DNA of 64,000 nucleotides from Zobellia nedashkovskayae (GTDB lineage: Bacteria > Bacteroidota > Bacteroidia > Flavobacteriales > Flavobacteriaceae): assembly GCF_015330125.1 (NCBI RefSeq), contig NZ_JADDXR010000002.1, positions 62,001 through 126,000 of the forward strand. Reading direction: 5' to 3'. A model generated the notes under the pieces. The model was not told the origin of the DNA and did not search any database. It worked only from the letters and a program-made list of their open reading frames with translations. Positions 1-64,000 of this stretch are shown one piece after another; the stretch's first letter is position 1, and every line of letters starts with the position of its first letter. The translations under genes were made by a program, and so were the position numbers.

Positions 1-781
1 TGTAATATCTTTTTATCACAATATCCTTATCTATTTTACCTTCGGACATTTGCGTTATAATCTCGTTGGCAGTAGGTCCCTCTATGACTTTTGAAAACTC
101 CTCAAACTTCATTGTTTTAAACTCTGCTTCTGTATAACCCAGAAGCTCTGTAAAAATTCTGTTAGATTTGATAATTTGATTTCCAACACTTAATATAATA
201 CCCAAAGGAGAACTTTCTACTATGATATCTAGCTGCTTTCTTTGTTGCTCAAGCAGCTCTTTAATTTCCATTTCTTGGGTAATATCTCTAATAATACCCT
301 GAGCTCCAATAGGTTCACGTTTTGTATTGTAGATCAAACTGGCGTTGATTTCTATCCATTTTTCATCGCCATTTTTTACAGAAATTTTAGCACGATAGTT
401 TTTAAGAGTACCGACTTCCAAAAGGTATTTAAAGGATTCAGCAGTATATTGAAGATAGTCTTTGTGTACAAGGTCAGTAAGGTTAACCTGTTCTTTGGTA
501 TGATCATACCCCAAAAACTCTTTGGCCGACGTGTTCATATTAATCACGTTGGCATACATATCCATTACCACATAAGGATCTATAATATTTACAAAAACAT
601 TATCCAGCTCAGAAACCTTTTCGCTCAATAAGTTTTCAAGAGTGCCATTAGCCTCTTTTAAGCGCTGCGAAGTTTCGTAGAGGTCTGTAGATTTTTGTTC
701 AAGAATTTTTTCAGCTTGTTGCCTAGCTTTCTTTTGCCTTTCCAGTGCTCTTTTGAGAAGTTCTACCTCTTTATTATCCAT
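1..781 (-). CDS. PAS-domain sensor protein, probable histidine kinase (C-terminus beyond window)
   Basis: The reading frame runs leftwards from an ATG at 781 and is still open at the window edge, giving 260 residues. Residues 5-60 are a charged probable coiled coil. A first PAS domain lies at about 60-170 and a second begins at about 182 (SSPLGIILSVG, then NRIFTELLGYTEAEF). No catalytic kinase domain is visible, so 'histidine kinase' is inferred from the layout and neighbours. The start codon lies within the end of the H-NOX gene (8-bp overlap), which suggests translational coupling, and a CheY-like receiver gene is just upstream. H-NOX proteins commonly control kinases encoded beside them, so this is the likely partner. 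A PAS-only or diguanylate cyclase output cannot be excluded. Confidence 0.75.
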   Translation of the reverse strand, partial: MDNKEVELLKRALERQKKARQQAEKILEQKSTDLYETSQRLKEANGTLENLLSEKVSELDNVFVNIIDPYVVMDMYANVINMNTSAKEFLGYDHTKEQVNLTDLVHKDYLQYTAESFKYLLEVGTLKNYRAKISVKNGDEKWIEINASLIYNTKREPIGAQGIIRDITQEMEIKELLEQQRKQLDIIVESSPLGIILSVGNQIIKSNRIFTELLGYTEAEFKTMKFEEFSKVIEGPTANEIITQMSEGKIDKDIVIKRYY

Positions 782-1316
782 TTTGAACAATATCAAATTT
801 AACCTCAGTACCGTCTTCTTTTAATAATTCGTAAGTAATTGTAGCGGAACCTCCAAAGTGTTCAAAAGCCTTTTCTATAAGACCATGCGCCAAACGGTAT
901 AGACCTCTAGAAGAAGAGTATACCATTACTATTTTTGTGTCCGTTTTGTCTAGAATCTTAAAAGTAGGCAGTTCTGCATCTGGATACAGCTTTTTTACAT
1001 GTACATGTATATGATCCTCTATACAATACAGAAGACCTAATGGAGTATTGTAATTTTTAATGACCTCGGGGTGAGAATTGGCTAGACCTGCAAATAGGTA
1101 TAGACCAAAAGCATAAATAAGATCGCCAGCCGGAATTTTGGTTTCTGCGCTAAGGTTGTTTATTAGCGTAACCATCTCATTAAATTCATACGTTCCTACG
1201 GAAGTATAAATACCTTCAGACGGTAGATTACCATTTTCAATTATATTATCAACAGTCTCAAGACCAAACTTGATCTCGACCATTTCTAAAAACTCTGTAA
1301 ATACAACACCCTTCAT
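774..1316 (-). CDS. H-NOX haem-based nitric oxide sensor
   Basis: This 180-residue protein has the length and pattern of a stand-alone bacterial H-NOX (HNOB) domain. By alignment with soluble guanylate cyclase beta, His104 seven residues before YP (111-112) is the expected proximal haem ligand. The family's haem-propionate motif YxSxR is present as Tyr133-x-Ser135-x-Arg137. The N-terminal MKGVVFTEFLEMVE start is typical. Known bacterial H-NOX proteins bind NO (sometimes O2) and regulate a neighbouring kinase or cyclase, often changing biofilm formation. Its stop overlaps the start of the PAS sensor gene by 8 bp and a receiver gene lies 76 bp upstream, so the three probably form one operon. 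Confidence 0.9.
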   Translation of the reverse strand: MKGVVFTEFLEMVEIKFGLETVDNIIENGNLPSEGIYTSVGTYEFNEMVTLINNLSAETKIPAGDLIYAFGLYLFAGLANSHPEVIKNYNTPLGLLYCIEDHIHVHVKKLYPDAELPTFKILDKTDTKIVMVYSSSRGLYRLAHGLIEKAFEHFGGSATITYELLKEDGTEVKFDIVQNG

Positions 1317-1392
1317 ATAGCATAATTTATTAACTAAAAGTAGGAAAAGTAGTATACTTTAAAGAATTTTTGTTGTGAAACGCACTATTTTG

Positions 1393-1794
1393 TTAGCCTT
1401 TCACCAATTGGTTGATGTCCCAGTACTCAAGAACCTTGTGAAGTTTAGATTGATAATCTTCATATTTCAATGGTTTGATAACGTAACCGGCTACTCCAAT
1501 CTTATAACATTCCAATAAATCTGCTCTATTTTCTGATGTTGTAAGAATAACTGTAGGAAGATATTTTAGAACGTCATCTGCCTTAAGAATACTCAAAAAT
1601 TCTATACCGTTCATTCTTGGCATATTAAGGTCTAGTAGAATAATATCCGGCAATCTATTGCCCGATTTTAAGATTTCTAACGCATCTTCACCATTCTTGG
1701 TTTCTATAATATTATGTTTAAGATCTAACTTCTTTACCGTTCGCTGTAATTTCATTACCTCAATGGCATCATCTTCAATCAATAAAATATCCAT
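1393..1794 (-). CDS. Single-domain response regulator (CheY/Rcp1-like)
   Basis: This 133-residue protein is only a receiver domain. Visible conserved residues are the acidic pocket Glu7/Asp8/Asp9, phospho-acceptor Asp55 (IILLDLNMPRMNG), the switch Thr85/Thr86 and Lys107 in VIKPL. There is no DNA-binding or enzymatic output domain, so it probably acts by protein contact or as part of a phosphorelay. It is the first gene of the leftward receiver - H-NOX - PAS sensor cluster, which suggests it is phosphorylated by that sensor in response to NO, though this is an inference. The ATG at 1794 gives the normal family N-terminus MDILLIEDD. Confidence 0.9.
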   Translation of the reverse strand: MDILLIEDDAIEVMKLQRTVKKLDLKHNIIETKNGEDALEILKSGNRLPDIILLDLNMPRMNGIEFLSILKADDVLKYLPTVILTTSENRADLLECYKIGVAGYVIKPLKYEDYQSKLHKVLEYWDINQLVKG

Positions 1795-2182
1795 AACATG
1801 TAATTTTTAGTGAAATACAAATTTTAGAATTAAATAATAGAATTTTGACCAGGTGTAGACCAATGACATTTAACTGTAGACGAATGGAAAATTATGGCAG
1901 TTGAACGATTTACGTATCAACGACGTTCTTAGCCATTACTTACTTTTAGTCATTGCAGTAATAGTAGTTTATAACTCCCCATACAGAAGGTTACATCATC
2001 TTTTTAGACAATAACTCACTACGCTTCAATAGATTAAACTAATTATATACCGTAATTCCAAAACTTCTTTGAAAACATTATAAATTTTGCGGATATTTGC
2101 AGCCTGTTTCAGATGAAGTGGGAGTCTATTTATTGCACTTTTACCACCTTTACACACTACATTCTAAACAAAAATCTCTCAT
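1795..2182. other. Intergenic region between receiver gene and tRNA-Leu
   Basis: About 390 bases without a convincing gene in either direction. It should hold the leftward promoter of the receiver operon and the rightward promoter of the tRNA. A weak rightward candidate is TTTG at 2068-2071, 20 bases, then GATATTTG at 2092-2099 (one mismatch to TANNTTTG). Nothing else stands out. Confidence 0.5.
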
Positions 2183-2266
2183 GCGCACGTGGCGGAATTG
2201 GTAGACGCGCCAGCTTGAGGGGCTGGTGGCCACTAGGCCGTGGAAGTTCGAGTCTTCTCGTGCGCA
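2183..2266 (+). tRNA. tRNA-Leu (anticodon GAG)
   Basis: The 84-base gene folds as a class II tRNA. The acceptor stem GCGCACG pairs with CGTGCGC (2259-2265). The D arm contains GGCGGAATTGGTAGAC. The anticodon stem CCAGC (2210-2214) pairs with GCTGG (2222-2226), with loop TTGAGGG giving anticodon GAG. A long variable arm and a TTCGAGTC T loop follow. The 3' CCA is not encoded. The long variable arm and GAG anticodon identify leucine. Confidence 0.97.
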
Positions 2267-2270
2267 CATT

Positions 2271-2303
2271 AAACCATCAACTTCCTAGTTGATGGTTTTT
2301 TTT
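2271..2303 (+). terminator. Rho-independent terminator of tRNA-Leu
   Basis: A perfect 11-bp stem AAACCATCAAC / GTTGATGGTTT with a six-base loop, followed by a T run, starts five bases after the tRNA. Confidence 0.9.
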
Positions 2304-2391
2304 ATATACGTATCTTGTCTCTTATTTATTATAATATTACTTTTTTTAGTAAAAGAGCACATTTCACTCCCCTGACTAAGAATAAAATTAT

Positions 2392-2399
2392 TAGATTTG
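2392..2399 (+). promoter_or_regulatory. Bacteroidota -7 box (TAGATTTG) before the MerR-type regulator
   Basis: TAGATTTG matches the Bacteroidetes TANNTTTG -7 consensus 22 bases before the ATG at 2421. The -33 element is weak (CTG at 2372-2374). The final TTG of the box is in frame with the gene and could be mistaken for a start codon. Confidence 0.55.
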
Positions 2400-2420
2400 T
2401 TTAATGTTTACAACAAAAAG

Positions 2421-3317
2421 ATGAACACTACAAAAAAGACGTTCAGTATACGTGATTTAGAAAACCTATCGGGCATCAAAGCCCATACTATACGTATATG
2501 GGAAAAGCGATACAATCTGCTTTCTCCCGAACGAACGGATACTAATATCAGAAGATATAGTTTAGAAAGCCTTCAAAAGCTACTAAACATTACCCTTTTA
2601 TATAGTAATGGCCACAAGATATCTAAAATCGCGAATCTTAAAGAGGGTAAAATTCCTGAGATTGTTAATGAACTAGTTTCAAAAAACAACAACAGTCAAA
2701 TTATAAACACTTTTAAGCTGTCGATGATTAATTTTGACGAACAGCTGTTCACCCGCACTTTCAAGACTTTACTTCTTGAGAAATCATTCTCAGAAGTTTT
2801 TAAAGAGGTTTTTATCCCTCTTTTGAATGAACTTGGTTTATTATGGCAAACAGATACCATCTGTCCTGCGCATGAGCATTTTATTTCAAACCTCGTAAAA
2901 CAAAAAATCTTGATTAGTACTCAAGATTTATCCGTTGAGGAAGATTCTAATAAAAAGACAACATTTATTGCCTATTTGCCAGAAAACGAAATTCATGAAA
3001 TTGGTCTTCTCTATTTGAATTATGAAATTGTTTCTAGAGGATACAAATCTGTGTATTTAGGGCAAACAGTTCCTTTAGAAAGTTTGGAAGAAGTTATGAA
3101 GACTTTTGAAAACACAACCTTTCTATCCTATTTCACAGTCTCTCCCTCAAAGGATAAGATTAGCGACTATATCAACAAATTTTGTTCGTTATCGGCAAAT
3201 TTCCCGAATACTCAACTTTGGTTATTAGGTCATCAGACCCAACACATAAATCAAGATAATTTACCTCAAACAATTGAAATTTTCTCTTCAATCGATAAAA
3301 TTGTTGAACGACTATAG
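2421..3317 (+). CDS. MerR-family cobalamin-binding transcriptional regulator (CarH/LitR type)
   Basis: The 298-residue protein has three parts: a MerR winged-helix domain at about 7-75 (SIRDLENLSGIKAHTIRIWE), a helical-bundle B12 cap domain at about 90-175, and a B12-binding Rossmann domain at about 180-298. The W-x9-EH motif that caps adenosylcobalamin in CarH is intact as Trp142...Glu152-His153. The lower-ligand DxHxxG motif appears as Glu190-Ile-His192-Glu-Ile-Gly195. CarH proteins repress carotenoid genes in the dark and release DNA when light breaks the Co-C bond. The location directly before crtI-crtB-crtZ fits that role. The ATG at 2421 is preferred over an upstream TTG at 2397 because that TTG lies in a -7 promoter box. 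Confidence 0.87.
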   Translation: MNTTKKTFSIRDLENLSGIKAHTIRIWEKRYNLLSPERTDTNIRRYSLESLQKLLNITLLYSNGHKISKIANLKEGKIPEIVNELVSKNNNSQIINTFKLSMINFDEQLFTRTFKTLLLEKSFSEVFKEVFIPLLNELGLLWQTDTICPAHEHFISNLVKQKILISTQDLSVEEDSNKKTTFIAYLPENEIHEIGLLYLNYEIVSRGYKSVYLGQTVPLESLEEVMKTFENTTFLSYFTVSPSKDKISDYINKFCSLSANFPNTQLWLLGHQTQHINQDNLPQTIEIFSSIDKIVERL

Positions 3318-3340
3318 AACCTTACACCATTAAAATAATA

Positions 3341-4798
3341 ATGAAAAAAAAGATTGTCATAATTGGTTCAGGTTTTTCCTCACTGTCCGCTTCGTGCTAC
3401 TTAGCCAAAGCTGGTCATGAGGTAACTATGTATGAGAAAAATGACACCGTTGGCGGCAGAGCAAGACAACTAATCAAACAAGGTTTCACTTTTGACATGG
3501 GCCCTAGCTGGTACTGGATGCCTGATATTTTTGATAAATTCTTCAATGACTTCGGGAAGAAAACTTTCGATTATTATCAATTAGACAAGTTAAGCCCGGC
3601 GTATAAAATTTTCTTCTCTGATGACAATATCACCATTGGTGACTGTATGGACGACATATGCCAAGAATTTGAACGTATCGAACCCGGCAGTGCCAAGCAC
3701 CTCAGGAACTTTATGTTCAAAGCCCAGAAAAACTATGATATTGCCATCAACAAGGTAGTGTTGCGACCTGGCCTTTCCCCATTAGAACTTATAACTCCTG
3801 AAACGGCCCTGCGTGTAGATCAATTTTTTAAGACTATTAGCGGCGAAGTTCGAAAAAAGTTCAATAACAAAAAATTAATATCCACGCTAGAATTTCCGGT
3901 CTTGTTTTTAGGTGCAAAACCTAGCAATACTCCATCTTTCTATAGTTTTATGAACTATGCAGATTTTGGTTTGGGTACATGGCACCCAAAAGGTGGAATG
4001 TATGAAATTGTTAAGGCCATGAAAAACTTGGCCGAAGAAGTTGGAGTTAAAATACATACCAAATCTGCTGCACTAAAAATAAACGTCAAAAATAAAAAAG
4101 CCGTTGGCGTAAATATTAATGGAAAAGATATTGAAGCAGATGTTGTACTAAGCGGAGCTGATTATCACCACTCAGAAACTTTACTGGACCCAGAATATCG
4201 TCAATATTCGGAATCTTATTGGGACAAAAAGACCTTTGCCCCTTCTTCATTGTTGTTTTATATGGGTTTTGATAAGAAGTTGAAAAATGTAGAACATCAC
4301 AATCTTTTCTTTGACACTGATTTTGAGCGACATGCTACGGAAATCTATGACCAACCAAGTTGGCCTAAAGACCCTTTATTCTATGCCAATTTTCCATCTG
4401 TAACAGATTCTAGCATGGCGCCTGCTAATTCTGAAACCGGGTTTTTTCTCATACCTATTGCCACAAACTTGACAGATACTCCAGAACTACGCGATCAATA
4501 TTTTGATATTATGATGGATAGATTTGAGAAAAGGACAGGCCAGAGCGTAAAAAATAATATTATCTTTAAGGAGTCGTTCTGTGTAAACGACTTTGTAGAA
4601 CAATACAATTCTTATAAAGGTAATGCTTATGGTATGGCCAATACATTACGACAAACTGCTTTTCTTAGACCTGGTCTAAAAAGCAAAAAAGTTAAAAATT
4701 TATACTTTACCGGCCAGTTGACCGTACCAGGTCCTGGGGTTCCTCCGGCTTTAATTTCGGGTAAGCTAGTCTCCCAATTAATAAACAAGAACGTCTAA
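3341..4798 (+). CDS. crtI: Phytoene desaturase
   Basis: This 485-residue FAD enzyme introduces double bonds into phytoene on the way to lycopene. The N-terminal dinucleotide-binding fold is clear (KKIVIIGSGFSSLSASCYLA, GxGxxS at 9-14, then VGGRARQ). The CrtI signature is at the C-terminus (LYFTGQLTVPGPGVPPALIS). Length is normal. It is 23 bp after the regulator gene and 11 bp before crtB on the same strand, so it probably begins the structural part of a carotenoid operon controlled by that regulator. Confidence 0.95.
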   Translation: MKKKIVIIGSGFSSLSASCYLAKAGHEVTMYEKNDTVGGRARQLIKQGFTFDMGPSWYWMPDIFDKFFNDFGKKTFDYYQLDKLSPAYKIFFSDDNITIGDCMDDICQEFERIEPGSAKHLRNFMFKAQKNYDIAINKVVLRPGLSPLELITPETALRVDQFFKTISGEVRKKFNNKKLISTLEFPVLFLGAKPSNTPSFYSFMNYADFGLGTWHPKGGMYEIVKAMKNLAEEVGVKIHTKSAALKINVKNKKAVGVNINGKDIEADVVLSGADYHHSETLLDPEYRQYSESYWDKKTFAPSSLLFYMGFDKKLKNVEHHNLFFDTDFERHATEIYDQPSWPKDPLFYANFPSVTDSSMAPANSETGFFLIPIATNLTDTPELRDQYFDIMMDRFEKRTGQSVKNNIIFKESFCVNDFVEQYNSYKGNAYGMANTLRQTAFLRPGLKSKKVKNLYFTGQLTVPGPGVPPALISGKLVSQLINKNV

Positions 4799-4809
4799 AA
4801 GCCAAAACC

Positions 4810-5649
4810 ATGAAATCCCTATTCGATAAAGTTTCTTACCAATGTAGCCAGATTGTTACAGAATCTTACAGCACTTCGTTTACAATGGCAACGAAGATGT
4901 TGTCATCTTGTATTAGACCGGATATTTATAATATTTATGGTTTTGTGCGCTTCGCAGATGAAATAGTAGATACGTTTGATCAGTATGATAAAGAAAAACT
5001 CTTTAATCAGTTTGAAGCTAGCCTTAAAGATGCATTAGAGCAACGTATAAGCTTGAATCCAATTCTTAATTCGTTTCAACATACCTATCACAAGTATGAG
5101 ATACCGTATGATCTTGTTGATGCTTTCATGAAAAGTATGCGAATGGATTTGTATAAAAGCGTTTACAAGACGGATGAGGAATATAAGGAGTACATCTATG
5201 GTTCTGCAGATGTAGTGGGACTAATGTGCTTAAAAGTATTTGTGAAAGGCGATACTAAAAAATATGACGATTTAAAGGAAACGGCAATGGCATTAGGTTC
5301 CGCTTTTCAAAAAGTAAATTTCTTAAGAGATCTTAAAAGCGATTTTGAAGATTTAGACCGCAGCTATTTTCCTAATACCGATTTAGCCATGTTGGACGAA
5401 GCTTCAAAAACCCGAATCGTAAATGAAATAAAAGCCGATTTTGAGTTAGCTTATAAAGGAATCATCAGATTACCTAACGAGGCTAAATTTGGTGTTTATA
5501 CCGCTTACAAATACTATTATAGACTATTGAAAAAATTACAGCGTACACCTTCTTTAGAAATTAGAACGGTTCGTATTCGTGTTCCTAACTACGAGAAATT
5601 TGGGGTTTTGGCCAAGTCGTACGTAAATTACAAATTGAATTTGGTTTAG
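4810..5649 (+). CDS. crtB: Phytoene synthase
   Basis: This 279-residue squalene/phytoene synthase family protein condenses two geranylgeranyl diphosphates to phytoene. Both aspartate-rich metal/diphosphate sites are present: Asp50-Glu-Ile-Val-Asp54 and Asp174-Leu-Lys-Ser-Asp178 (NFLRDLKSDFEDLDRSYFP). The STSF motif near residue 21 is typical. It sits between crtI and crtZ, and crtZ begins one base after its stop codon. Confidence 0.95.
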   Translation: MKSLFDKVSYQCSQIVTESYSTSFTMATKMLSSCIRPDIYNIYGFVRFADEIVDTFDQYDKEKLFNQFEASLKDALEQRISLNPILNSFQHTYHKYEIPYDLVDAFMKSMRMDLYKSVYKTDEEYKEYIYGSADVVGLMCLKVFVKGDTKKYDDLKETAMALGSAFQKVNFLRDLKSDFEDLDRSYFPNTDLAMLDEASKTRIVNEIKADFELAYKGIIRLPNEAKFGVYTAYKYYYRLLKKLQRTPSLEIRTVRIRVPNYEKFGVLAKSYVNYKLNLV

Positions 5650-5650
5650 T

Positions 5651-6106
5651 ATGAAAGCAGTTATTTGGATAACCCTGTTCCTCGGCACATTTTCCTTTAT
5701 GGAATTTATGGCATGGTTTACCCATAAATATATTATGCATGGTTTTCTTTGGAGCTTGCACCAAGATCATCATAAAAAAGACCATGATTCATGGTTTGAA
5801 AGAAATGATGCTTTTTTCATATTCTATGCTATTGTGAGCATGATATTATTTTACTCAGGATCAGCAACATCTTTCTGGTATGGTTGGCCTTTGGGTTTTG
5901 GTATCCTAGCCTATGGTATTGCTTATTTTTTAGTACATGATATTTTTATCCATCAAAGGTTTAAAATGTTCAGGAATGCAAATAATTGGTATGCTAAGGG
6001 AGTTCGTAGAGCACACAAAATGCACCATAAGCATTTAGGCAAAGGAGATGGTGAATGCTTTGGTATGCTCATTGTTCCTTTTAAATACTTCAGGAACAAG
6101 TTGTAA
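5651..6106 (+). CDS. crtZ: Beta-carotene hydroxylase
   Basis: This 151-residue membrane di-iron hydroxylase has four hydrophobic segments. It has the family histidine boxes: His25-x4-His30 (HKYIMH), His37-x2-His40-His41 (HQDHH) and a C-terminal HKMHHKH. CrtZ hydroxylates the beta-ionone rings of beta-carotene to give zeaxanthin, a common flavobacterial pigment. It begins one base after crtB. No lycopene cyclase (crtY) is found next to it, so that gene must be elsewhere. The gene converges with the thioredoxin-like gene 8 bp away, with no visible terminator between. Confidence 0.93.
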   Translation: MKAVIWITLFLGTFSFMEFMAWFTHKYIMHGFLWSLHQDHHKKDHDSWFERNDAFFIFYAIVSMILFYSGSATSFWYGWPLGFGILAYGIAYFLVHDIFIHQRFKMFRNANNWYAKGVRRAHKMHHKHLGKGDGECFGMLIVPFKYFRNKL

Positions 6107-6114
6107 CTATACCT

Positions 6115-6675
6115 CTACTCTACCAGAAGTTGATCTAATAATTTTCTGATTTTATCACTGTTCCAATCTACAGCTCCATTTTCGGCCATAATAATTTTGC
6201 CTTGTTTACTTATAATGTAAGTAGTAGGAATTGTAGAGGAACTAAATATTTCCGGCACTTTATTTTCAGCTATAAAAAAAGGTAGACTATATCCCTTTTT
6301 CAATATAAAATTATTAACTCTACTAAACTTTTCCTCGCTCACTAACATAAAGCTTACTTTATCTCCATAGTCATCATATAATGCTTGAATAACGGGCATT
6401 TCTTCTAGACAAGGTTTACACCAAGTAGCCCAAAGGTTTAAGAAAACTACTTTTCCTTTTGCATTTTGATAAGAGTATGTTTGGGTATTTAAATCCGTTA
6501 CTACCCAATCGTATGTATTTTCTGGAATGGTCTTATCTGCTTTCAGCTTAATTGAACTATAAGAAATAATCCGCCCGGTATAAGCTCTTAATTTAGGAAG
6601 TATAGGTGTAAATAAAACAAGGCCGACGCCAATCAGCAATACTCCTACGGCAATATATTTTACAGAAGGTTTCAA
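6115..6675 (-). CDS. TlpA-like membrane-anchored thioredoxin
   Basis: This 186-residue protein has an N-terminal membrane anchor (about 5-25) and a thioredoxin/AhpC-TSA fold with the redox site WCKPC (Cys86, Cys89 in LWATWCKPCLEEMP). The cis-proline region SSTIPTTY is present. TlpA/ResA proteins reduce disulfides in the periplasm, often for cytochrome maturation. It overlaps the upstream paralogue by four bases (ATGA-type), so the two are translationally coupled. Its exact substrate is unknown. Confidence 0.85.
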   Translation of the reverse strand: MKPSVKYIAVGVLLIGVGLVLFTPILPKLRAYTGRIISYSSIKLKADKTIPENTYDWVVTDLNTQTYSYQNAKGKVVFLNLWATWCKPCLEEMPVIQALYDDYGDKVSFMLVSEEKFSRVNNFILKKGYSLPFFIAENKVPEIFSSSTIPTTYIISKQGKIIMAENGAVDWNSDKIRKLLDQLLVE

Positions 6676-7229
6676 GGCGTATGAGAAAGTGAATCTAATA
6701 ATTGAGTTACTGTATTGTTATCCCAATCACATGGTTCTTTTACATCTATTACAATAGCTCCTTCTTTATCAATAATATAAGTTCCTTGAATCTTAGGAAT
6801 TTTAAAGGGGGCTTCTACCCCAACAATTCTATAGGTTACAGGAAAGGTATATTTATTCTTTACCATGAATTCTTCCACAGGCTCCCGTTCTTCATTGGTT
6901 ACTAGATAAAAGTCTACCTGATCAGAATACCTATCATATAATTGTTGAATACCTTTTAACTCTGCTGCACTAGGCGTATTCCAAGAAGCCCAAAAATGGA
7001 CGAACAGAACTTTACCTTTTGATACTTTAAAATTGAATAAGTTCCAATTTGCATCCTTCAACTCCCAATCATATCCATCAATCTGCTGTCTATCATCTAC
7101 ATTAATGATGTCTGGAGGAGAAGCAAATAAGCGCATAAGCCAAATCTTGCCCCAATATCCAACTGGTGTAACAAAAAAAGAAAGCACAAAGGCCATTATA
7201 ATGAGCGTGAAAAAAGTTTTTCTTTTCAT
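6672..7229 (-). CDS. Thioredoxin-fold membrane protein lacking the CxxC active site
   Basis: This 185-residue paralogue of the next gene has the same layout: an N-terminal hydrophobic anchor (about 5-25) and a TlpA-like domain. The active-site region reads FWASWNTPSAAEL: Asn84 and Ser87 replace both cysteines. The rest of the fold appears intact, including a region like the cis-proline loop (KIPKIQGTYII). It therefore cannot do thiol-disulfide exchange itself. A binding or chaperone role beside its active partner is an inference. The ATG at 7229 is chosen because the in-frame TTG at 7250 lies in a -7 box. Confidence 0.8.
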   Translation of the reverse strand: MKRKTFFTLIIMAFVLSFFVTPVGYWGKIWLMRLFASPPDIINVDDRQQIDGYDWELKDANWNLFNFKVSKGKVLFVHFWASWNTPSAAELKGIQQLYDRYSDQVDFYLVTNEEREPVEEFMVKNKYTFPVTYRIVGVEAPFKIPKIQGTYIIDKEGAIVIDVKEPCDWDNNTVTQLLDSLSHTP

Positions 7230-7247
7230 ATAAATTGTGAATAGGTC

Positions 7248-7255
7248 CAAAACTA
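7248..7255 (-). promoter_or_regulatory. -7 box (TAGTTTTG) of the thioredoxin pair
   Basis: On the minus strand TAGTTTTG lies 19 bases before the ATG at 7229 and matches TANNTTTG. It abuts the T run of the aconitase terminator, so the two signals are packed together. Its last TTG is a decoy start codon. Confidence 0.55.
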
Positions 7256-7280
7256 AAAAACTCCCGCTAATTAACGGGAG
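7254..7280 (-). terminator. Terminator of aconitase (755-residue type)
   Basis: The minus strand reads CTCCCG, an eight-base loop, CGGGAG, then TTTTTT. It lies 26 bases beyond the aconitase stop codon. Confidence 0.85.
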
Positions 7281-7305
7281 CTTTTAGATACTATATCAAT
7301 ATTGC

Positions 7306-9573
7306 TTAAGCTGCATTTTCCTTTTTGATAACATTCAATGCAGATCCTTCTCTGTACCAAGCTATTTGTGCATCATTATAGGTATGATTCACTTTAATAG
7401 TGTCTTTACTTCCATCTGCATGAACTATTTCTATTGTCAACTGCTTGTCTGGAGCAAATTCAGCTATATCCAAGAAGTTGAAAGTATCATCCTCTTGTAT
7501 TAAATCATAATCACTTTCATTAGAAAATGTCAAACCTAACATACCTTGTTTCTTTAGGTTTGTCTCATGTATACGAGCAAATGATTTTACTATTACTGCC
7601 GCAACACCTAAATGTCTTGGCTCCATAGCTGCATGCTCACGAGAAGAACCTTCTCCATAGTTGTGGTCACCAACAACTACAGATTTTACTCCTGCTGCTT
7701 TGTACGCACGTGCTGTATCTGGCACACCTGCATACTCACCTGTCAATTGGTTTTTGACAAAGTTTGTCTTCTTTCCAAATGCATTTACTGCACCAATTAA
7801 GCAGTTATTAGAAATATTATCTAAATGACCACGGAAACGTAACCAAGGACCTGCCATAGAAATGTGATCCGTTGTACATTTACCAAAGGCCTTGATCAGT
7901 AATTTAGCTCCCATTAAACTTTCGTCTTTAATTGGAGTAAACGGCTCTAACAATTGTAATCTTTCCGAATCAGGAGAAACCTTAACCTCTATACCAGAAC
8001 CGTCTGCATCTGGAGCTAAGAAACCAGCATCTTCTACAGCAAAACCTTGTGGAGGCAACTCTATTCCTAATGGCATATCTAATTTAACTTCCTCGCCATC
8101 TTCATTAAGCAACGTATCATTCATTGGATCAAAATCCAAACGACCGGATATTGCTATGGCAGCTACCATTTCTGGAGAACCAACAAATGCATGTGTATTT
8201 GGATTACCATCTGCTCTTTTAGAGAAGTTGCGGTTAAATGAGTGTACAATAGTGTTTTTCTCATCGCCTTTCGCATCACTTCTATCCCATTGACCAATAC
8301 ATGGCCCACAGGCATTGGTGAAGATTGTAGCTCCTAGATTTTCAAAAATCTCTAAAATACCATCTCTCTCCGCAGTATAACGAATCGTTTCTGAACCTGG
8401 GTTGATACCAAAATCCGACTTTGGCTTAATTTTTTTATCTACTGCTTGTTTAGCTATGGATGCTGCTCTTGTTAAATCTTCGTATGAAGAGTTAGTACAA
8501 GAACCTATTAATCCCCAATCTACTTTTAAAGGCCAGTCGTTAGCTCTTGCCTTCTCTCCCAACTCACCAACTGGCGTAGCCAAATCTGGAGTAAAAGGAC
8601 CGTTTAAATGAGGTCTTAACTCATCTAAATTAATTTCTATAATCTCATCAAAATATTGCTCTGGATTGGCGTACACCTCTGCATCTGCAGTTAAGTGTTC
8701 TTTTACTTGGTTAGCAGCATCTGCAACATCATTACGGTCCGTAGCACGCAGATAACGCTCCATAGATTCATCATAACCAAATGTAGAAGTAGTAGCTCCT
8801 ATTTCTGCTCCCATATTACAAATAGTACCTTTACCAGTACACGAAAGGTTTTTAGCACCTTCTCCAAAATATTCTACAATTGCCCCTGTACCACCTTTTA
8901 CAGTTAAGATACCTGCAACTTTTAAGATAACATCCTTAGCAGAAGTCCACCCAGAAATATTACCAGTTAATTTAACACCTATTAGTTTAGGAAATTTAAG
9001 TTCCCAAGCCATACCAGCCATGACATCTACAGCATCTGCACCACCAACACCAATAGCCACCATACCTAAACCACCAGCGTTAACTGTATGAGAATCGGTA
9101 CCGATCATCATTCCACCAGGGAATGCATAATTTTCAAGTACTACTTGGTGAATAATACCTGCTCCCGGTTTCCAGAAACCAATACCATATTTATTAGAAA
9201 CAGACTCTAAAAAGTCAAAAACCTCTGCACTTGTGGAGTTCGCTACTTTTAAATCTGAAACGGCGCCGTTTTTAGCTTGTATTAAGTGATCACAGTGAAC
9301 GGTAGTAGGCACAGCTACCTTTGGCTTTCCGGCTTGCATAAACTGCAAAAGAGCCATCTGCGCCGTAGCATCTTGACAAGCAATACGATCTGGAGCAAAA
9401 TCCACATAGTCTTTTCCCCTTTTAAATGCTTTGCTAGGGTTTCCGTCCCATAAGTGGGAATATAAAATCTTCTCTGAAAGGGTAAGCGGTTTACCTACAA
9501 TCTCACGTGCTTTATCCACACGCGTGGCCATATTCGCGTACACCCCTTTGATCATATCAATATCAAATGCCAT
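7306..9573 (-). CDS. Aconitate hydratase, mitochondrial/AcnA-like class
   Basis: This 755-residue TCA-cycle enzyme interconverts citrate and isocitrate. The three 4Fe-4S ligands are visible as Cys359 ([13 protein letters not shown]), Cys422 and Cys425 ([12 protein letters not shown]). The swivel domain contains [17 protein letters not shown]. Length and motifs resemble eukaryotic mitochondrial aconitase more than the roughly 890-residue E. coli AcnA. A 231-bp gap separates it from the AcnB-type gene on the same strand, with a terminator between, so the two aconitases are probably transcribed separately. Confidence 0.95.
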
Positions 9574-9750
9574 AAAGTCTATTTATAAATTTTGTAATTC
9601 TATTTTTGATAGTACAAGATACAAAATGTACAATAATTAAAAGGAAAGGCCTAAGAAATATAGAATGATTATAAAAAAGATTTTTTTTCTAGAAAACAGT
9701 CGTAAGAAACTAGTCTATAAATAGTTTTTTAAGGGTCAAAAAGGTTAAAT

Positions 9751-9781
9751 AAAAAAAGCCTGAATCCATGACTCAGGCTTT
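9751..9781 (-). terminator. Terminator of acnB
   Basis: On the minus strand a 9-bp stem AAAGCCTGA / TCAGGCTTT with a nine-base loop is followed by a T-rich stretch, just after the acnB stop codon. Confidence 0.85.
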
Positions 9782-9804
9782 AAGAATTTAATAAGATATT
9801 TCAA

Positions 9805-12582
9805 TTATTGTACCAATTGCTTTTGAGATGGCTTAAATTTAGTCAACACAATACCATCTACAGCTGCTTCATACTCTTTCATAGTTGGAGTTCTACCTAA
9901 AATTGTAGACAAGACTACTACTGGTGTAGAGGATAATAAAGACTCCCCTTTTTTCTCACCGGAATCTTTTACAACTCTTCCTTGAAATAAACGTGTTGAA
10001 GTAGCCATTACAGTATCTCCTGGTTCTGCTTTCTCTTGGTTACCCATACATAAGTTACAGCCTGGACGCTCTAAATACAACATATTTTCATATTTAGTAC
10101 GAGCTAAACCTTTTGGAGCACTGTCATCAAACTCAAAACCAGAATACTTAACTAAAACATCCCAATCTCCCTCTGCTTTTAACTCATCAACAATATTATA
10201 TGTTGGAGGAGCAACAACTAAAGGTGCTTTAAATTCAACCTTACCTTGTTGTGCCTCAATGTTCTTTAACATTTGAGCCAAGATTTTCATATCGCCTTTA
10301 TGAACCATACAAGATCCAACGAAACCTAAATCTACTTTTTTAGTGCCACCATAATAAGATAATGGTCTAATGTTATCGTGCGTGTAACGCTTAGAAACAT
10401 CTTCATTATTTACATCCGGATCAGCAATCATTGGCTCTGCTATTTCATCTAAATCAATGATAACTTCTGCATGATATTTAGCGTTTGCATCTGGTCTTAA
10501 AGAAGGTTTAATTCCTGTTTTAAGCTCAGTTATTCTTGTATTTGCTTTATTAACAAGACCTTTAAGAACTTGCTTAGCGTTGTCCATTCCTTTATCAATC
10601 ATGATTTGGATACGACCTTTTGCAATCTCTAATGACTCAATTAATGTATCATCTTCAGATATACAGATAGATGCTTTTGCTTTCATCTCTGCGGTCCAAT
10701 CTGTAAAAGTAAAGGCTTCATCTGAAGTAAGTGTTCCAATATGGACCTCAATGATCCTGCCTTGGAATACGTTTTCTCCGCCAAATTGCTTCAACATCTG
10801 AGATTGTGTAGCGTGTACCACATCACGGAAATCCATATAAGACTTCATTTGTCCTTTAAAAGTCACTTTTACCGATTCTGGAATAGGCATAGTAGCTTCA
10901 CCTGTAGCAAGTGCTAAGGCAACTGTTCCTGAATCTGCCCCAAAAGCAACTCCTTTGGACATACGGGTGTGAGAATCTCCACCTATAATAATATCCCAAT
11001 CACCAACAGTAATATCATTTAATACTTTATGAATAACATCTGTCATTGGAAAGTATTTCCCTTTAGGATCACGACCAGTAATTAAACCAAAATCGTTCAT
11101 AAAACTCATTAATCTTGGAATGTTAGCCTTAGACTTATCATCCCAAACTGAAGCTGTATGACATCCTGATTGGTATGCACCATCAACAATTGGAGAAATA
11201 ACCGTAGCTGCCATCATCTCTAATTCTTGAGACGTCATTAATCCTGTTGTATCTTGTGAACCTACAATATTTACTTCTACTCTAACATTAGAACCTGCAT
11301 GTAACGTTTTGCCTGGTGTATTTCCTACAGCATTTTTATTGAATATTTTTTCAACAGCCGTTAAACCTTGTCCTTCAATAGAAACTTCTTTTGAAGTAGC
11401 ATAAACTTCCGGAATATCTATTCCTAATATTTTACAAGCTAAGGTTTGTAATTTTTTACCAAATACAACAGCGTAAGAACCTCCTGCTTTTATAAACTCC
11501 ATTTTTGGTGGCGTTAATGCAGTAGAAATATCTTTTAATTCTTCACCGTCTTTGTATAGTTTTTTTGTCTTTGTATTAATTGTTAGCACTGTACCTGTAT
11601 CAACCGAATACGTTTGCTTTAAAACTGGTTCGCCATCTTCATCTACGATAGTATTTCCTGCAGCATCTTTTTGCTTTACCCAGTTTTTTAAATCAATACC
11701 AATACCGCCAGTTACACTAACTGTTGTTAAGAAAATTGGTGCAATTCCATTTGTACCCGCAATTACTGGTGCAAAATTAATAAATGGCACATATTTACTA
11801 AAAGGAACACCTGTCCATAACGCAACGTTGTTTACTCCTGACATTCTTGAAGAACCAACTCCCATGGTCCCTTTTTCAGCAATTAACATAACACGTTTAT
11901 CTGGGTGTTGCTCTTTTAAAGCCAACAACTCCTTTTGCATTTCTTTGTTATGCTCAAATAAACATTGACCATGTAGTTCTCTGTCTGAACGCGAGTGAGC
12001 ATCGCCACCTGGAGATAATAAATCTGTAGAAATATCACCAATACCAGCAATATACGTTACTACCTCAATCTCTTCTTCTACTTCAGGAAGTTTAGTAAAG
12101 AATTCCGCTTTAGCATAACTTTCTATGATTTCTTTAGCAATAGCATTACCACTTTTAAATGCTTCTTCTAAACGAGCCGTATCTGCTTCATAAAGAAAAA
12201 CTTGCGTTTTTAAAATTTCAGCCGCTTCTTTTGCTAAAGTAAGGTCAGTTCCTAAAGCTACATCCAACAATACCTCTACTGAAGGACCACCTTTCATATG
12301 AGATAATTGTTCCAAAGCAAATGTAGGTGTGATTTCTTTCACTACTGATTCACCAAGAACAATTTCCTTTAAAAATTTTGCTTTAACACCAGCAGCACTG
12401 GTAGTACCAGGTAAAACATTATAAATAAAAAAGTTAAGAGAATCTTCTCTATACTCATTATTTTCATCTTTAATTTGCTCAATGATTTTACTAAGTAATT
12501 CAGCTCCATCAATTGGCTTTGGGTGAAGACCTTGACTTTTACGCTCTTCGATTTCCTTTAAGTAATCTTTGTAAATGCTCAT
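9805..12582 (-). CDS. acnB: Aconitate hydratase B / 2-methylisocitrate dehydratase
   Basis: This 925-residue protein has the AcnB domain order: a HEAT-like N-terminal domain, the swivel domain, then the catalytic Fe-S domains. The cluster ligands are Cys758 (GFVGSCMVHKGD), Cys842 and Cys845 (PGCNLCMGNQEK). AcnB catalyses citrate-isocitrate interconversion and can act on 2-methyl-cis-aconitate. E. coli AcnB is 865 residues; the extra length is spread through the protein, including an insertion around DEDGEPVLKQTY. It lies in series with a second aconitase of a different class. Confidence 0.95.
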   Translation of the reverse strand: MSIYKDYLKEIEERKSQGLHPKPIDGAELLSKIIEQIKDENNEYREDSLNFFIYNVLPGTTSAAGVKAKFLKEIVLGESVVKEITPTFALEQLSHMKGGPSVEVLLDVALGTDLTLAKEAAEILKTQVFLYEADTARLEEAFKSGNAIAKEIIESYAKAEFFTKLPEVEEEIEVVTYIAGIGDISTDLLSPGGDAHSRSDRELHGQCLFEHNKEMQKELLALKEQHPDKRVMLIAEKGTMGVGSSRMSGVNNVALWTGVPFSKYVPFINFAPVIAGTNGIAPIFLTTVSVTGGIGIDLKNWVKQKDAAGNTIVDEDGEPVLKQTYSVDTGTVLTINTKTKKLYKDGEELKDISTALTPPKMEFIKAGGSYAVVFGKKLQTLACKILGIDIPEVYATSKEVSIEGQGLTAVEKIFNKNAVGNTPGKTLHAGSNVRVEVNIVGSQDTTGLMTSQELEMMAATVISPIVDGAYQSGCHTASVWDDKSKANIPRLMSFMNDFGLITGRDPKGKYFPMTDVIHKVLNDITVGDWDIIIGGDSHTRMSKGVAFGADSGTVALALATGEATMPIPESVKVTFKGQMKSYMDFRDVVHATQSQMLKQFGGENVFQGRIIEVHIGTLTSDEAFTFTDWTAEMKAKASICISEDDTLIESLEIAKGRIQIMIDKGMDNAKQVLKGLVNKANTRITELKTGIKPSLRPDANAKYHAEVIIDLDEIAEPMIADPDVNNEDVSKRYTHDNIRPLSYYGGTKKVDLGFVGSCMVHKGDMKILAQMLKNIEAQQGKVEFKAPLVVAPPTYNIVDELKAEGDWDVLVKYSGFEFDDSAPKGLARTKYENMLYLERPGCNLCMGNQEKAEPGDTVMATSTRLFQGRVVKDSGEKKGESLLSSTPVVVLSTILGRTPTMKEYEAAVDGIVLTKFKPSQKQLVQ

Positions 12583-12945
12583 TTAAAAAATGGTTTGAGT
12601 GTTAATTAGCTGTTGCAGAATAGTCAGAATTTTCTGTAACGAAACATATACTATATTTCACAGCTAAAATTAAAGGTTAAAAACAGCTTTGACCTCACCT
12701 TATTAACATGTTGTATCACATGAGATAATATCCCTTTGACCATTACCATATTAAATGCCATTACCGAATTAGTTTGAGTTGTTTCAATCCCGTAAAACTA
12801 AGAAAATATAGAGCGGTAATAAAATTTTTACCTTAGGATTCACACCTTTTTTAGAAATTGATCAGTAGATTGCTTTCTCCTTGCACTAACTTGGGGAAGA
12901 AAGGTAGAAAACTTAAGAATTTATAGCAGATATGTTAATTTTTCG
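12583..12945. other. Intergenic region between moxR and acnB
   Basis: About 360 bases with no credible gene on either strand. It should contain the leftward acnB promoter. The best sequence I see on the minus strand is TATGTTTC near 12640-12650, one mismatch from TANNTTTG, which is weak. No clear terminator follows moxR. Confidence 0.4.
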
Positions 12946-13899
12946 CTAGAGTAACTTACCTATAATGGCTTCTTCAGAAATACCTTCGGCCTCTGCTTTG
13001 TAGTTTTTGATAAGTCGATGTCTCAGAATACCTGTTGCAACTGCTTGAATATCCTCGGCATCGGGTGAAAATTTACCATGTATTGCGGCATGTGCCTTAG
13101 CTGCCAAAACAAGATTTTGCGAAGCTCTTGGACCTGCTCCCCAATCTATATATTGCTTTACATAATCACTTGCCGTTTCAAGATTTGGCCGGGTAGAGTT
13201 TACCAATTTAACAGCGTACTCCACAACATTATCCGGCACAGGAATACGGCGAACCAGTTGTTGAACTTCCAATATTTCATGTGCACTAAACAACGCCTGA
13301 ATATGTACAGAACGGTCTGAAGTTGTATTCTTAACAACTTGTATTTCTTCTTCAACAGAAGGATACTTCAACTCTATAGCGAACATAAAACGGTCTAACT
13401 GCGCTTCAGGAAGTGGGTAAGTACCTTCTTGCTCTATAGGGTTTTGGGTAGCTAAAACAAAAAAGGGAAGTTCTAGTTTATGTTGTTGTCCGGCAATGGT
13501 TACCGAACGCTCCTGCATTGCTTCAAGCAAAGCAGCCTGAGTTTTAGGTGGCGTACGGTTGATCTCATCTGCCAAAATGATATTTGCGAAAATAGGTCCT
13601 TTAATAAACTTAAAATTGCGATTTTGATCAAGAACCTCACTACCAAGAATATCACTTGGCATTAAATCCGGAGTAAACTGAATACGTTTAAAATCCAAAC
13701 CCAAAGTTTGGGCTATAGTATTCACCATTAAGGTTTTTGCTAATCCAGGAACACCAATAAGTAAAGAATGTCCACCCGTATAAATACTTAAAAGAATTTG
13801 GTCTATTACCGCATCTTGGCCAACAATGACCTTGGCAATTTCCTTTTTGAGTGCCTTATGTTTTTCTACGAGATTATTAATTGCCTGAACGTCTGACAT
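12946..13899 (-). CDS. MoxR-family AAA+ ATPase
   Basis: This 317-residue AAA_3 ATPase has a Walker A motif GVPGLAKT (49-56), a Walker B motif LADEINR (109-115), sensor sequence ATQNP, and the C-terminal lid domain. MoxR proteins act as chaperones in maturation of partner complexes, usually with VWA-domain proteins encoded beside them. Here no DUF58 or VWA (Bat) gene follows. Instead it lies four bases after the SurA-like gene on the same strand, which links it to envelope protein folding. Confidence 0.92.
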
Positions 13900-13903
13900 A
13901 AAC

Positions 13904-15385
13904 TTAATCTTTTACCCAGTTATTGGCAAAATCACAGTCTTTGTTATCCTCGTTCACGCTAATATAGGTATCTTCTATATGGTCGTCCATCCATTTTTTA
14001 ATGGCATTGTACTGCTTTTCCGTTTTAGCTAATTGCTGAATTTTGATATAATCCTTAGAAAAGTCGGCTGTATGCTCATCATACCTATTAGTAACCTTTA
14101 ATATTTTATACTTGGGACCTCCACCTCTTGGATCTTCTTCTAATAAAGGATATGAAATTTCATCATCCTTAAGACTACGTACTTGGTTGTAAAGCGCCGG
14201 ATCCATTTTTGTTAACTCAAAACGAGAATCAAAATTGGTAGGGTTTCTCAAAAGACCACCATCAAACTTGGTTTCTTTTTCATCTGAGAAGTTACGTGCT
14301 GCATCTGCAAAAGAATATTTACCTTCCATAATATGCTTACGAATCGTATCCAACTCAGTCTTTACTTCATCTAAAGCTGTTTGAGAAATTTTAGGTTGCA
14401 TAAGAATATGACGCAAATCTAATTCTTGACCTCTTATTTTTTCGATGAAAATAATATGATAACCAAACTGAGTTTCAAAAGGTTCTGAAACTTCTCCTTC
14501 TGCTAAACTAAAAGCTACATCCTTAAAGGTTTTATCAAACCCTGTTTCTTTAGTTATACTATAAAAACCACCTTTTGATTTTGAACCTGGATCCTCAGAA
14601 TATAAAATAGCTTTTACACTAAAACTTGCATCATTATCTTCAACATCAGATTTTATCTTGTTCAACTTACCTAGAACTTCCTCAACCTCTTTTTCTGTTG
14701 GCTTTGGAGACTTTACGATTTGTGCGATTTCCATTTCCGCACCAAAAACAGGGCGTTCATCTTCTGGAATCTTACTAAAAAACTGACGAACTTCTTCTGG
14801 GGTAATTTCTATTTTCTCAACAATACTAGACTGCATTTTCTCAGAAAGCATGCGTAATTTGTTAATTTTATTGATGTCTTCACGAAGACTAGCTTCATCT
14901 TCCTTTTTGTAGAATTTCAACAACTTTTCCATAGAACCGGTCTGCTGCACAAAAGATTGAATTTGACGATCGGTAGTAGCGGCAATCTCATCATCTGAAA
15001 CTAAAAGACTATCCTGTACGGCCTGGTGGGCATACAAACGGTCTTCCATTAACTTACCTAAAAGTCCACATCGCGTAACATCTGCAGTAGAAACACCTTG
15101 ACTTTTTAAATCGATTAAAGTTTTTTCAATATCCGATTCCAAAATAACATAGTCACCTACAACGGCAGAAATACCATCTAACTTAATTTTCTTGAAATTT
15201 ACGGCAGGCTTGGTTGAATCTTTTTCTATACTTGCTTCTGCCTCTAATAACGGTTCTGCAGATTCTTCCACAGTTTCAATTACCTCTTCTGTTTCAGTTA
15301 CTTCTTCTTCTGTTTCTTGAGCAAACATGCTTCCTGTAATCAAAAAGCATCCTAGAATGGCAACAAACTTATTCACCTTGCTCAT
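13904..15385 (-). CDS. Periplasmic peptidyl-prolyl isomerase, SurA/PpiC type
   Basis: The protein is 493 residues from the ATG at 15385, which places the signal peptide ([20 protein letters not shown]...FAQ) at the start. An earlier in-frame start would add 11 residues and overlap the upstream gene more. After an acidic linker comes a SurA N-domain-like region (about 50-200), then two parvulin domains: about 210-325, and about 325-440 beginning [11 protein letters not shown]. SurA proteins escort outer-membrane proteins. It overlaps the upstream folding-factor gene by 17 bases and is followed by moxR. Confidence 0.87.
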
Positions 15386-16259
15386 AAACTTCAAATTCTT
15401 TTTCTTTAATAGCCTCATCTATAATTTCTGTTTCCAGTTTTCGTAAATAATCAAGTTTTCTTCTACTTAACAGAACCTGTTTAATTGTAGGTTCAATAAA
15501 AGACAGTGGAGCGACGTCATTAACATCAAGCACATCGGTAACCTTTGCCAAATATACCCCGTTTGCATCCTCTAACTCAAAAAATTGTGATTTTTTTAGG
15601 TGTTTATTGGCATTTTCAAAGGTTAATGGAGGTATTTCTTGTATAATTCTAGTAGCGCTTACCCAGATAGAGTCATTGAAGTTTAATTTCTTGAACTGCA
15701 CCCCAATAGAATCTAAATATGCGATATCATTTTTCTTAAAACGCTTCAATTTACTTATGACAGCATCTTGGTTCAAGAATTGTTTGGGTAGCTCTACAAA
15801 CCTAAGTTTTACGATTTTTTCTTTCAGCTTAAAATTTTCTTTCTCCCTTTCGTAAAAACCGTTTAACTGGGAACTACTGATTACAGTATCACCTCCCTGT
15901 TGTACCAAAGCTTCTTTATAAGCCCTTGTATATAGGTCAATGCGGTAATCTGCTACCAATTCGTCATATTCCGCCAGTTTTTCTTCCGGAAGATTAATTT
16001 TAGCCTTATCGAGCAATAATTGTTTTGATGCCCAATTGTTAATATAATTCGTCACAAAAGAAGCACTATCTTCTTTTGAAATTCCTTTAGCCAAAAGTTT
16101 AGCTACATCATCGCGATACAAATAATTCTCACCAACACGGGCTAAAAACCCAGGTTCGTCTTTTGTTAAGAAAGAACCACAGCCAACAAAAAGGGTAACA
16201 AAACCCATAATAGCCGAACAACGAACCAGATAGCGCAATGGTATTATATTTAATTTCAT
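15369..16259 (-). CDS. Lipoprotein related to SurA/PpiC folding factors, no clear PPIase domain
   Basis: This 296-residue protein has a lipobox FVGCGS (Cys at about residue 27), so it is probably an SPII lipoprotein. After the anchor, GFLARVGENYLYRDDVAKLL resembles the N-terminal helical module of SurA/PrsA. The middle (FKLKEKIVKLRFVEL) is only parvulin-like. I see no complete catalytic parvulin domain, so it may be a chaperone rather than an isomerase. It is the first gene of the folding-factor/MoxR group, and its end overlaps the SurA-like gene. Confidence 0.75.
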   Translation of the reverse strand: MKLNIIPLRYLVRCSAIMGFVTLFVGCGSFLTKDEPGFLARVGENYLYRDDVAKLLAKGISKEDSASFVTNYINNWASKQLLLDKAKINLPEEKLAEYDELVADYRIDLYTRAYKEALVQQGGDTVISSSQLNGFYEREKENFKLKEKIVKLRFVELPKQFLNQDAVISKLKRFKKNDIAYLDSIGVQFKKLNFNDSIWVSATRIIQEIPPLTFENANKHLKKSQFFELEDANGVYLAKVTDVLDVNDVAPLSFIEPTIKQVLLSRRKLDYLRKLETEIIDEAIKEKEFEVYEQGE

Positions 16260-16272
16260 GGGGCAAAAATAG

Positions 16273-16280
16273 CAAATCTA
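16273..16280 (-). promoter_or_regulatory. -7 box (TAGATTTG) of the folding-factor operon
   Basis: TAGATTTG on the minus strand lies 13 bases before the ATG at 16259. A second overlapping match, TATTTTTG, is closer to the ATG but would leave almost no leader. Confidence 0.5.
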
Positions 16281-16385
16281 CTATGGTGGGCAATAGACTC
16301 TTAGGTCTTAACAGACTTTTAATTTTACCTGTAATCCATTACCTACACTTTAGAGCTTGTTTTTATAATTGCTTTCTTGGAAAGC

Positions 16386-16414
16386 TTGTTTTTATTTAAA
16401 CGATACTACTTTTG
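16386..16414 (+). promoter_or_regulatory. Promoter (TTG-N18-TACTTTTG)
   Basis: TTG at 16386-16388 and TACTTTTG at 16407-16414 match both elements of the Bacteroidetes promoter with 18-base spacing. This predicts a leader of about 100 bases before the gene at 16520. The -33 element lies in the second copy of a 13-base direct repeat AGCTTGTTTTTAT (16354-16366 and 16383-16395). Confidence 0.65.
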
Positions 16415-16519
16415 CCCAGTGGTTATTTCAATTTCGTCGAAAACTTGGTTTAGAATCAGAGCTAAAAACCTAAATTGGAATCGCTTTAATAAATATTTAG
16501 AACACAGAACACTTATTTT

Positions 16520-16771
16520 ATGAGCAGAAAGTTAAAACTGATTTGGGATTTTAGGGGTCCGGCCGCACAAAAAACTGCGGAACACCATGTAATTCACCTA
16601 AAAGAATTTATCGCAATTGAAAAAACAAATCTTGACATTACTGGTTCTCAGGATTATAATGATATGCACAGCATAGCCTTTATGGTGGTTGATGAAGCAG
16701 AAATGATACCAGTTAGAGATGCCCTTAAACCGCATCGTGGAGAAGTCTATGTTGAACCGGCAGAGAGCTAA
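16520..16771 (+). CDS. Conserved hypothetical protein, 83 residues
   Basis: A small soluble protein beginning MSRKLKLIWDFRGPAAQKTA and ending RGEVYVEPAES. It has no signal peptide and no motif I recognise. The histidine-rich segment EHHVIHLKEF (about 21-30) and the segment MVVDEAEMIPVRDALKPHRG are noticeable. A good promoter about 100 bases upstream and clean flanks support it as a real gene. It is followed 38 bp later by the serine hydrolase gene on the same strand. Function unknown. Confidence 0.75.
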   Translation: MSRKLKLIWDFRGPAAQKTAEHHVIHLKEFIAIEKTNLDITGSQDYNDMHSIAFMVVDEAEMIPVRDALKPHRGEVYVEPAES

Positions 16772-16809
16772 AAGACTATCTCCCTTATTTATAAATTTTA
16801 TTAAAACGC

Positions 16810-17970
16810 ATGTTTAAAAAAGGTCTCTTTATAGCTTTAAGTCTACTAATATCTGTTTCTTGCTCACCTCAAAAACAAGAGCAAAAACAAGAAAAACACC
16901 AAACTAGCGATCCGTTAGATGGTATACTGACTTCTAATACCCCGCAAATAAAAAGGGTGATGGACAGCCTTGATCAACATGAAGTTCAAATAAGATATAC
17001 GCAAATAGATAGAACAGGTGACGAAGTTAGTTTTACTGATTATAATTTTCAGGTAGACTCAAATAATTACTTTTATCCTGCTAGCACCGCAAAACTTCCA
17101 ACAGCAGTTGTAGCACTTACTCGTTTGAACCAAATGGATTCTCTAAGTCTCAATACCCGATTTTATGTTGAGGGCGATTCTATTGAAACTACCTTTTCTG
17201 AAGTTATTTCTCAGATATTTGCAGTTAGCGATAACGATGCAAACAATAGATTAATTGAGTTTTTAGGGCAAGATACCATCAACACCGTTTTAAGACGAGC
17301 AGGAGTTGCACCTATAAGAATATGGCAAAGATTAGGTAATGATGATGACAACGCAACTACGAAACCCTTGATTATCTATGAGAATGATAGCACTGTTCGT
17401 ATGTTATCAAAAAAAATAAATTCGTATCCAGAACCATTAGAACTTAATAGTATTAAAAAAGGGAAAGGATTCTACGAAGAAGATTCCCTAATAACAGAAG
17501 CTTTTGATTTTAGTCTAAAAAACTACTACCCTATTGAAACCCAAGACGCTCTTCTAAAGCGGATTATCTTTCCTGAGACATTTGCAGAAAATGAACGTTT
17601 TAATATGAATGAAGAGCAACGTAATTTTCTGCTAAGTGCTATGTATACCGTTCCAAGAAAAATTGGCTACGATCCTAAAGAATATAATGACAGTTATTGC
17701 AAATTTTTTATTTACGGAGATACAAAAGAGAACATTCCAGAAAATATTAAAATTTATAATAAAGTAGGGTTTGCCTATGGCACCTTAACGGATTGCGCCT
17801 ATATCAAAGACACAGAAAATAACGTAGAATTCATGATTACCGCGACTTTGTTGGTCAATAACAACGGTATTTTTAATGATAACAACTACGAATATGACGA
17901 AGTTGGCATACCGTTTTTAGCAGAACTAGGTAGGCAATTGTATGCTTATGAGCTAAAGCGAAAACAATAA
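16810..17970 (+). CDS. Class A beta-lactamase-like serine hydrolase, lipoprotein
   Basis: This 386-residue protein has a lipobox ending at Cys18 (LLISVSCSP). It carries the three active-site elements of class A penicillin-recognising enzymes: Ser92-Thr-Ala-Lys95, Ser140-Asp141-Asn142, and Lys318-Val-Gly320 in place of KTG. The protein is about 100 residues longer than ordinary class A beta-lactamases, with an insertion between the second and third motifs. It is therefore more likely a cell-wall-related or other esterase/peptidase than a resistance enzyme. Substrate unknown. Confidence 0.8.
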   Translation: MFKKGLFIALSLLISVSCSPQKQEQKQEKHQTSDPLDGILTSNTPQIKRVMDSLDQHEVQIRYTQIDRTGDEVSFTDYNFQVDSNNYFYPASTAKLPTAVVALTRLNQMDSLSLNTRFYVEGDSIETTFSEVISQIFAVSDNDANNRLIEFLGQDTINTVLRRAGVAPIRIWQRLGNDDDNATTKPLIIYENDSTVRMLSKKINSYPEPLELNSIKKGKGFYEEDSLITEAFDFSLKNYYPIETQDALLKRIIFPETFAENERFNMNEEQRNFLLSAMYTVPRKIGYDPKEYNDSYCKFFIYGDTKENIPENIKIYNKVGFAYGTLTDCAYIKDTENNVEFMITATLLVNNNGIFNDNNYEYDEVGIPFLAELGRQLYAYELKRKQ

Positions 17971-18169
17971 CCTCCAGCACTTACTACCCCTTTTCCGCTA
18001 GCCTGATCAACGATGTGCTGTTTTCTTAACTATAAGCAGAGCGCACCTACTTTAATTGTTCTTGAATATATGTTGGGTTCCTGTCAATAAATTACCTCAT
18101 TTTTCGTTATGTAAGCTAGTTCTATAGCTTAAAAACAGCCTATTGAGCTTACAAAAAAGTAATCTTATC

Positions 18170-20542
18170 ATGTCAGACCACCAAGACAGAATTGATCAGC
18201 TTCACCAAAAGCTTGAACTACTTCTCAGTAAACAAGAAGGATTCGCCAAGGAATTAATGATACTTTACCAGGAAATTGAAGACCTAAAAAAACTTCGACC
18301 TGACCAACTTGTATCAAAAAAAATAATACCTGAACCCGTTTCTGAAATTCCAGAAATTAAGGAAGTTGTTGAAACTGTTGAAATTGAACAAGTGGTAGCT
18401 CATGAAGTGGTTGAAACTCCCTTTGAAGCTCCCGCAAGGCAACCGGCCGCTCCACAAAAAATTAAAAAACCAAAAGGTAAATCAAATCTTGAAAAATTTA
18501 TTGGAGAAAACCTCATCAATAAAATTGGTATAGCCATTACCGTAATAGGTGTTGCCATAGGTGCAAAATATTCTATTGAGAATGAATTGATTAGTCCACT
18601 TACCCGTATCATTTTAGGGTACTTATCAGGTTTAGGCCTTTTGGGGTTTGGAATAAAACTAAAAGCCAAATACGAAAATTACAGTGCCGTTCTTGTGAGC
18701 GGGGCCCTTGCCATTCTTTATTTCATCACTTTTGCCGCCTACAGTTTCTATAACCTGTTCCCGCAATTAATGGCTTTTGCCTTGATGGTTGTTTTTACAA
18801 TTTTTGGAGTTGTTGCTGCATTGAATTACAACAAACAGGTTATTGCTCACATTGGTCTGGTAGGTGCTTATGCTGTTCCATTTTTATTGAGTAATAACTC
18901 AGGAAATGTAGCCACATTATTTGCATACATGGCAATTATTAATGTGGGTATTTTGGTCATTTCCTTTAGAAAATACTGGAAACCCCTTTTCTATTCAGCA
19001 TTTGTCTTTACTTATTTGATCTACAGTTCATGGATGTTTTTCTCCTATGAAACAAAAGAACATTTTGCACTGGCTTTTATTTATCTTACTATATTCTTTG
19101 CTATTTTTTATACTGCTATTTTGGCCTATAAACTTATAAGAAAAGAACAGTTCTTGAAGAGCGATATTGTGTTTCTTCTTTTAAATTCTTTTATTTTCTA
19201 TGGTCTTGGGTATAGCCTTTTAGCTAACCATGAAACCGGTAAAGACTTACTGGGTGCTTTCACATTGGTTAATGCTATAATTCACTTTGTCGTTAGCATT
19301 ATGCTATTCAAGAAAAAACTAGCGGACAGAAACCTTTTTCATCTCGTTTCTGGATTAGTACTTGTATTTATCACAATTGCTGCGCCAGTACAGTTAGATG
19401 GCAACTGGGTTACTTTGTTGTGGACATTACAGGCTGCACTGCTTTTCTTTATTGGTCGTACCAAAGGAGTATCCTTTTACGAATACCTTTCATACCCACT
19501 GATGATACTAGCACTCTTAAGTCTGACCCAGGACTGGGGAATGGGTTACGGAGGTTACTATTCCACTACCGAATTGAGCCCTATTTTTAACAGCTATTTT
19601 TTAACTTCTGCATTATTTTTAGCTGCTTTTGGCTTTATCAATTGGATAAATCATAACCATAAAATTTCTTCAGGAGAAAAACCTGCTTCTAAAATACCTG
19701 TTGTAATGTCTTTTGTAATACCGGTTATCCTACTGTTTGTTTCGTACATGGCCTTTTACCTAGAAATTGAGCAGTATTGGAAAAACTTGTTCTCTGAATC
19801 CGAAGTAAATCTGAATCCGAGCGACACTTATAGTTATGGAGAGTACAACTATGACCTTCAAGATTTTGGGTCTATCTGGCTTTTCAATTACACCTTTTTA
19901 TTCCTGACCATATTGGCTTTTGTTAACATCAAAAAACTTAAAAATAGAGTTTTAGGTATTAGTAACTTGGTGATGGGCGTAGCGGTAAGTTTCTTTTTTC
20001 TAACTGCAGGGTTGTATATTTTAAGTGAACTTCGCGATAGTTATATAGACCGTGCACTTTCTGAATATTATGAAATTGGCATCATGAACATTGGTATACG
20101 CTACACCTCATTTGCCTTTTTTGCAGTTTTATTGATTACACTGATAAAACTTTCCAAGCAAGCATTTATAAATGTGAACCTAAAGACACCAGTTGAAATT
20201 ATAACACATATTTCTATTTTATGGATTCTTAGCAGTGAATTGTTGAATTGGATGCACCTTGCCGGTTCTGACCAATCTTACAAATTAGGTCTTAGCATAC
20301 TTTGGGGTGTTTATGCCCTATTCCTTATTGGCTTGGGTATCTACAAGCAACGAAAATACCTTCGCATTGGTGCTATTTCATTATTTGGTGTCACACTTGC
20401 TAAACTATTCTTATATGACATTGCATCGCTAAATACTATTTCAAAAACCATTGTTTTGGTTTTGCTTGGTGTGCTATTACTTATCATCTCATTTCTTTAC
20501 AATAAATACAAAAATGTTATTTCGGATGAACCTGAAAACTAA
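18170..20542 (+). CDS. DUF2339 polytopic membrane protein
   Basis: The protein is 790 residues from the ATG at 18170; an in-frame TTG 27 bases earlier is less likely. The N-terminal part (1-125) is soluble with a predicted coiled coil and a Pro/Lys-rich linker. Then SNLEKFIGENLINKIGIAIT starts the DUF2339 membrane region with some 20 hydrophobic segments to the end. DUF2339 proteins are widespread in Gram-negatives and have no firmly known function. It overlaps the following DUF3999-like gene by 17 bases, a pairing seen in other genomes. Confidence 0.88.
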   Translation: MSDHQDRIDQLHQKLELLLSKQEGFAKELMILYQEIEDLKKLRPDQLVSKKIIPEPVSEIPEIKEVVETVEIEQVVAHEVVETPFEAPARQPAAPQKIKKPKGKSNLEKFIGENLINKIGIAITVIGVAIGAKYSIENELISPLTRIILGYLSGLGLLGFGIKLKAKYENYSAVLVSGALAILYFITFAAYSFYNLFPQLMAFALMVVFTIFGVVAALNYNKQVIAHIGLVGAYAVPFLLSNNSGNVATLFAYMAIINVGILVISFRKYWKPLFYSAFVFTYLIYSSWMFFSYETKEHFALAFIYLTIFFAIFYTAILAYKLIRKEQFLKSDIVFLLLNSFIFYGLGYSLLANHETGKDLLGAFTLVNAIIHFVVSIMLFKKKLADRNLFHLVSGLVLVFITIAAPVQLDGNWVTLLWTLQAALLFFIGRTKGVSFYEYLSYPLMILALLSLTQDWGMGYGGYYSTTELSPIFNSYFLTSALFLAAFGFINWINHNHKISSGEKPASKIPVVMSFVIPVILLFVSYMAFYLEIEQYWKNLFSESEVNLNPSDTYSYGEYNYDLQDFGSIWLFNYTFLFLTILAFVNIKKLKNRVLGISNLVMGVAVSFFFLTAGLYILSELRDSYIDRALSEYYEIGIMNIGIRYTSFAFFAVLLITLIKLSKQAFINVNLKTPVEIITHISILWILSSELLNWMHLAGSDQSYKLGLSILWGVYALFLIGLGIYKQRKYLRIGAISLFGVTLAKLFLYDIASLNTISKTIVLVLLGVLLLIISFLYNKYKNVISDEPEN

Positions 20543-21749
20543 ACTTTTAATTTTCTTCGGATGGTGTTCTTGCACTATAGCTTTTGGCCAACTCTCTACA
20601 TATGAGTATAAACAAGAATTAAAAGGAATCTCCGGGCAATGGCATACCGTGACCTTGCCTAACCAGGTATTCCATAATACAAATGACGACCTTTCGGATA
20701 TTCGCGTTTATGGTCTTACAGAAAGTGATACTCTTGAAGCTCCTTACATCTTAAAAGTAGCTTCCGAAAAAAACAGTAAAAAAGAGATTGCATTTAAACT
20801 ATTGAATACTGCTTCCAACAAAGATGGTTATTACTTTACTTATGAAGTCCCCACTACGGAACCCATAAATAAAATCGACCTAAAATTCAATCAAACCAAT
20901 TTTAATTGGCACATTGTTCTTGAAGGAAGTCAAACACAAAATGAGTGGTTTCAAATACTAGATGATTATCGTATTCTTTCCATACAAAACGAGCAAACCA
21001 ACTACACGTATAGCACCCTAAACTTACCCCAATCTAGATACAAGTATTACCGCTTGCTCATTAAAAGCAAAGTAAAGCCAGAATTAAAACAAGCAAAAAT
21101 AAGTTTGGACGGTTCTGTAGGTGCTTCATATAATACCTACCCTACTACCTTCATGAATATAAAGCAAAAAGGCAAGACCACAGTGGTGGATATTGACTTA
21201 AACCAAAGGTTACCACTAAGCTTCTTAAAATTGAATATTTCTGACAAGGTTGATTACTACAGACCTATGACGCTTCAATATATATCGGACAGCGTTACAA
21301 CGGAGAAAGGCCTTAAATATACCTACAATAACCTTTATCGCGGCACTTTATCATCTGTAGATACCAAAGGCTTTAAATTTGCCAGCACCCTAGCACAAAA
21401 ACTAAGAATCATTATTCAAAATAATGATAATCAAGCTTTACAAATAGAATCGGCAATAGCAAAAGGGTATAGGCATGAGCTACTAGTCCGCTTTGATAAT
21501 CCTGCTGATTATTTTTTAGTTTACGGTAATAAAAATGCTGGACTTCCTAAATATGATATTCAGCAAATAACGTCTGCAGTTCCCCAAGATGCATCTTCTA
21601 TAGATTTGGGAAATGTGCAAGAAATAACTAAGCCCAAAAAGACATTAAAAAAACCACTTTTTGAAAGCAAAGTATGGCTTTGGTTAGTTATGGGTGCCGT
21701 TATCGTGGTTTTAGGATGGTTTACTCTAAGGATGATGGCCAAAAGATAA
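20526..21749 (+). CDS. DUF3999-like exported protein with C-terminal anchor
   Basis: The protein is 407 residues. The ATG at 20526 gives a normal signal peptide (MNLKTKLLIFFGWCSCTIAF, then GQ); upstream starts would extend into the DUF2339 gene. The body is a beta-rich periplasmic domain starting LSTYEYKQELKGISGQWHTV. The last 30 residues form one membrane helix followed by RMMAKR. The start overlaps the DUF2339 gene by 17 bases, so the two proteins are probably made together and may form an inner-membrane complex. Confidence 0.82.
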   Translation: MNLKTKLLIFFGWCSCTIAFGQLSTYEYKQELKGISGQWHTVTLPNQVFHNTNDDLSDIRVYGLTESDTLEAPYILKVASEKNSKKEIAFKLLNTASNKDGYYFTYEVPTTEPINKIDLKFNQTNFNWHIVLEGSQTQNEWFQILDDYRILSIQNEQTNYTYSTLNLPQSRYKYYRLLIKSKVKPELKQAKISLDGSVGASYNTYPTTFMNIKQKGKTTVVDIDLNQRLPLSFLKLNISDKVDYYRPMTLQYISDSVTTEKGLKYTYNNLYRGTLSSVDTKGFKFASTLAQKLRIIIQNNDNQALQIESAIAKGYRHELLVRFDNPADYFLVYGNKNAGLPKYDIQQITSAVPQDASSIDLGNVQEITKPKKTLKKPLFESKVWLWLVMGAVIVVLGWFTLRMMAKR

Positions 21750-21822
21750 TTTTAATAAAAGTTGAATTGAAATACTAATCAACCTAAAATACTTCTTGTT
21801 AGTTTACCAATCTAGAATCCTG

Positions 21823-21830
21823 TAAATTTG
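21823..21830 (+). promoter_or_regulatory. -7 box (TAAATTTG) of the pseudouridine synthase gene
   Basis: An exact TANNTTTG match 20 bases before the GTG start at 21851. The -33 element is poor. Confidence 0.55.
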
Positions 21831-21850
21831 CATTCTTAAAACACAAAAGC

Positions 21851-22582
21851 GTGCAAGAACCCAAACAGACCCGAATTAATAAATACCTAAGTGAAGTTGG
21901 CTATTGTTCACGTCGTGCTGCGGACAAATTAATTGACCAAGGCCGTGTAACTATTAACGGTACAGTGCCAGAAATGGGCACAAAAATTACCGAAGGGGAT
22001 GAAGTTCATGTTGATGGTAAATTAATATCTGAACCTAAAGAAAAACCGGTCTACCTTGCTTTTAACAAACCTATTGGCATTGTCTGCACTACAGATACCA
22101 AAGTTGAAAAAGACAATATTATTGAATACATCAACTACCCAAAACGTATTTTTCCTATTGGCAGATTAGATAAACCCAGTGAAGGTCTCATTCTTCTCAC
22201 CAATGACGGAGATATCGTCAACAAAATTCTACGGGCCCGTAACCACCACGAAAAAGAATATTTGGTTACTGTTGATAGAGCTATAACCCCAGATTTTGTA
22301 GAACGCATGCAAAAAGGTGTTCCTATTCTAGACACCGTTACACGGGAGTGCAAGGTTGAGCAAATTGGCAAGTACGAATTTAAGATTATACTAACGCAAG
22401 GTCTAAATAGACAAATTAGACGCATGTGCGAGTATCTAGATTATAATGTACAGCGGCTAAAACGTATTCGCATTATGAACATAAAACTAGATGTTCCCGT
22501 TGGCAAGTGGCGAGACTTGACCGAAGCTGAGCTAAAAGAAATAGATAGACTTGTATCTTCTTCGTCAAAAACACATTTCTAG
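21851..22582 (+). CDS. rluF: 23S rRNA pseudouridine synthase, RluF-like
   Basis: This 243-residue protein has an N-terminal S4 RNA-binding domain (RINKYLSEVGYCSRRAADKL, about 7-55), then the RluB/E/F/RsuA-type catalytic domain with Asp in GRLDKPSEGL. The C-terminal sequence RQIRRMCEYLDYNVQRLKRI is typical of RluF, which modifies U2604 of 23S rRNA. The start is a GTG: no ATG is available, and a -7 box lies 20 bases upstream. RluF rather than RluB/E is a judgement from the C-terminal motif. Confidence 0.85.
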   Translation: MQEPKQTRINKYLSEVGYCSRRAADKLIDQGRVTINGTVPEMGTKITEGDEVHVDGKLISEPKEKPVYLAFNKPIGIVCTTDTKVEKDNIIEYINYPKRIFPIGRLDKPSEGLILLTNDGDIVNKILRARNHHEKEYLVTVDRAITPDFVERMQKGVPILDTVTRECKVEQIGKYEFKIILTQGLNRQIRRMCEYLDYNVQRLKRIRIMNIKLDVPVGKWRDLTEAELKEIDRLVSSSSKTHF

Positions 22583-22776
22583 AAATTAGTATATTTCCGT
22601 CCAAAGTCATCCCTCCTTCATAAAGAGCTAAGCATCATATAGACCAAAAAGCAATAGCGATATTCTTTCTAAGCGTTAAAGAACCCTATTTCATTACTTT
22701 ATATATTAAAATATAAATTAGCTTGAGCATCCGTATTTAGCTAAAAATCACTAACTTAGAGAGAACGACAAAAAAC

Positions 22777-24129
22777 ATGCCCTTAAAACCTAACGTCATG
22801 ATACAAAAGCAAAAAAAGAATACTCAAAACTTCATGGTCACGGCATTTTTTATAATGCTATTAGGCATGGTTACAGGCACTCAAAATGCCTCAGCGTTCT
22901 TTCAGGATAATATGCAACAAGAAGTAGAATTCAACTTATACAAAGGTGAAGTTCTAGATTCCAAAACAAAAAAACCTCTGGTATTTGCTTCACTTGCCAT
23001 AGAAGAATCCAACATAAGTACAATTACGAATGCGGAAGGTGAATTTTCTCTGAAAATTCCTAAAGATGCCGTAAACGCAAATGTAGTTGTATCCTTTTTA
23101 GGCTATAGCACAAAAACCATATCACTAACACAACTCAATAAAGAGAAGAATAAAATTATGATGGATATTTCCATCACCGAACTTCCCGGTGTTAATATTG
23201 AAGTACCAAAAGACGCAGAAGCCCTGGTACGTGATGTTCTTAAAAGAAAGGGCGAGAATTATTTTGACGACCCTACTCTTATGACTGCCTTCTATAGGGA
23301 AACAATCAAAAAACGTAGAAAGAACGTATCGCTCTCAGAGGCTGTTGTAAACATTTATAAAACACCGTATACTTCTCCTAAAAAAGATGGCGTTAAGTTA
23401 TACAAGGCAAGGAAAAGTACAGATTATGACAAACTAGACACAGTAGCTTTAAAACTGCAGGGAGGACCTTTTAATGCACTCTTTGTAGATATCATGAAGT
23501 ATCCTGAGTATATATTCTCGCCTGAAACACTAGACCATTATATATTTAAATTTGACCACTCAACACGCGTAAATGACAAATTGATATACGTGATTAGTTT
23601 TGAGCAAAATTCACAAGTTATAGACCCATTGTACAAAGGCAAGCTTTATATAGATGCCAAGAATAAGATTCTTACCAGTGCCATTTATAGCCTTAACATA
23701 ACAGACAAAGATTTGGCGGCAAGATTATTCGTTAGAAGAAAACCGAGAAACGCACAGGTATGGCCTACCGATGTTGCTTATAGAGTAGATTATCGTGAGA
23801 AAAATGGTAAATGGTACTACTCCTATAGCAATGTGCTCTTGGAATTTAAAGTGAATTGGGACAAGCGTCTTTTTAACTCTGTTTATAGCATGACCTGCGA
23901 AATGGCTATTACCGATTGGAAAAAGAATCTTAGCACTGAATTTCCAAAGACTAAGGATAGAATTAAGACCTCTATTATTTTAAGTGACGAGGCCATTGGT
24001 TTTTCAGACCCTGATTTTTGGGGACAGTATAATATCATTGAACCAGAAAAATCTATTGAATCTGCAATTAAAAAGATTCAACGCCAGTTGAGAAAGGCAA
24101 ATTCTGATGGAGGTACCTCCATTCCTTAA
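22777..24129 (+). CDS. Exported protein with carboxypeptidase-regulatory-like (CarbopepD_reg_2) domain
   Basis: The protein is 450 residues from 22777, or 443 from a second ATG at 22798; I cannot decide between them. A signal peptide follows (VTAFFIMLLGMVTGTQNASA). Residues about 55-140 form a carboxypeptidase-regulatory-like Ig fold (GEVLDSKTKKPLVFASLAIE, NAEGEFSLKIP), as in many SusC-like and DUF5686 proteins. The remainder (ALVRDVLKRKGENY onward) resembles the N-terminal part of DUF5686-type proteins but lacks a C-terminal beta barrel. Probably periplasmic or surface located; function unknown. It ends at a strong terminator. Confidence 0.75.
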   Translation: MPLKPNVMIQKQKKNTQNFMVTAFFIMLLGMVTGTQNASAFFQDNMQQEVEFNLYKGEVLDSKTKKPLVFASLAIEESNISTITNAEGEFSLKIPKDAVNANVVVSFLGYSTKTISLTQLNKEKNKIMMDISITELPGVNIEVPKDAEALVRDVLKRKGENYFDDPTLMTAFYRETIKKRRKNVSLSEAVVNIYKTPYTSPKKDGVKLYKARKSTDYDKLDTVALKLQGGPFNALFVDIMKYPEYIFSPETLDHYIFKFDHSTRVNDKLIYVISFEQNSQVIDPLYKGKLYIDAKNKILTSAIYSLNITDKDLAARLFVRRKPRNAQVWPTDVAYRVDYREKNGKWYYSYSNVLLEFKVNWDKRLFNSVYSMTCEMAITDWKKNLSTEFPKTKDRIKTSIILSDEAIGFSDPDFWGQYNIIEPEKSIESAIKKIQRQLRKANSDGGTSIP

Positions 24130-24152
24130 TAAAAAATAAAAACATTGTTTAC

Positions 24153-24180
24153 AAAAACGGCCAAATGGCCGTTTTTTTTT
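24153..24180 (+). terminator. Rho-independent terminator
   Basis: Stem AAAAACGGCC, loop AAAT, GGCCGTTTTT, then more T, 24 bases after the preceding stop codon. Confidence 0.95.
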
Positions 24181-24217
24181 GTGATTCTATTTAAATTCAT
24201 ACTCTAAAATTAAAAGT

Positions 24218-25270
24218 ATGGCTAACAGAAGACAGTTTATAGGTGCAGCATTAGGTAGTACGGTAGCGACATTACTACCTAATCTAGGAATAGCCAACAA
24301 CAACTTCTCCGTTAACCCTACCACAGTAAAACCTAAAAGGTTAAAAAAAGGAGATACCATTGGACTTATAGCTCCCGGCTACGCTATTCAACCCTCCATT
24401 TTAGAAGAGGCTAAAAAGACCTTAAAGTCAATGGGATTCAAACCCTATCATACAGACCGATTAATTGCTAATTACGGGTATCTGAGCAATACAGATGAGG
24501 AAAGGGCAAAAGACGTTAATGAGATGTTCGCTGACCCAAAAATTGATGGCATCCTCTGCGCTCGTGGTGGCTACGGATGTACCCGAATCATGCATATGAT
24601 AGATTATGAATGCATCAAAGAAAACCCTAAGACCTTTATTGGTTTTAGTGACATTACTGCTCTTTTGAATGGTATTCACCAAGAAACAGGACTTATTACC
24701 TTTCACGGGCCAGTTGGTAGCACTTTAAACGATCCGTACAGTATTAAGCAATTGGAAAAGGTTATTATGTTTCCAACAGAGCAACTAGAAATTCAAAATA
24801 ATAAAATTCTAAAACCCGAATTTACTACCAATCCAGAATATGAACGCTACACCATTACCATAGGTATCGCTACAGGAAAAGTGGTTGGAGGTAGCCTAAC
24901 CCTAATTAATGCTTTAATTGGCACGCCACATGAAATTGACTTTACTGATGCTATTGTATGCATAGAAGATGTGGAGGAGGCTCCTTACCGAATAGACCGA
25001 ATGCTAACCCAGTTGATAGAAGGTAAAACCTTCAAAAAGGCCGCTGGTATTCTATTTGGTGTTTGTGCTGGTTGCAACGAATCTACAAACCCTATTTCCT
25101 TTACACTAAAGGAAGTAATCATTGATAGAATTAGACCTCTAGGAATTCCCGCAGCATATGGCATGAGCTTTGGCCATGTAGAAAATAATTTTACATTTCC
25201 CATTGGTATTTCAGCTAAAATGGATGCCAGAAAAATGAGCTTTCAGCTTCTTGAGAAGGCTGTTTTATAA
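24218..25270 (+). CDS. LD-carboxypeptidase (peptidase family S66), Tat-type signal
   Basis: This 350-residue protein is related to LdcA, which removes the terminal D-Ala from muropeptide tetrapeptides. The S66 Ser-Glu-His triad is visible as Ser144 (FIGFSDITAL), Glu250 (VCIEDVEEAPYRIDR) and His320 (GMSFGHVENN). The N-terminus MANRRQFIGAALGSTVATLL resembles a twin-arginine signal, so the enzyme is probably exported folded; E. coli LdcA is cytoplasmic. tatC is also in this window. Confidence 0.88.
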   Translation: MANRRQFIGAALGSTVATLLPNLGIANNNFSVNPTTVKPKRLKKGDTIGLIAPGYAIQPSILEEAKKTLKSMGFKPYHTDRLIANYGYLSNTDEERAKDVNEMFADPKIDGILCARGGYGCTRIMHMIDYECIKENPKTFIGFSDITALLNGIHQETGLITFHGPVGSTLNDPYSIKQLEKVIMFPTEQLEIQNNKILKPEFTTNPEYERYTITIGIATGKVVGGSLTLINALIGTPHEIDFTDAIVCIEDVEEAPYRIDRMLTQLIEGKTFKKAAGILFGVCAGCNESTNPISFTLKEVIIDRIRPLGIPAAYGMSFGHVENNFTFPIGISAKMDARKMSFQLLEKAVL

Positions 25271-25374
25271 AATTCTTCGAACAAAATCAAACAATATATA
25301 CTTGTTCACTCCCAGAAAGAGTTAGCAATATTCTACATATTTCATTACAAAACATTAGTTTTTAGATAAAATAT

Positions 25375-25408
25375 GTAATTATATGTGCAAAAAAAAACAT
25401 ATAACTAC
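25375..25408. repeat. 12-base inverted repeat, 10-base A-rich spacer
   Basis: GTAATTATATGT and ACATATAACTAC match as an inverted repeat at 11 of 12 positions. It lies about 145 bases before the lipoprotein gene at 25552, in a 280-base gap. It could be an operator for that gene or a weak hairpin. In such AT-rich DNA a chance origin is possible. Confidence 0.35.
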
Positions 25409-25551
25409 ACTTTTCTACAATAAAACTATATCGTAGTTCGTCGAAAATAAATACTTCAAAACTTACTTTTCCGTTGATACATCTGTTAATAAAAGGAAAC
25501 AACCTTAAAAATTGAATTTGTCTATTAACCTCTTAATTTTAAAACAAATCC

Positions 25552-26724
25552 ATGAAAAAAAATGTATTAACCCTCGCTATGTTAAGTCTAGTCCTTACCC
25601 AATCGTGTTCAAGTGACGATGTTGAAGTATCAGACTTAGAATCCCAACAAGAAGAACAACAAGAAGAACAACAAGAAGAACAAGAAGAAGAAATGGAATC
25701 GGAAAATGCACCTCCAAGTACATTTGAGATTTCTTCATCAGATGCTGAAACCACCTCAATAGAACTAGATTGGAGCGATGCTACAGACCCAGAAGAAAAA
25801 GTCGTCTCCTACACATTATTTATTGATGAAGAAGAAATCGTTACAGATATTCAGGTATCAGAATTCACCTTAACGGAACTAGCCCCAAACACATCCTACG
25901 ATATAAAAATAGTAGCTAGTGATGATGAAGGCCTAACTTCAGAAGTTACCACCAACATTACGACCAAAGAGGAAGAAATGGCCGCAGGACTTAATGTTTC
26001 TTTAGGAGAAGCAAACATAGCCACGGACACTCCAACATTAGAAGAGGACTATGGCACTTTGACTATACCAGTTAAATTAACAGATGATAATGGTGAGCCC
26101 ATTGCGGCGCCAACAGATATTACCGTTAAGATAAAGATTGAATCTAATGACGCCTTCCAGTATGATTATAGTCTTAGAACCCCGATTCCATTATCCATTG
26201 AAAAAGGAGAGACTCAAACAGAGATAAAATTGGAAATCAAAACGGATGCAATGATTGAGCTAAATGATGAGAGTTTCACTGTAACAATCACATCTGTAGA
26301 AGGTGCAGAGTTAGATGAAACGAAAGATGAAGCAACTTATATTATTGCCGGAACTGCAGAAGAAGATTTACCAGCTGCCTCTCCAGATGGACCTAGGGTA
26401 GATATTACTTGGAGTAATCCAGATGCAGATATAAATGCCATTTTATTCAAAAATCTTGGAGAAACAGGCCAAACAAGTGCAAGTGTTGGATTCTACTCAA
26501 CTAATGAAGATTCAGAGTCCTTTGTATTAGAAGGGAAATCAGACGGAAGTTATTTTTTAAATATCGAAAGAAATGACGATGTTTTTGGTGATATAGAAGC
26601 CACTGTACTTATAACGCAACCTGATGGTACGCGTATGTATAGAAGTTTCTTAGTTCGTGGAAATAAAGATGTAGTAGACTTTGTTATTGTAGATGGTGTG
26701 TACACTTTCGAATTTCAATTCTAA
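25552..26724 (+). CDS. Surface lipoprotein with FN3-like domain and Gln/Glu repeat
   Basis: This 390-residue protein has lipobox LTQSC (Cys19) followed by SSDD, the usual flavobacterial lipoprotein pattern. Residues 31-47 are a low-complexity QEE repeat encoded by repeated CAAGAAGAACAA units. A fibronectin-III-like domain follows at about 54-140 (TSIELDWSDATDPEEKVVSY). A Calx-beta-like region lies at about 145-275 (VKLTDDNGEPI, SFTVTITSVEGAEL), and then a unique C-terminal domain. Very acidic overall. Likely an exposed binding or structural lipoprotein. Monocistronic: it ends at a strong terminator. Confidence 0.8.
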   Translation: MKKNVLTLAMLSLVLTQSCSSDDVEVSDLESQQEEQQEEQQEEQEEEMESENAPPSTFEISSSDAETTSIELDWSDATDPEEKVVSYTLFIDEEEIVTDIQVSEFTLTELAPNTSYDIKIVASDDEGLTSEVTTNITTKEEEMAAGLNVSLGEANIATDTPTLEEDYGTLTIPVKLTDDNGEPIAAPTDITVKIKIESNDAFQYDYSLRTPIPLSIEKGETQTEIKLEIKTDAMIELNDESFTVTITSVEGAELDETKDEATYIIAGTAEEDLPAASPDGPRVDITWSNPDADINAILFKNLGETGQTSASVGFYSTNEDSESFVLEGKSDGSYFLNIERNDDVFGDIEATVLITQPDGTRMYRSFLVRGNKDVVDFVIVDGVYTFEFQF

Positions 26725-26781
26725 TAAACCTTTGCAATATCAATTATATTAAACGTTTACTAAACTTAATCGTTTTAAACT

Positions 26782-26814
26782 AAAAAGACCTTCTTATAAG
26801 AAGGTCTTTTTTTT
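26782..26814. terminator. Bidirectional terminator between lipoprotein gene and recQ
   Basis: A perfect palindrome, AAAAAGACCTTCTTA followed by its reverse complement, with A/T runs on both sides. It sits between two convergent genes. Confidence 0.92.
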
Positions 26815-26820
26815 ATATAG

Positions 26821-29031
26821 TTAATTCGCTACTTCGCTAATAAATTTTAATCGGTATAGTCTCAGTTCTTCGTCTTCATAATCCCCATCAAACTCCTTCA
26901 TGGCCTCTTGTAAATCATCAGTTTCTGCTTCTAAGAAGTAATCATGAATTTCTTCCTGTTGGTCTTCATCAAGCACCTCATCAATCCAATAATCCAGGTT
27001 TAGCCTTGTTCCGCTAAAAACAATCTGTTCCATTTCTTTAATAAGCTGTGGAATATCAATTCCCTTGGCCGATGCAATATCACTCAAAGGAAGTTTACGA
27101 TCAACGTTTTGTATAATATAAAGTTTAAGAGCTGACTTTGCTCCCGTACTTTTTACTACAAGATCGTCTGGTCTAATGATTTCATTTTCCTCAACATAAC
27201 TCGCTATAAATGATATAAACGGCTTACCGTACTTTTTTGCCTTACCCTCACCTACTCCATAAATGGTAGTAAGTTCTTCTTGGGTAACGGGGTATTTCAT
27301 TGCCATATCCTCTAAAGAAGGATCTTGAAAAACTACAAACGGGGGTACACCAAGTTTATTCGCTTGGCTTTTACGAAGGTCTTTTAATTGCTTTAACAAC
27401 TTCTCATCGGAAATACCCGATTTTGCTGCACTTACAATGGCATCGTTACCCTCTTTAGTATACGTGTGGTCCATTGTCATCATAAAAGATTCTGGTGATT
27501 CCAAATAAGCATTCCCTTTATCCGTTACGCGCAATATGCCATATTGCTCTATTTCCTTTTTAAGGAAACCTGCCACCAATGTCTGGCGTATTAAGGCCAT
27601 CCAATATTCTTTATCTTTATCTGATCCTATTCCAAACTCAGGCTTTTCATCTGTTTTATGAGATGTTATCAATGCATTTACTTTTCCAAGAAGCGTTCTT
27701 ACAACTTCTTTAGACTTAAACTTTTCATGGGTAGCCTTCACCACCTTAATAAGCTTAATCACATTTTCTTTGGCCTCTTCTTTTTCTTTTGGATTTCTGG
27801 TGTTGTCATCCATATCTGCACCAAGACCGTTGACATCGTCAAAACCTTCTCCAAAGTAATGGAGCATAAATTTTCTACGAGACATAGATGTTTCTGCATA
27901 AGCAACAACCTCTTGTAACAAAGCATTGCCAATTTCTTGTTCGGCAACGGGTTTGTTAGACATAAATTTTTCTAACTTTTCTATATCCTTGTACGCATAA
28001 AATGCTAAACAATGCCCTTCTCCGTCATCTCTACCTGCTCTACCTGTTTCCTGATAATAGCTCTCAATACTTTTAGGTATATCATGATGAATTACAAAAC
28101 GAACATCTGGTTTGTCTATTCCCATTCCAAAAGCAATGGTGGCAACAACCACATCTACATCTTCCATCAAGAACATATCTTGATATTTTGAGCGGGTTTT
28201 TGCATCAAAACCAGCATGATAAGGCACAGCGCTAACGCCATTTACCTGAAGCACTTGTGCCAATTCTTCCACCCGTTTTCTGCTCAAACAGTAAATAATA
28301 CCCGATTTTCCGTTATTTTTCTTAACAAAACGAATAATATCAGAATCTACATTAGCTGTTTTGGGTCGTACCTCATAAAAAAGGTTGGGCCTGTTAAAAG
28401 AAGCTTTGAACGTTGTAGCATCAGTAATGCCCAAGTTTTTAATAATATCTTCTTGTACTTTTGGAGTAGCCGTAGCTGTAAGTGCTATAATTGCAATATC
28501 TTCATCTAACCTGTTGACTATACTTCGTAAATTTCTGTATTCGGGTCTAAAATCGTGGCCCCATTCAGAAATACAATGTGCCTCATCTACCGCTACAAAT
28601 GATATTTTTACAGAATGAAGAAACTCAATATACTCTTCTTTAGTCAATGATTCCGGTGCAACATACAGGAGTTTGGTAACACCGTCTGTAATATCTTGCT
28701 TCACCTGTCTCACTTCTGTTTTTGTTAAAGAGGAGTTGAGCACGTGAGCGATACCATATTCAGAAGATATACCTCTAATTGCATCTACCTGGTTCTTCAT
28801 TAATGCAATTAATGGCGAAACCACAATAGCGGTGCCTTCTTTCATTAATGCGGGAAGTTGAAAACAAAGCGATTTACCACCACCGGTAGGCATAATCGCA
28901 AACGTGTTGTTGCCTTGCAATAGACTGGTTACAACACCTTCTTGAAGACCCTTAAATTCGGAAAAACCGAAATATTTTTTTAACGAGGCATGCAAATCAG
29001 TTTTTTTCAAAACATTTTTATCTTTTGCCAT
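26821..29031 (-). CDS. recQ: ATP-dependent DNA helicase RecQ
   Basis: This 736-residue 3'-5' helicase shows motif I MPTGGGKSLCFQLP, motif II DEAHCISEWGHDFRPEY (DEAH box plus the RecQ aromatic loop), motif VI HHDIPKSIESYYQETGRAGRD, a RQC region and a C-terminal HRDC domain (about 530-615, LRKSQANKLGVPPFVVFQD). The C-terminal tail is longer than E. coli RecQ (610 residues) and acidic, as is usual in Bacteroidota. The RecQ zinc-binding cysteines appear absent: the region after the helicase core reads RRKFMLHYFGEGF, where the usual form has CRR...CxxCD. Confidence 0.95.
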   Translation of the reverse strand: MAKDKNVLKKTDLHASLKKYFGFSEFKGLQEGVVTSLLQGNNTFAIMPTGGGKSLCFQLPALMKEGTAIVVSPLIALMKNQVDAIRGISSEYGIAHVLNSSLTKTEVRQVKQDITDGVTKLLYVAPESLTKEEYIEFLHSVKISFVAVDEAHCISEWGHDFRPEYRNLRSIVNRLDEDIAIIALTATATPKVQEDIIKNLGITDATTFKASFNRPNLFYEVRPKTANVDSDIIRFVKKNNGKSGIIYCLSRKRVEELAQVLQVNGVSAVPYHAGFDAKTRSKYQDMFLMEDVDVVVATIAFGMGIDKPDVRFVIHHDIPKSIESYYQETGRAGRDDGEGHCLAFYAYKDIEKLEKFMSNKPVAEQEIGNALLQEVVAYAETSMSRRKFMLHYFGEGFDDVNGLGADMDDNTRNPKEKEEAKENVIKLIKVVKATHEKFKSKEVVRTLLGKVNALITSHKTDEKPEFGIGSDKDKEYWMALIRQTLVAGFLKKEIEQYGILRVTDKGNAYLESPESFMMTMDHTYTKEGNDAIVSAAKSGISDEKLLKQLKDLRKSQANKLGVPPFVVFQDPSLEDMAMKYPVTQEELTTIYGVGEGKAKKYGKPFISFIASYVEENEIIRPDDLVVKSTGAKSALKLYIIQNVDRKLPLSDIASAKGIDIPQLIKEMEQIVFSGTRLNLDYWIDEVLDEDQQEEIHDYFLEAETDDLQEAMKEFDGDYEDEELRLYRLKFISEVAN

Positions 29032-29287
29032 ATCTCATAAAAAACTTTAGGTAACTATATCTTAATTTTTTTAACATCATACTTTTCGTTGCGGGGGACT
29101 CTAATTTAGTCAAAATATATTTAAGGGTATTAAATTAGCTATACGTCAAGATTATGTAATTTTGTAATCTTAAATATAAAACAAAGTTTCAGAAACTATT
29201 CGGGTTTTTGAATAGTTTTATTCAAAACGACCTTATTTGTCGATTACAAGCACATAACAACAACAGAATCTTAACCCTTTTCATAGT

Positions 29288-30253
29288 TTGAAAGATAGCA
29301 AAGCTATTCTTGCGGTAGCCAAGAAAACGATAGAATCAGAAAGTGCTTCCATACATAACTTGGGCACTTTATTAAACGAAGAATTTTCAGATGCGGTAAA
29401 CTGTATTCTTGAATCTAAAGGCAGAGTCATTGTCTCTGGTATAGGAAAAAGCGCCATTATTGCCTCAAAAATTGTTGCAACATTAAATTCAACAGGTACT
29501 CCCTCTATTTTTATGCATGCTGGTGATGCCATTCATGGTGACCTAGGAACCATTCAAGAAAATGATGTTGTTATCTGTATTTCAAAAAGTGGTAGTACTC
29601 CAGAAATTAAAATGTTGATTCCGCTTATAAAAAGAGGAACGAACAAATTAATAGCCATGACCGGTAATACAGAATCTTATTTGGCTAATGAAGCAGATTT
29701 TGTATTGAACACCTATGTTGAGAAAGAAGCATGTCCAAACAATTTGGCACCTACAACCAGTACTACCGCCCAACTGGTTATGGGTGATGCACTTGCCATA
29801 TGTCTATTAAAACTAAAAGGGTTCAGTAGTAAAGATTTTGCCAAATATCACCCTGGTGGATCTTTAGGAAAACGTTTATACTTAAGAGTTTCGGACATTG
29901 TTGCTACAAATCAAAAACCTCAAGTACATATAGATGCCGATGTTAAAAAAGTAATCGTAGAGATATCGGAAAAAATGCTTGGTGTGACCGCTGTTACTGA
30001 TGGTAATGAAATAGTAGGCATCGTAACGGATGGCGATATTCGTCGTATGTTGAACAAGTACGATAACATAAGTGGCCTTACCGCCAAAGATATCATGAGC
30101 AAGAACCCCAAGACTATTTCTGTAGATGTTTTGGCCATTGAAGCACTAGAGCTCATGCAAGAAAAGGGCATCTCACAATTATTGGGTGTAGACGGTAAAA
30201 AATACATGGGTGTTGTACATTTGCACAACTTGATCAACGAAGGCATATTATAA
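29288..30253 (+). CDS. Arabinose-5-phosphate isomerase (KpsF/GutQ/KdsD family)
   Basis: This 321-residue protein has an N-terminal SIS sugar-isomerase domain (GIGKSAIIASKIVATLNSTG, MHAGDAIHGDLG) and two C-terminal CBS domains (about 205-321). The enzyme converts ribulose-5-phosphate to arabinose-5-phosphate for Kdo synthesis. The start is a TTG at 29288; no ATG lies nearby and LKDSKAILAVAKKTIE aligns well with family N-termini. Its stop overlaps the tatC start (TAATG), and lptB follows, placing it with envelope genes. Confidence 0.9.
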   Translation: MKDSKAILAVAKKTIESESASIHNLGTLLNEEFSDAVNCILESKGRVIVSGIGKSAIIASKIVATLNSTGTPSIFMHAGDAIHGDLGTIQENDVVICISKSGSTPEIKMLIPLIKRGTNKLIAMTGNTESYLANEADFVLNTYVEKEACPNNLAPTTSTTAQLVMGDALAICLLKLKGFSSKDFAKYHPGGSLGKRLYLRVSDIVATNQKPQVHIDADVKKVIVEISEKMLGVTAVTDGNEIVGIVTDGDIRRMLNKYDNISGLTAKDIMSKNPKTISVDVLAIEALELMQEKGISQLLGVDGKKYMGVVHLHNLINEGIL

Positions 30254-31107
30254 TGGCAAACCAAAACACGAAGACTCCCGACGAAATGTCGTTTTTAGAC
30301 CACTTAGAAGAACTAAGATGGCATTTAATACGGTCTGTTTTAGCCGTAGTAATATTGGGTACTGTAGCATTTGTAATGAGCGGCTTTATTTTTGACACCG
30401 TCATTTTCGGCCCCTCAAAAATGGATTTTCCTACCTATAGATTCTTTTGCGATGTAGCTACTTCCTTAGGTTTTGACTCTGCATTTTGTGCCGAAAAGCT
30501 TCCGTTTACAATACAGAGTAGAACTATGGGCGGACAGTTTTCTGCCGATATTTGGACCGCTATTTGGGTAGGTTTCATTGTTGGCTTCCCTTATGTTCTT
30601 TATGAACTTTGGAAATTTATTAGTCCTGGACTTCATCCTAATGAAAGAAAACATTCAAAAGGCTTCATTTTTATAGCTTCTTTTCTCTTTTTCATGGGCG
30701 TCCTTTTTGGATACTATGTAGTAGCTCCATTATCAATCAATTTCTTAGGTACATACCAAGTAAGTGAGATTGTATTAAACGAATTTGACCTTGACTCATA
30801 TATAAGCACCGTAAGGGCCGCAGTAATAGCATGTGGCGTTCTGTTTGAACTACCAATAATTATTTATTTCTTAACCAAAGTAGGTGTTGTAACACCAGAA
30901 ATACTTAAGAAGTATAGAAAAATTGCATTAGTAGTTGTTTTGATTCTTTCTGCAGTGATTACCCCTCCGGATGTTGCAAGTCAGATTATTGTAGCTGTTC
31001 CCGTGCTTGTGTTATATCAAGTAAGTATTTATATTTCAAAAATTGTACTTAAAAAAGAAGCCAAACGCGAGAAGAAAGCAAGAGAAAAAGGGTTAAAGAA
31101 ATCGTAA
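30253..31107 (+). CDS. tatC: Sec-independent protein translocase TatC
   Basis: This 284-residue inner-membrane protein begins with the conserved cytoplasmic segment EMSFLDHLEELRWHLIRSV. It has six membrane helices and the conserved FELPI segment. It is the receptor component that recognises twin-arginine signals; several proteins in this window carry such signals (24218, 44232, 63578). Compared with E. coli TatC there is an enlarged first periplasmic loop (about 45-95). It overlaps the kdsD-like stop codon by one base. TatA/B genes are not in this window. Confidence 0.95.
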   Translation: MANQNTKTPDEMSFLDHLEELRWHLIRSVLAVVILGTVAFVMSGFIFDTVIFGPSKMDFPTYRFFCDVATSLGFDSAFCAEKLPFTIQSRTMGGQFSADIWTAIWVGFIVGFPYVLYELWKFISPGLHPNERKHSKGFIFIASFLFFMGVLFGYYVVAPLSINFLGTYQVSEIVLNEFDLDSYISTVRAAVIACGVLFELPIIIYFLTKVGVVTPEILKKYRKIALVVVLILSAVITPPDVASQIIVAVPVLVLYQVSIYISKIVLKKEAKREKKAREKGLKKS

Positions 31108-31198
31108 ACGCAAGGCTGTTCCAAAAGTTTGCCGTTTCTTTAATTTTTGGTCGTCCCTAATTAAAGACCTCCAAACCCCAAAATAAGAAACCTCTAAT

Positions 31199-31939
31199 AT
31201 GAAGTTAAGAGCTGAAAATATAATGAAATCCTACCGCGGTCGAAAAGTGGTGAAGGGTATTTCTTTAGAAGTTAACCAAGGAGAAATCATTGGTTTATTA
31301 GGACCTAACGGTGCTGGTAAGACCACTTCTTTTTACATGATTGTTGGCCTCATAAAACCAAACGGAGGAAAGATTTATTTGGACGGAACGGATATTACCA
31401 ACTTCCCCATGTACAAAAGAGCTCAGAACGGAATTGGTTACTTGGCTCAAGAAGCTTCTGTTTTTAGAAAATTAAGCATAGAAAAAAATATCCTCAGTGT
31501 ATTGCAGCTTACCAAGCTCAGCAAAAAAGAGCAGCTCATGAAAATGGAGTCGCTTATTGAGGAATTCAGTTTAGGACATATTCGTAAAAGTCGTGGCGAC
31601 TTGCTTTCAGGTGGAGAGCGTAGACGTACGGAAATAGCACGTGCGCTTGCTACAGATCCAAAATTTATTTTATTGGATGAACCATTTGCAGGTGTAGACC
31701 CCGTAGCAGTTGAAGATATCCAGCGTATTGTAGCGCAATTAAAAGACAAGAATATTGGTATCCTTATTACCGATCACAACGTACAAGAGACTTTAGCAAT
31801 TACGGAAAGATCATATCTTATGTTTGAAGGCGGCATCTTAAAATCAGGTGTTCCAGAAGACCTAGCTGCAGATGAAATGGTTCGTAAAGTATATCTAGGA
31901 CAAAACTTTGAGCTTCGTAAAAAGAAACTTGACTTCTAA
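31199..31939 (+). CDS. lptB: LPS export ABC transporter ATP-binding protein LptB
   Basis: This 246-residue ATPase has Walker [10 protein letters not shown] (35-43), signature [16 protein letters not shown], Walker [14 protein letters not shown] and the switch His in [21 protein letters not shown] and the C-terminal [12 protein letters not shown] are typical of LptB, which powers LPS extraction from the inner membrane with LptF/G. In many bacteria lptB is near kdsD; here tatC lies between them. Confidence 0.95.
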
Positions 31940-31941
31940 GT

Positions 31942-32685
31942 TTAACTTTTAGAAGTGCCTAGATTAGATAATAAAGAGGCTACCACATAAAATACGATGA
32001 TAAAAGGCACGGCCAAAAACTTCAGCGTCAATAAAAGTACCGCACTTACGATAAGAAAAATATAGCGCACCGCATTGTCCTTAAAATTCCAAGTTTTGAA
32101 TTTTAATGCGAACAGCTCAATATTTGCATTAAGCAGATAAGTACTTAATACGGTCATAAAAATCAAAAACCATTCGTTTAAAATAATACCATTTAAAGCA
32201 TCATTGTTCTGATACAATAAGATTAATGGCAGCGAAAGAATTAAAAGTGCATTTGCGGGAGTTGGTAAACCTACAAAAGAAGAAACCTGATTTTCATCAA
32301 TATTAAACTTCGCCAATCTATATGCCGAACCAAGGGTAATTAGAAAACCAAGAAAAGGAAGTAAACCAGATATACCCTCAAAAGAAAAAATAGCACCATC
32401 GCTAGCATTCCAACCACCACTTGTAGACATTCCTAATAATTGAAACATTACAATTCCAGGTACAAGGCCACTGGTAATCATATCCGCAAGAGAGTCTAAC
32501 TGTACGCCAAGTTCACTTTGGACATTCAGCACCCTTGCTGCCAATCCATCAAAGAAATCAAAGAAAATTCCTAAAAACACGAACAATGCGGCCATTTCTA
32601 GCTGGTTAGAGACCGCAAAAACCGTAGCGACACATCCACATAGAACATTCAATAAAGTGATTAAATTGGGAATATACTTTTTCAT
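31942..32685 (-). CDS. pssA: CDP-diacylglycerol-serine O-phosphatidyltransferase
   Basis: The protein is 247 residues from the ATG at 32685 (MKKYIPNLITLLNVLCGC); an upstream in-frame TTG is not needed. The CDP-alcohol phosphatidyltransferase motif DG-x2-AR-x8-G-x3-D-x3-D is intact (FDGLAARVLNVQSELG, then VQLDSLAD). About seven membrane segments. It makes phosphatidylserine, the precursor of phosphatidylethanolamine. It converges with lptB (2 bp apart) and diverges from the DUF4105 gene. Confidence 0.92.
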   Translation of the reverse strand: MKKYIPNLITLLNVLCGCVATVFAVSNQLEMAALFVFLGIFFDFFDGLAARVLNVQSELGVQLDSLADMITSGLVPGIVMFQLLGMSTSGGWNASDGAIFSFEGISGLLPFLGFLITLGSAYRLAKFNIDENQVSSFVGLPTPANALLILSLPLILLYQNNDALNGIILNEWFLIFMTVLSTYLLNANIELFALKFKTWNFKDNAVRYIFLIVSAVLLLTLKFLAVPFIIVFYVVASLLSNLGTSKS

Positions 32686-32787
32686 GAAATGATTTGCTTT
32701 TGCGTAAAAATAATACAATTTAACATCAATCAGGTCAGACCATTATTTATTCGGATATTTGCCGAACGAAATTCAGTAAAATCAGAA

Positions 32788-33966
32788 ATGCAATTGAAAA
32801 AAATCCTATTCATATTACTTTTCAGCTTTTCAGTTTTAGGTTCTGCCCAAGCTCCTGAATTGACACCCCTGTCTAAGATAAGTGTCATTACCTGCGGCCC
32901 TGGAAGTGAACTATATTCTACCTTTGGGCATAGTGCCATTCGTATTGAAGATACTAGTTTAGGTATAAATGCAATATATAATTATGGCACTTTTGACTTT
33001 ACCACGCCAAATTTCTACATGAAATTTGTTCGCGGAAAGCTAGATTATACACTTGCCAGACAAAGTTTTCCTTATTTCCTAAAGGAATATGAGTACGAAA
33101 ACCGATGGGTAAAAAGTCAAGAATTACAATTATCATTGGCCGAACGCCAAGAACTTTTCAATTTTCTGGAAACCAATTACCTTCCGGAAAACAGAGATTA
33201 TAAATACGATTTCTTCTACAACAATTGCGCGACCAAAATTTGGGATATCTTAAAAGAAGTATACGGTAATAAACTTGTTTTTAATGAAAATTACCTAAAA
33301 GAGTTACATACCCATCGCCAGTTAATAAGGCAAAAGGTTAAAATAAATTCATGGTCTGGTTTTGGTATTGATTTAGCTTTGGGCTCCGTAATAGATGACG
33401 TTGCTACTCCTAAAGAGCATATGTTTTTACCGGATTATATTATGGAACAATTAGATGTTGCTCAGATAAACGGGCAGCCTTTAGTAGCTGAATCCAAAAT
33501 TTTACTTGAAGCAAATTCAGAAGACAACTCTTCTAGCTTCTTTGCTTCACCAGAATTTTGGTTAATAATACTTCTAATTATTATATTGGTACTAACTTAT
33601 TTCGACTTTAAGAATAATACCCGCAGAAATTGGTTAGACTTTATACTTTTCTTTAGTACAGGCCTAATAGGTTTACTTATTATTTTTCTATGGTTCTTTA
33701 CGGATCATAGTACAACAGCAGGTAATTTTAATTTACTATGGGCGTTTCCGCCAAACTTGATCATTGCTTTTATTGTTGCTCAAAAGAGAGGTCCTAATTG
33801 GATTGCGAAGTATGCTATTTTTCTAGCTATTTTAGTTGTTGTTTCCGGTATTCTATGGATGTTTGGATTACAACTTTTTTCTCCTTTGATATTGGCCATT
33901 TGGGCCGCCCTTATTGCACGATATTTATTTTTATTCTGGTCATATCACAAGCCAAAAATCGCATAA
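32788..33966 (+). CDS. DUF4105 / Lnb-type membrane protein, candidate lipoprotein N-acyltransferase
   Basis: The protein is 392 residues from the ATG at 32788, giving a signal peptide (MQLKKILFILLFSFSVLGSA). The periplasmic domain (about 25-255) has the DUF4105 (Lnb_N) pattern with His48 (STFGHSAIRI) and Cys147 (FFYNNCATKI), a plausible His-Cys active site. Four or five membrane helices follow (about 268-385). Lnb proteins add the third acyl chain to lipoproteins in organisms lacking Lnt; assignment here rests on family resemblance. It sits next to pssA, which makes a precursor of the likely phospholipid acyl donor. Confidence 0.75.
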   Translation: MQLKKILFILLFSFSVLGSAQAPELTPLSKISVITCGPGSELYSTFGHSAIRIEDTSLGINAIYNYGTFDFTTPNFYMKFVRGKLDYTLARQSFPYFLKEYEYENRWVKSQELQLSLAERQELFNFLETNYLPENRDYKYDFFYNNCATKIWDILKEVYGNKLVFNENYLKELHTHRQLIRQKVKINSWSGFGIDLALGSVIDDVATPKEHMFLPDYIMEQLDVAQINGQPLVAESKILLEANSEDNSSSFFASPEFWLIILLIIILVLTYFDFKNNTRRNWLDFILFFSTGLIGLLIIFLWFFTDHSTTAGNFNLLWAFPPNLIIAFIVAQKRGPNWIAKYAIFLAILVVVSGILWMFGLQLFSPLILAIWAALIARYLFLFWSYHKPKIA

Positions 33967-33970
33967 TTGC

Positions 33971-35851
33971 ATGAATTTACTTACTGTTGAAAATATTTCC
34001 AAGTCATATGGCGAGCGCGTCCTTTTCAAGGACCTTTCCTTTGGCATCAATAAAGGCCAGAAAATTGCTTTGATTGCCAAAAACGGAACCGGAAAAACAT
34101 CTATTCTAAATATAATGTCTGGACTGGACAGTCCAGATTCAGGGCAAGTGAATTACCGAAAGGGAATTCGTGTCTCATTTCTTGATCAAGAACCTGATCT
34201 TGACCCTAACTTAACGGTTGAGGAGACTATTTTTGCATCAGACAATGAAATACTGCAAGTTATAAATGCTTACGAAAAAGCGTTGCATAATACTGAGGAT
34301 GCAGATGCATACCAAATAGCTTTTGAAGCTATGGAGCGTTTTGATGCTTGGGATTTTGAAACCCTCTACAAGCAAATTTTATCTAAATTAAAATTAGACA
34401 ATTTAGATGCGAACGTAGGTCTACTATCTGGTGGACAGAAAAAACGTTTGGCACTCGCAGATGCTATAATTAACAAACCAGACTTATTAGTTCTTGATGA
34501 ACCAACCAACCACTTGGATCTTGAAATGATCGAATGGTTGGAGGAATACTTTGCCAAAGAGAACATGAGTCTTTTTATGGTAACTCACGATCGTTACTTT
34601 TTGGAAAGGGTATGTAATGAAATTATAGAGCTAGAAAATGGTCAGCTTTATCCATATAAAGGCAATTACTCTTACTACTTAGAAAAAAGAGAGGCACGTA
34701 TTGAGCAAGAATCGGTAGAACAACATAAATCTGAACGCCTTTTCAAGAAAGAACTGGAATGGATGCGAAAGCAGCCTAAGGCACGTACCACTAAATCAAA
34801 ATCTCGAATAGACGATTTTAGCGCCATAAAAGACAAAGCTAGCCAAAGGAGAAATGAGCATGAGATCCAGCTAGAAATAAACATGGAGCGTGTGGGCAGT
34901 AAAATTCTAGAACTCCACAAGCTTACAAAATCATACCCTAACAAACCTATTTTAGAGAAATTTGATTATACTTTTACAAAAGGAGAACGTATAGGAATTA
35001 TAGGCAAGAACGGTACCGGAAAATCTACGTTTTTAAATATTGTAACCGGGTCAGACCAACCAGACTCAGGCAAAGTTATAGTTGGCGACACTATTAAGTT
35101 TGGTTATTACACCCAAAAGGGAATAAATATCAAAGAGGGTCAAAAGGTAATTGATGTTATTCGCGAATTTGGCGATTTCATTCCGTTAATGAAGGGAAGA
35201 CAAATTTCTGCACAACAGCTGTTGGAACGCTTTCTTTTTGATAGAAAAAAACAATATGATTTTGTAGATAAATTAAGTGGTGGTGAAAGGAAGCGACTTT
35301 ACTTGTGCACCATTCTTATTCAAAATCCAAACTTTTTAATTTTAGATGAACCTACCAACGATTTAGATATTGTTACCCTAAATGTTCTTGAAAGTTTTCT
35401 TTTAGATTTTCCAGGATGTTTAATAGTGGTATCTCACGACCGGTATTTCATGGATAAAATTGTAGACCACCTTTTTATTTTTAGAGGAAATGCAGTTATT
35501 GAAGATTTCCCAGGGAATTATTCAGATTTTCGTACTTACGAGGATAGTAAAGTGTTGGAAAGTCGCGAAGAGAAAGCCAATGTAAAAGAAGTAACGGCAA
35601 ATAAAACCGAAACAAAGAAGAGTAGCCCTAAGAATAAACTGCCCTATTTAGAGCAGAAAGAGTATAACAATTTAGAAAAGGATATTAAGAAATTAGAGAC
35701 AAAGAAAGTTAAAGTACAGAATCAATTTGCAGATAGCTCTCTAAGCGGTGAAGACATAGATAAACTTTCTATAGAGTTAAAGGAAGTGAACGAAGCCATT
35801 GAAGCTAAAACAGAGCGTTGGTTTGAACTTTCTGCATTAATGGAGGAATAG
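33971..35851 (+). CDS. ABC-F family ATPase (Uup-like)
   Basis: This 626-residue soluble protein has two ABC domains. The first has AKNGTGKTS, LSGGQKKRLALADA and LDEPTNHLDLE; the second GKNGTGKST, LSGGERKRLYLC and LDEPTNDLD. A linker lies between them (about 240-310) and a C-terminal coiled coil follows (about 555-626). ABC-F proteins act on ribosomes or DNA rather than transport. The C-terminal coiled coil with two full ABC domains is most like Uup. The ATG at 33971 lies five bases after the previous stop; a longer upstream extension would read into that gene. Confidence 0.9.
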   Translation: MNLLTVENISKSYGERVLFKDLSFGINKGQKIALIAKNGTGKTSILNIMSGLDSPDSGQVNYRKGIRVSFLDQEPDLDPNLTVEETIFASDNEILQVINAYEKALHNTEDADAYQIAFEAMERFDAWDFETLYKQILSKLKLDNLDANVGLLSGGQKKRLALADAIINKPDLLVLDEPTNHLDLEMIEWLEEYFAKENMSLFMVTHDRYFLERVCNEIIELENGQLYPYKGNYSYYLEKREARIEQESVEQHKSERLFKKELEWMRKQPKARTTKSKSRIDDFSAIKDKASQRRNEHEIQLEINMERVGSKILELHKLTKSYPNKPILEKFDYTFTKGERIGIIGKNGTGKSTFLNIVTGSDQPDSGKVIVGDTIKFGYYTQKGINIKEGQKVIDVIREFGDFIPLMKGRQISAQQLLERFLFDRKKQYDFVDKLSGGERKRLYLCTILIQNPNFLILDEPTNDLDIVTLNVLESFLLDFPGCLIVVSHDRYFMDKIVDHLFIFRGNAVIEDFPGNYSDFRTYEDSKVLESREEKANVKEVTANKTETKKSSPKNKLPYLEQKEYNNLEKDIKKLETKKVKVQNQFADSSLSGEDIDKLSIELKEVNEAIEAKTERWFELSALMEE

Positions 35852-35919
35852 ACCTGTTCAAAAGCAAAGACAGGTTCTCATGGTCTTTTTTGTCTTATAA
35901 AAATAACAAATAGTTACTC

Positions 35920-36423
35920 GTGCAACAGTTGTTGAAATTCTTGAAATTCTTGCTATCGGCAACCAATCAACATGGGGTACACTCCCCTTTTATCTATGGC
36001 TACGTTACCAAATGTCTATACAGCAAAAAGAAATACAGCCGTTCTAAAAGCTTAAATGTACTTTTAAAAAGTATTGTTTATTTTGGATCAGAGCGAGTTA
36101 TGCTTCGGGAAAATGAAGAAGAACCTAAAAGATTGATTAATAAAATCATCCCTAAGGTCAAATTTGTATTAACAGATGCAGATATAATTTACCTTTCAAA
36201 ACAAAATATTTCCAAAGCAGAAACTCTTTTATCCAATGAAACGAACATTCACAACAATACCATGCTTTTATTGAATGGTATTTATGAATCAAAAAAAAAC
36301 GAAATCATTTGGGATGCCTTAAAAAAGCACCCCAAAGTAACGGTAACAGTAGATATGTTCTATTGCGGAGCTGTTTTCTTTAGAGAAGAACAGGCTAAGG
36401 AGCATTTTAAAATTCGGATTTAA
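35920..36423 (+). CDS. Shortened SAM-methyltransferase-like protein lacking motif I
   Basis: This 167-residue protein begins at GTG. The N-terminus NQHGVHSPFIYGYVTKCLY and the C-terminus HPKVTVTVDMFYCGAVFFRE, then EQAKEHFKIRI, resemble a Bacteroidota methyltransferase group of about 230-260 residues. The middle is much shorter: I see no glycine-rich SAM motif, and the usual acidic DDIHWS-like site reads LNGIYESKKNEI. It is therefore probably not catalytic, either a degenerate copy or a repurposed fold. The frame is intact, with no stops. Confidence 0.6.
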   Translation: MQQLLKFLKFLLSATNQHGVHSPFIYGYVTKCLYSKKKYSRSKSLNVLLKSIVYFGSERVMLRENEEEPKRLINKIIPKVKFVLTDADIIYLSKQNISKAETLLSNETNIHNNTMLLLNGIYESKKNEIIWDALKKHPKVTVTVDMFYCGAVFFREEQAKEHFKIRI

Positions 36424-36450
36424 ACGCTTATTTTAGATTAAATTGCAATT

Positions 36451-36609
36451 ATGGGCAACTATACTATTTATATTATTCTGGGAGTTGTGGCCGTCATATA
36501 TGTCTTATCATCAATGATCAGTCGCCGGCAGTCAAAAGACCGTAAAAGCCGAAAGTTTATGGACAACTACGAAAGTCCCAAAAAAGAAGAAAAAGAACGA
36601 GACCGTTAA
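36451..36609 (+). CDS. Small single-pass membrane protein, 52 residues
   Basis: The ATG at 36451 opens a 52-codon frame: a hydrophobic segment at about 4-22 (YTIYIILGVVAVIYVLSSM), then a strongly charged tail rich in Lys, Arg and Glu (SRRQSKDRKSRKFMDNYESP, then KKEEKERDR). It lies 27 bases after the methyltransferase-like gene and 43 before the adenosyltransferase gene on the same strand. The membrane-anchor composition and fit to the gap support it as a real gene. No function can be assigned. Confidence 0.6.
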   Translation: MGNYTIYIILGVVAVIYVLSSMISRRQSKDRKSRKFMDNYESPKKEEKERDR

Positions 36610-36652
36610 TTTCATCTACTAAGACACTGTAAACCACCGTAAATTTCTTAAA

Positions 36653-37237
36653 ATGAAAATATACACCAAAACAGGTGATAAAGGTACTACCGCTCTAATT
36701 GGGGGTACTCGGGTAAAAAAACACCATGTAAGAATAGAAAGTTATGGTACGGTAGACGAACTAAACTCTTGGTTAGGCCTAGTTAGAGATCAAAAGATAG
36801 ATAGTAGGTCTAAGGAGGTTTTGACCAAAATACAAGAGAAATTATTTGTTGTAGGTGCAATCTTGGCGACTGACCCAGAGAAAGCTATCCTTAAAAATGG
36901 AAAGAAACGTCTGAATATTCCTGAAATTAAGGCAAAGGATATTGAATTGCTTGAAAAAGAAATTGATATAATGGATGAAGCTTTGCCCCAAATGACTCAC
37001 TTTATTCTTCCTGGCGGACACACAACAGTGTCATATTGTCACATTTCCAGAACTGTTTGTCGTAGAGCGGAGCGTATGAGCACACTTCTGTACGAAAATG
37101 AACCCTTTAACGAGAACGTACTGTTATTTTTGAACAGACTCTCCGACTATTTGTTTGTACTGGCACGAAAATTGTCAGAAAACTTACAAGCGGAAGAAAT
37201 AAAATGGATTCCAGAGAATACAGAAAAAGACAACTAG
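36653..37237 (+). CDS. Cob(I)alamin adenosyltransferase, PduO/MMAB type
   Basis: This 194-residue protein begins MKIYTKTGDKGTTALIGGTR, the ATP-binding signature of the PduO family, and contains SYGTVDELNSWLG and the C-terminal motif RRAERMSTLL...LLFLNRLSDYLFVLAR. It transfers adenosyl from ATP to cob(I)alamin, making adenosylcobalamin. In this window that cofactor would serve the CarH-like regulator (2421) and the methylmalonyl-CoA mutase system implied by MeaB (56713). Confidence 0.95.
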   Translation: MKIYTKTGDKGTTALIGGTRVKKHHVRIESYGTVDELNSWLGLVRDQKIDSRSKEVLTKIQEKLFVVGAILATDPEKAILKNGKKRLNIPEIKAKDIELLEKEIDIMDEALPQMTHFILPGGHTTVSYCHISRTVCRRAERMSTLLYENEPFNENVLLFLNRLSDYLFVLARKLSENLQAEEIKWIPENTEKDN

Positions 37238-37353
37238 CGGCCAATTAAATAATATTTGCTCCTTTTTAATTTGTTTTTCTCTAATAATTTGTTTAATTCA
37301 TCGTTATCAAACTATTAATACAAAAATAATAGTAATAAAATAGCCTGATTTCC

Positions 37354-37383
37354 TTGGCTATATCGTTATAAAAATTATTTTTG
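37354..37383 (+). promoter_or_regulatory. Promoter (TTG-N19-TATTTTTG) of the DUF2795 gene
   Basis: TTG at 37354-37356 and TATTTTTG at 37376-37383 with 19-base spacing, 25 bases before the ATG at 37409. One of the best consensus promoters in the window. Confidence 0.75.
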
Positions 37384-37408
37384 CAAAAATTTAAATTGAA
37401 CAACTGAA

Positions 37409-37633
37409 ATGTATTGGACATTAGAACTAGCATCATATTTAAGTGATGCACCCTGGCCGGCAACAAAAGACGAATTGATAGATTACTCAATCCGTACAGG
37501 CGCGCCTCTAGAGGTCGTCGAAAACCTTCAGTCTATGGAAGAAGAAGGTGGTGAGATTTACGAATCCATCGAAGAAATCTGGCCAGACTACCCAACAGAA
37601 GAAGATTATCTCTGGAACGAGGACGAATATTAA
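37409..37633 (+). CDS. DUF2795 protein, 74 residues
   Basis: A small acidic protein, MYWTLELASYLSDAPWPATK followed by DELIDYSIRTGAPLEVVENL, matching the DUF2795 pattern found in many Bacteroidota. The C-terminal half is rich in Glu/Asp and Tyr/Trp (EEIWPDYPTEEDYLW). No signal peptide. It has its own strong promoter and terminator, so it is a single-gene, probably highly expressed unit. Function unknown. Confidence 0.88.
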   Translation: MYWTLELASYLSDAPWPATKDELIDYSIRTGAPLEVVENLQSMEEEGGEIYESIEEIWPDYPTEEDYLWNEDEY

Positions 37634-37654
37634 ATATATTACGTTAATTGAAAC

Positions 37655-37683
37655 AAAAAAGTCTCTATCGAGGCTTTTTTTTT
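37655..37683 (+). terminator. Terminator of the DUF2795 gene
   Basis: Stem AAAAAAGTCTC / GAGGCTTTTTT with a TATC loop and one G-T pair, then more T, 22 bases after the stop codon. Confidence 0.88.
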
Positions 37684-37832
37684 ATGTAATTTTGGCAGGC
37701 ATTTAGGCGAAATGTACATAGACTTCAAACTGGAATACCTTTTGCAAAGAACTACGCCATATGCACAATTGTAATTATAGTGCCCTTCCGCTTACAATAT
37801 CTTAAAGGCGGTCTAATACTAAATAGCTAGAA

Positions 37833-40800
37833 ATGAGTTTTTTAAATTCGATATTAAAAGTATTCGTAGGTGATAAATCTGAAAAAGACGTTAAAGAACT
37901 ACAGCCTCTTGTAGCACAAATAAGGTCTTTTGAAAAGCAGTTAGAAGGAATTAGTCATGACGAACTCCGTGAGAAGACTAATACTTTTAAACTTAAAATA
38001 GCCGAAGACATCAGTGAATTCACCAAAAAGATAAGTGAATTAGAAGAAGAAGTAAAAGCGTCTACGGATATTGACAAGAACGAAGATATTTATGCTGAAA
38101 TAGATAAGCTCAAAGAAGAATCATATAAAGTAAGTGAAGCAACTCTTAGCGAGCTTCTACCCGTAGCTTTTGCCGTAGTTAAAGAAACGGCTAAGCGTTT
38201 TGCTCAAAATAAAACCATACAAGTTACCGCCTCAGAATACGATCGTGAATTATCCGGCTCAAAAGACTATGTTACTTTAGATGGAGACAGTGCCATTTGG
38301 AAAAACTCATGGAACGCCGCTGGAAAAGAGGTCACTTGGGATATGATTCATTATGACGTACAGCTAATAGGCGGTATTGCACTACACCAAGGTAAAATTG
38401 CAGAAATGCATACTGGTGAAGGTAAAACCCTTGTAGCAACATTGCCTTTATACCTTAATGCTTTATCAGGACACGGTACACACTTAGTAACCGTAAATGA
38501 CTATTTAGCAAAAAGGGATAGCGCTTGGATGGCTCCTATTTTTGAATTTCATGGTCTTTCAGTAGATTGTATTGATCATCACCGCCCTAACTCAGAAGGA
38601 AGAAGAGCCGCTTATAATGCAGATATTACGTATGGTACCAATAACGAATTTGGTTTTGACTACCTAAGAGATAATATGGCACACACGCCAAAAGATCTAG
38701 TACAACGTCCACAACATTACGCAATCGTAGATGAGGTAGATTCAGTTTTAGTTGATGATGCTCGTACTCCATTAATTATTTCAGGTCCCGTACCTGAAGG
38801 AGATCGTCATGAATTTAATGAGCTTAAGCCAAAAGTTGGTGATATTGTAAATCAACAAAGACACCACTTAACAGGGGTTTTAGCCGAGGCAAAAAAACTA
38901 ATTCAAGAAGGAAACACAAAAGAAGGTGGTTTCTTATTGCTACGTGTGCACAGAGGTCTACCAAAGAACAAAGCACTTATTAAGTTTTTAAGTGAAGAAG
39001 GTGTTAAGCAGTTACTTCAAAAAACAGAGAACTACTACATGCAAGATAACAACAGGGAAATGCCTAAAGTAGACGAAGACCTGTTATTCGTTATTGATGA
39101 AAAAAACAATCAAATTGAGCTAACCGAGAAAGGTGTAGATTACATTTCAGGTGAGCAAAACAGAGATTTCTTTGTAATGCCAGATATTGGCGGAGAAATT
39201 GCCAAGATTGAAAACCAGAACTTAGATATTGAAAAAGAAGCTGAACTCAAAGAAGAGCTTTTTAAAGAATTTGGTATTAAGAGTGAACGCATCCATACCA
39301 TGAGCCAACTTTTAAAAGCATATACGCTTTTTGAAAAAGATGTGGAATATGTGGTAATGGAAAACAAGGTGATGATAGTTGATGAGCAAACCGGCCGTAT
39401 TATGGATGGTCGTCGTTACTCAGACGGACTTCACCAAGCTATTGAAGCTAAAGAAAATGTAAAGATTGAAGCGCTTACTCAAACATTCGCCACGGTTACA
39501 TTGCAGAACTACTTTAGAATGTACAATAAGCTTTCTGGTATGACCGGTACGGCCGTTACCGAAGCAGGTGAATTCTGGGAAATATATGAGTTGGATGTTA
39601 TGGAAATTCCAACCAACAGACCTATTGCCCGTGATGATAGACACGATTTGATCTACAAGACCAAGCGTGAAAAATATAATGCTATAATTGATGAAGTTAC
39701 CAAACTCTCTCAAGCAGGCAGACCGGTATTGATCGGTACAACATCTGTTGAAATATCGGAATTGTTATCACGAATGTTGGCCATCAGAAAAGTAAATCAC
39801 AACGTACTGAATGCGAAACTTCATAAAAAAGAAGCAGATGTAGTTGCCGAAGCTGGTAACCCTGGCGTTGTAACTATAGCTACCAACATGGCTGGTCGTG
39901 GTACGGATATTAAACTTACCGCCGAAGTCAAAAAAGCAGGCGGTCTAGCAATTGTAGGTACAGAAAGACATGATTCAAGACGTGTAGATAGACAGTTAAG
40001 AGGTCGGTCTGGTCGTCAAGGTGATCCGGGAAGCTCGCAGTTCTATGTTTCTTTAGAAGATAATCTAATGCGTTTATTTGGTTCTGACCGTGTGGCCAAA
40101 ATGATGGATAAGATGGGCTTAGAAGATGGTGAAGTAATTCAACACTCCATGATGACCAAATCTATTGAGCGTGCGCAGAAAAAAGTAGAAGAAAACAACT
40201 TTGGAGTTCGTAAACGTCTTTTGGAATATGATGATGTTATGAACGCCCAGCGTGAAGTGGTCTACAAAAGAAGACGTCATGCTATACAGGGTGAGCGCCT
40301 AAAAGTGGATATTGCCAATATGGTGTATGACACTTGCGAAGTTATTGCAGATACCAATAAAGCGGCAAGCGACTACAAGAATTTTGAATTTGAACTTATA
40401 AAATATTTCTCCATAACATCTCCTATTTCAGAAGATGAATTTAGTAAAATGAGCGTGCAGGATATTGCCAATAAGGTATATTCAGAAGCTTACAAATACT
40501 ATCAAGGTAAAATGGAGCGTAATGCAGCAACTGCATTTCCTGTCATAAAAAAGGTTTACGAAGATAATGCCAACAAGTTTGAGCGTATTGTAGTGCCTTT
40601 CACAGATGGTATTAAAACACTTAATGTGGTTACCAATTTAGAACGTGCTTATGAAAGCAACGGAAAAGAATTGGTTACCGATTTTGAAAAGAACATTACC
40701 TTGGCCATCATTGATGACTCATGGAAAACGCATTTACGTAAGATGGATGAGCTTAAGCAGTCTGTACAGCTAGCTGTTCATGAGCAGAAAGACCCCTTAT

Positions 40801-41195
40801 TGATTTATAAGTTCGAAGCTTTTGAACTTTTTAAAGGGATGATAGACAAGGTGAATAAAGAAGTTGTTTCTTTCTTGTTTAAAGGCGAGCTACCAAGTGA
40901 GAATCCAAACGAGATTCAGGAAGCCAAAAGTGTTAGCAGACCTAAAGAAAATCTTCAGACCAGTAAAGAAGAAATCCCAAATAGCGACGAATTAGCAGCT
41001 CAGAACAGAGCTGCAGGTCAAACACAGGGCCAACGCCCTCAGGTTACTGAAACTATCGTTCGTGAGCGACCAAAGATTGGCCGTAATGACAGAGTTACTA
41101 TTAAGAATGTAATCTCTGGTGAAAGTAAAACTGTTAAATATAAACAAGCAGAACCGCTTATAGAAAACGGAGATTGGGTGCTTACTGAAGGTTAA
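37833..41195 (+). CDS. secA: Preprotein translocase ATPase SecA
   Basis: This 1120-residue motor drives export through SecYEG. It shows GEGKTLVATLPLYLNALSG, the DEAD-like VDEVDSVLVDDARTPLIISG, and GRGTDIKL / RQLRGRSGRQGDPGSSQFYV. An insertion of about 150 residues follows PLIISGPVPEG (HHLTGVLAEAKKLIQEG...), as is usual in Bacteroidota. The C-terminus lacks the cysteine-rich zinc SEC-C motif of E. coli and ends with RVTIKNVISGESKTVKYKQA. Monocistronic, with a strong terminator after it. Confidence 0.97.
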   Translation: MSFLNSILKVFVGDKSEKDVKELQPLVAQIRSFEKQLEGISHDELREKTNTFKLKIAEDISEFTKKISELEEEVKASTDIDKNEDIYAEIDKLKEESYKVSEATLSELLPVAFAVVKETAKRFAQNKTIQVTASEYDRELSGSKDYVTLDGDSAIWKNSWNAAGKEVTWDMIHYDVQLIGGIALHQGKIAEMHTGEGKTLVATLPLYLNALSGHGTHLVTVNDYLAKRDSAWMAPIFEFHGLSVDCIDHHRPNSEGRRAAYNADITYGTNNEFGFDYLRDNMAHTPKDLVQRPQHYAIVDEVDSVLVDDARTPLIISGPVPEGDRHEFNELKPKVGDIVNQQRHHLTGVLAEAKKLIQEGNTKEGGFLLLRVHRGLPKNKALIKFLSEEGVKQLLQKTENYYMQDNNREMPKVDEDLLFVIDEKNNQIELTEKGVDYISGEQNRDFFVMPDIGGEIAKIENQNLDIEKEAELKEELFKEFGIKSERIHTMSQLLKAYTLFEKDVEYVVMENKVMIVDEQTGRIMDGRRYSDGLHQAIEAKENVKIEALTQTFATVTLQNYFRMYNKLSGMTGTAVTEAGEFWEIYELDVMEIPTNRPIARDDRHDLIYKTKREKYNAIIDEVTKLSQAGRPVLIGTTSVEISELLSRMLAIRKVNHNVLNAKLHKKEADVVAEAGNPGVVTIATNMAGRGTDIKLTAEVKKAGGLAIVGTERHDSRRVDRQLRGRSGRQGDPGSSQFYVSLEDNLMRLFGSDRVAKMMDKMGLEDGEVIQHSMMTKSIERAQKKVEENNFGVRKRLLEYDDVMNAQREVVYKRRRHAIQGERLKVDIANMVYDTCEVIADTNKAASDYKNFEFELIKYFSITSPISEDEFSKMSVQDIANKVYSEAYKYYQGKMERNAATAFPVIKKVYEDNANKFERIVVPFTDGIKTLNVVTNLERAYESNGKELVTDFEKNITLAIIDDSWKTHLRKMDELKQSVQLAVHEQKDPLLIYKFEAFELFKGMIDKVNKEVVSFLFKGELPSENPNEIQEAKSVSRPKENLQTSKEEIPNSDELAAQNRAAGQTQGQRPQVTETIVRERPKIGRNDRVTIKNVISGESKTVKYKQAEPLIENGDWVLTEG

Positions 41196-41219
41196 AAACC
41201 GGCATTTATCATAATATTC

Positions 41220-41253
41220 AACGGCAACTTATCTCTAAGTTGCCGTTTTTTTT
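41220..41253 (+). terminator. Terminator of secA
   Basis: A perfect 12-bp stem AACGGCAACTTA / TAAGTTGCCGTT, loop TCTC, then a T run. Confidence 0.95.
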
Positions 41254-41495
41254 GCCCGATTGACGAGTAAAACGCTACTTAAATACAATTGTATCTACTA
41301 TTGCAGGGCTATGAATAAATTACCCCCAAGGTAAAATTGCTGCTAGTTAAGCAGTTATACACCTAGTTTGTTCAGAATTTAACTTCCAGAAACGCTTCCG
41401 CTTTAAAAATAAGGTGTGTTGTATTTTTGTGGAAGTGTCGCATTTAACACGCGGATTCACTTCTTTTTTTTTAATTGAATACCGAAAACGTTTAC

Positions 41496-42704
41496 ATGCG
41501 AAAGCCAAAAATACAGCTGAACAGGGTTAGCGATAAGACAAAGTTATTACTTAAGTTCAACTATATATCTTCTGTTCTTAGTCTAATCATAGGTCTAATA
41601 TGCTCATATGTCATTCATATGGACGGCACCATACCTTATGTTTTCTACTTCTACTTTGTTCTAAATCTATTGAACGTAGCTGCCTTTAATAAGCATAAGA
41701 ACCTTTTAGCAATGGCAATTTGCACTTCTACACTTTCGTTCTTAAGCACCATTGTAATTACCCTTTTTAGCGGAGGTATAAACAGTCCGTTTATTTTTAT
41801 TCTCGGCCTAATCGTACTAGCTGGTTACATATCTACCAGGGTTTTTGGTAAGGTTTACCTTTATCTTATCATTGGTACTATAATCTTAATATATCTTATT
41901 GATTATGCTAATTTTGACTTTATAGTAAATGAAGTTCCAGATAGTTCAAGAGATTTATTTAGCCTAATTAGTATATTGTTTTCAGTATATTTATTAGGCG
42001 GTGTATTAGGAAAAAACCTATTGAACACCCACCACAATCTATATAAGTCAAAAGCTAAGATTGAAAAAAGTGTAGACGAAAAAGAAAACCTTTTGCGAGA
42101 AGTACATCATAGGGTTAAAAACAATCTACAGACCGTCTCCAGTCTTTTAAACTTGCAGGCTAGAAATACACCTAACGAACAAATTAAAGAATTAGTAAAA
42201 AGTAGTCAAAATAGGGTAACAGCAATGGCTATGATTCACGAGATGCTCTATGTTCGTGATAACCTCTCTAAAATTGAATTTGGGTCTTACGTCCAAGAAC
42301 TTACACAATTTCTTCTAAGAACGGTAGAACGTAAAGACAGGAAGATAGATGTTACTATAGATATTCCTGATACTTGGTTGGGCATAGATACTGCCATCCC
42401 TCTGGGTTTATTAATCAATGAAACAGTAACCAATTCTATAAAGTATGGCTTTAAAGATATGGAAGTTGGTAAAATTACGATTGAGCTTGAAAAAAGATAT
42501 CAAAACAAATTTATTCTTAAAATTAGTGATAACGGAACCAGTTTCCCTTTAGATTTTGACTTTAAAAACTCTAACACACTGGGGTTAAGACTAATTCATA
42601 ATCTTGCAAGACAACTACAAGGTACAATAGAACGCCTCCCTACTACTGAAGGCACAACCTATAAACTAGTATTTCAAGATATTGCAAGCCAATTTAATAC
42701 GTAA
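41496..42704 (+). CDS. Six-TM sensor histidine kinase, HisKA_2 family (paralogue 1)
   Basis: The protein is 402 residues from the ATG at 41496; an in-frame TTG at 41475 would add seven. Residues 20-180 form six membrane helices with short loops and no extracellular domain. Between helices 3 and 4 is GGINSPF (93-99), close to the GGxxNPF quinone motif of RegB/PrrB kinases. The HisKA_2 box EVHHRVKNNLQ follows, with His205 as phospho-acceptor, then an HATPase domain with GLLINETVTNSIKYGF and GLRLIHNLARQLQG. No response regulator is adjacent. It is the first of three close paralogues within 5.5 kb. Confidence 0.87.
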   Translation: MRKPKIQLNRVSDKTKLLLKFNYISSVLSLIIGLICSYVIHMDGTIPYVFYFYFVLNLLNVAAFNKHKNLLAMAICTSTLSFLSTIVITLFSGGINSPFIFILGLIVLAGYISTRVFGKVYLYLIIGTIILIYLIDYANFDFIVNEVPDSSRDLFSLISILFSVYLLGGVLGKNLLNTHHNLYKSKAKIEKSVDEKENLLREVHHRVKNNLQTVSSLLNLQARNTPNEQIKELVKSSQNRVTAMAMIHEMLYVRDNLSKIEFGSYVQELTQFLLRTVERKDRKIDVTIDIPDTWLGIDTAIPLGLLINETVTNSIKYGFKDMEVGKITIELEKRYQNKFILKISDNGTSFPLDFDFKNSNTLGLRLIHNLARQLQGTIERLPTTEGTTYKLVFQDIASQFNT

Positions 42705-42945
42705 GTATTATATTAGCTAACACTGTTCTTATCTAGAATTATTTTTCCTAATTAAAAATTAGATTTTTCTGTCAAAAAATGACAGACAATTCGGAATAAA
42801 ATTGTAGATTTCTGGCAGAAGCCCCAGCTTATCATTTTTTAAACTATCCCCATCTTAGTATAATTTCATGGCTAAAGTTGCCAGAGTTGTACTACTTTGT
42901 TATTTGGGGCATAACTTTTCAACTTCGGCTTCAATATAATTAGTA

Positions 42946-44160
42946 ATGCCTAATATGAATACCTTTCAAAGCAGATTAGACAGCCAAAGCAAGCTGTTAA
43001 TTAACTTTGCATACTCATCTTCTGCTCTCTCCTTTTTAGTAGGTATAGTTCTTTATATGTTGGGAATTGTGGGTTATCTGCCTGCTACGTTTCTCTTATA
43101 CGCTATTTTGAATCTCACCAACATGTTTCTGTATAAGAAATATGATAAATTACTGATTACATCTCTTATAGGCTCTGCTCTATCACTAATTGGAACAGTT
43201 GTAGTAACCCTCTTGAGCGGAGGTATAAACAGTTCGTTTATTTTTGTCTTTAGTATTATTATTTTAGGCGGATATATGACAGGCCACTTTTTTGGAAAAA
43301 TCTACCTAACGATAATCTTACTTGTTACCGTTGGTATATATGCCGCAAGTGAGTATGGCTCCATTCCTAATGAAATACCGGAAAACTCAAGAGATCTTTT
43401 CAGTTTTATAAGTATTATTTTTTGCTCGTATTTATTGTTCATTGTTTTTGGTAAACATCTTTTACTTACCCATGAAAGACTACAAACATCAAAATCAGAA
43501 ATAGAAGAAGGCATTGCTGAGAAAGAATTACTTCTTAGAACAGTTCATCATAGGGTAAAGAACAACCTACAGACCGTGTCCAGCCTATTAAGCTTACAAT
43601 CCAAAAACACTACTAATGTTAAAATAAAAGAACTGGCTATCAGTAGTCAACATAGAATAAATTCTATGGCCATGATTCATGAAATGCTTTACATGCAGGA
43701 TAATATCTCGCAGATAGCTTTTAAACCCTACCTAAAAGAACTTACTGATTTCTTGGTGAAATCTGCCAATAGCAAAAACCTAGATGTTACCGTAAACATA
43801 GATATGCCAGATGTTAACCTAGGTTTGGACACAACAATTCCTTTGGGATTGTTAATTAATGAAGCCGTTACAAATTCTTTAAAATATGGGTTTCCAGAAA
43901 ATACTACTGGTAGAATAGACATACTTCTAAAAGAAAATACAGAAGAATCTCAAAGTTATTTTCTTGATATTACTGATGATGGAGTAGGTTTTTCTGAGGA
44001 GATAAACCATAAAACCACTAAATCTCTAGGACTTAAACTCATGCATAATCTAGGGCGCCAATTAAGAGGTTCTGTATCACGGATTAAAACAGAAAAAGGA
44101 ACGGGTTATCATATTATTTTCAAAGATAAAGAGCGACATCTACCAGGAATTAATGGGTAA
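42946..44160 (+). CDS. Six-TM sensor histidine kinase, HisKA_2 family (paralogue 2)
   Basis: This 404-residue protein has the same architecture as its neighbours. The loop motif is GGINSSF, so the proline kept in paralogues 1 and 3 is replaced. The phosphorylation box reads TVHHRVKNNLQTVSSLLSLQ and the ATPase domain contains GLLINEAVTNSLKYGF and GLKLMHNLGRQLRG. It begins 241 bases after paralogue 1 and may have its own promoter. The Tat-exported oxidoreductase gene follows 71 bases later on the same strand. Ligand and output unknown. Confidence 0.87.
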   Translation: MPNMNTFQSRLDSQSKLLINFAYSSSALSFLVGIVLYMLGIVGYLPATFLLYAILNLTNMFLYKKYDKLLITSLIGSALSLIGTVVVTLLSGGINSSFIFVFSIIILGGYMTGHFFGKIYLTIILLVTVGIYAASEYGSIPNEIPENSRDLFSFISIIFCSYLLFIVFGKHLLLTHERLQTSKSEIEEGIAEKELLLRTVHHRVKNNLQTVSSLLSLQSKNTTNVKIKELAISSQHRINSMAMIHEMLYMQDNISQIAFKPYLKELTDFLVKSANSKNLDVTVNIDMPDVNLGLDTTIPLGLLINEAVTNSLKYGFPENTTGRIDILLKENTEESQSYFLDITDDGVGFSEEINHKTTKSLGLKLMHNLGRQLRGSVSRIKTEKGTGYHIIFKDKERHLPGING

Positions 44161-44231
44161 TTCATGATAAAAATACAGGCCTCTTTTATTGCTTAAAAAA
44201 CAATATCTTTAGAGAACACCAAAAATATAAT

Positions 44232-45623
44232 ATGAAAAATTCTCGACGAAAGTTCTTGTCTTCCATAAGTATGCTTGCCGCCAGTTCTGCTATGCCATTA
44301 CATGCTTTTGATTTTGGCTCATCAAAAAAACTGAAAGTAGCCCTTGTTGGAACGGGAATACGAGGGATCACATTTTGGGGTAAAAGATTAGTTGACGAGT
44401 ACTCAGATATTATTGAATTTGTGGGACTTTCCGATATAAATGCCAGTAGATTAGCTTATGGCAAAAAGTACATTGGTGCCGCCTGTCCTGTTTTTCTTGA
44501 CTTTGAGAAAATGGTGAAGGATACTGGCCCAAACCTTATTATTGTTACTACTAAGGATTCAACCCATCATGAATTTATAATAAAAGGTTTAAACATGGGT
44601 TGCGATGTACTAACGGAGAAGCCCCTTACCGTAGATGAAATAAAATGCCAGGCAATTTTGGATGCTGAGAAAAAATCCGAGAAAAACTTAATTGTAGGTT
44701 TCAATTATAGGTGGAGCCCTTACGCCACTAAGATTAAAGAACTCTTGATGGACAAAACTATTGGTGATTTGATATCGGTAGATTTCAGCTGGTACCTTAA
44801 CACTTACCACGGCGCTTCATATTTTAGAAGATGGCATGGCGAAATGGAAAGTAGTGGGTCTCTTTGGGTACACAAATCTACACATCATTTTGATTTACTT
44901 AATTGGTGGATAGATTCTGAACCAAGTGAAGTATTCGCTTATGGAGATTTGGAGTTCTACGGAAAAAATGGTCCTTTCAGAGGAGATAATTGCCGTACTT
45001 GTAAGCATAGTAAAGAATGTGATTTTTATTGGGATATAACCCAAAATGAATTTATGAAAGAACTTTATGTAGACCATGAACAAGAAGACGGTTACATAAG
45101 AGACAACTGCCTGTTCCGAAAAGACATAGATATATATGATAAAATGTCTGCACAGGTAAAATATGCCGATAACACCACTCTCAATTACTCCCTTACCACC
45201 TACTCCCCTTTTGAGGGCTGGAGAGTAGCTCTTAATGGTACAAAAGGGCGTATTGAAGCTTCTCAAGACATTCCTTACCATAATGACATTACTGTATCTG
45301 AAGCCGAAAAGCATACCAATGAAATGGATCAGACCAACAAGGAAGAACTATCCTATGAGCCCATCATTGTGCATAAACTCTGGAAGCAACATGAAACCAT
45401 ACAAGTACCTATGGAGAAAAAGGGCCATGGTGGTGGCGATAAACGTTTGCAAGACAAAATATTCAAGACCTCAGACATAGAAGACCCTTACGGCAGAACC
45501 GCGGGTATACGGGATGGTGCCATGTCAATTCTCATTGGTATTGGTGCAAGACGAAGTATTGAACAGAAAAAGCCCGTACAGATTTCAGAGCTGACCGATT
45601 TAAAACCTCAAAAAAAACGATAG
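44232..45623 (+). CDS. Gfo/Idh/MocA-family oxidoreductase with Tat-type signal
   Basis: This 463-residue protein starts MKNSRRKFLSSISMLAASSA, a twin-arginine signal. An NAD(P)-binding Rossmann fold follows (KVALVGTGIRGITFWGK, about 34-155) with the family lysine in TEKPLT (129-133), then the alpha/beta substrate domain. An unusual feature is a four-cysteine group in the second domain: Cys254, Cys257, Cys263 and Cys293, which could bind a metal. Exported relatives include glycosidases and sugar dehydrogenases; the substrate is not predictable. It lies among the kinase paralogues. Confidence 0.85.
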   Translation: MKNSRRKFLSSISMLAASSAMPLHAFDFGSSKKLKVALVGTGIRGITFWGKRLVDEYSDIIEFVGLSDINASRLAYGKKYIGAACPVFLDFEKMVKDTGPNLIIVTTKDSTHHEFIIKGLNMGCDVLTEKPLTVDEIKCQAILDAEKKSEKNLIVGFNYRWSPYATKIKELLMDKTIGDLISVDFSWYLNTYHGASYFRRWHGEMESSGSLWVHKSTHHFDLLNWWIDSEPSEVFAYGDLEFYGKNGPFRGDNCRTCKHSKECDFYWDITQNEFMKELYVDHEQEDGYIRDNCLFRKDIDIYDKMSAQVKYADNTTLNYSLTTYSPFEGWRVALNGTKGRIEASQDIPYHNDITVSEAEKHTNEMDQTNKEELSYEPIIVHKLWKQHETIQVPMEKKGHGGGDKRLQDKIFKTSDIEDPYGRTAGIRDGAMSILIGIGARRSIEQKKPVQISELTDLKPQKKR

Positions 45624-45754
45624 TGAAATTTAAATACTTAGTTTTAAAAGTAGTATTTTGCTTACTTTTTTGATTGTGCGATAAAACATATTTAGATTTC
45701 CCATTTTAGAGAAGTCCGACCTAAATATAAAAGAGAAAAAAAAATAACCCCTTA

Positions 45755-46969
45755 ATGCAGCAGAGTACCGATTTAGAAAAAAAACTGAAGAGCAAGGTTA
45801 GACTGGTTTTAAAAGTTAACTACTACTCATCTATTCTTTCTCTTATTTTTGGCGGACTATGTTTTTTTCTTTTAGACATTGTTGAAGTTATCCCCTATGT
45901 CTTCCTCTCTTTTGGTATCCTAAATATTATAAACGTTTTATTTTATAAATACCACAAAAGTCTCACGCTGACCTACAACATTGTTTCCATGATGACGTTG
46001 GCCGGAGCCAGTGTTGTAACCTTATATAGTGGCGGCATCAATAGCCCGTTTATTTTTGTGCTTGCTCTTATTGTAGTTGCCGGGTATGTTACTACAAGAG
46101 CCTATGGCGCACTTTATTTATATCTAAATCTGTTGATTATAGTACTGATATATTCACAGAGTGTGGCAGATTTTAGTTTTGTTGATGATGTTGTTCCAGA
46201 ATCTTCAAAAAATCTATTCGCTCTTCTAAGCGTCTTATTTTCTGTTTACCTGCTAGGAGGTGTTTTTGGTAAAAACTTACTTCACGCACATCACAACTTA
46301 TACAAAACCAAAAACGAACTTGAAGAAAAAATACGAGAAAAAGAAACCTTAATTAAAGAAGTACACCACAGAGTAAAAAACAATTTACAAACCGTTTCTA
46401 GTTTGTTAAGTCTGCAATCAAGAAGTATTGTGGACAAGGACGTCAAAAGTCTATTGAAAAGTAGTCAAAACCGAGTAATTACAATGGCTATAGTACATGA
46501 AATGCTCTATATGCGTGAAGACCTTTCTAAAATTGAATATAAATCTTACGTACAAGAGCTTGCAGAATATTTAGTGCGATCTATAAAAGGAACAAGTAGT
46601 AATATTACATTGAATATAGATATTCCTAATGTTAAATTGAATATTGACACCGCTATACCTCTTGGCCTATTAATAAACGAAACCGTCACCAATGCTCTAA
46701 AATATGGCATTGTAGATGAAAATAAAGGAGAGATACATATTAAGCTTCGAAAAACCGACGATAATGAGTTTGTTCTTAATATGGGTGATAACGGTCAAGG
46801 ATTTCCCAAAGATGTAACTCATAAAAATTCAAAATCACTAGGCCTGAAATTGATACATAACCTGTCAAGACAGTTACAAGGTTCCATTATACGGGACCTT
46901 ACTCAAAAAGGAACCCATTATACCATAAAGTTTAAGGAAATAAGAGATCAAATAACTAGTGTGGCATAA
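45755..46969 (+). CDS. Six-TM sensor histidine kinase, HisKA_2 family (paralogue 3)
   Basis: This 404-residue protein is very similar to the kinases at 41496 and 42946, closest by eye to the first (EVHHRVKNNLQTVSSLLSLQ, GLLINETVTNALKYGI, GLKLIHNLSRQLQG). Six membrane helices, GGINSPF between helices 3 and 4, then HisKA_2 and HATPase domains. No partner regulator is encoded nearby. It is the last rightward gene before the leftward small secreted-protein genes. Confidence 0.87.
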   Translation: MQQSTDLEKKLKSKVRLVLKVNYYSSILSLIFGGLCFFLLDIVEVIPYVFLSFGILNIINVLFYKYHKSLTLTYNIVSMMTLAGASVVTLYSGGINSPFIFVLALIVVAGYVTTRAYGALYLYLNLLIIVLIYSQSVADFSFVDDVVPESSKNLFALLSVLFSVYLLGGVFGKNLLHAHHNLYKTKNELEEKIREKETLIKEVHHRVKNNLQTVSSLLSLQSRSIVDKDVKSLLKSSQNRVITMAIVHEMLYMREDLSKIEYKSYVQELAEYLVRSIKGTSSNITLNIDIPNVKLNIDTAIPLGLLINETVTNALKYGIVDENKGEIHIKLRKTDDNEFVLNMGDNGQGFPKDVTHKNSKSLGLKLIHNLSRQLQGSIIRDLTQKGTHYTIKFKEIRDQITSVA

Positions 46970-46989
46970 ATTTCATCCGGATCATGAAA

Positions 46990-47100
46990 TTATTTTTTTA
47001 AAGGCAGCTTCAAAGAACGTAATACTCCTTTTGTCTTGGGAAATAATAGAATATGACTCAAAATTAAAGCTAGAGCCGTTACGAGAATAAATACAATCAT
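46990..47100 (-). CDS. Possible 36-residue membrane peptide
   Basis: A short frame from ATG at 47100: a hydrophobic N-terminal helix MIVFILVTALALILSHILLF followed by a basic tail PKTKGVLRSLKLPLKK. It has a good promoter on its strand, TTG-N18-TAACTTTG (47113-47141), 13 bases before the ATG. The composition (one helix, then Lys/Arg) is that of a membrane peptide. It lies just after the diverged small secreted-protein gene. Chance cannot be ruled out for a frame this short. Confidence 0.4.
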   Translation of the reverse strand: MIVFILVTALALILSHILLFPKTKGVLRSLKLPLKK

Positions 47101-47112
47101 AATAATTATTTT

Positions 47113-47141
47113 CAAAGTTATACAAAACGTGGTTTATCCAA
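47113..47141 (-). promoter_or_regulatory. Promoter (TTG-N18-TAACTTTG), leftward
   Basis: Both elements match the Bacteroidetes consensus. The box overlaps the stop codon and last codons of the gene at 47118-47372, so it would drive only what lies to the left: the 36-residue frame at 46990-47100. Confidence 0.5.
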
Positions 47142-47372
47142 TTTGGCAACAAAAGCCAAAGCCTTCTTTACTCTATATTCTTTCAACTTATATAATCGTG
47201 CTAAGCTGCTTTTGGCACTAATTTCAACTTTCTCAGTAGTCTCAACATCACTAGAGCAAAAAGCCAGAACAGAACCCATTTCAAAAACGTGATTTTTAAC
47301 ATTAACTATTGTATTAGGGGGAGCAGTGACTCCGAAGTTTAAAACAAATAGCAAGATTAAAATAGATTTCAT
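47118..47372 (-). CDS. Small secreted protein, diverged member of the ARLYK family (84 residues)
   Basis: An N-terminal signal peptide (MKSILILLFVLNFGVTA) is followed by a short variable region with two cysteine-flanked acidic stretches. The C-terminus SLARLYKLKEYRVKKALAFV (then AKLDKPRFV) aligns with the end of the three 79-residue proteins to the right (EVARLYKRDNARVTKALSFT). The shared pattern is ARLYK-x4-RV-x-KAL-x-F. Unlike those copies it lacks the conserved RNA-like leader. Function unknown. Confidence 0.7.
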   Translation of the reverse strand: MKSILILLFVLNFGVTAPPNTIVNVKNHVFEMGSVLAFCSSDVETTEKVEISAKSSLARLYKLKEYRVKKALAFVAKLDKPRFV

Positions 47373-47734
47373 AATTAAAGATTTGGGCTCTATAAAGATA
47401 ATCTTAAAATGGCATATACCTTACCATAAATCGCTGAACAGCAGTAATACTAGACATTTGAAATAACTTCTGACAAACTGTTTGTTATCTTCGATAAATG
47501 AAATAAACAAGCCAAACTTTATTCCGAGTTTAAATAGTTTTTGAGTTTACCCATACAAGGATTTGCCTTAATAAATAGCGACAGAAAAAAGAGAAGGATA
47601 TAAAAAAACTATAATTTAAAGAATGTATGAAATAGATTGAATAGTTTAAAGTGTGACATTCATTCTGTTAGAACATCTATAAAAAAAATTATGCTTAGTG
47701 AAGTAAATAACTTAAAGGGAAAAGCTAATTGTTA
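47373..47734. other. Gene-free spacer between two small secreted-protein genes
   Basis: About 360 AT-rich bases. I see no gene, terminator or repeat that I can support on either strand, nor the leader found before the three 79-residue genes. Confidence 0.5.
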
Positions 47735-47974
47735 TTAAGCCATTTTAGCTTTGTTTCTTTTTGTTGTAAAAGAAAGTGCCTTAGTTACTCTAGCATTATC
47801 TCTCTTGTATAAACGAGCTACTTCCAAAGTGCTTTCCAAACTAACTTCTTCGGTAGATGTTTCAGTAACGATAGTCATTTCAATAGTATTAACCTTAACC
47901 TCTTCAGTTGCTGTTTGAGCTTGAGCAGTTACTCCGATAAAAAGAACAAAAATTAAAGTTGCGATAGTTTTCAT
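47735..47974 (-). CDS. Small secreted protein, ARLYK family, copy 1 (79 residues)
   Basis: A signal peptide MKTIATLIFVLFIGVTAQA precedes a mature chain of about 60 residues. Its first half is acidic (ATEEVKVNTIEMTIV, TSTEEVSLEST). The second half is basic, with ARLYKRDNARVTKALSFTTK and then RNKAKMA. No cysteine and no known domain. It differs from copies 2 and 3 at only one residue each. It is preceded by the 106-base conserved leader and by a possible promoter at 48084-48115. Function unknown; secreted or periplasmic location is predicted from the signal peptide. Confidence 0.85.
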   Translation of the reverse strand: MKTIATLIFVLFIGVTAQAQTATEEVKVNTIEMTIVTETSTEEVSLESTLEVARLYKRDNARVTKALSFTTKRNKAKMA

Positions 47975-48080
47975 GACTTGGGCGTTTATATATATAAAAC
48001 GCCGCAGACCCCATTACACCGAGGTTCCGTTCGCTGAAAAACCCCTTATTTTCGGTTATCGGTACAACTTCGGTTCAAGT
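47975..48080 (-). promoter_or_regulatory. Structured leader RNA candidate, copy 1
   Basis: In the sense of the gene, the order is ACUUG (48080-48076), then stem UUGUACCGA (48067-48059) with UCGGUGUAA (48022-48014). A hairpin GGCGUUU...AAACGCC (48003-47981) follows, then CAAGU, which can pair with the first ACUUG, one base before the AUG. Two pairs of the 9-bp stem are G-U wobbles here where copy 3 has Watson-Crick pairs. Such a fold would close off the start region. Confidence 0.6.
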
Positions 48081-48083
48081 GTA

Positions 48084-48115
48084 AAAAACTATCGATGAAC
48101 GTGAACGACCTCAAA
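48084..48115 (-). promoter_or_regulatory. Putative promoter, small-protein copy 1 (TTTG-N20-TAGTTTTT)
   Basis: TTTG (48115-48112) and TAGTTTTT (48091-48084) resemble the Bacteroidetes promoter, with the last base of the -7 box off consensus. Transcription would begin close to the 5' strand of the leader's closing stem. Confidence 0.45.
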
Positions 48116-48379
48116 AACACCTTAACGGGATTAAGTGTTTTTAATCCGAAAAGAACCTATTTCCCATTACTACTAAAACTATAATACAATTAATGCTATA
48201 CCATCATTAAGTTATGATTGCTATCATTTACTACATTATTATAGTTGATTACCTGAAACCGATTAGGCTTTTCAGGTTTATAGAAAGGTAGTTCTTAGAA
48301 GTAAAAACTAGTTTCGTTTATTATGGAATCTTGGTTGTTGAAGAATGTTTGTTAAGAGTGATTGGTGAAGAACAATTAA

Positions 48380-48619
48380 TTAAGCCATTTTAGCTTTGTT
48401 TCTTTTTGTTGTAAAAGAAAGTGCCTTAGTTACTCTAGCATTATCTCTCTTGTATAAACGAGCAACTTCCAAAGTGCTTTCTAAACTAACTTCTTCAGTA
48501 GACGTTTCACTAACGATAGTCATTTCAATAGTGTTAACCTTAACCTCTTCAGTTGCTGTTTGAGCTTGAGCAGTTACTCCGATAAAAAGAACAAAAATTA
48601 AAGTTGCGATAGTTTTCAT
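48380..48619 (-). CDS. Small secreted protein, ARLYK family, copy 2 (79 residues)
   Basis: Same protein as copy 1 except Ser for Thr in IVSETSTEEV. Signal peptide, acidic first half, and basic ARLYKRDNARVTKALSF C-terminal half are unchanged. Differences from copy 1 in the DNA are few and mostly silent, so the reading frame appears to be under selection or homogenised by gene conversion. It has its own leader and promoter. Confidence 0.85.
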   Translation of the reverse strand: MKTIATLIFVLFIGVTAQAQTATEEVKVNTIEMTIVSETSTEEVSLESTLEVARLYKRDNARVTKALSFTTKRNKAKMA

Positions 48620-48727
48620 GACTTGGGCGTTTATATATATATAAAACGCCGCAGACCCTATTATACCGAGGTTCCGTTCGCTGAAAAACCCCTTATTTTC
48701 GGTTATCGGTACAACTTCGGTTCAAGT
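48620..48727 (-). promoter_or_regulatory. Structured leader RNA candidate, copy 2
   Basis: Same layout as copy 1: ACUUG (48727-48723), 9-bp stem 48714-48706 with 48669-48661, hairpin 48650-48626, CAAGU before the AUG. The stem's 3' strand reads UCGGUAUAA, giving one G-U wobble. The hairpin loop has one more UA, which keeps the stem. Confidence 0.6.
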
Positions 48728-48730
48728 GTA

Positions 48731-48762
48731 AAAAACTATCGGTGAACGTGAACGACCTCAAA
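48731..48762 (-). promoter_or_regulatory. Putative promoter, small-protein copy 2
   Basis: TTTG and TAGTTTTT with 20-base spacing, identical to copy 1 in both boxes. Confidence 0.45.
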
Positions 48763-48796
48763 AACACCTTAACGGGATTAAGTGTTTTTAATCCGG

Positions 48797-49270
48797 AAAC
48801 AACCTGTTTCATATTACTACGAAAAACTAGAATACAGCTAATGCAATACTATATTCAGTTGTAATTACTATAACTTGCCAAATTCTGATTAGCAATTATC
48901 TGAAACCCATCCAGAAATATGACCGTAGAGAAAAAGAAAAAGCTGTTTATCTATCAAAGGTCAACTCCGTACACATTACAGTTCTTCCTTTAATAGTATT
49001 AAAGGAACTAGTTACTCGTACAGTAGTTCCCTTTTCTAGGATATAAGAGTACTACGCTCCGTTGGTTGTAATAATGATTTTTGTAAAAGATGAAACTAAA
49101 CCTAAAGTTTATTTTCACAATTGTGCATACCGATTTATTGGTGGCTTTTGCCTAGAATAAGAATCAACACAATTACAGTGTAATATACCTCTTGGATTTT
49201 AGAAAGTCAGTTTCTGAAATATAGAATTAGTTTAGTGCTCTGCGGTAGAGTGGTCGTTGAAGAACAAATG
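48797..49270. other. Spacer between repeat units 2 and 3
   Basis: About 470 bases without a gene I can support. Both ends resemble the ends of the shorter spacer (48151-48378), for example ATTACTAC near the right end of each unit's flank and GAAGAACAA near the left. About 250 extra bases lie in the middle. That part includes a perfect 11-bp palindrome, TTCCTTTAATA-G-TATTAAAGGAA, at 48985-49007. Confidence 0.5.
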
Positions 49271-49271
49271 A

Positions 49272-49511
49272 TTAAGCCATTTTAGCTTTGTTTCTTTTTG
49301 TTGTAAAAGAAAGTGCCTTAGTTACTCTAGCATTATCTCTCTTGTATAAACGAGCAACTTCCAAAGTGCTTTCAAAACTAACTTCTTCAGTAGACGTTTC
49401 AGTAACGATAGTCATTTCAATAGTATTAACCTTCACCTCTTCAGTTGCTGTTTGAGCTTGAGCAGTTACTCCGATAAAAAGAACAAAAATTAAAGTTGCG
49501 ATAGTTTTCAT
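49272..49511 (-). CDS. Small secreted protein, ARLYK family, copy 3 (79 residues)
   Basis: Same protein as copy 1 except Phe for Leu in EEVSFESTLEV. It is the first of the three in the direction of transcription. Signal peptide and C-terminal ARLYKRDNARVTKALSF are unchanged. Its leader carries the fully Watson-Crick form of the 9-bp stem. Confidence 0.85.
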   Translation of the reverse strand: MKTIATLIFVLFIGVTAQAQTATEEVKVNTIEMTIVTETSTEEVSFESTLEVARLYKRDNARVTKALSFTTKRNKAKMA

Positions 49512-49617
49512 GACTTGGGCGTTTATATATATAAAACGCCGCAGACCCCATTGTACCGAGGTTCCGTTCGCTGAAAAACCCCTTATTTTCGGTTATCGGT
49601 ACAACTTCGGTTCAAGT
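49512..49617 (-). promoter_or_regulatory. Structured leader RNA candidate, copy 3
   Basis: ACUUG (49617-49613), 9-bp stem UUGUACCGA (49604-49596) with UCGGUACAA (49559-49551), hairpin 49540-49518, CAAGU before the AUG. All nine pairs of the stem are Watson-Crick. Confidence 0.6.
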
Positions 49618-49620
49618 GTA

Positions 49621-49652
49621 AAAAACCATCGGTGAACGTGAACGACCTCAAA
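49621..49652 (-). promoter_or_regulatory. Putative promoter, small-protein copy 3 (weaker)
   Basis: The same TTTG-N20 arrangement, but the -7 box reads TGGTTTTT, losing the conserved A. This copy may be less active, or the true promoter lies elsewhere. Confidence 0.35.
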
Positions 49653-49686
49653 ACACCTTAACGGGATTAAGTGTTTTTAATCCGAA

Positions 49687-50085
49687 ATTAATGACTTTAC
49701 CGTATTGAAGAATTGTCTTTTTGTAATACTATAGCTTTGATAAAAATTTTAGTAGTTGATAATATATAGTAGCTATGCTTTCTCAAACTAGTAAAACATA
49801 GGTTTTACATAGAAGTTATTCCTTAAGAGTCAATAACCCTGAGATTTACAAAAATATCTATACATAAGCAAAGACTCCTTAACTCGTTTATTATAGGTAT
49901 CCTACAATAAAAAACCATGATTTTCAGTCTATGTACTATTCCGCTTACATCAAAAATTGATGTACCAACGATCAAGAGCATACTTTTGACGATTATTAGT
50001 TAATATTATTGGAGTGAAACATCTAAATATATAATTTGCACCTTCTTTTGAAAAAGAAAATAGATAAATTTAAAATCCCTAAATT
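49687..50085. other. Intergenic region before the malectin lipoprotein gene
   Basis: About 400 AT-rich bases without a gene I can support. Its right end holds the rightward promoter at 50009-50038. Confidence 0.5.
50009..50038 (+). promoter_or_regulatory. Promoter of the malectin lipoprotein gene
   Basis: TTG at 50009-50011, 18 bases, then TATAATTTG (one base longer than TANNTTTG), 48 bases before the ATG at 50086. Confidence 0.45.
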
Positions 50086-51099
50086 ATGAGACGTAATTTA
50101 ATTACAAAATGGTTTTTGTTTTCAATGTTGTTTGTATCGTTTATTATGGTACCGGTAGCTTGTAGCAGTGATGATGGAGGAACCGAAACAGAACAAACAC
50201 CAGATCCAGACCCGGAGCCTGAACCAGAGCCGGAGCCAGCTCCAGTGCCTGACCCAACTAATGAGAATACTATTATAGATGCTACGGCTGCTGCTCACGC
50301 TAACGGGGTAAGCACTTCCACAGTAACTGTTCAATTAGCTGATGCCGATGGAAAACTATTAACTGCAAGCGGTGGCGTAGTTGCCTTATTAGCTACTGGA
50401 TCATCAACTTTATCTGATGTTACTGACAATGCAGACGGTACTTATACCGCAACAGTAAGTGGTACTGAAGAAGAAACTATAATTGTATCTGGAACTTTAG
50501 ACGGAGTAGCTATCACCAGCACTGTCGAAATAACTTTCAACCCGGACGAATCTAACCCAGCTCAAGAAGCAGATCAATCTACTGAGGCAGTTGGCCCTAC
50601 TTTACTTAGAATTAATTGTGGTGGTCCAGAAGTAACTTTTGGAGATATTACATTTTTGGAAGACCAATATTTTGATGGTCCTACCGAAGCCTATAGTAAT
50701 CCTTCTGTTACAGAAGTAGCTGATACGGAGATGGATGCTCTTTATTTGACTGAAAGAATTACTGACAACACAGTTATTAAGGGACCATTCTCTTATAAAA
50801 TTCCTGTTACTAATGGAACTTATACAGTAAAACTTTATTTTGCAGAGGTTTACTGGGGTGTTGCAAATCCTGAAGGCCTTGAAGGTGGGGTAGGAAGTAG
50901 AATCTTCAATATTTCCATGGAAGACCAGGAAATATTTACTGGATATGATCTTTTTAAAGAACACGGAGCTGGAAATGCAGGTAGTCGTATGTACGATATT
51001 GAAGTAGCTGATGGTGAGTTAACAATCACTTTTGAAGCAACAGTCAATAAACCAAAAATTTCTGGTATCGAAGTTTTCGGTACAGGAAGCATTGATTAA
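50086..51099 (+). CDS. Lipoprotein with Ig-like and malectin domains
   Basis: This 337-residue protein has a lipobox ending at Cys26 (MVPVACSSDDGG). A linker of alternating acidic residues and proline (about 38-57, PDPDPEPEPEPEPAPVPDP) should hold the rest away from the membrane. Residues about 62-150 form an invasin-like Ig domain (GVSTSTVTVQLADADGKLL, DNADGTYTATVSG). Residues about 170-335 form a malectin-type carbohydrate-binding domain (LLRINCGGPEVTFGDITFL, TYTVKLYFAEVYWG, GSRIFNISMEDQEI). Likely a surface glycan-binding lipoprotein. Single gene with its own terminator. Confidence 0.85.
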   Translation: MRRNLITKWFLFSMLFVSFIMVPVACSSDDGGTETEQTPDPDPEPEPEPEPAPVPDPTNENTIIDATAAAHANGVSTSTVTVQLADADGKLLTASGGVVALLATGSSTLSDVTDNADGTYTATVSGTEEETIIVSGTLDGVAITSTVEITFNPDESNPAQEADQSTEAVGPTLLRINCGGPEVTFGDITFLEDQYFDGPTEAYSNPSVTEVADTEMDALYLTERITDNTVIKGPFSYKIPVTNGTYTVKLYFAEVYWGVANPEGLEGGVGSRIFNISMEDQEIFTGYDLFKEHGAGNAGSRMYDIEVADGELTITFEATVNKPKISGIEVFGTGSID

Positions 51100-51128
51100 T
51101 TGTAAGAAAACTTAATGCTAATTAGTAA

Positions 51129-51169
51129 TAGGTCTTCAGAGCATATGCTCTGAAGACCTATTTTTTTTT
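51129..51169 (+). terminator. Strong terminator after the malectin lipoprotein
   Basis: A perfect 32-base palindrome (TAGGTCTTCAGAGCAT and its reverse complement) followed by nine T. Confidence 0.95.
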
Positions 51170-51226
51170 GAACCTTTGTGAGTAAGGAAACGTATATAAA
51201 CCATACTAATCCATTAAAATAATAGA

Positions 51227-51910
51227 ATGATGTTTAAAGCTATACTTATTACCATATCACTTTTTATAGGCACCTCTTGCCAATCTCATGTTGCAAAGAA
51301 AGAATCTAGTCAAGAACCACAGAAAAAAGAACAGATTGTCAAACTGACAAGTCAAGATTTAGACCAGTTTGAAACTGCATATTTCGCTAGTGGTTGTTTT
51401 TGGTGTGTAGAAGCTATATTTGAAAGTGTAAAAGGAGTTAAAGAAGTGGTTTCAGGTTATTCCGGTGGGACCGAAAAGAATCCGACTTATGAACAAGTTG
51501 GAGGAGGGATGACAAGCCACGCAGAGGCTGTTAAAGTTTTTTATGACCCAAAAGTTATTTCGTTTACAGCGCTAGTTCAAGTTTTTTTTGGTTCTCATGA
51601 CCCTACTACACTAAATAGTCAAGGACCAGACCGCGGAACTCAATATAGATCTGTTGCATTTTACAAAACCGATAAAGAGAAACAGGTTATTGAAGGTTAT
51701 ATAAAAGCCTTGAAAGACCAAAACGTTTACGATGGTGCTCCAATTACAACTGAAGTAATCGAATTTACAAAGTTTTATGATGCGGAAGATTATCATCAAG
51801 ATTACGAACGTAAGCATCCGAAAAACTCATACATTACAAATGTGTCTGTACCAAGATTAAATCGTTTCAAAGAAAATTTTAAAGAATACTTAAAGGAAGA
51901 CTCTCATTAA
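51227..51910 (+). CDS. msrA: Peptide methionine sulfoxide reductase MsrA, lipoprotein form
   Basis: This 227-residue protein repairs oxidised methionine. The active-site GCFWC is at 56-60 with catalytic Cys57, followed by EAIFESVKGVKEVVSGYSGG. DYHQDYERKHP near the C-terminus is typical. The N-terminus has a lipobox ending at Cys18 (LFIGTSC), so this form is exported, probably protecting envelope proteins. It is monogenic and ends at a terminator. Confidence 0.94.
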   Translation: MMFKAILITISLFIGTSCQSHVAKKESSQEPQKKEQIVKLTSQDLDQFETAYFASGCFWCVEAIFESVKGVKEVVSGYSGGTEKNPTYEQVGGGMTSHAEAVKVFYDPKVISFTALVQVFFGSHDPTTLNSQGPDRGTQYRSVAFYKTDKEKQVIEGYIKALKDQNVYDGAPITTEVIEFTKFYDAEDYHQDYERKHPKNSYITNVSVPRLNRFKENFKEYLKEDSH

Positions 51911-51934
51911 TTGAGTGCCTTATATTCTAATAAA

Positions 51935-51967
51935 AAAATAAGCAGCCCTTTGAGGCTGTTTTTTTTT
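51935..51967. terminator. Terminator between msrA and the coiled-coil gene
   Basis: Stem AGCAGCC / GGCTGTT (one G-T pair) flanked by A and T runs, between convergent genes. It is good for msrA and may also serve the leftward operon. Confidence 0.85.
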
Positions 51968-51996
51968 GTAGAGGTATTATATATCCAATGTTAAGC

Positions 51997-53415
51997 CTAT
52001 TGTAGAATTACTTTACTGTATTGTGTGTTGATACTTATGGACTTATTTGAATTCTCACTACCCACATTACCTTTATAGACTACACTACCCTGATTTGTAG
52101 TTTTATCTAAATTCAGTTTAGCCGGAACTACGAATTCAGATGTAGTTCCGTTCATATAAATATTTCCTTCTACTTTAGGTAGACTGCACGTAAGCTCTGC
52201 ATTTTGAAGGGTAATATCAAGAGTCTCAAAATTATCATCCATATTATGAATAAATAGTGAACCAAAATTATGGGTAATAAAAGCCGTCTTCATTAGGTTT
52301 TCAATTGTCACCTCAGAGGACCTAGAACTTAACCGTAGATTTAAAACTTCTTCTAGGTCAACGTTTTTAGAATAGTCCGCTCTCAATTGCCCATAGTTCC
52401 ATTTTTGGACGCTTATAGGGGAATACGAAACGGTAACCTTGGTCTCATCCCCATCGATTGTAGCTGCACATAATTTTGCATGAGAAAGAGTAGCGTTCAT
52501 GTTATTGGTATGTTCCGCAAGTTTTACCTCTCCATGACGCACATTCATTTTTATTTTAGTTGATTTGGGCATTTTAATCTTTATAGTCTTCTTTACCTTG
52601 TATTTTCTACTTTCCCCTCCTCTTTTATAATAAAAGGTATTTGAAGGATGCCTATGGTTTAGTTCTATTTCGTCTTCCATTCGCTCTTCCATGGCCTCTG
52701 CTTTCCTTTCTTCCCGCTCTGCTCTCTTTTCCAGTCTTGCTTCAATTCGTTCCTGTTGGGCTTCCATTCTCAGTTCTAACTCTTCTTCATGCCTCTCACG
52801 GACCTCTTCATGTTTTGCTTCCATTTTTTGCTGCCACTCTTGCATTCTTTTTTCATACGGATCTCCAAAATTTTTCTGAAAATCTTCTTGCCACTTTTTT
52901 AGATAGGCATCTCCCTCTCTTTCAAAAGCTTCATGATCAAAATTTGGATTTGGAACTGGGGGCATAGGTGGTTCGGGAGGCATTGGCATTTCAATCAATT
53001 CTGAAAGATCAAAATCGAATTCAAATGCATCAAACTCCTGTACTTCGGGAATTTCAATATGTAAATCCTCAATATCAATAAATGAATTCGTTAACCATGA
53101 GTTATCGTTATGACTAGTAACAACAACTTTTTTACTGTTCCCCATGATAGAGAAACCTTCTTTTTTAAAATAGGCTTCTGCCTCTTTATCTGTTGATCCT
53201 TCCAACTGAATAGTAGTTTCAATGATAACTTCGTTTTTATTCCATGTATCAAACTCAATATCTGTGTAACTGGTATTGATATCTAGAATAGCATCATCTT
53301 CAACCCTAAAACTCTCTATACTTACTCGTTCTTTTTTTTGCCCATTGGCCCCTATGCTGATGAGGCATAGGGCAACCGTTAGGGACTTAAACACTAGTCT
53401 CTGTAACTGCTTCAT
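51997..53415 (-). CDS. Exported protein with long Glu/Arg coiled coil and beta-helical adhesin-like ends
   Basis: The protein is 472 residues with a signal peptide (MKQLQRLVFKSLTVALCLIS). A first beta-rich part (about 25-130, AILDINTSYTDIEFDTWNKN) and a last one (about 285-472, KIKMPKSTKIKMNVRHGEVK) resemble DUF4097-like repeats. Between them is a very charged helix (about 165-265) rich in Glu, Arg, Lys and Met. It is the last gene of an operon with an ECF sigma factor and a membrane anti-sigma-like protein, overlapping the latter by 29 bases. It may be part of the sensing system; I do not recognise a defined function. Confidence 0.75.
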   Translation of the reverse strand: MKQLQRLVFKSLTVALCLISIGANGQKKERVSIESFRVEDDAILDINTSYTDIEFDTWNKNEVIIETTIQLEGSTDKEAEAYFKKEGFSIMGNSKKVVVTSHNDNSWLTNSFIDIEDLHIEIPEVQEFDAFEFDFDLSELIEMPMPPEPPMPPVPNPNFDHEAFEREGDAYLKKWQEDFQKNFGDPYEKRMQEWQQKMEAKHEEVRERHEEELELRMEAQQERIEARLEKRAEREERKAEAMEERMEDEIELNHRHPSNTFYYKRGGESRKYKVKKTIKIKMPKSTKIKMNVRHGEVKLAEHTNNMNATLSHAKLCAATIDGDETKVTVSYSPISVQKWNYGQLRADYSKNVDLEEVLNLRLSSRSSEVTIENLMKTAFITHNFGSLFIHNMDDNFETLDITLQNAELTCSLPKVEGNIYMNGTTSEFVVPAKLNLDKTTNQGSVVYKGNVGSENSNKSISINTQYSKVILQ

Positions 53416-53971
53416 TTTTTGATGATTTTAATTGATTCAACTTTTCTTTAAGCCTATGTAATAATTGTAGGCGTAATTGTAGGTTTTTAACCATTGCGGT
53501 AATCGTCTGGTCATTTGGACCTATTTCGTTTAACTCTTTGCTCAACCTTCCGTATTCGTAATTCAATTCACTTAACTCTCCCATAAAACTATCTATGAGC
53601 TCTTTATTCTTATCCGAAACTTCCAGTCCTGATATTTCTAGGTTAATACTAGCCATATAATAATTCTCTACTTTTTTTAAGTCAGGCGAAAGGTCTCCCA
53701 AAGACAACTTTTCTACGCTTGTAACTTTTTCTTGTTTTTCAACTACGGTTTCTTCGGAAACAGATGAGTTACCTTGCCAAAAAAAATAGCTTCCAAAGCC
53801 TAACAGTAATACAACTGAAGCTGCGATTTTTAAATATGGAAACTTCTTTTTTCTTTGCTGCGGGAGTTCTGCTTCCAGTCGTTTAAGAAATCGTTGTTCA
53901 TGGCCAGCTTTTAATTTTGGTCTGCCTTCCTCCTCTTCATTCCCAAAAATTTTCCTAATATCTTGCGCCAT
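53387..53971 (-). CDS. Membrane protein in the anti-sigma position
   Basis: This 194-residue protein has a cytoplasmic N-terminal part (1-45, MAQDIRKIFGNEEEEGRPKL), one membrane helix at about 46-65 (LKIAASVVLLLGFGSYFFW) and a periplasmic helical domain ending in a probable coiled coil (NLQLRLQLLHRLKEKLNQL). The position right after an ECF sigma gene, with a 17-base overlap, makes an anti-sigma role likely, although no zinc-type (ZAS) HxxxCxxC motif is present. It overlaps the coiled-coil gene at its end. Confidence 0.7.
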   Translation of the reverse strand: MAQDIRKIFGNEEEEGRPKLKAGHEQRFLKRLEAELPQQRKKKFPYLKIAASVVLLLGFGSYFFWQGNSSVSEETVVEKQEKVTSVEKLSLGDLSPDLKKVENYYMASINLEISGLEVSDKNKELIDSFMGELSELNYEYGRLSKELNEIGPNDQTITAMVKNLQLRLQLLHRLKEKLNQLKSSKNEAVTETSV

Positions 53972-54497
53972 AATTCTTTTCCTTTAGCAATTGTTTTAAA
54001 TACCCTTTGCCTCTTAAAAGCCTAGTCCGACAGGTGTTTTCGGTGAGACTTAATATTTGCGATATTTCGCCATGATCGTAACCTTCTAACAAATACATCA
54101 TTACCACGTATTTATATTTTTCTGGTAATTCTTGCATCGCTGCCTTAATCTCTTTTACTGTAACACCATTATCTATAGACCAATCTTCATTTTCGGTCAC
54201 TGGCAGATGACGCTCTTCAAATTCAATAGTTTCATGTTTTTTGGTCTTTAAGAAATCAATACATTTATTGATTACTATTCTTTTAAGCCACGCACCAAAA
54301 GTAACGTTGCCCTTATACTGCTCTATATGCTGAAAAGCCTTTAAAAAAGATTCTTGTAAAACATCTTCTGCATCATCCGCATTTTTCACATACCGCATCG
54401 CCACACAGAACATACCATCACAGTACTGTCGGTACAGTTTCAGCTGTCCCTTTCTGTTATTATTTTTACATTGCTCTACTACGTCAATATGAAACAT
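53955..54497 (-). CDS. ECF-type RNA polymerase sigma factor
   Basis: This 180-residue protein has sigma region 2 (about 20-85, RYVKNADDAEDVLQESFLKA) and region 4 (about 115-170, ELPEKYKYVVMMYLLEGYDH, then GEISQILSLTENTCRTRLLRG). Start at ATG 54497. It begins a three-gene leftward operon: sigma, membrane anti-sigma-like protein, exported coiled-coil protein. All junctions overlap, so translation is coupled. A signal released from the envelope probably frees this sigma to activate its own genes. Confidence 0.92.
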   Translation of the reverse strand: MFHIDVVEQCKNNNRKGQLKLYRQYCDGMFCVAMRYVKNADDAEDVLQESFLKAFQHIEQYKGNVTFGAWLKRIVINKCIDFLKTKKHETIEFEERHLPVTENEDWSIDNGVTVKEIKAAMQELPEKYKYVVMMYLLEGYDHGEISQILSLTENTCRTRLLRGKGYLKQLLKEKNYGARY

Positions 54498-54575
54498 TGG
54501 TCGGGTTTCGTTGTCTGTTTTGGGTCTATTCTATTATAAGGACGAAAGAAATACTCATGTGTTGCAAAAAACACA

Positions 54576-54608
54576 TAATTTTGTAAAGATTTTAATTAGA
54601 TACATTTG
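54576..54608 (+). promoter_or_regulatory. -7 box candidates before the aldose epimerase gene
   Basis: TAATTTTG at 54576-54583 and TACATTTG at 54601-54608 both match TANNTTTG. The second contains the TTG used as start codon, so the first is the more likely promoter. Confidence 0.45.
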
Positions 54609-55511
54609 AAACAAGTTACAATACAATCCGAAAACATTATCCTAATCGTCCTAGATTACGGTGCTGTAATTCAAAAATTATTAATTAAGGGAACGGACGG
54701 AAACTATACCAATGTAGTTGTTGGCTTCAACTACCCTAGTGCTTATGAGAACGATAAAAAGTGCTTAGGAGCCTGTGTGGGAAGATACGCCGGGCGAATT
54801 TCTAAAGGCGGTTTTGTTTTAGACCAGCAAACCTATCCTTTGCATAACGTAAACGGTGTTCATTTACATGGTGGAAAAAAAGGTTTTGCTCAAAAAACCT
54901 GGAAATTTGAAGAAGTCAACCACGGCCCAGAACCTTTTATAAAATTATCTTATGTAAGCCAACATTTAGAAGAAGGATATCCTGGCAACTTAAAAGTAAC
55001 CGTAACCTACAAAATACAAGACAATGCCTTGGTTATTGAGCATAAGGCGGAAACTGATCGCACAACAGTCTTGAATCTAACCAATCATACTTATTTTAAA
55101 TTAGACTACGGAGATGGCATAACAGATTACCTATTGCAAATGAACTGTACACATTTTACAGAAAGCGACAAGGACCAATTACCTACTGGAAATTTTGTGT
55201 CAGTGAAAGGGACTCCTTATAATTTTCTAGAAGAAAGACCTATTGGAAACACCCCGTTAGATGTACCGTTCGCTATTCATCCCAAAACCAATTTGGCGGC
55301 CCGTGTTAAATCTAAAAGGTCAGGTATTACCATGACCGTGCAAACCAACCAACCTGCCCTTGTTGTTTATACACCTCCAGAATTCCCTGGTATTTGTTTT
55401 GAAACACAAAATTTTCCCGATGCTCCCAATCAAACAAACTTTCCTAGTTCGGTTTTGAAACCTGGTGAAGAATATAGTAATATATCTAAATATCACTTTT
55501 CGGTTACATAG
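54606..55511 (+). CDS. galM: Aldose 1-epimerase (mutarotase)
   Basis: This 301-residue protein interconverts alpha and beta anomers of hexoses. Family motifs are GVHLHGGKKGF, the catalytic His in NLTNHTYFKL, and the catalytic Glu in CFETQNFPDAPNQTNFPSS. The start is a TTG at 54606; a stop codon precedes it closely and the next ATG would remove the first strands, so TTG is needed. The protein is shorter than E. coli GalM and has no signal peptide. Single gene. Confidence 0.92.
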   Translation: MKQVTIQSENIILIVLDYGAVIQKLLIKGTDGNYTNVVVGFNYPSAYENDKKCLGACVGRYAGRISKGGFVLDQQTYPLHNVNGVHLHGGKKGFAQKTWKFEEVNHGPEPFIKLSYVSQHLEEGYPGNLKVTVTYKIQDNALVIEHKAETDRTTVLNLTNHTYFKLDYGDGITDYLLQMNCTHFTESDKDQLPTGNFVSVKGTPYNFLEERPIGNTPLDVPFAIHPKTNLAARVKSKRSGITMTVQTNQPALVVYTPPEFPGICFETQNFPDAPNQTNFPSSVLKPGEEYSNISKYHFSVT

Positions 55512-55512
55512 C

Positions 55513-55548
55513 AAAAAAGAGCCCTAAGAAGTATGACTTCTTAGGGCT
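55513..55548 (-). terminator. Terminator of the Ohr gene (also acts on galM)
   Basis: A 13-bp stem AGCCCTAAGAAGT / ACTTCTTAGGGCT with ATG loop. The minus strand continues with a T run, so it mainly ends the leftward Ohr gene. It also lies just after galM. Confidence 0.85.
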
Positions 55549-55569
55549 TAAAAATATAAAATGCACTTT

Positions 55570-55995
55570 CTATGCCTCTACCATTAAATTAAGTTCTACA
55601 GTAATATTATCTCTTGTAGCTTTACTGTAAGGACATATTTCATGAGCAGCATTAATAAGCTCTTCTCCTTTTTTCTTATCTACGGTAGGCAGAAGACAAT
55701 CTAATGTCGCATCTATAAAAAAGCCATCTTCATCTTTATTAAAACCGATAATAGCCGTTACGCTAAAATCACCTAAATCATCCACCCCAAGGTCTTTTGA
55801 AACTGCTTGAAGCGCTCCTGCAAAACAGGTTGAATATGCCGCTGCAAAAAGTTGTTCCGGGTTGGTAGATTTACCATCTGTTTTTCCGTTTACGCCAGGC
55901 ATTTTAATATCTAAATCTACGGCACCGTCATCACTTTTTACATGACCGGCTCTACCTCCTGTATTCGTTGCTTCCGTTTTAAAAATAGTTTTCAT
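55570..55995 (-). CDS. Organic hydroperoxide resistance protein (Ohr/OsmC family)
   Basis: This 141-residue thiol peroxidase has both active-site cysteines: Cys57 (AAAYSTCFAGALQAV) and Cys121 (HEICPYSKATRDN). VDLDIKMPGVNGKTDGKSTN is typical of Ohr rather than OsmC. It reduces organic peroxides, usually with lipoylated protein as donor. No MarR-type OhrR regulator gene is adjacent. Confidence 0.93.
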   Translation of the reverse strand: MKTIFKTEATNTGGRAGHVKSDDGAVDLDIKMPGVNGKTDGKSTNPEQLFAAAYSTCFAGALQAVSKDLGVDDLGDFSVTAIIGFNKDEDGFFIDATLDCLLPTVDKKKGEELINAAHEICPYSKATRDNITVELNLMVEA

Positions 55996-56149
55996 TACGT
56001 ATAAGTTTATGATTACAATATGAAGTTAAGCTATGCAATTGTGAAATAATAGAATGAGTTATTAAATTAATGTGAAAAGCATCTTTACCGTCAAAAAAAG
56101 AATGGATTACACACCTAATGCGTAACTTAGATCAACCAATAGCAAAACA

Positions 56150-56710
56150 ATGAAATTTTTAAAGTGGACTCTTATCACATTTGCAGTATTAGGCCTTCTC
56201 TTCTTTTTTGTAATAAGTCCTTATATGAAAACGCAAACAAAAAAAAATAGCCCTGAGAAAACAGTGGCATATGTAAAAAATGGAATGGACCTGTCAGTAA
56301 CCTATTCCAGTCCATCAAAAAAAGATAGAATAATATTTGGTGAACTTGTGCCTTACGATGTCGTTTGGCGTACAGGAGCAAACGAACCTACAACCTTTTC
56401 TACAACTAGTGATATAAAAATAGCCGGTGAGAATCTTCCTACAGGAACCTATTCATTATGGACTAGACCAAGCCGCCAAAGTTGGTCTGTAATATTTAAT
56501 AAAAACATACCGGACTGGGGTGTAAGTATTCTGAGCGGAGGAAAAGAAACCAACCGAGTTCCTAAAGAAGATGTGGTTGAAATTGAAATACCTACAGAGC
56601 AAACCGCAGAAACGATAGAAAATTTCACCATAGATTTTGACATGCAAAATCAACTTTACATGCTTATTTCTTGGGACAGAACGCTAGTTAAAGTACCTAT
56701 TAGCAAATAA
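56150..56710 (+). CDS. DUF2911 membrane-anchored protein
   Basis: This 186-residue protein has an N-terminal membrane helix (about 5-25). The DUF2911 domain follows: VAYVKNGMDLSVTYSSPSKK, LVPYDVVWRTGANEPTTF, ENLPTGTYSLWTRPSRQSW. The family is common in Bacteroidota; I know of no firm function. The MeaB gene begins two bases after its stop codon, so they are co-transcribed. Confidence 0.88.
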   Translation: MKFLKWTLITFAVLGLLFFFVISPYMKTQTKKNSPEKTVAYVKNGMDLSVTYSSPSKKDRIIFGELVPYDVVWRTGANEPTTFSTTSDIKIAGENLPTGTYSLWTRPSRQSWSVIFNKNIPDWGVSILSGGKETNRVPKEDVVEIEIPTEQTAETIENFTIDFDMQNQLYMLISWDRTLVKVPISK

Positions 56711-56712
56711 GT

Positions 56713-57756
56713 TTGGAAAAAAATAAAAATACATATCCAAAAGGAATTTCTGAAATTCAGAAAAAAAGAAAAAACACCATTGACCCCATTAAATTGGTTG
56801 AAGCTTTATGCAAAGGAGATAAAACCGCTCTTGGTAGAGCTATTACGCTAGTTGAGAGTAATAATAAAAAACATATTGAGGAGGCCAACGAGGTCGTTAC
56901 CCAGTGTTTAAAACGGTCAACTAAAAGCATTCGTATTGGTATAACCGGGGTACCGGGCGTTGGCAAAAGTACTTTTATAGAAACGTTTGGCCAACTGTTA
57001 ACGTCACAAGGAAATAACGTGGCTGTACTTACAGTAGACCCAACAAGTAGCCAAAGTAGGGGCAGTATATTAGGAGACAAGACTAGAATGGAAGTTTTAG
57101 CAAAAGACCCTAATGCTTTTATACGCCCATCTCCTTCTGGTTTATCGTTAGGCGGCGTAACGCGTAAAACAAGAGAATCAATTATTTTATGTGAAGCAGC
57201 AGGCTTTTCTATTATTTTGATAGAAACAGTAGGGGTCGGTCAAAATGAAACTACTGTTCATGGCATGGTAGACTTTTTTCTACTCTTAAAATTGGCAGGT
57301 GCAGGCGATGAGCTACAGGGCATAAAAAGAGGTATTATTGAAATGGCTGATGGTATTGTCATTAACAAGGCTGATGGAGATAACCTGGCCAAAGCAAAAA
57401 TTGCCAAAATGGATTTTGAAGGGGCTTTACAGTTATTCCCGCCAAAAGAAAATGGTTGGAGACCAAAAGTGTCTTACTGCTCTTCTATAGAGAATACAGG
57501 CATTGTAGAAATTTGGAATATTATTAGCGGTTATATTGATAAAAGTAAAGAAACCGACTATTTTAATGAAAAGCGAAAACAACAAAATAAGAACTGGCTG
57601 TTTGAAGCTATTGAGCAAAGACTTAAGTCGGATTTTTTTAGCGACTCCAAAATATCAAAAGAAATAGACAGTTATGTTGAACAGGTAATTTCCAAAGAAA
57701 TCTCACCTTTTTATGCCGCAGACCAATTGATAACAATTTTTAAAACCCGCTCTTAA
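56713..57756 (+). CDS. meaB: Methylmalonyl-CoA mutase-associated GTPase MeaB
   Basis: This 347-residue G protein has Walker A GVPGVGKS (79-86), LTVDPTSSQSRGSILGDKTR, and the NKAD nucleotide specificity motif (VINKADGDNLAKAK). MeaB loads and protects adenosylcobalamin in methylmalonyl-CoA mutase. The start is a TTG two bases after the DUF2911 stop; there is no early ATG. The mutase genes are not in this window. It links with the cobalamin adenosyltransferase at 36653. Confidence 0.94.
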   Translation: MEKNKNTYPKGISEIQKKRKNTIDPIKLVEALCKGDKTALGRAITLVESNNKKHIEEANEVVTQCLKRSTKSIRIGITGVPGVGKSTFIETFGQLLTSQGNNVAVLTVDPTSSQSRGSILGDKTRMEVLAKDPNAFIRPSPSGLSLGGVTRKTRESIILCEAAGFSIILIETVGVGQNETTVHGMVDFFLLLKLAGAGDELQGIKRGIIEMADGIVINKADGDNLAKAKIAKMDFEGALQLFPPKENGWRPKVSYCSSIENTGIVEIWNIISGYIDKSKETDYFNEKRKQQNKNWLFEAIEQRLKSDFFSDSKISKEIDSYVEQVISKEISPFYAADQLITIFKTRS

Positions 57757-57796
57757 ATAATTAGCTTAATTTGCGAGCTAAACTTCTTTTGATCTG

Positions 57797-58759
57797 ATGG
57801 ATTTAGTTACCACATCCCTTCTTTCTATTGTTATACCGGTCTTTAATGAGTCCGAAAATGTTGTGCTACTTACAGAGAGTATACACGAGAGCTTGGTTGG
57901 TTACGACTACCAGATTATTTATGTTGATGATTTTTCGTTTGACGGCACCCGAAAGATTATTAAAAACATGAAAGACGATAAAGTACACCTCATTAGTCTT
58001 AAACGGAATTATGGTCAAAGTTTAGCATTGGCAGCAGGTATTGATTATGCCGAGGGTGAATATATCATTACCATGGACGGCGATATGCAGAACGATCCAA
58101 GTGATATCCCCAAAATGTTGACGTATGTAGTCAACGAAGATTATGATCTTGTTACTGGTATTCGTGCTGAAAGAAAAGATTCTTTCGTAAAAAAAATTCC
58201 ATCTAAAATAGCGAATGCTCTAATACGTCGTACCGCAAAACTTGACATTAAAGATAATGGCTGTGCACTTAAAATATTTACTAAAGAAACCGCAAAAGAA
58301 TTAAACCTTTACGGAGAAATGCATCGGTTTATTACTTTGTTGGCACATTTTGAGGGAGCGCGCATCAAACAAGTGCCCGTTAAACATCATGCTAGACATG
58401 CAGGAACATCAAAATATGGTTTAGAACGCATCTTTAAAGTTGTAGCAGACATTATGTTACTACTCTTCATTAGAAAATATTTTCAAAGACCCATTCATTT
58501 CTTTGGTATTTTCGGCTTTGTACTAATATTAATTGGGATAATTATAAATGCACATTTATTGGTGGTTAAATTTGGGTTGGGAGAAGATATTGGTTCTAGG
58601 CCATTACTAACATTTGGTATGATGTTCATTCTGGCAGGGATTCAGTTGTTTACCATAGGTATTGTTATGGAACTATTGATACGAACCTATTACGAGTCAC
58701 AAAACAAGCGTCCTTATAGGATAAAGAACGTTACCGTTGGTGGCCAAATAAAATCGTAG
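57797..58759 (+). CDS. Glycosyltransferase family 2, polyprenyl-phosphate type
   Basis: This 320-residue protein has a GT-A domain (SLLSIVIPVFNESENVVLLT, IYVDDFSFDGTRKI, MDGDMQNDPSDIPKM) and two C-terminal membrane helices (about 230-300). This layout is that of enzymes transferring a sugar to undecaprenyl phosphate (ArnC/GtrB/DPM1 group). It converges with the ArnT-like gene, which could use its product as sugar donor. Confidence 0.88.
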   Translation: MDLVTTSLLSIVIPVFNESENVVLLTESIHESLVGYDYQIIYVDDFSFDGTRKIIKNMKDDKVHLISLKRNYGQSLALAAGIDYAEGEYIITMDGDMQNDPSDIPKMLTYVVNEDYDLVTGIRAERKDSFVKKIPSKIANALIRRTAKLDIKDNGCALKIFTKETAKELNLYGEMHRFITLLAHFEGARIKQVPVKHHARHAGTSKYGLERIFKVVADIMLLLFIRKYFQRPIHFFGIFGFVLILIGIIINAHLLVVKFGLGEDIGSRPLLTFGMMFILAGIQLFTIGIVMELLIRTYYESQNKRPYRIKNVTVGGQIKS

Positions 58760-58789
58760 ATTCATTTTAAGGAACTCCTAAAACTACTT

Positions 58790-60445
58790 TTAACGAATAT
58801 GAATAAGGTGCATTTTCTTTAATGCTCTCTTTCGGGTAGATGGATTCAAGAAATCTTTACTAAGCATTGAAACCTGATAATCATTTTCAGTAAACTGCTG
58901 GTCCCAATCAAGACCGGCATCTTTAACCCTTCGTAAATCTATATCATTTACGTAAATCCAAATATCTTTTTTCTCTTTTATATTTTTTAATGATTTATGC
59001 CTTACAGGGTGGTGGTTATAAAAATCTAGTGCCCATGTATTAAAATCAGATATGCGATAAATTTGGTCTACAGGTATTTGCTCTTCTGACACTACATTAG
59101 CCATGCTAGATCCTGCCTGGTATTTCAAAAGCTCAGGGTAAAAATGAAGATTCAATACAGAATTTAAAAGCAAAGAACTATAGATAGATATCGTAATAAT
59201 TCGTAGAAAACGAGCTTCTCTTTTTAAACAGAAATAAATGATGACCATTAGTAAAACAATCAAAAGAACCGAAGCTATAAAACTTTGAAACTTGAAAACA
59301 TAAAAGCAAATGAACAAAATGGCCGTAAAGACTATACTAAGAACAAAATATTGCGAACCTAAAAGTATCTTGAGAGTCTTTTTCTTATCAAACCTGATTA
59401 AATCACTTATATACGATGCAGTTAGGACAGCAAATAGAGGAATTACTATATTCAGGTAATGCGGTAATTTAAACTGAGAAAGACTGGCCACTATAAAAAA
59501 GATAACAATTGTACCTAAAGTCAAAAACTCAAACTTTGGATTATACGAAAATTTCAGTTTGAATAATGCTCTAATCCGAGAACCAACCGCAAAAAGAGCA
59601 GGAATGGTCCACGGTATAAAAACCCATAAAAAGGTATGAAAAAAGAAAAAATAGTCTTTAGACGTCTCCCCCATTGCTCCACCTGTGCGCTCTAAGCTCT
59701 GTTCCCAAAAAATAAAAAGAATACCGCTACGGTTCGCAGTTCCGCGAATAACCTTTTCTGGATGTAGATCAAACTGGTGGTAATAAGCATACAGCATTGG
59801 AGCTATGGCTATTCCAAAAAAAGCTAGTCCTACCAAAACCTTCCAACTAACTAAACTCTCCCATTTCCTGGTATAGCTCAAATGACAAATAATGGCTACG
59901 CCAATTACAAAAAGTGCAATCTGGCCTTTAGATGAAAAGGCTAAACCTGCTGCTAATCCTCCCAAAATAATAGAAAGCAACGTCCGCTTTTCAATATAAG
60001 TAGCAAACTGCCAAATAGATAAAATGGTAAAAGCTGTAAGAACCGCATCAGTTCTAACATCTATCACCGACAATACTATAGTTTGTGCAGTTAGGAAAAT
60101 CAACGCTGCCAATTTCCCCGTATTTGTATTATAGAGTAGCTTACCTAAACCGTAACAACTATAAGCTCCTAATAAAGTAACTAGTATAGCCGGTATTCTA
60201 TAGGCCCAGTCAAATAATCCGAAAATTTTAAAGGAAAAAGCAGCAAGCCAAAAGTGTAAATGTGGCTTATCAAGATACTGAGCGCCACCTTTTATAAGAT
60301 TGACAAAGTCGTTCTCTTGAACCATTCTCATTGCCATTACAGCAAATTGGGCAGAATCTGGTTCAATTAGGGTAACAAACATTCCGGCTACGTAAACCAA
60401 AACAATTAACACCAATAAAGACCAATATCTAAAGTTTGATATCAT
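58790..60445 (-). CDS. ArnT-like membrane glycosyltransferase (GT83/GT39 family)
   Basis: This 551-residue protein has about a dozen membrane helices. The first periplasmic loop contains EPDSAQFAVMAMRMVQENDF, with the acidic motif of this superfamily, and GGAQYLDKPHLHFWLAAFSF matches ArnT/PMT enzymes. These use polyprenyl-phosphate sugar to decorate lipid A or proteins. The acceptor here is unknown. It overlaps the PAP2 phosphatase gene by 17 bases. Confidence 0.88.
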   Translation of the reverse strand: MISNFRYWSLLVLIVLVYVAGMFVTLIEPDSAQFAVMAMRMVQENDFVNLIKGGAQYLDKPHLHFWLAAFSFKIFGLFDWAYRIPAILVTLLGAYSCYGLGKLLYNTNTGKLAALIFLTAQTIVLSVIDVRTDAVLTAFTILSIWQFATYIEKRTLLSIILGGLAAGLAFSSKGQIALFVIGVAIICHLSYTRKWESLVSWKVLVGLAFFGIAIAPMLYAYYHQFDLHPEKVIRGTANRSGILFIFWEQSLERTGGAMGETSKDYFFFFHTFLWVFIPWTIPALFAVGSRIRALFKLKFSYNPKFEFLTLGTIVIFFIVASLSQFKLPHYLNIVIPLFAVLTASYISDLIRFDKKKTLKILLGSQYFVLSIVFTAILFICFYVFKFQSFIASVLLIVLLMVIIYFCLKREARFLRIITISIYSSLLLNSVLNLHFYPELLKYQAGSSMANVVSEEQIPVDQIYRISDFNTWALDFYNHHPVRHKSLKNIKEKKDIWIYVNDIDLRRVKDAGLDWDQQFTENDYQVSMLSKDFLNPSTRKRALKKMHLIHIR

Positions 60446-61010
60446 ACAGATATTTCTCTATTGCAAATATATACAACTTTGAAAATAACCAGCTAAAAAA
60501 CAGTCCTATTAGAACCCCCGTTAACACATCTAACGGAAAATGAACGCCCAAATAGATTCTACTATAAGCGACTAGAAGTGCCCAAGACATCAAGAAAATT
60601 CCTATGTAACTATATTTGTGCTTTAGCACTAAGGTAAAGAAAGATGCTACGGCAAAACTATTTGCTGCATGTGCAGAAAAGTAACCGAATTTACCTCCAC
60701 AGGATGATTTAACTAACCTTACCAAGCCATCCAAATCAGGGTCATGACAAGGTCGCAAACGCTGAACCCCATATTTAAAGAAATTACCTAATTGATCGGT
60801 AACCACAATTAATAGTATAACAGTAACCAAAAGAACCAAGGTCTTTTTAATCCCATATGTTTTATACGCCAAGAACAATAAGACCGCATATAACGGTATG
60901 GCGCTAAATTTGTCTGAAATAAACAACCAAAAACCATCCCATTGGGGTGTGCCCAAATTGTTCAGAATAAGGAAGAGCTCTTTATCTTGTTGAATAAGTT
61001 CTTGCCACAT
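60429..61010 (-). CDS. PAP2-family membrane phosphatase
   Basis: This 193-residue protein has five or six membrane helices and the three phosphatase motifs: KYGVQRLRP, GYFSAHAANS (SAHA in place of PSGH), and SRIYLGVHFPLD. PAP2 enzymes dephosphorylate lipid phosphates such as undecaprenyl diphosphate or lipid A. Coupling by overlap to the ArnT-like gene suggests a role in recycling the polyprenyl carrier or preparing lipid A. Confidence 0.9.
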   Translation of the reverse strand: MWQELIQQDKELFLILNNLGTPQWDGFWLFISDKFSAIPLYAVLLFLAYKTYGIKKTLVLLVTVILLIVVTDQLGNFFKYGVQRLRPCHDPDLDGLVRLVKSSCGGKFGYFSAHAANSFAVASFFTLVLKHKYSYIGIFLMSWALLVAYSRIYLGVHFPLDVLTGVLIGLFFSWLFSKLYIFAIEKYLYDIKL

Positions 61011-61018
61011 GATTTTTG

Positions 61019-61246
61019 CTATTCTTCGTATCTAGAAACTTCACGATCATAAAATTCACCGGCCTGTTCTATAAGGGTCTCTGCTTCAGATTCCAATTCT
61101 TTTTCATCTTCAGTAGAAAAGTCTTCTAACCACTCTACCTCATCGTTTTCCAGGTTGATTATGAACCTTGGATATTCAGTATGTACAACAAATATGGCTG
61201 TGGGATAATCTGTATTATCTCCTAACAAAAATTTTGGGAATTCCAT
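61019..61246 (-). CDS. Conserved acidic hypothetical protein, 75 residues
   Basis: MEFPKFLLGDNTDYPTAIFV begins a small, very acidic protein ending EAETLIEQAGEFYDREVSRY. No signal peptide or membrane segment. It lies one base from the MATE gene and eight bases from the PAP2 gene on the same strand, so it is part of that operon. I do not recognise a function. Confidence 0.78.
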   Translation of the reverse strand: MEFPKFLLGDNTDYPTAIFVVHTEYPRFIINLENDEVEWLEDFSTEDEKELESEAETLIEQAGEFYDREVSRYEE

Positions 61247-61247
61247 C

Positions 61248-62618
61248 TTATGAATTTACTATTAACTTTTTAGTCAAATAATTGAAGCGAATATACAACA
61301 TAACCGCCGATGCGCTAAGCCCGGTAAGCAATCCTATCCATATGCCCGTGCTTGCCAAATCTGTATATAATCCTAAATAATAACTTACCGGGAAACCTAT
61401 ACCCCAATAGGCTATGAAGGTTATTAATGTTGGTATTTTTACATCTTGCAATCCTCTGAGCGCACCTAAGACCACTACTTGTACTCCATCCGAAATCTGG
61501 AAAAAGGCAGCTACCAGCAATAGTTCCGCAGCCAAGGCGATTACTTCCGTATTATCGGCAACATTCATAACATCGTCCAAATCTAAATATATAGTTGGGA
61601 ACCAATGTCTACCTAATAAAAATAGAGCTGCAAAAAATATTTCTAACAACAATGTGAGAAAAAATATGGATTTACCAATACGCCTCAACTCTACAAAATT
61701 GCGCAATCCTTTTTGGTTTCCCACACGAATCATGGCCGCAATACCTAATCCCATGCCAAACATAAAAGTCATACTACTCAAATTTAGCGCAATCTGATTT
61801 GCAGCCTGGGCATTCTTTCCTAGTACACCACTAAGCCATATAGCAGCTGTAAAAATCGCCACTTCAAAAAACATTTGTAATGCCGAAGGGAAACCTAAAT
61901 TGATGATTTTTTTGATTACCTTTTTTTCAATAGTCTTGAAATTAAATCCAGTGACATAATCATGAAATTTCTTTTTGCTTTTGAGTATATACCAGATATA
62001 TATTACCATTAAAATTCGTGAAACCAATGTACCGATTGCCGCACCTACAATACCCATTTTAGGAAAACCGAAAGAACCGAAAATCAACAAATAATTAAGC
62101 ACAACGTTTACCACATTGGCCATAATTGTTGCATACATTGGGTACTTAGTTTGAGATAGTCCTTCAGAAAACTGCTTGAAAGCTTGAAATATAATTAACG
62201 GAACTAACGAAAAAGCGACCAAATCCAAATATGGTATGGCCAATGCCACCACTTCTTCGGACTGCCGCATAGAATACATTAAGGGTTTTGCAATTAATAT
62301 GACTCCAAACAACATCAAGCTAAGAACAGTACATAAAACCAAACCATGCTTTAAGGCACTTTTAGCATTTGCCTTGTTCCCGGCGCCATCCGCCTCAGCA
62401 ACCAGAGGAGTTATTGCTGTAGAGAAACCTATTCCTAAAGACATGGCTATGAACACAAAACTGTTACCCAAAGAAACCGCTGCCAGTTCTGCCGTACCTA
62501 GTTGCCCTACCATAATGTTATCGGCCAATTGTACAAAAGTATGGCCTAACATTCCCAATATTACGGGTACGGAAAGCTTAATATTATATTTAAATTCTTT
62601 AGTGTATTGCTGAAACAA
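61248..62618 (-). CDS. MATE-family multidrug efflux transporter
   Basis: This 456-residue protein has 12 membrane helices in two related halves. The first half begins IKLSVPVILGMLGHTFVQLA, then DNIMVGQLGTAELAAVSLG; the second INLGFPSALQMFFEVAIFTA. The family exports cationic compounds using Na+ or H+. The start is a TTG at 62618 that keeps the family N-terminus; no ATG is available nearby. It heads the group MATE - small acidic protein - PAP2 - ArnT-like. Confidence 0.9.
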   Translation of the reverse strand: MFQQYTKEFKYNIKLSVPVILGMLGHTFVQLADNIMVGQLGTAELAAVSLGNSFVFIAMSLGIGFSTAITPLVAEADGAGNKANAKSALKHGLVLCTVLSLMLFGVILIAKPLMYSMRQSEEVVALAIPYLDLVAFSLVPLIIFQAFKQFSEGLSQTKYPMYATIMANVVNVVLNYLLIFGSFGFPKMGIVGAAIGTLVSRILMVIYIWYILKSKKKFHDYVTGFNFKTIEKKVIKKIINLGFPSALQMFFEVAIFTAAIWLSGVLGKNAQAANQIALNLSSMTFMFGMGLGIAAMIRVGNQKGLRNFVELRRIGKSIFFLTLLLEIFFAALFLLGRHWFPTIYLDLDDVMNVADNTEVIALAAELLLVAAFFQISDGVQVVVLGALRGLQDVKIPTLITFIAYWGIGFPVSYYLGLYTDLASTGIWIGLLTGLSASAVMLYIRFNYLTKKLIVNS

Positions 62619-62692
62619 AACTGATTTATTTGATGAAATTCATGGTAAAAACGGAGTTCCCTCCTCACCTATTTTCTATTATTTTTCAGGAA

Positions 62693-63478
62693 TTATTTCT
62701 CGGCCAATTTGGCTTCCTCCCAAAATATATCCATTTCGCCTAATGTCATCTCCTTTAATTCTTTCCCTATTCCCTTGGCTTTTGCCTCTAGAAACTGAAA
62801 ACGACCAATAAATTTTTTATTAGTGCGTTCTAAGGCATTTTCCGGACTTATATTCAGAAAACGGGCATAATTCACCATGGCGAACATAACATCACCAAAC
62901 TCGGCTTCCATCTTGTCTTGGTCCTGTGCTTTGATCTCTTCCCGTAACTCAGAAAGTTCTTCCTGTACTTTTTCCCAGACCTGTTCTGGCTTTTCCCAAT
63001 CAAAACCAACACCGGCAACCTTTTCTTGAATTCGACTAGCCTTTACCAATGCCGGCAAGCCCTTGGGCACACCTTCCAAAACGCTGGTTTTACCTTTACC
63101 TTCTTTAAGTTTAATGTTTTCCCAGTTGCGCTTTACATCTTCTTCACTGGTTACTTTTACATCACCATAAATATGAGGGTGACGGTTGATCAACTTTTCA
63201 CATATTTCATTGCAGACATCGGCTATATCAAAATTATTGGTCTCACTTCCTATTTTTGAATAAAAGACAATATGGAGCAATACATCACCAAGTTCTTTTT
63301 TCACCTCTTCTAAATCATCTTCAAGAATAGCATCACCAAGTTCATACGTCTCTTCAATAGTTAGATGACGCAAAGTCTTCATAGTCTGTTTTTTATCCCA
63401 CGGGCACTGCTCACGCAACTCATCCATAATGGTCAATAAACGGTCAAAGGCCTCTAGTTTTTGCTGTCTTGTATTCAT
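62693..63478 (-). CDS. mazG: Nucleoside triphosphate pyrophosphohydrolase MazG
   Basis: This 261-residue protein is about the length of E. coli MazG, with two MazG modules. The metal-binding EExxE...ExxD pattern of the first is in TIEETYELGDAILEDDLEEV, then KKELGDVLLH. The second module contains ELREEIKAQDQDKMEAEFGD. MazG hydrolyses NTPs, cleaning the nucleotide pool. The start is at ATG 63478. It converges with nothing; a Tat-signal gene diverges from it. Confidence 0.93.
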   Translation of the reverse strand: MNTRQQKLEAFDRLLTIMDELREQCPWDKKQTMKTLRHLTIEETYELGDAILEDDLEEVKKELGDVLLHIVFYSKIGSETNNFDIADVCNEICEKLINRHPHIYGDVKVTSEEDVKRNWENIKLKEGKGKTSVLEGVPKGLPALVKASRIQEKVAGVGFDWEKPEQVWEKVQEELSELREEIKAQDQDKMEAEFGDVMFAMVNYARFLNISPENALERTNKKFIGRFQFLEAKAKGIGKELKEMTLGEMDIFWEEAKLAEK

Positions 63479-63577
63479 TCCTGAAAATTTGCGTAAAAGT
63501 ACAAAGACCCTTCTTTTAACGTGTCGAAAATTTAGAGTATTTTAGAAGTCTTTACTAAGATTCACCTATACCTAATT

Positions 63578-64000
63578 ATGATTCATATAAACAGAAGACA
63601 TTTCTTAAAAAAGTCAGGTTTGGCTGCTGCTGGAACCTTGTTAATACCATCCATGAGTTTCGCCATTGCTCCCAACGAAAAATTTGGAGTCCAGCTCTAC
63701 TCCTTTCGTGATGAAATGGCCAAAGATGCTAAAGGCACATTAGAGCAAATTGCTTCCATCGGCATTAAAAAAATAGAATCGGCTCGTAGTAAAGAAGGTC
63801 TCTATTACGGTCTCTCACCAAAAGAAATGAAAGATACTTGTGATAGTTTGGGCATGGAACTCTGTAGCGGACATGTTGCTTTGGACAAGGATTTTGAGGA
63901 TACCATGCGCCAAGCAGTAGAGTCAGGTCAGGAATATGTTATTTGTTCTTCACTTCCTAGCAATGGTCAAAACATTGATAATTACAAAAAGGTAGCTGAA
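63578..64000 (+). CDS. Sugar phosphate isomerase/epimerase-like protein with Tat-type signal (C-terminus beyond window)
   Basis: The frame from ATG 63578 is open to the window edge (141 residues). It begins MIHINRRHFLKKSGLAAAGT, a twin-arginine signal. The xylose-isomerase-like TIM-barrel N-terminus follows (EKFGVQLYSFRDEMAKDAKG, TLEQIASIGIKKIESA). Related proteins are common in Bacteroidota as exported sugar isomerases/epimerases or hydroxypyruvate isomerase-like enzymes. The substrate cannot be told from this part. Confidence 0.85.
   Translation, partial: MIHINRRHFLKKSGLAAAGTLLIPSMSFAIAPNEKFGVQLYSFRDEMAKDAKGTLEQIASIGIKKIESARSKEGLYYGLSPKEMKDTCDSLGMELCSGHVALDKDFEDTMRQAVESGQEYVICSSLPSNGQNIDNYKKVAE

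Follow-up and report, generated by a model that had tools for sequence, protein, structure and literature searches.

Hairpins in mRNA leaders that sequester the Shine-Dalgarno (SD) sequence, such as those of the ROSE-type thermometers, block the site at which the ribosome binds, and to our knowledge few translation-control RNA elements are known in the Bacteroidota. The curated RNA motifs of this phylum include Bacteroid-trp (RF01692), Bacteroidales-1 (RF01693), Flavo-1 (RF01705) and 6S-flavo (RF01685), as described in PMC2864571. Flavobacterial and other Bacteroidota mRNAs are reported to be without SD sequences, and in Flavobacterium johnsoniae structure close to the start codon is reported to contribute to tuning translation, and A residues at -3, -6, -12 and -13 to raise it (PMC6847099). 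Flavobacterial promoters, as characterised in PMC6847099 and PMC9723704, possess a TAnnTTTG box and usually give rise to short leaders.

The locus considered here lies in the window, by which we mean the whole 64,000-nt stretch of Zobellia nedashkovskayae DNA that was analysed. It comprises three 79-codon genes on the minus strand, each preceded by a near-identical leader whose letters and placement agree with those quoted in the initial annotation. The genes, a more distant relative, and the conserved modules upstream of the three copies are as follows.
47735..47974, minus strand: 79-codon gene, copy 1, with a signal peptide (recognised by eye), a variable middle and a conserved basic C-terminus
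48380..48619, minus strand: 79-codon gene, copy 2
49272..49511, minus strand: 79-codon gene, copy 3
47118..47372, minus strand: divergent fourth paralog of 84 aa, without the conserved leader
47975..48148, minus strand: conserved upstream module of copy 1 (leader plus probable promoter/operator)
48620..48795, minus strand: conserved upstream module of copy 2 (leader plus probable promoter/operator)
49512..49684, minus strand: conserved upstream module of copy 3 (leader plus probable promoter/operator)

Leader length is 106 nt in copies 1 and 3 and 108 nt in copy 2, and the three leaders differ at just three substituted sites and by one TA indel. The repeated block exceeds the leader, running from about -174 (positions being counted from the start codon) through the stop codon, with little similarity between the copies beyond these limits. 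A partial fifth match to the small gene exists elsewhere in the genome (C2:1812215-1812316), and a comparison of the small protein with Pfam and NCBIfam returned nothing above the family cut-offs. Across four Zobellia species, copies compared from -190 to +60 have within-species identities of 0.94-0.99 and a mean between-species identity of 0.845, pointing to concerted evolution or repeated duplication.

Matches to the small protein occur in 71 of 397 sampled Flavobacteriaceae genomes and in 42 of 237 genera, often as local repeats, and leader DNA was matched upstream of homologous genes in other genera, the longer matches being mostly 67-76% identical. Among the matches listed, 225 gene occurrences had sufficient upstream sequence, 154 of them with distinct leaders. 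From these we kept the 134 leaders agreeing with 75% or more of 90 conserved columns, which represent 59 genomes and 37 genera, all Flavobacteriaceae, and were likewise drawn from among the matches listed; 20 were dropped. The 90 selection columns include part of the hairpin described below, and a second selection was consequently made on 56 columns upstream of it, which kept 137 leaders and dropped 17. Non-redundant subsets consist of 90 leaders at 85% identity, 82 at 80% and 22 at 60%. In an order-wide search of 296 genomes, convincing members were confined to the Flavobacteriaceae, the four matches outside the family spanning only about the first 40-62 positions (E 1e-4 to 7e-4). These sequence comparisons support the view that a conserved leader with a structured start-codon element precedes this small-gene family in many genera of Flavobacteriaceae.

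The structured element is a hairpin, hereafter P3, that had been noticed in the window as GGCGUUU/AAACGCC; it is indeed present in all copies, the sole change there being an extra UA in copy 2.
47981..48003, minus strand: P3 of copy 1, GGCGUUU/AAACGCC
48626..48650, minus strand: P3 of copy 2, with a loop longer by UA
49518..49540, minus strand: P3 of copy 3

Folding of the 50 nt immediately upstream of the ATG gives a mean z-score, relative to shuffles, of -2.06 in the 90 non-redundant leaders and of -2.33 in the 134 members (60% below -2); for 282 control ORFs in the same stretches the mean is -0.16 (6% below -2). The letters and register of P3 vary widely among lineages, and the stems seen include CUUGCG/CGCAAG around GUUAU/AUAAC, CUGUAGA/UCUACAG and GGGG/CCCC besides the GGCGUUU/AAACGCC of the window. 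In an arm-swap test, the 5' arm of one leader was paired with the 3' arm of another and the duplex energies were compared. For the 82 leaders the mean P3 energy is -7.79 kcal/mol with own arms and -5.43 with swapped arms (z -10.2, 0 of 2000 shuffles), and covariation persists among the 22 leaders at 60% identity (z -4.5, 0 of 2000 shuffles) and with one leader per genus (mean z -6.2 over 20 draws, 0 of 6000). The result is unchanged for members chosen solely on columns upstream of P3 (z -10.5, 0 of 2000). In 34 of 37 genera a leader's own arms pair better than arms taken from other genera, the margin exceeding 1 kcal/mol in 26; in the remaining 3 genera they do not. When 1711 window pairs were scanned, the P3 windows took the top 17 ranks, with t reaching -7.6, as compared with a 5th to 95th percentile range of -1.64 to 1.75 for all pairs; no other window pair stands out that would indicate an alternative fold using the P3 arms. 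The swaps demonstrate that P3 exists and has been kept through compensating changes.

Stems with at least 8 P3 pairs across the loop are found in 68 of 82 leaders, 94 of 282 controls and 12 of 20 dropped members. A looser criterion of at least 5 pairs was rejected as evidence, given that it is reached not only by 75 of 82 leaders but also by 143 of the 282 controls and by 18 of the 20 dropped members, and the 36 of 37 genera with such a hairpin are counted by this same uninformative criterion. P3 accompanies the conserved module, since dropped members show neither its folding (mean z -0.05 in the 20 dropped, 1 of 20 below -2) nor, among the 17 dropped in the second selection, its covariation (z -0.5, 602 of 2000). 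Tree-shuffled column covariation on 134 leaders by 217 columns gave no significant pair (best E about 5), and RNAalifold on an 80-row alignment returned zero consensus pairs; the differing registers of P3 between lineages may be why column-based methods miss it. P3 is probably a real control element. The proposal of a control leader that came with the initial annotation survives in this hairpin, which covaries at the AUG, and is not supported for its other components, namely a 9-bp stem, a closing helix and strand-specific wobble, each of which is taken up below.

The explanation that we tentatively favour is that P3 is a leader hairpin that, in a tandem family of secreted peptides, pairs much of the region where ribosomes load and keeps initiation low until it is opened. 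Under this hypothesis the module would be the region through which a tandem Flavobacteriaceae family of small secreted proteins is regulated. Its outer part, from about -174 to -45 and conserved as sequence, would serve mostly as a DNA control signal or unstructured leader, and its inner part would be P3, the 3' arm of which ends near the AUG. In the mRNA, P3 would pair much of -15 to -3, which is needed for the SD-less loading of Bacteroidota ribosomes, as well as the A-rich bases at -13/-12 in many lineages, and translation of the peptide would stay low until some factor opened the hairpin. We infer that P3 acts in mRNA, because of its position beside the AUG and its independence from particular letters, and that it lowers initiation and is regulated. 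Of the 82 leaders, 68 have an A at -12 and 56 have one at -13. Pairing is predicted for A-12 in 40 of the 68 leaders that have it and for A-13 in 37 of the 56, so that this enhancer would be hidden in many but not all lineages. The AAGTC immediately 5' of the ATG is strongly conserved, each base being found in 63-69 of 82 leaders, and places a G at -3 (69 of 82), where A is favourable. Calculated without a shuffled control, the probability of being unpaired between 5 and 45 C rises from 0.31 to 0.36 at -15..-3 and from 0.27 to 0.52 at the AUG in the 82 leaders, and from 0.14 to 0.25 and from 0.28 to 0.71, respectively, in the window copies, again without a shuffled control. A thermometer is neither favoured nor disfavoured by these values, because the calculated opening is small at -15..-3 and larger at the AUG.

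Further upstream, conserved islands lie at approximately -174 to -136, -129 to -97 and -81 to -55. They fold little, 50-nt windows starting at -140 to -60 having mean z-scores of 0 to -0.44, with a modest -1.1 at -160. The conserved and mostly unstructured region from -174 to -45 is probably promoter/operator, and we take the islands to be promoter plus operator, or else leader bound by protein or RNA. Each of two island patterns, allowing at most 3 mismatches, matches only the three leaders in their own genome. In 40 genomes the first pattern had 13 further 3-mismatch matches and its reversed-pattern control 6; the second pattern provides a weak test, as it was one base out of phase for Zobellia and failed to hit five of the nine Zobellia genomes. 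CG steps are conserved at several places in the module (alignment columns 20, 40, 66, 73, 113 and 134), with spacings of about 20-21 bp in some cases, and could form an operator array on one face of the DNA. Three additional pairings were considered and rejected. A hairpin ACCGAAAA/TTTTTCAG, which is AACGAG/CTCGTT in another lineage, reached t -3.97 in the scan and is weak at fixed offsets (z -1.7, 92 of 2000). An upstream hairpin AAAACAC/GTGTTTT is similarly weak (z -1.7, 81 of 2000; window z -1.1 at -160). The window copies also show CGATAGUUUU/AAAACUAUCG pairing with codons 2-5, for which t-values lay between 0.8 and -1.6 in 12 window pairs.

A potential alternative is that P3 protects the mRNA 5' end or is a processing site, with no control of initiation, and that the upstream block is mostly promoter/operator DNA. 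The 5' UTRs reported for F. psychrophilum are short (median 24, mean 65 nt; PMC9723704), as are those of F. johnsoniae (mean 33 nt; PMC6847099), such that a start near -40 would be usual, and the windows from -140 to -60 barely fold, yet the islands are conserved at 1.07-1.09 bits. However, no conserved TAnnTTTG box was found at the distance required, loose matches (5 of 6) clustering at -120, -100 and -30, and the 3' arm of P3 extends near the AUG, which a mere protector would not need. We consider this explanation possible, if on the unlikely side.

It had been argued that the changes among the window copies preserve pairing, as G-U wobble, only in RNA read with the gene. No such strand-specific wobble is found in P3, where the appositions number 711 Watson-Crick, 23 G-T and 47 A-C, as compared with 634, 24 and 52 for swapped arms, counted from an alignment that scored G-T and A-C alike; the 23 G-T and 47 A-C thus equal the swapped-arm background. 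Energies give the same picture. The 50-nt window at P3 has -11.04 in sense and -10.90 in antisense, arm duplexes are slightly stronger in antisense for P3 (-8.27 versus -7.79), with -4.55 versus -4.42 for the 9-bp stem, and in no case, the closing pair included, are they weaker in antisense. Raw sense energies do exceed antisense energies in 50-nt windows at -180 to -150, -80 and -70 (t -4 to -6.6; -5.0 at -80 and -4.3 at -70). Once corrected by shuffling, the z-scores of sense and antisense are similar, those of the sense strand being alike or weaker, and we therefore attribute the raw excess to base composition. The selected property of P3 is Watson-Crick complementarity, for which the data favour neither strand, and given this lack of strand bias wobble is no proof of action in RNA.

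The same pattern bears on the notion that template switching between the arms during replication mainly keeps or renews the hairpin, which would then have little function. Template switching is reported to be able to create and maintain perfect stems (PMC8794818), and P3 is mostly Watson-Crick without a G-U preference. Nonetheless, in 34 of 37 genera the signal occupies a single site before the ATG, no other window pair is as strong, internal loops of the GTTAT/ATAAC type are retained in lineages, and stems of at least 8 pairs are more common in the leaders (68 of 82) than in control genes (94 of 282). We regard template switching as an improbable explanation for P3.

The 9-bp stem, to which the initial annotation gave most weight, fares differently.
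49551..49604, minus strand: 9-bp stem of copy 3, with its arms at 49596-49604 and 49551-49559; it exists in this sequence but is not conserved in relatives

One arm, UUGUACCGA, is identical in the three copies, and its partner is UCGGUACAA in copy 3, UCGGUAUAA in copy 2 and UCGGUGUAA in copy 1; the predicted lowest-energy fold uses the stem in copies 2 and 3, not in copy 1. Two of the three substituted leader sites sit in its 3' arm. A transition in a stem arm would keep the pair about half the time, and both changes would do so with a chance of about 1/4, for which reason the wobble argument is weak: two wobble changes among three recent copies are poor evidence. Of the 82 leaders, 7 form 8 or more of the 9 pairs and 14 form 7 or more, with 51 forming 5 or fewer, so that most homologous leaders break the stem without compensation. 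The mean of 4.90 own pairs compares with 4.78 with swapped partners (SD 0.11) and with 2.95-4.07 in twelve slid registers; the arms are somewhat complementary on average, yet the partners vary independently. Arm energies show no covariation in the 82 leaders (z -0.7, 466 of 2000 shuffles as good) or with one leader per genus (z -0.76). Sixteen of 134 leaders reach 8-9 pairs, 5 of them from Zobellia and 11 others with different letters, two of these having all 9. Pairs are lost even within the genus, other Zobellia genomes being already short of them (7/9 in G388, 6/9 in G001 and 8/9 in G236). The column stretches of the two arms rank lowest in conservation within the module, at 0.63 and 0.42 bits per column, compared with 0.82 for P3, 1.07 and 1.09 for the best islands and 0.21 for the flank. 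The stem is accordingly not conserved as structure, and swapping arms between relatives emerges as a quick test that separates covarying stems from others.

The proposed closing helix does no better. ACUUG and CAAGU are located at opposite leader ends in the three copies, as had been described, and their pairing shows no covariation (z -0.6, 521 of 2000, in 82 leaders; 0.03 with one leader per genus), in a test of limited power given that both sides are nearly invariant. We consequently find it very unlikely that the 9-bp stem and P3, closed by ACUUG/CAAGU, constitute one folded control leader. All the pieces are present in the three copies, the 9-bp register exceeds the slid ones and 16 of 134 leaders approach a full stem, but own pairs equal swapped pairs, 51 of 82 leaders have no more than 5 of 9, pairs are lost within a genus, and the closing pair stays at z -0.6.

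On one side of the small genes in the window are secA and three HisKA_2 sensor kinases, and on the other a malectin-domain gene, a peptide methionine sulfoxide reductase gene and an ECF sigma gene.
41475-46969: three related HisKA_2 kinases of 409, 404 and 404 aa, beside the small genes

Genes related to these kinases occur close to the small genes in all 3 stretches examined from the same genus and in 11 of the 20 (up to 19 kb) from other genera; the corresponding counts for the reductase are 3 of 3 and 15 of 20. A peptide-receptor link between the small proteins and the HisKA_2 kinases is conceivable. Between or beside small-gene copies in other genera we also observed a MacB/FtsX-type exporter (L129, L138, L145 and L147), an ABC ATPase, a GDSL lipase and an M23 peptidase (L129), a DEAD-box helicase (L137) and a TetR regulator (L078). 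The least probable explanation is that P3 functions in DNA, as a hairpin or a recombination signal through which modules recombine and capture variable cargo between copies: other genes do lie between copies in several genera, copies are more alike within the four species than between them, and P3 is without strand bias, but it is bound to the start codon of one gene family, and its GTT...AAC order is opposite to the AAC...GTT order of integron attC sites.

Returning to the tentatively favoured reading, in which P3 holds initiation low until it is opened, a more ambitious form may be proposed: the module would be a family-wide cis-acting switch for SD-less translation, in which a letter-variable hairpin masks the start flank (often with A-12/A-13) and the islands bind the opening factor, possibly one linked to HisKA_2. 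This form we consider speculative and unlikely. A start-codon hairpin with compensating changes, supported in 34 of 37 genera, nevertheless offers a simple system for asking how SD-less initiation is gated.

A leader hairpin at the start codon is a known kind of element, and the present hairpin family appears to be new. The leader falls outside the catalogued RNA families, as was suggested initially, in the stretches searched: window positions 47000-50000 gave no Rfam family at E 1 or better, and ten homologous loci gave none at the gathering score. Two matches in these loci lie far below it, one to psRNA2 (E 0.0026) away from the leaders and the other to a microRNA model (E 0.69) on the opposite strand of the leader at locus L106. 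Among the matches listed from a mostly non-subscription literature, no work names the leader or the gene family. Like the curated Bacteroidota RNA motifs described in PMC2864571, this is a structured element found by comparison within the same phylum; unlike them, its leader stretches are without a gathering-score match in Rfam. The resemblance to the SD-independent signals reported for F. johnsoniae (PMC6847099) consists in the common A at -12/-13 and in the role ascribed there to start-region structure in tuning translation, whereas the leaders differ from those signals in having G rather than A at -3 (69 of 82) and a region more paired than that before control genes. Finally, the P3 stem is akin to SD-sequestering leaders in that it adjoins the start codon and would hide bases used by the ribosome. 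In contrast to them, it would hide the start-codon flank, often with its A-rich stretch, in a phylum whose mRNAs are reported to be without SD sequences (PMC6847099), and in contrast to ROSE-type thermometers it is calculated to open only slightly at -15..-3 from 5 to 45 C (probability of being unpaired 0.31 to 0.36).
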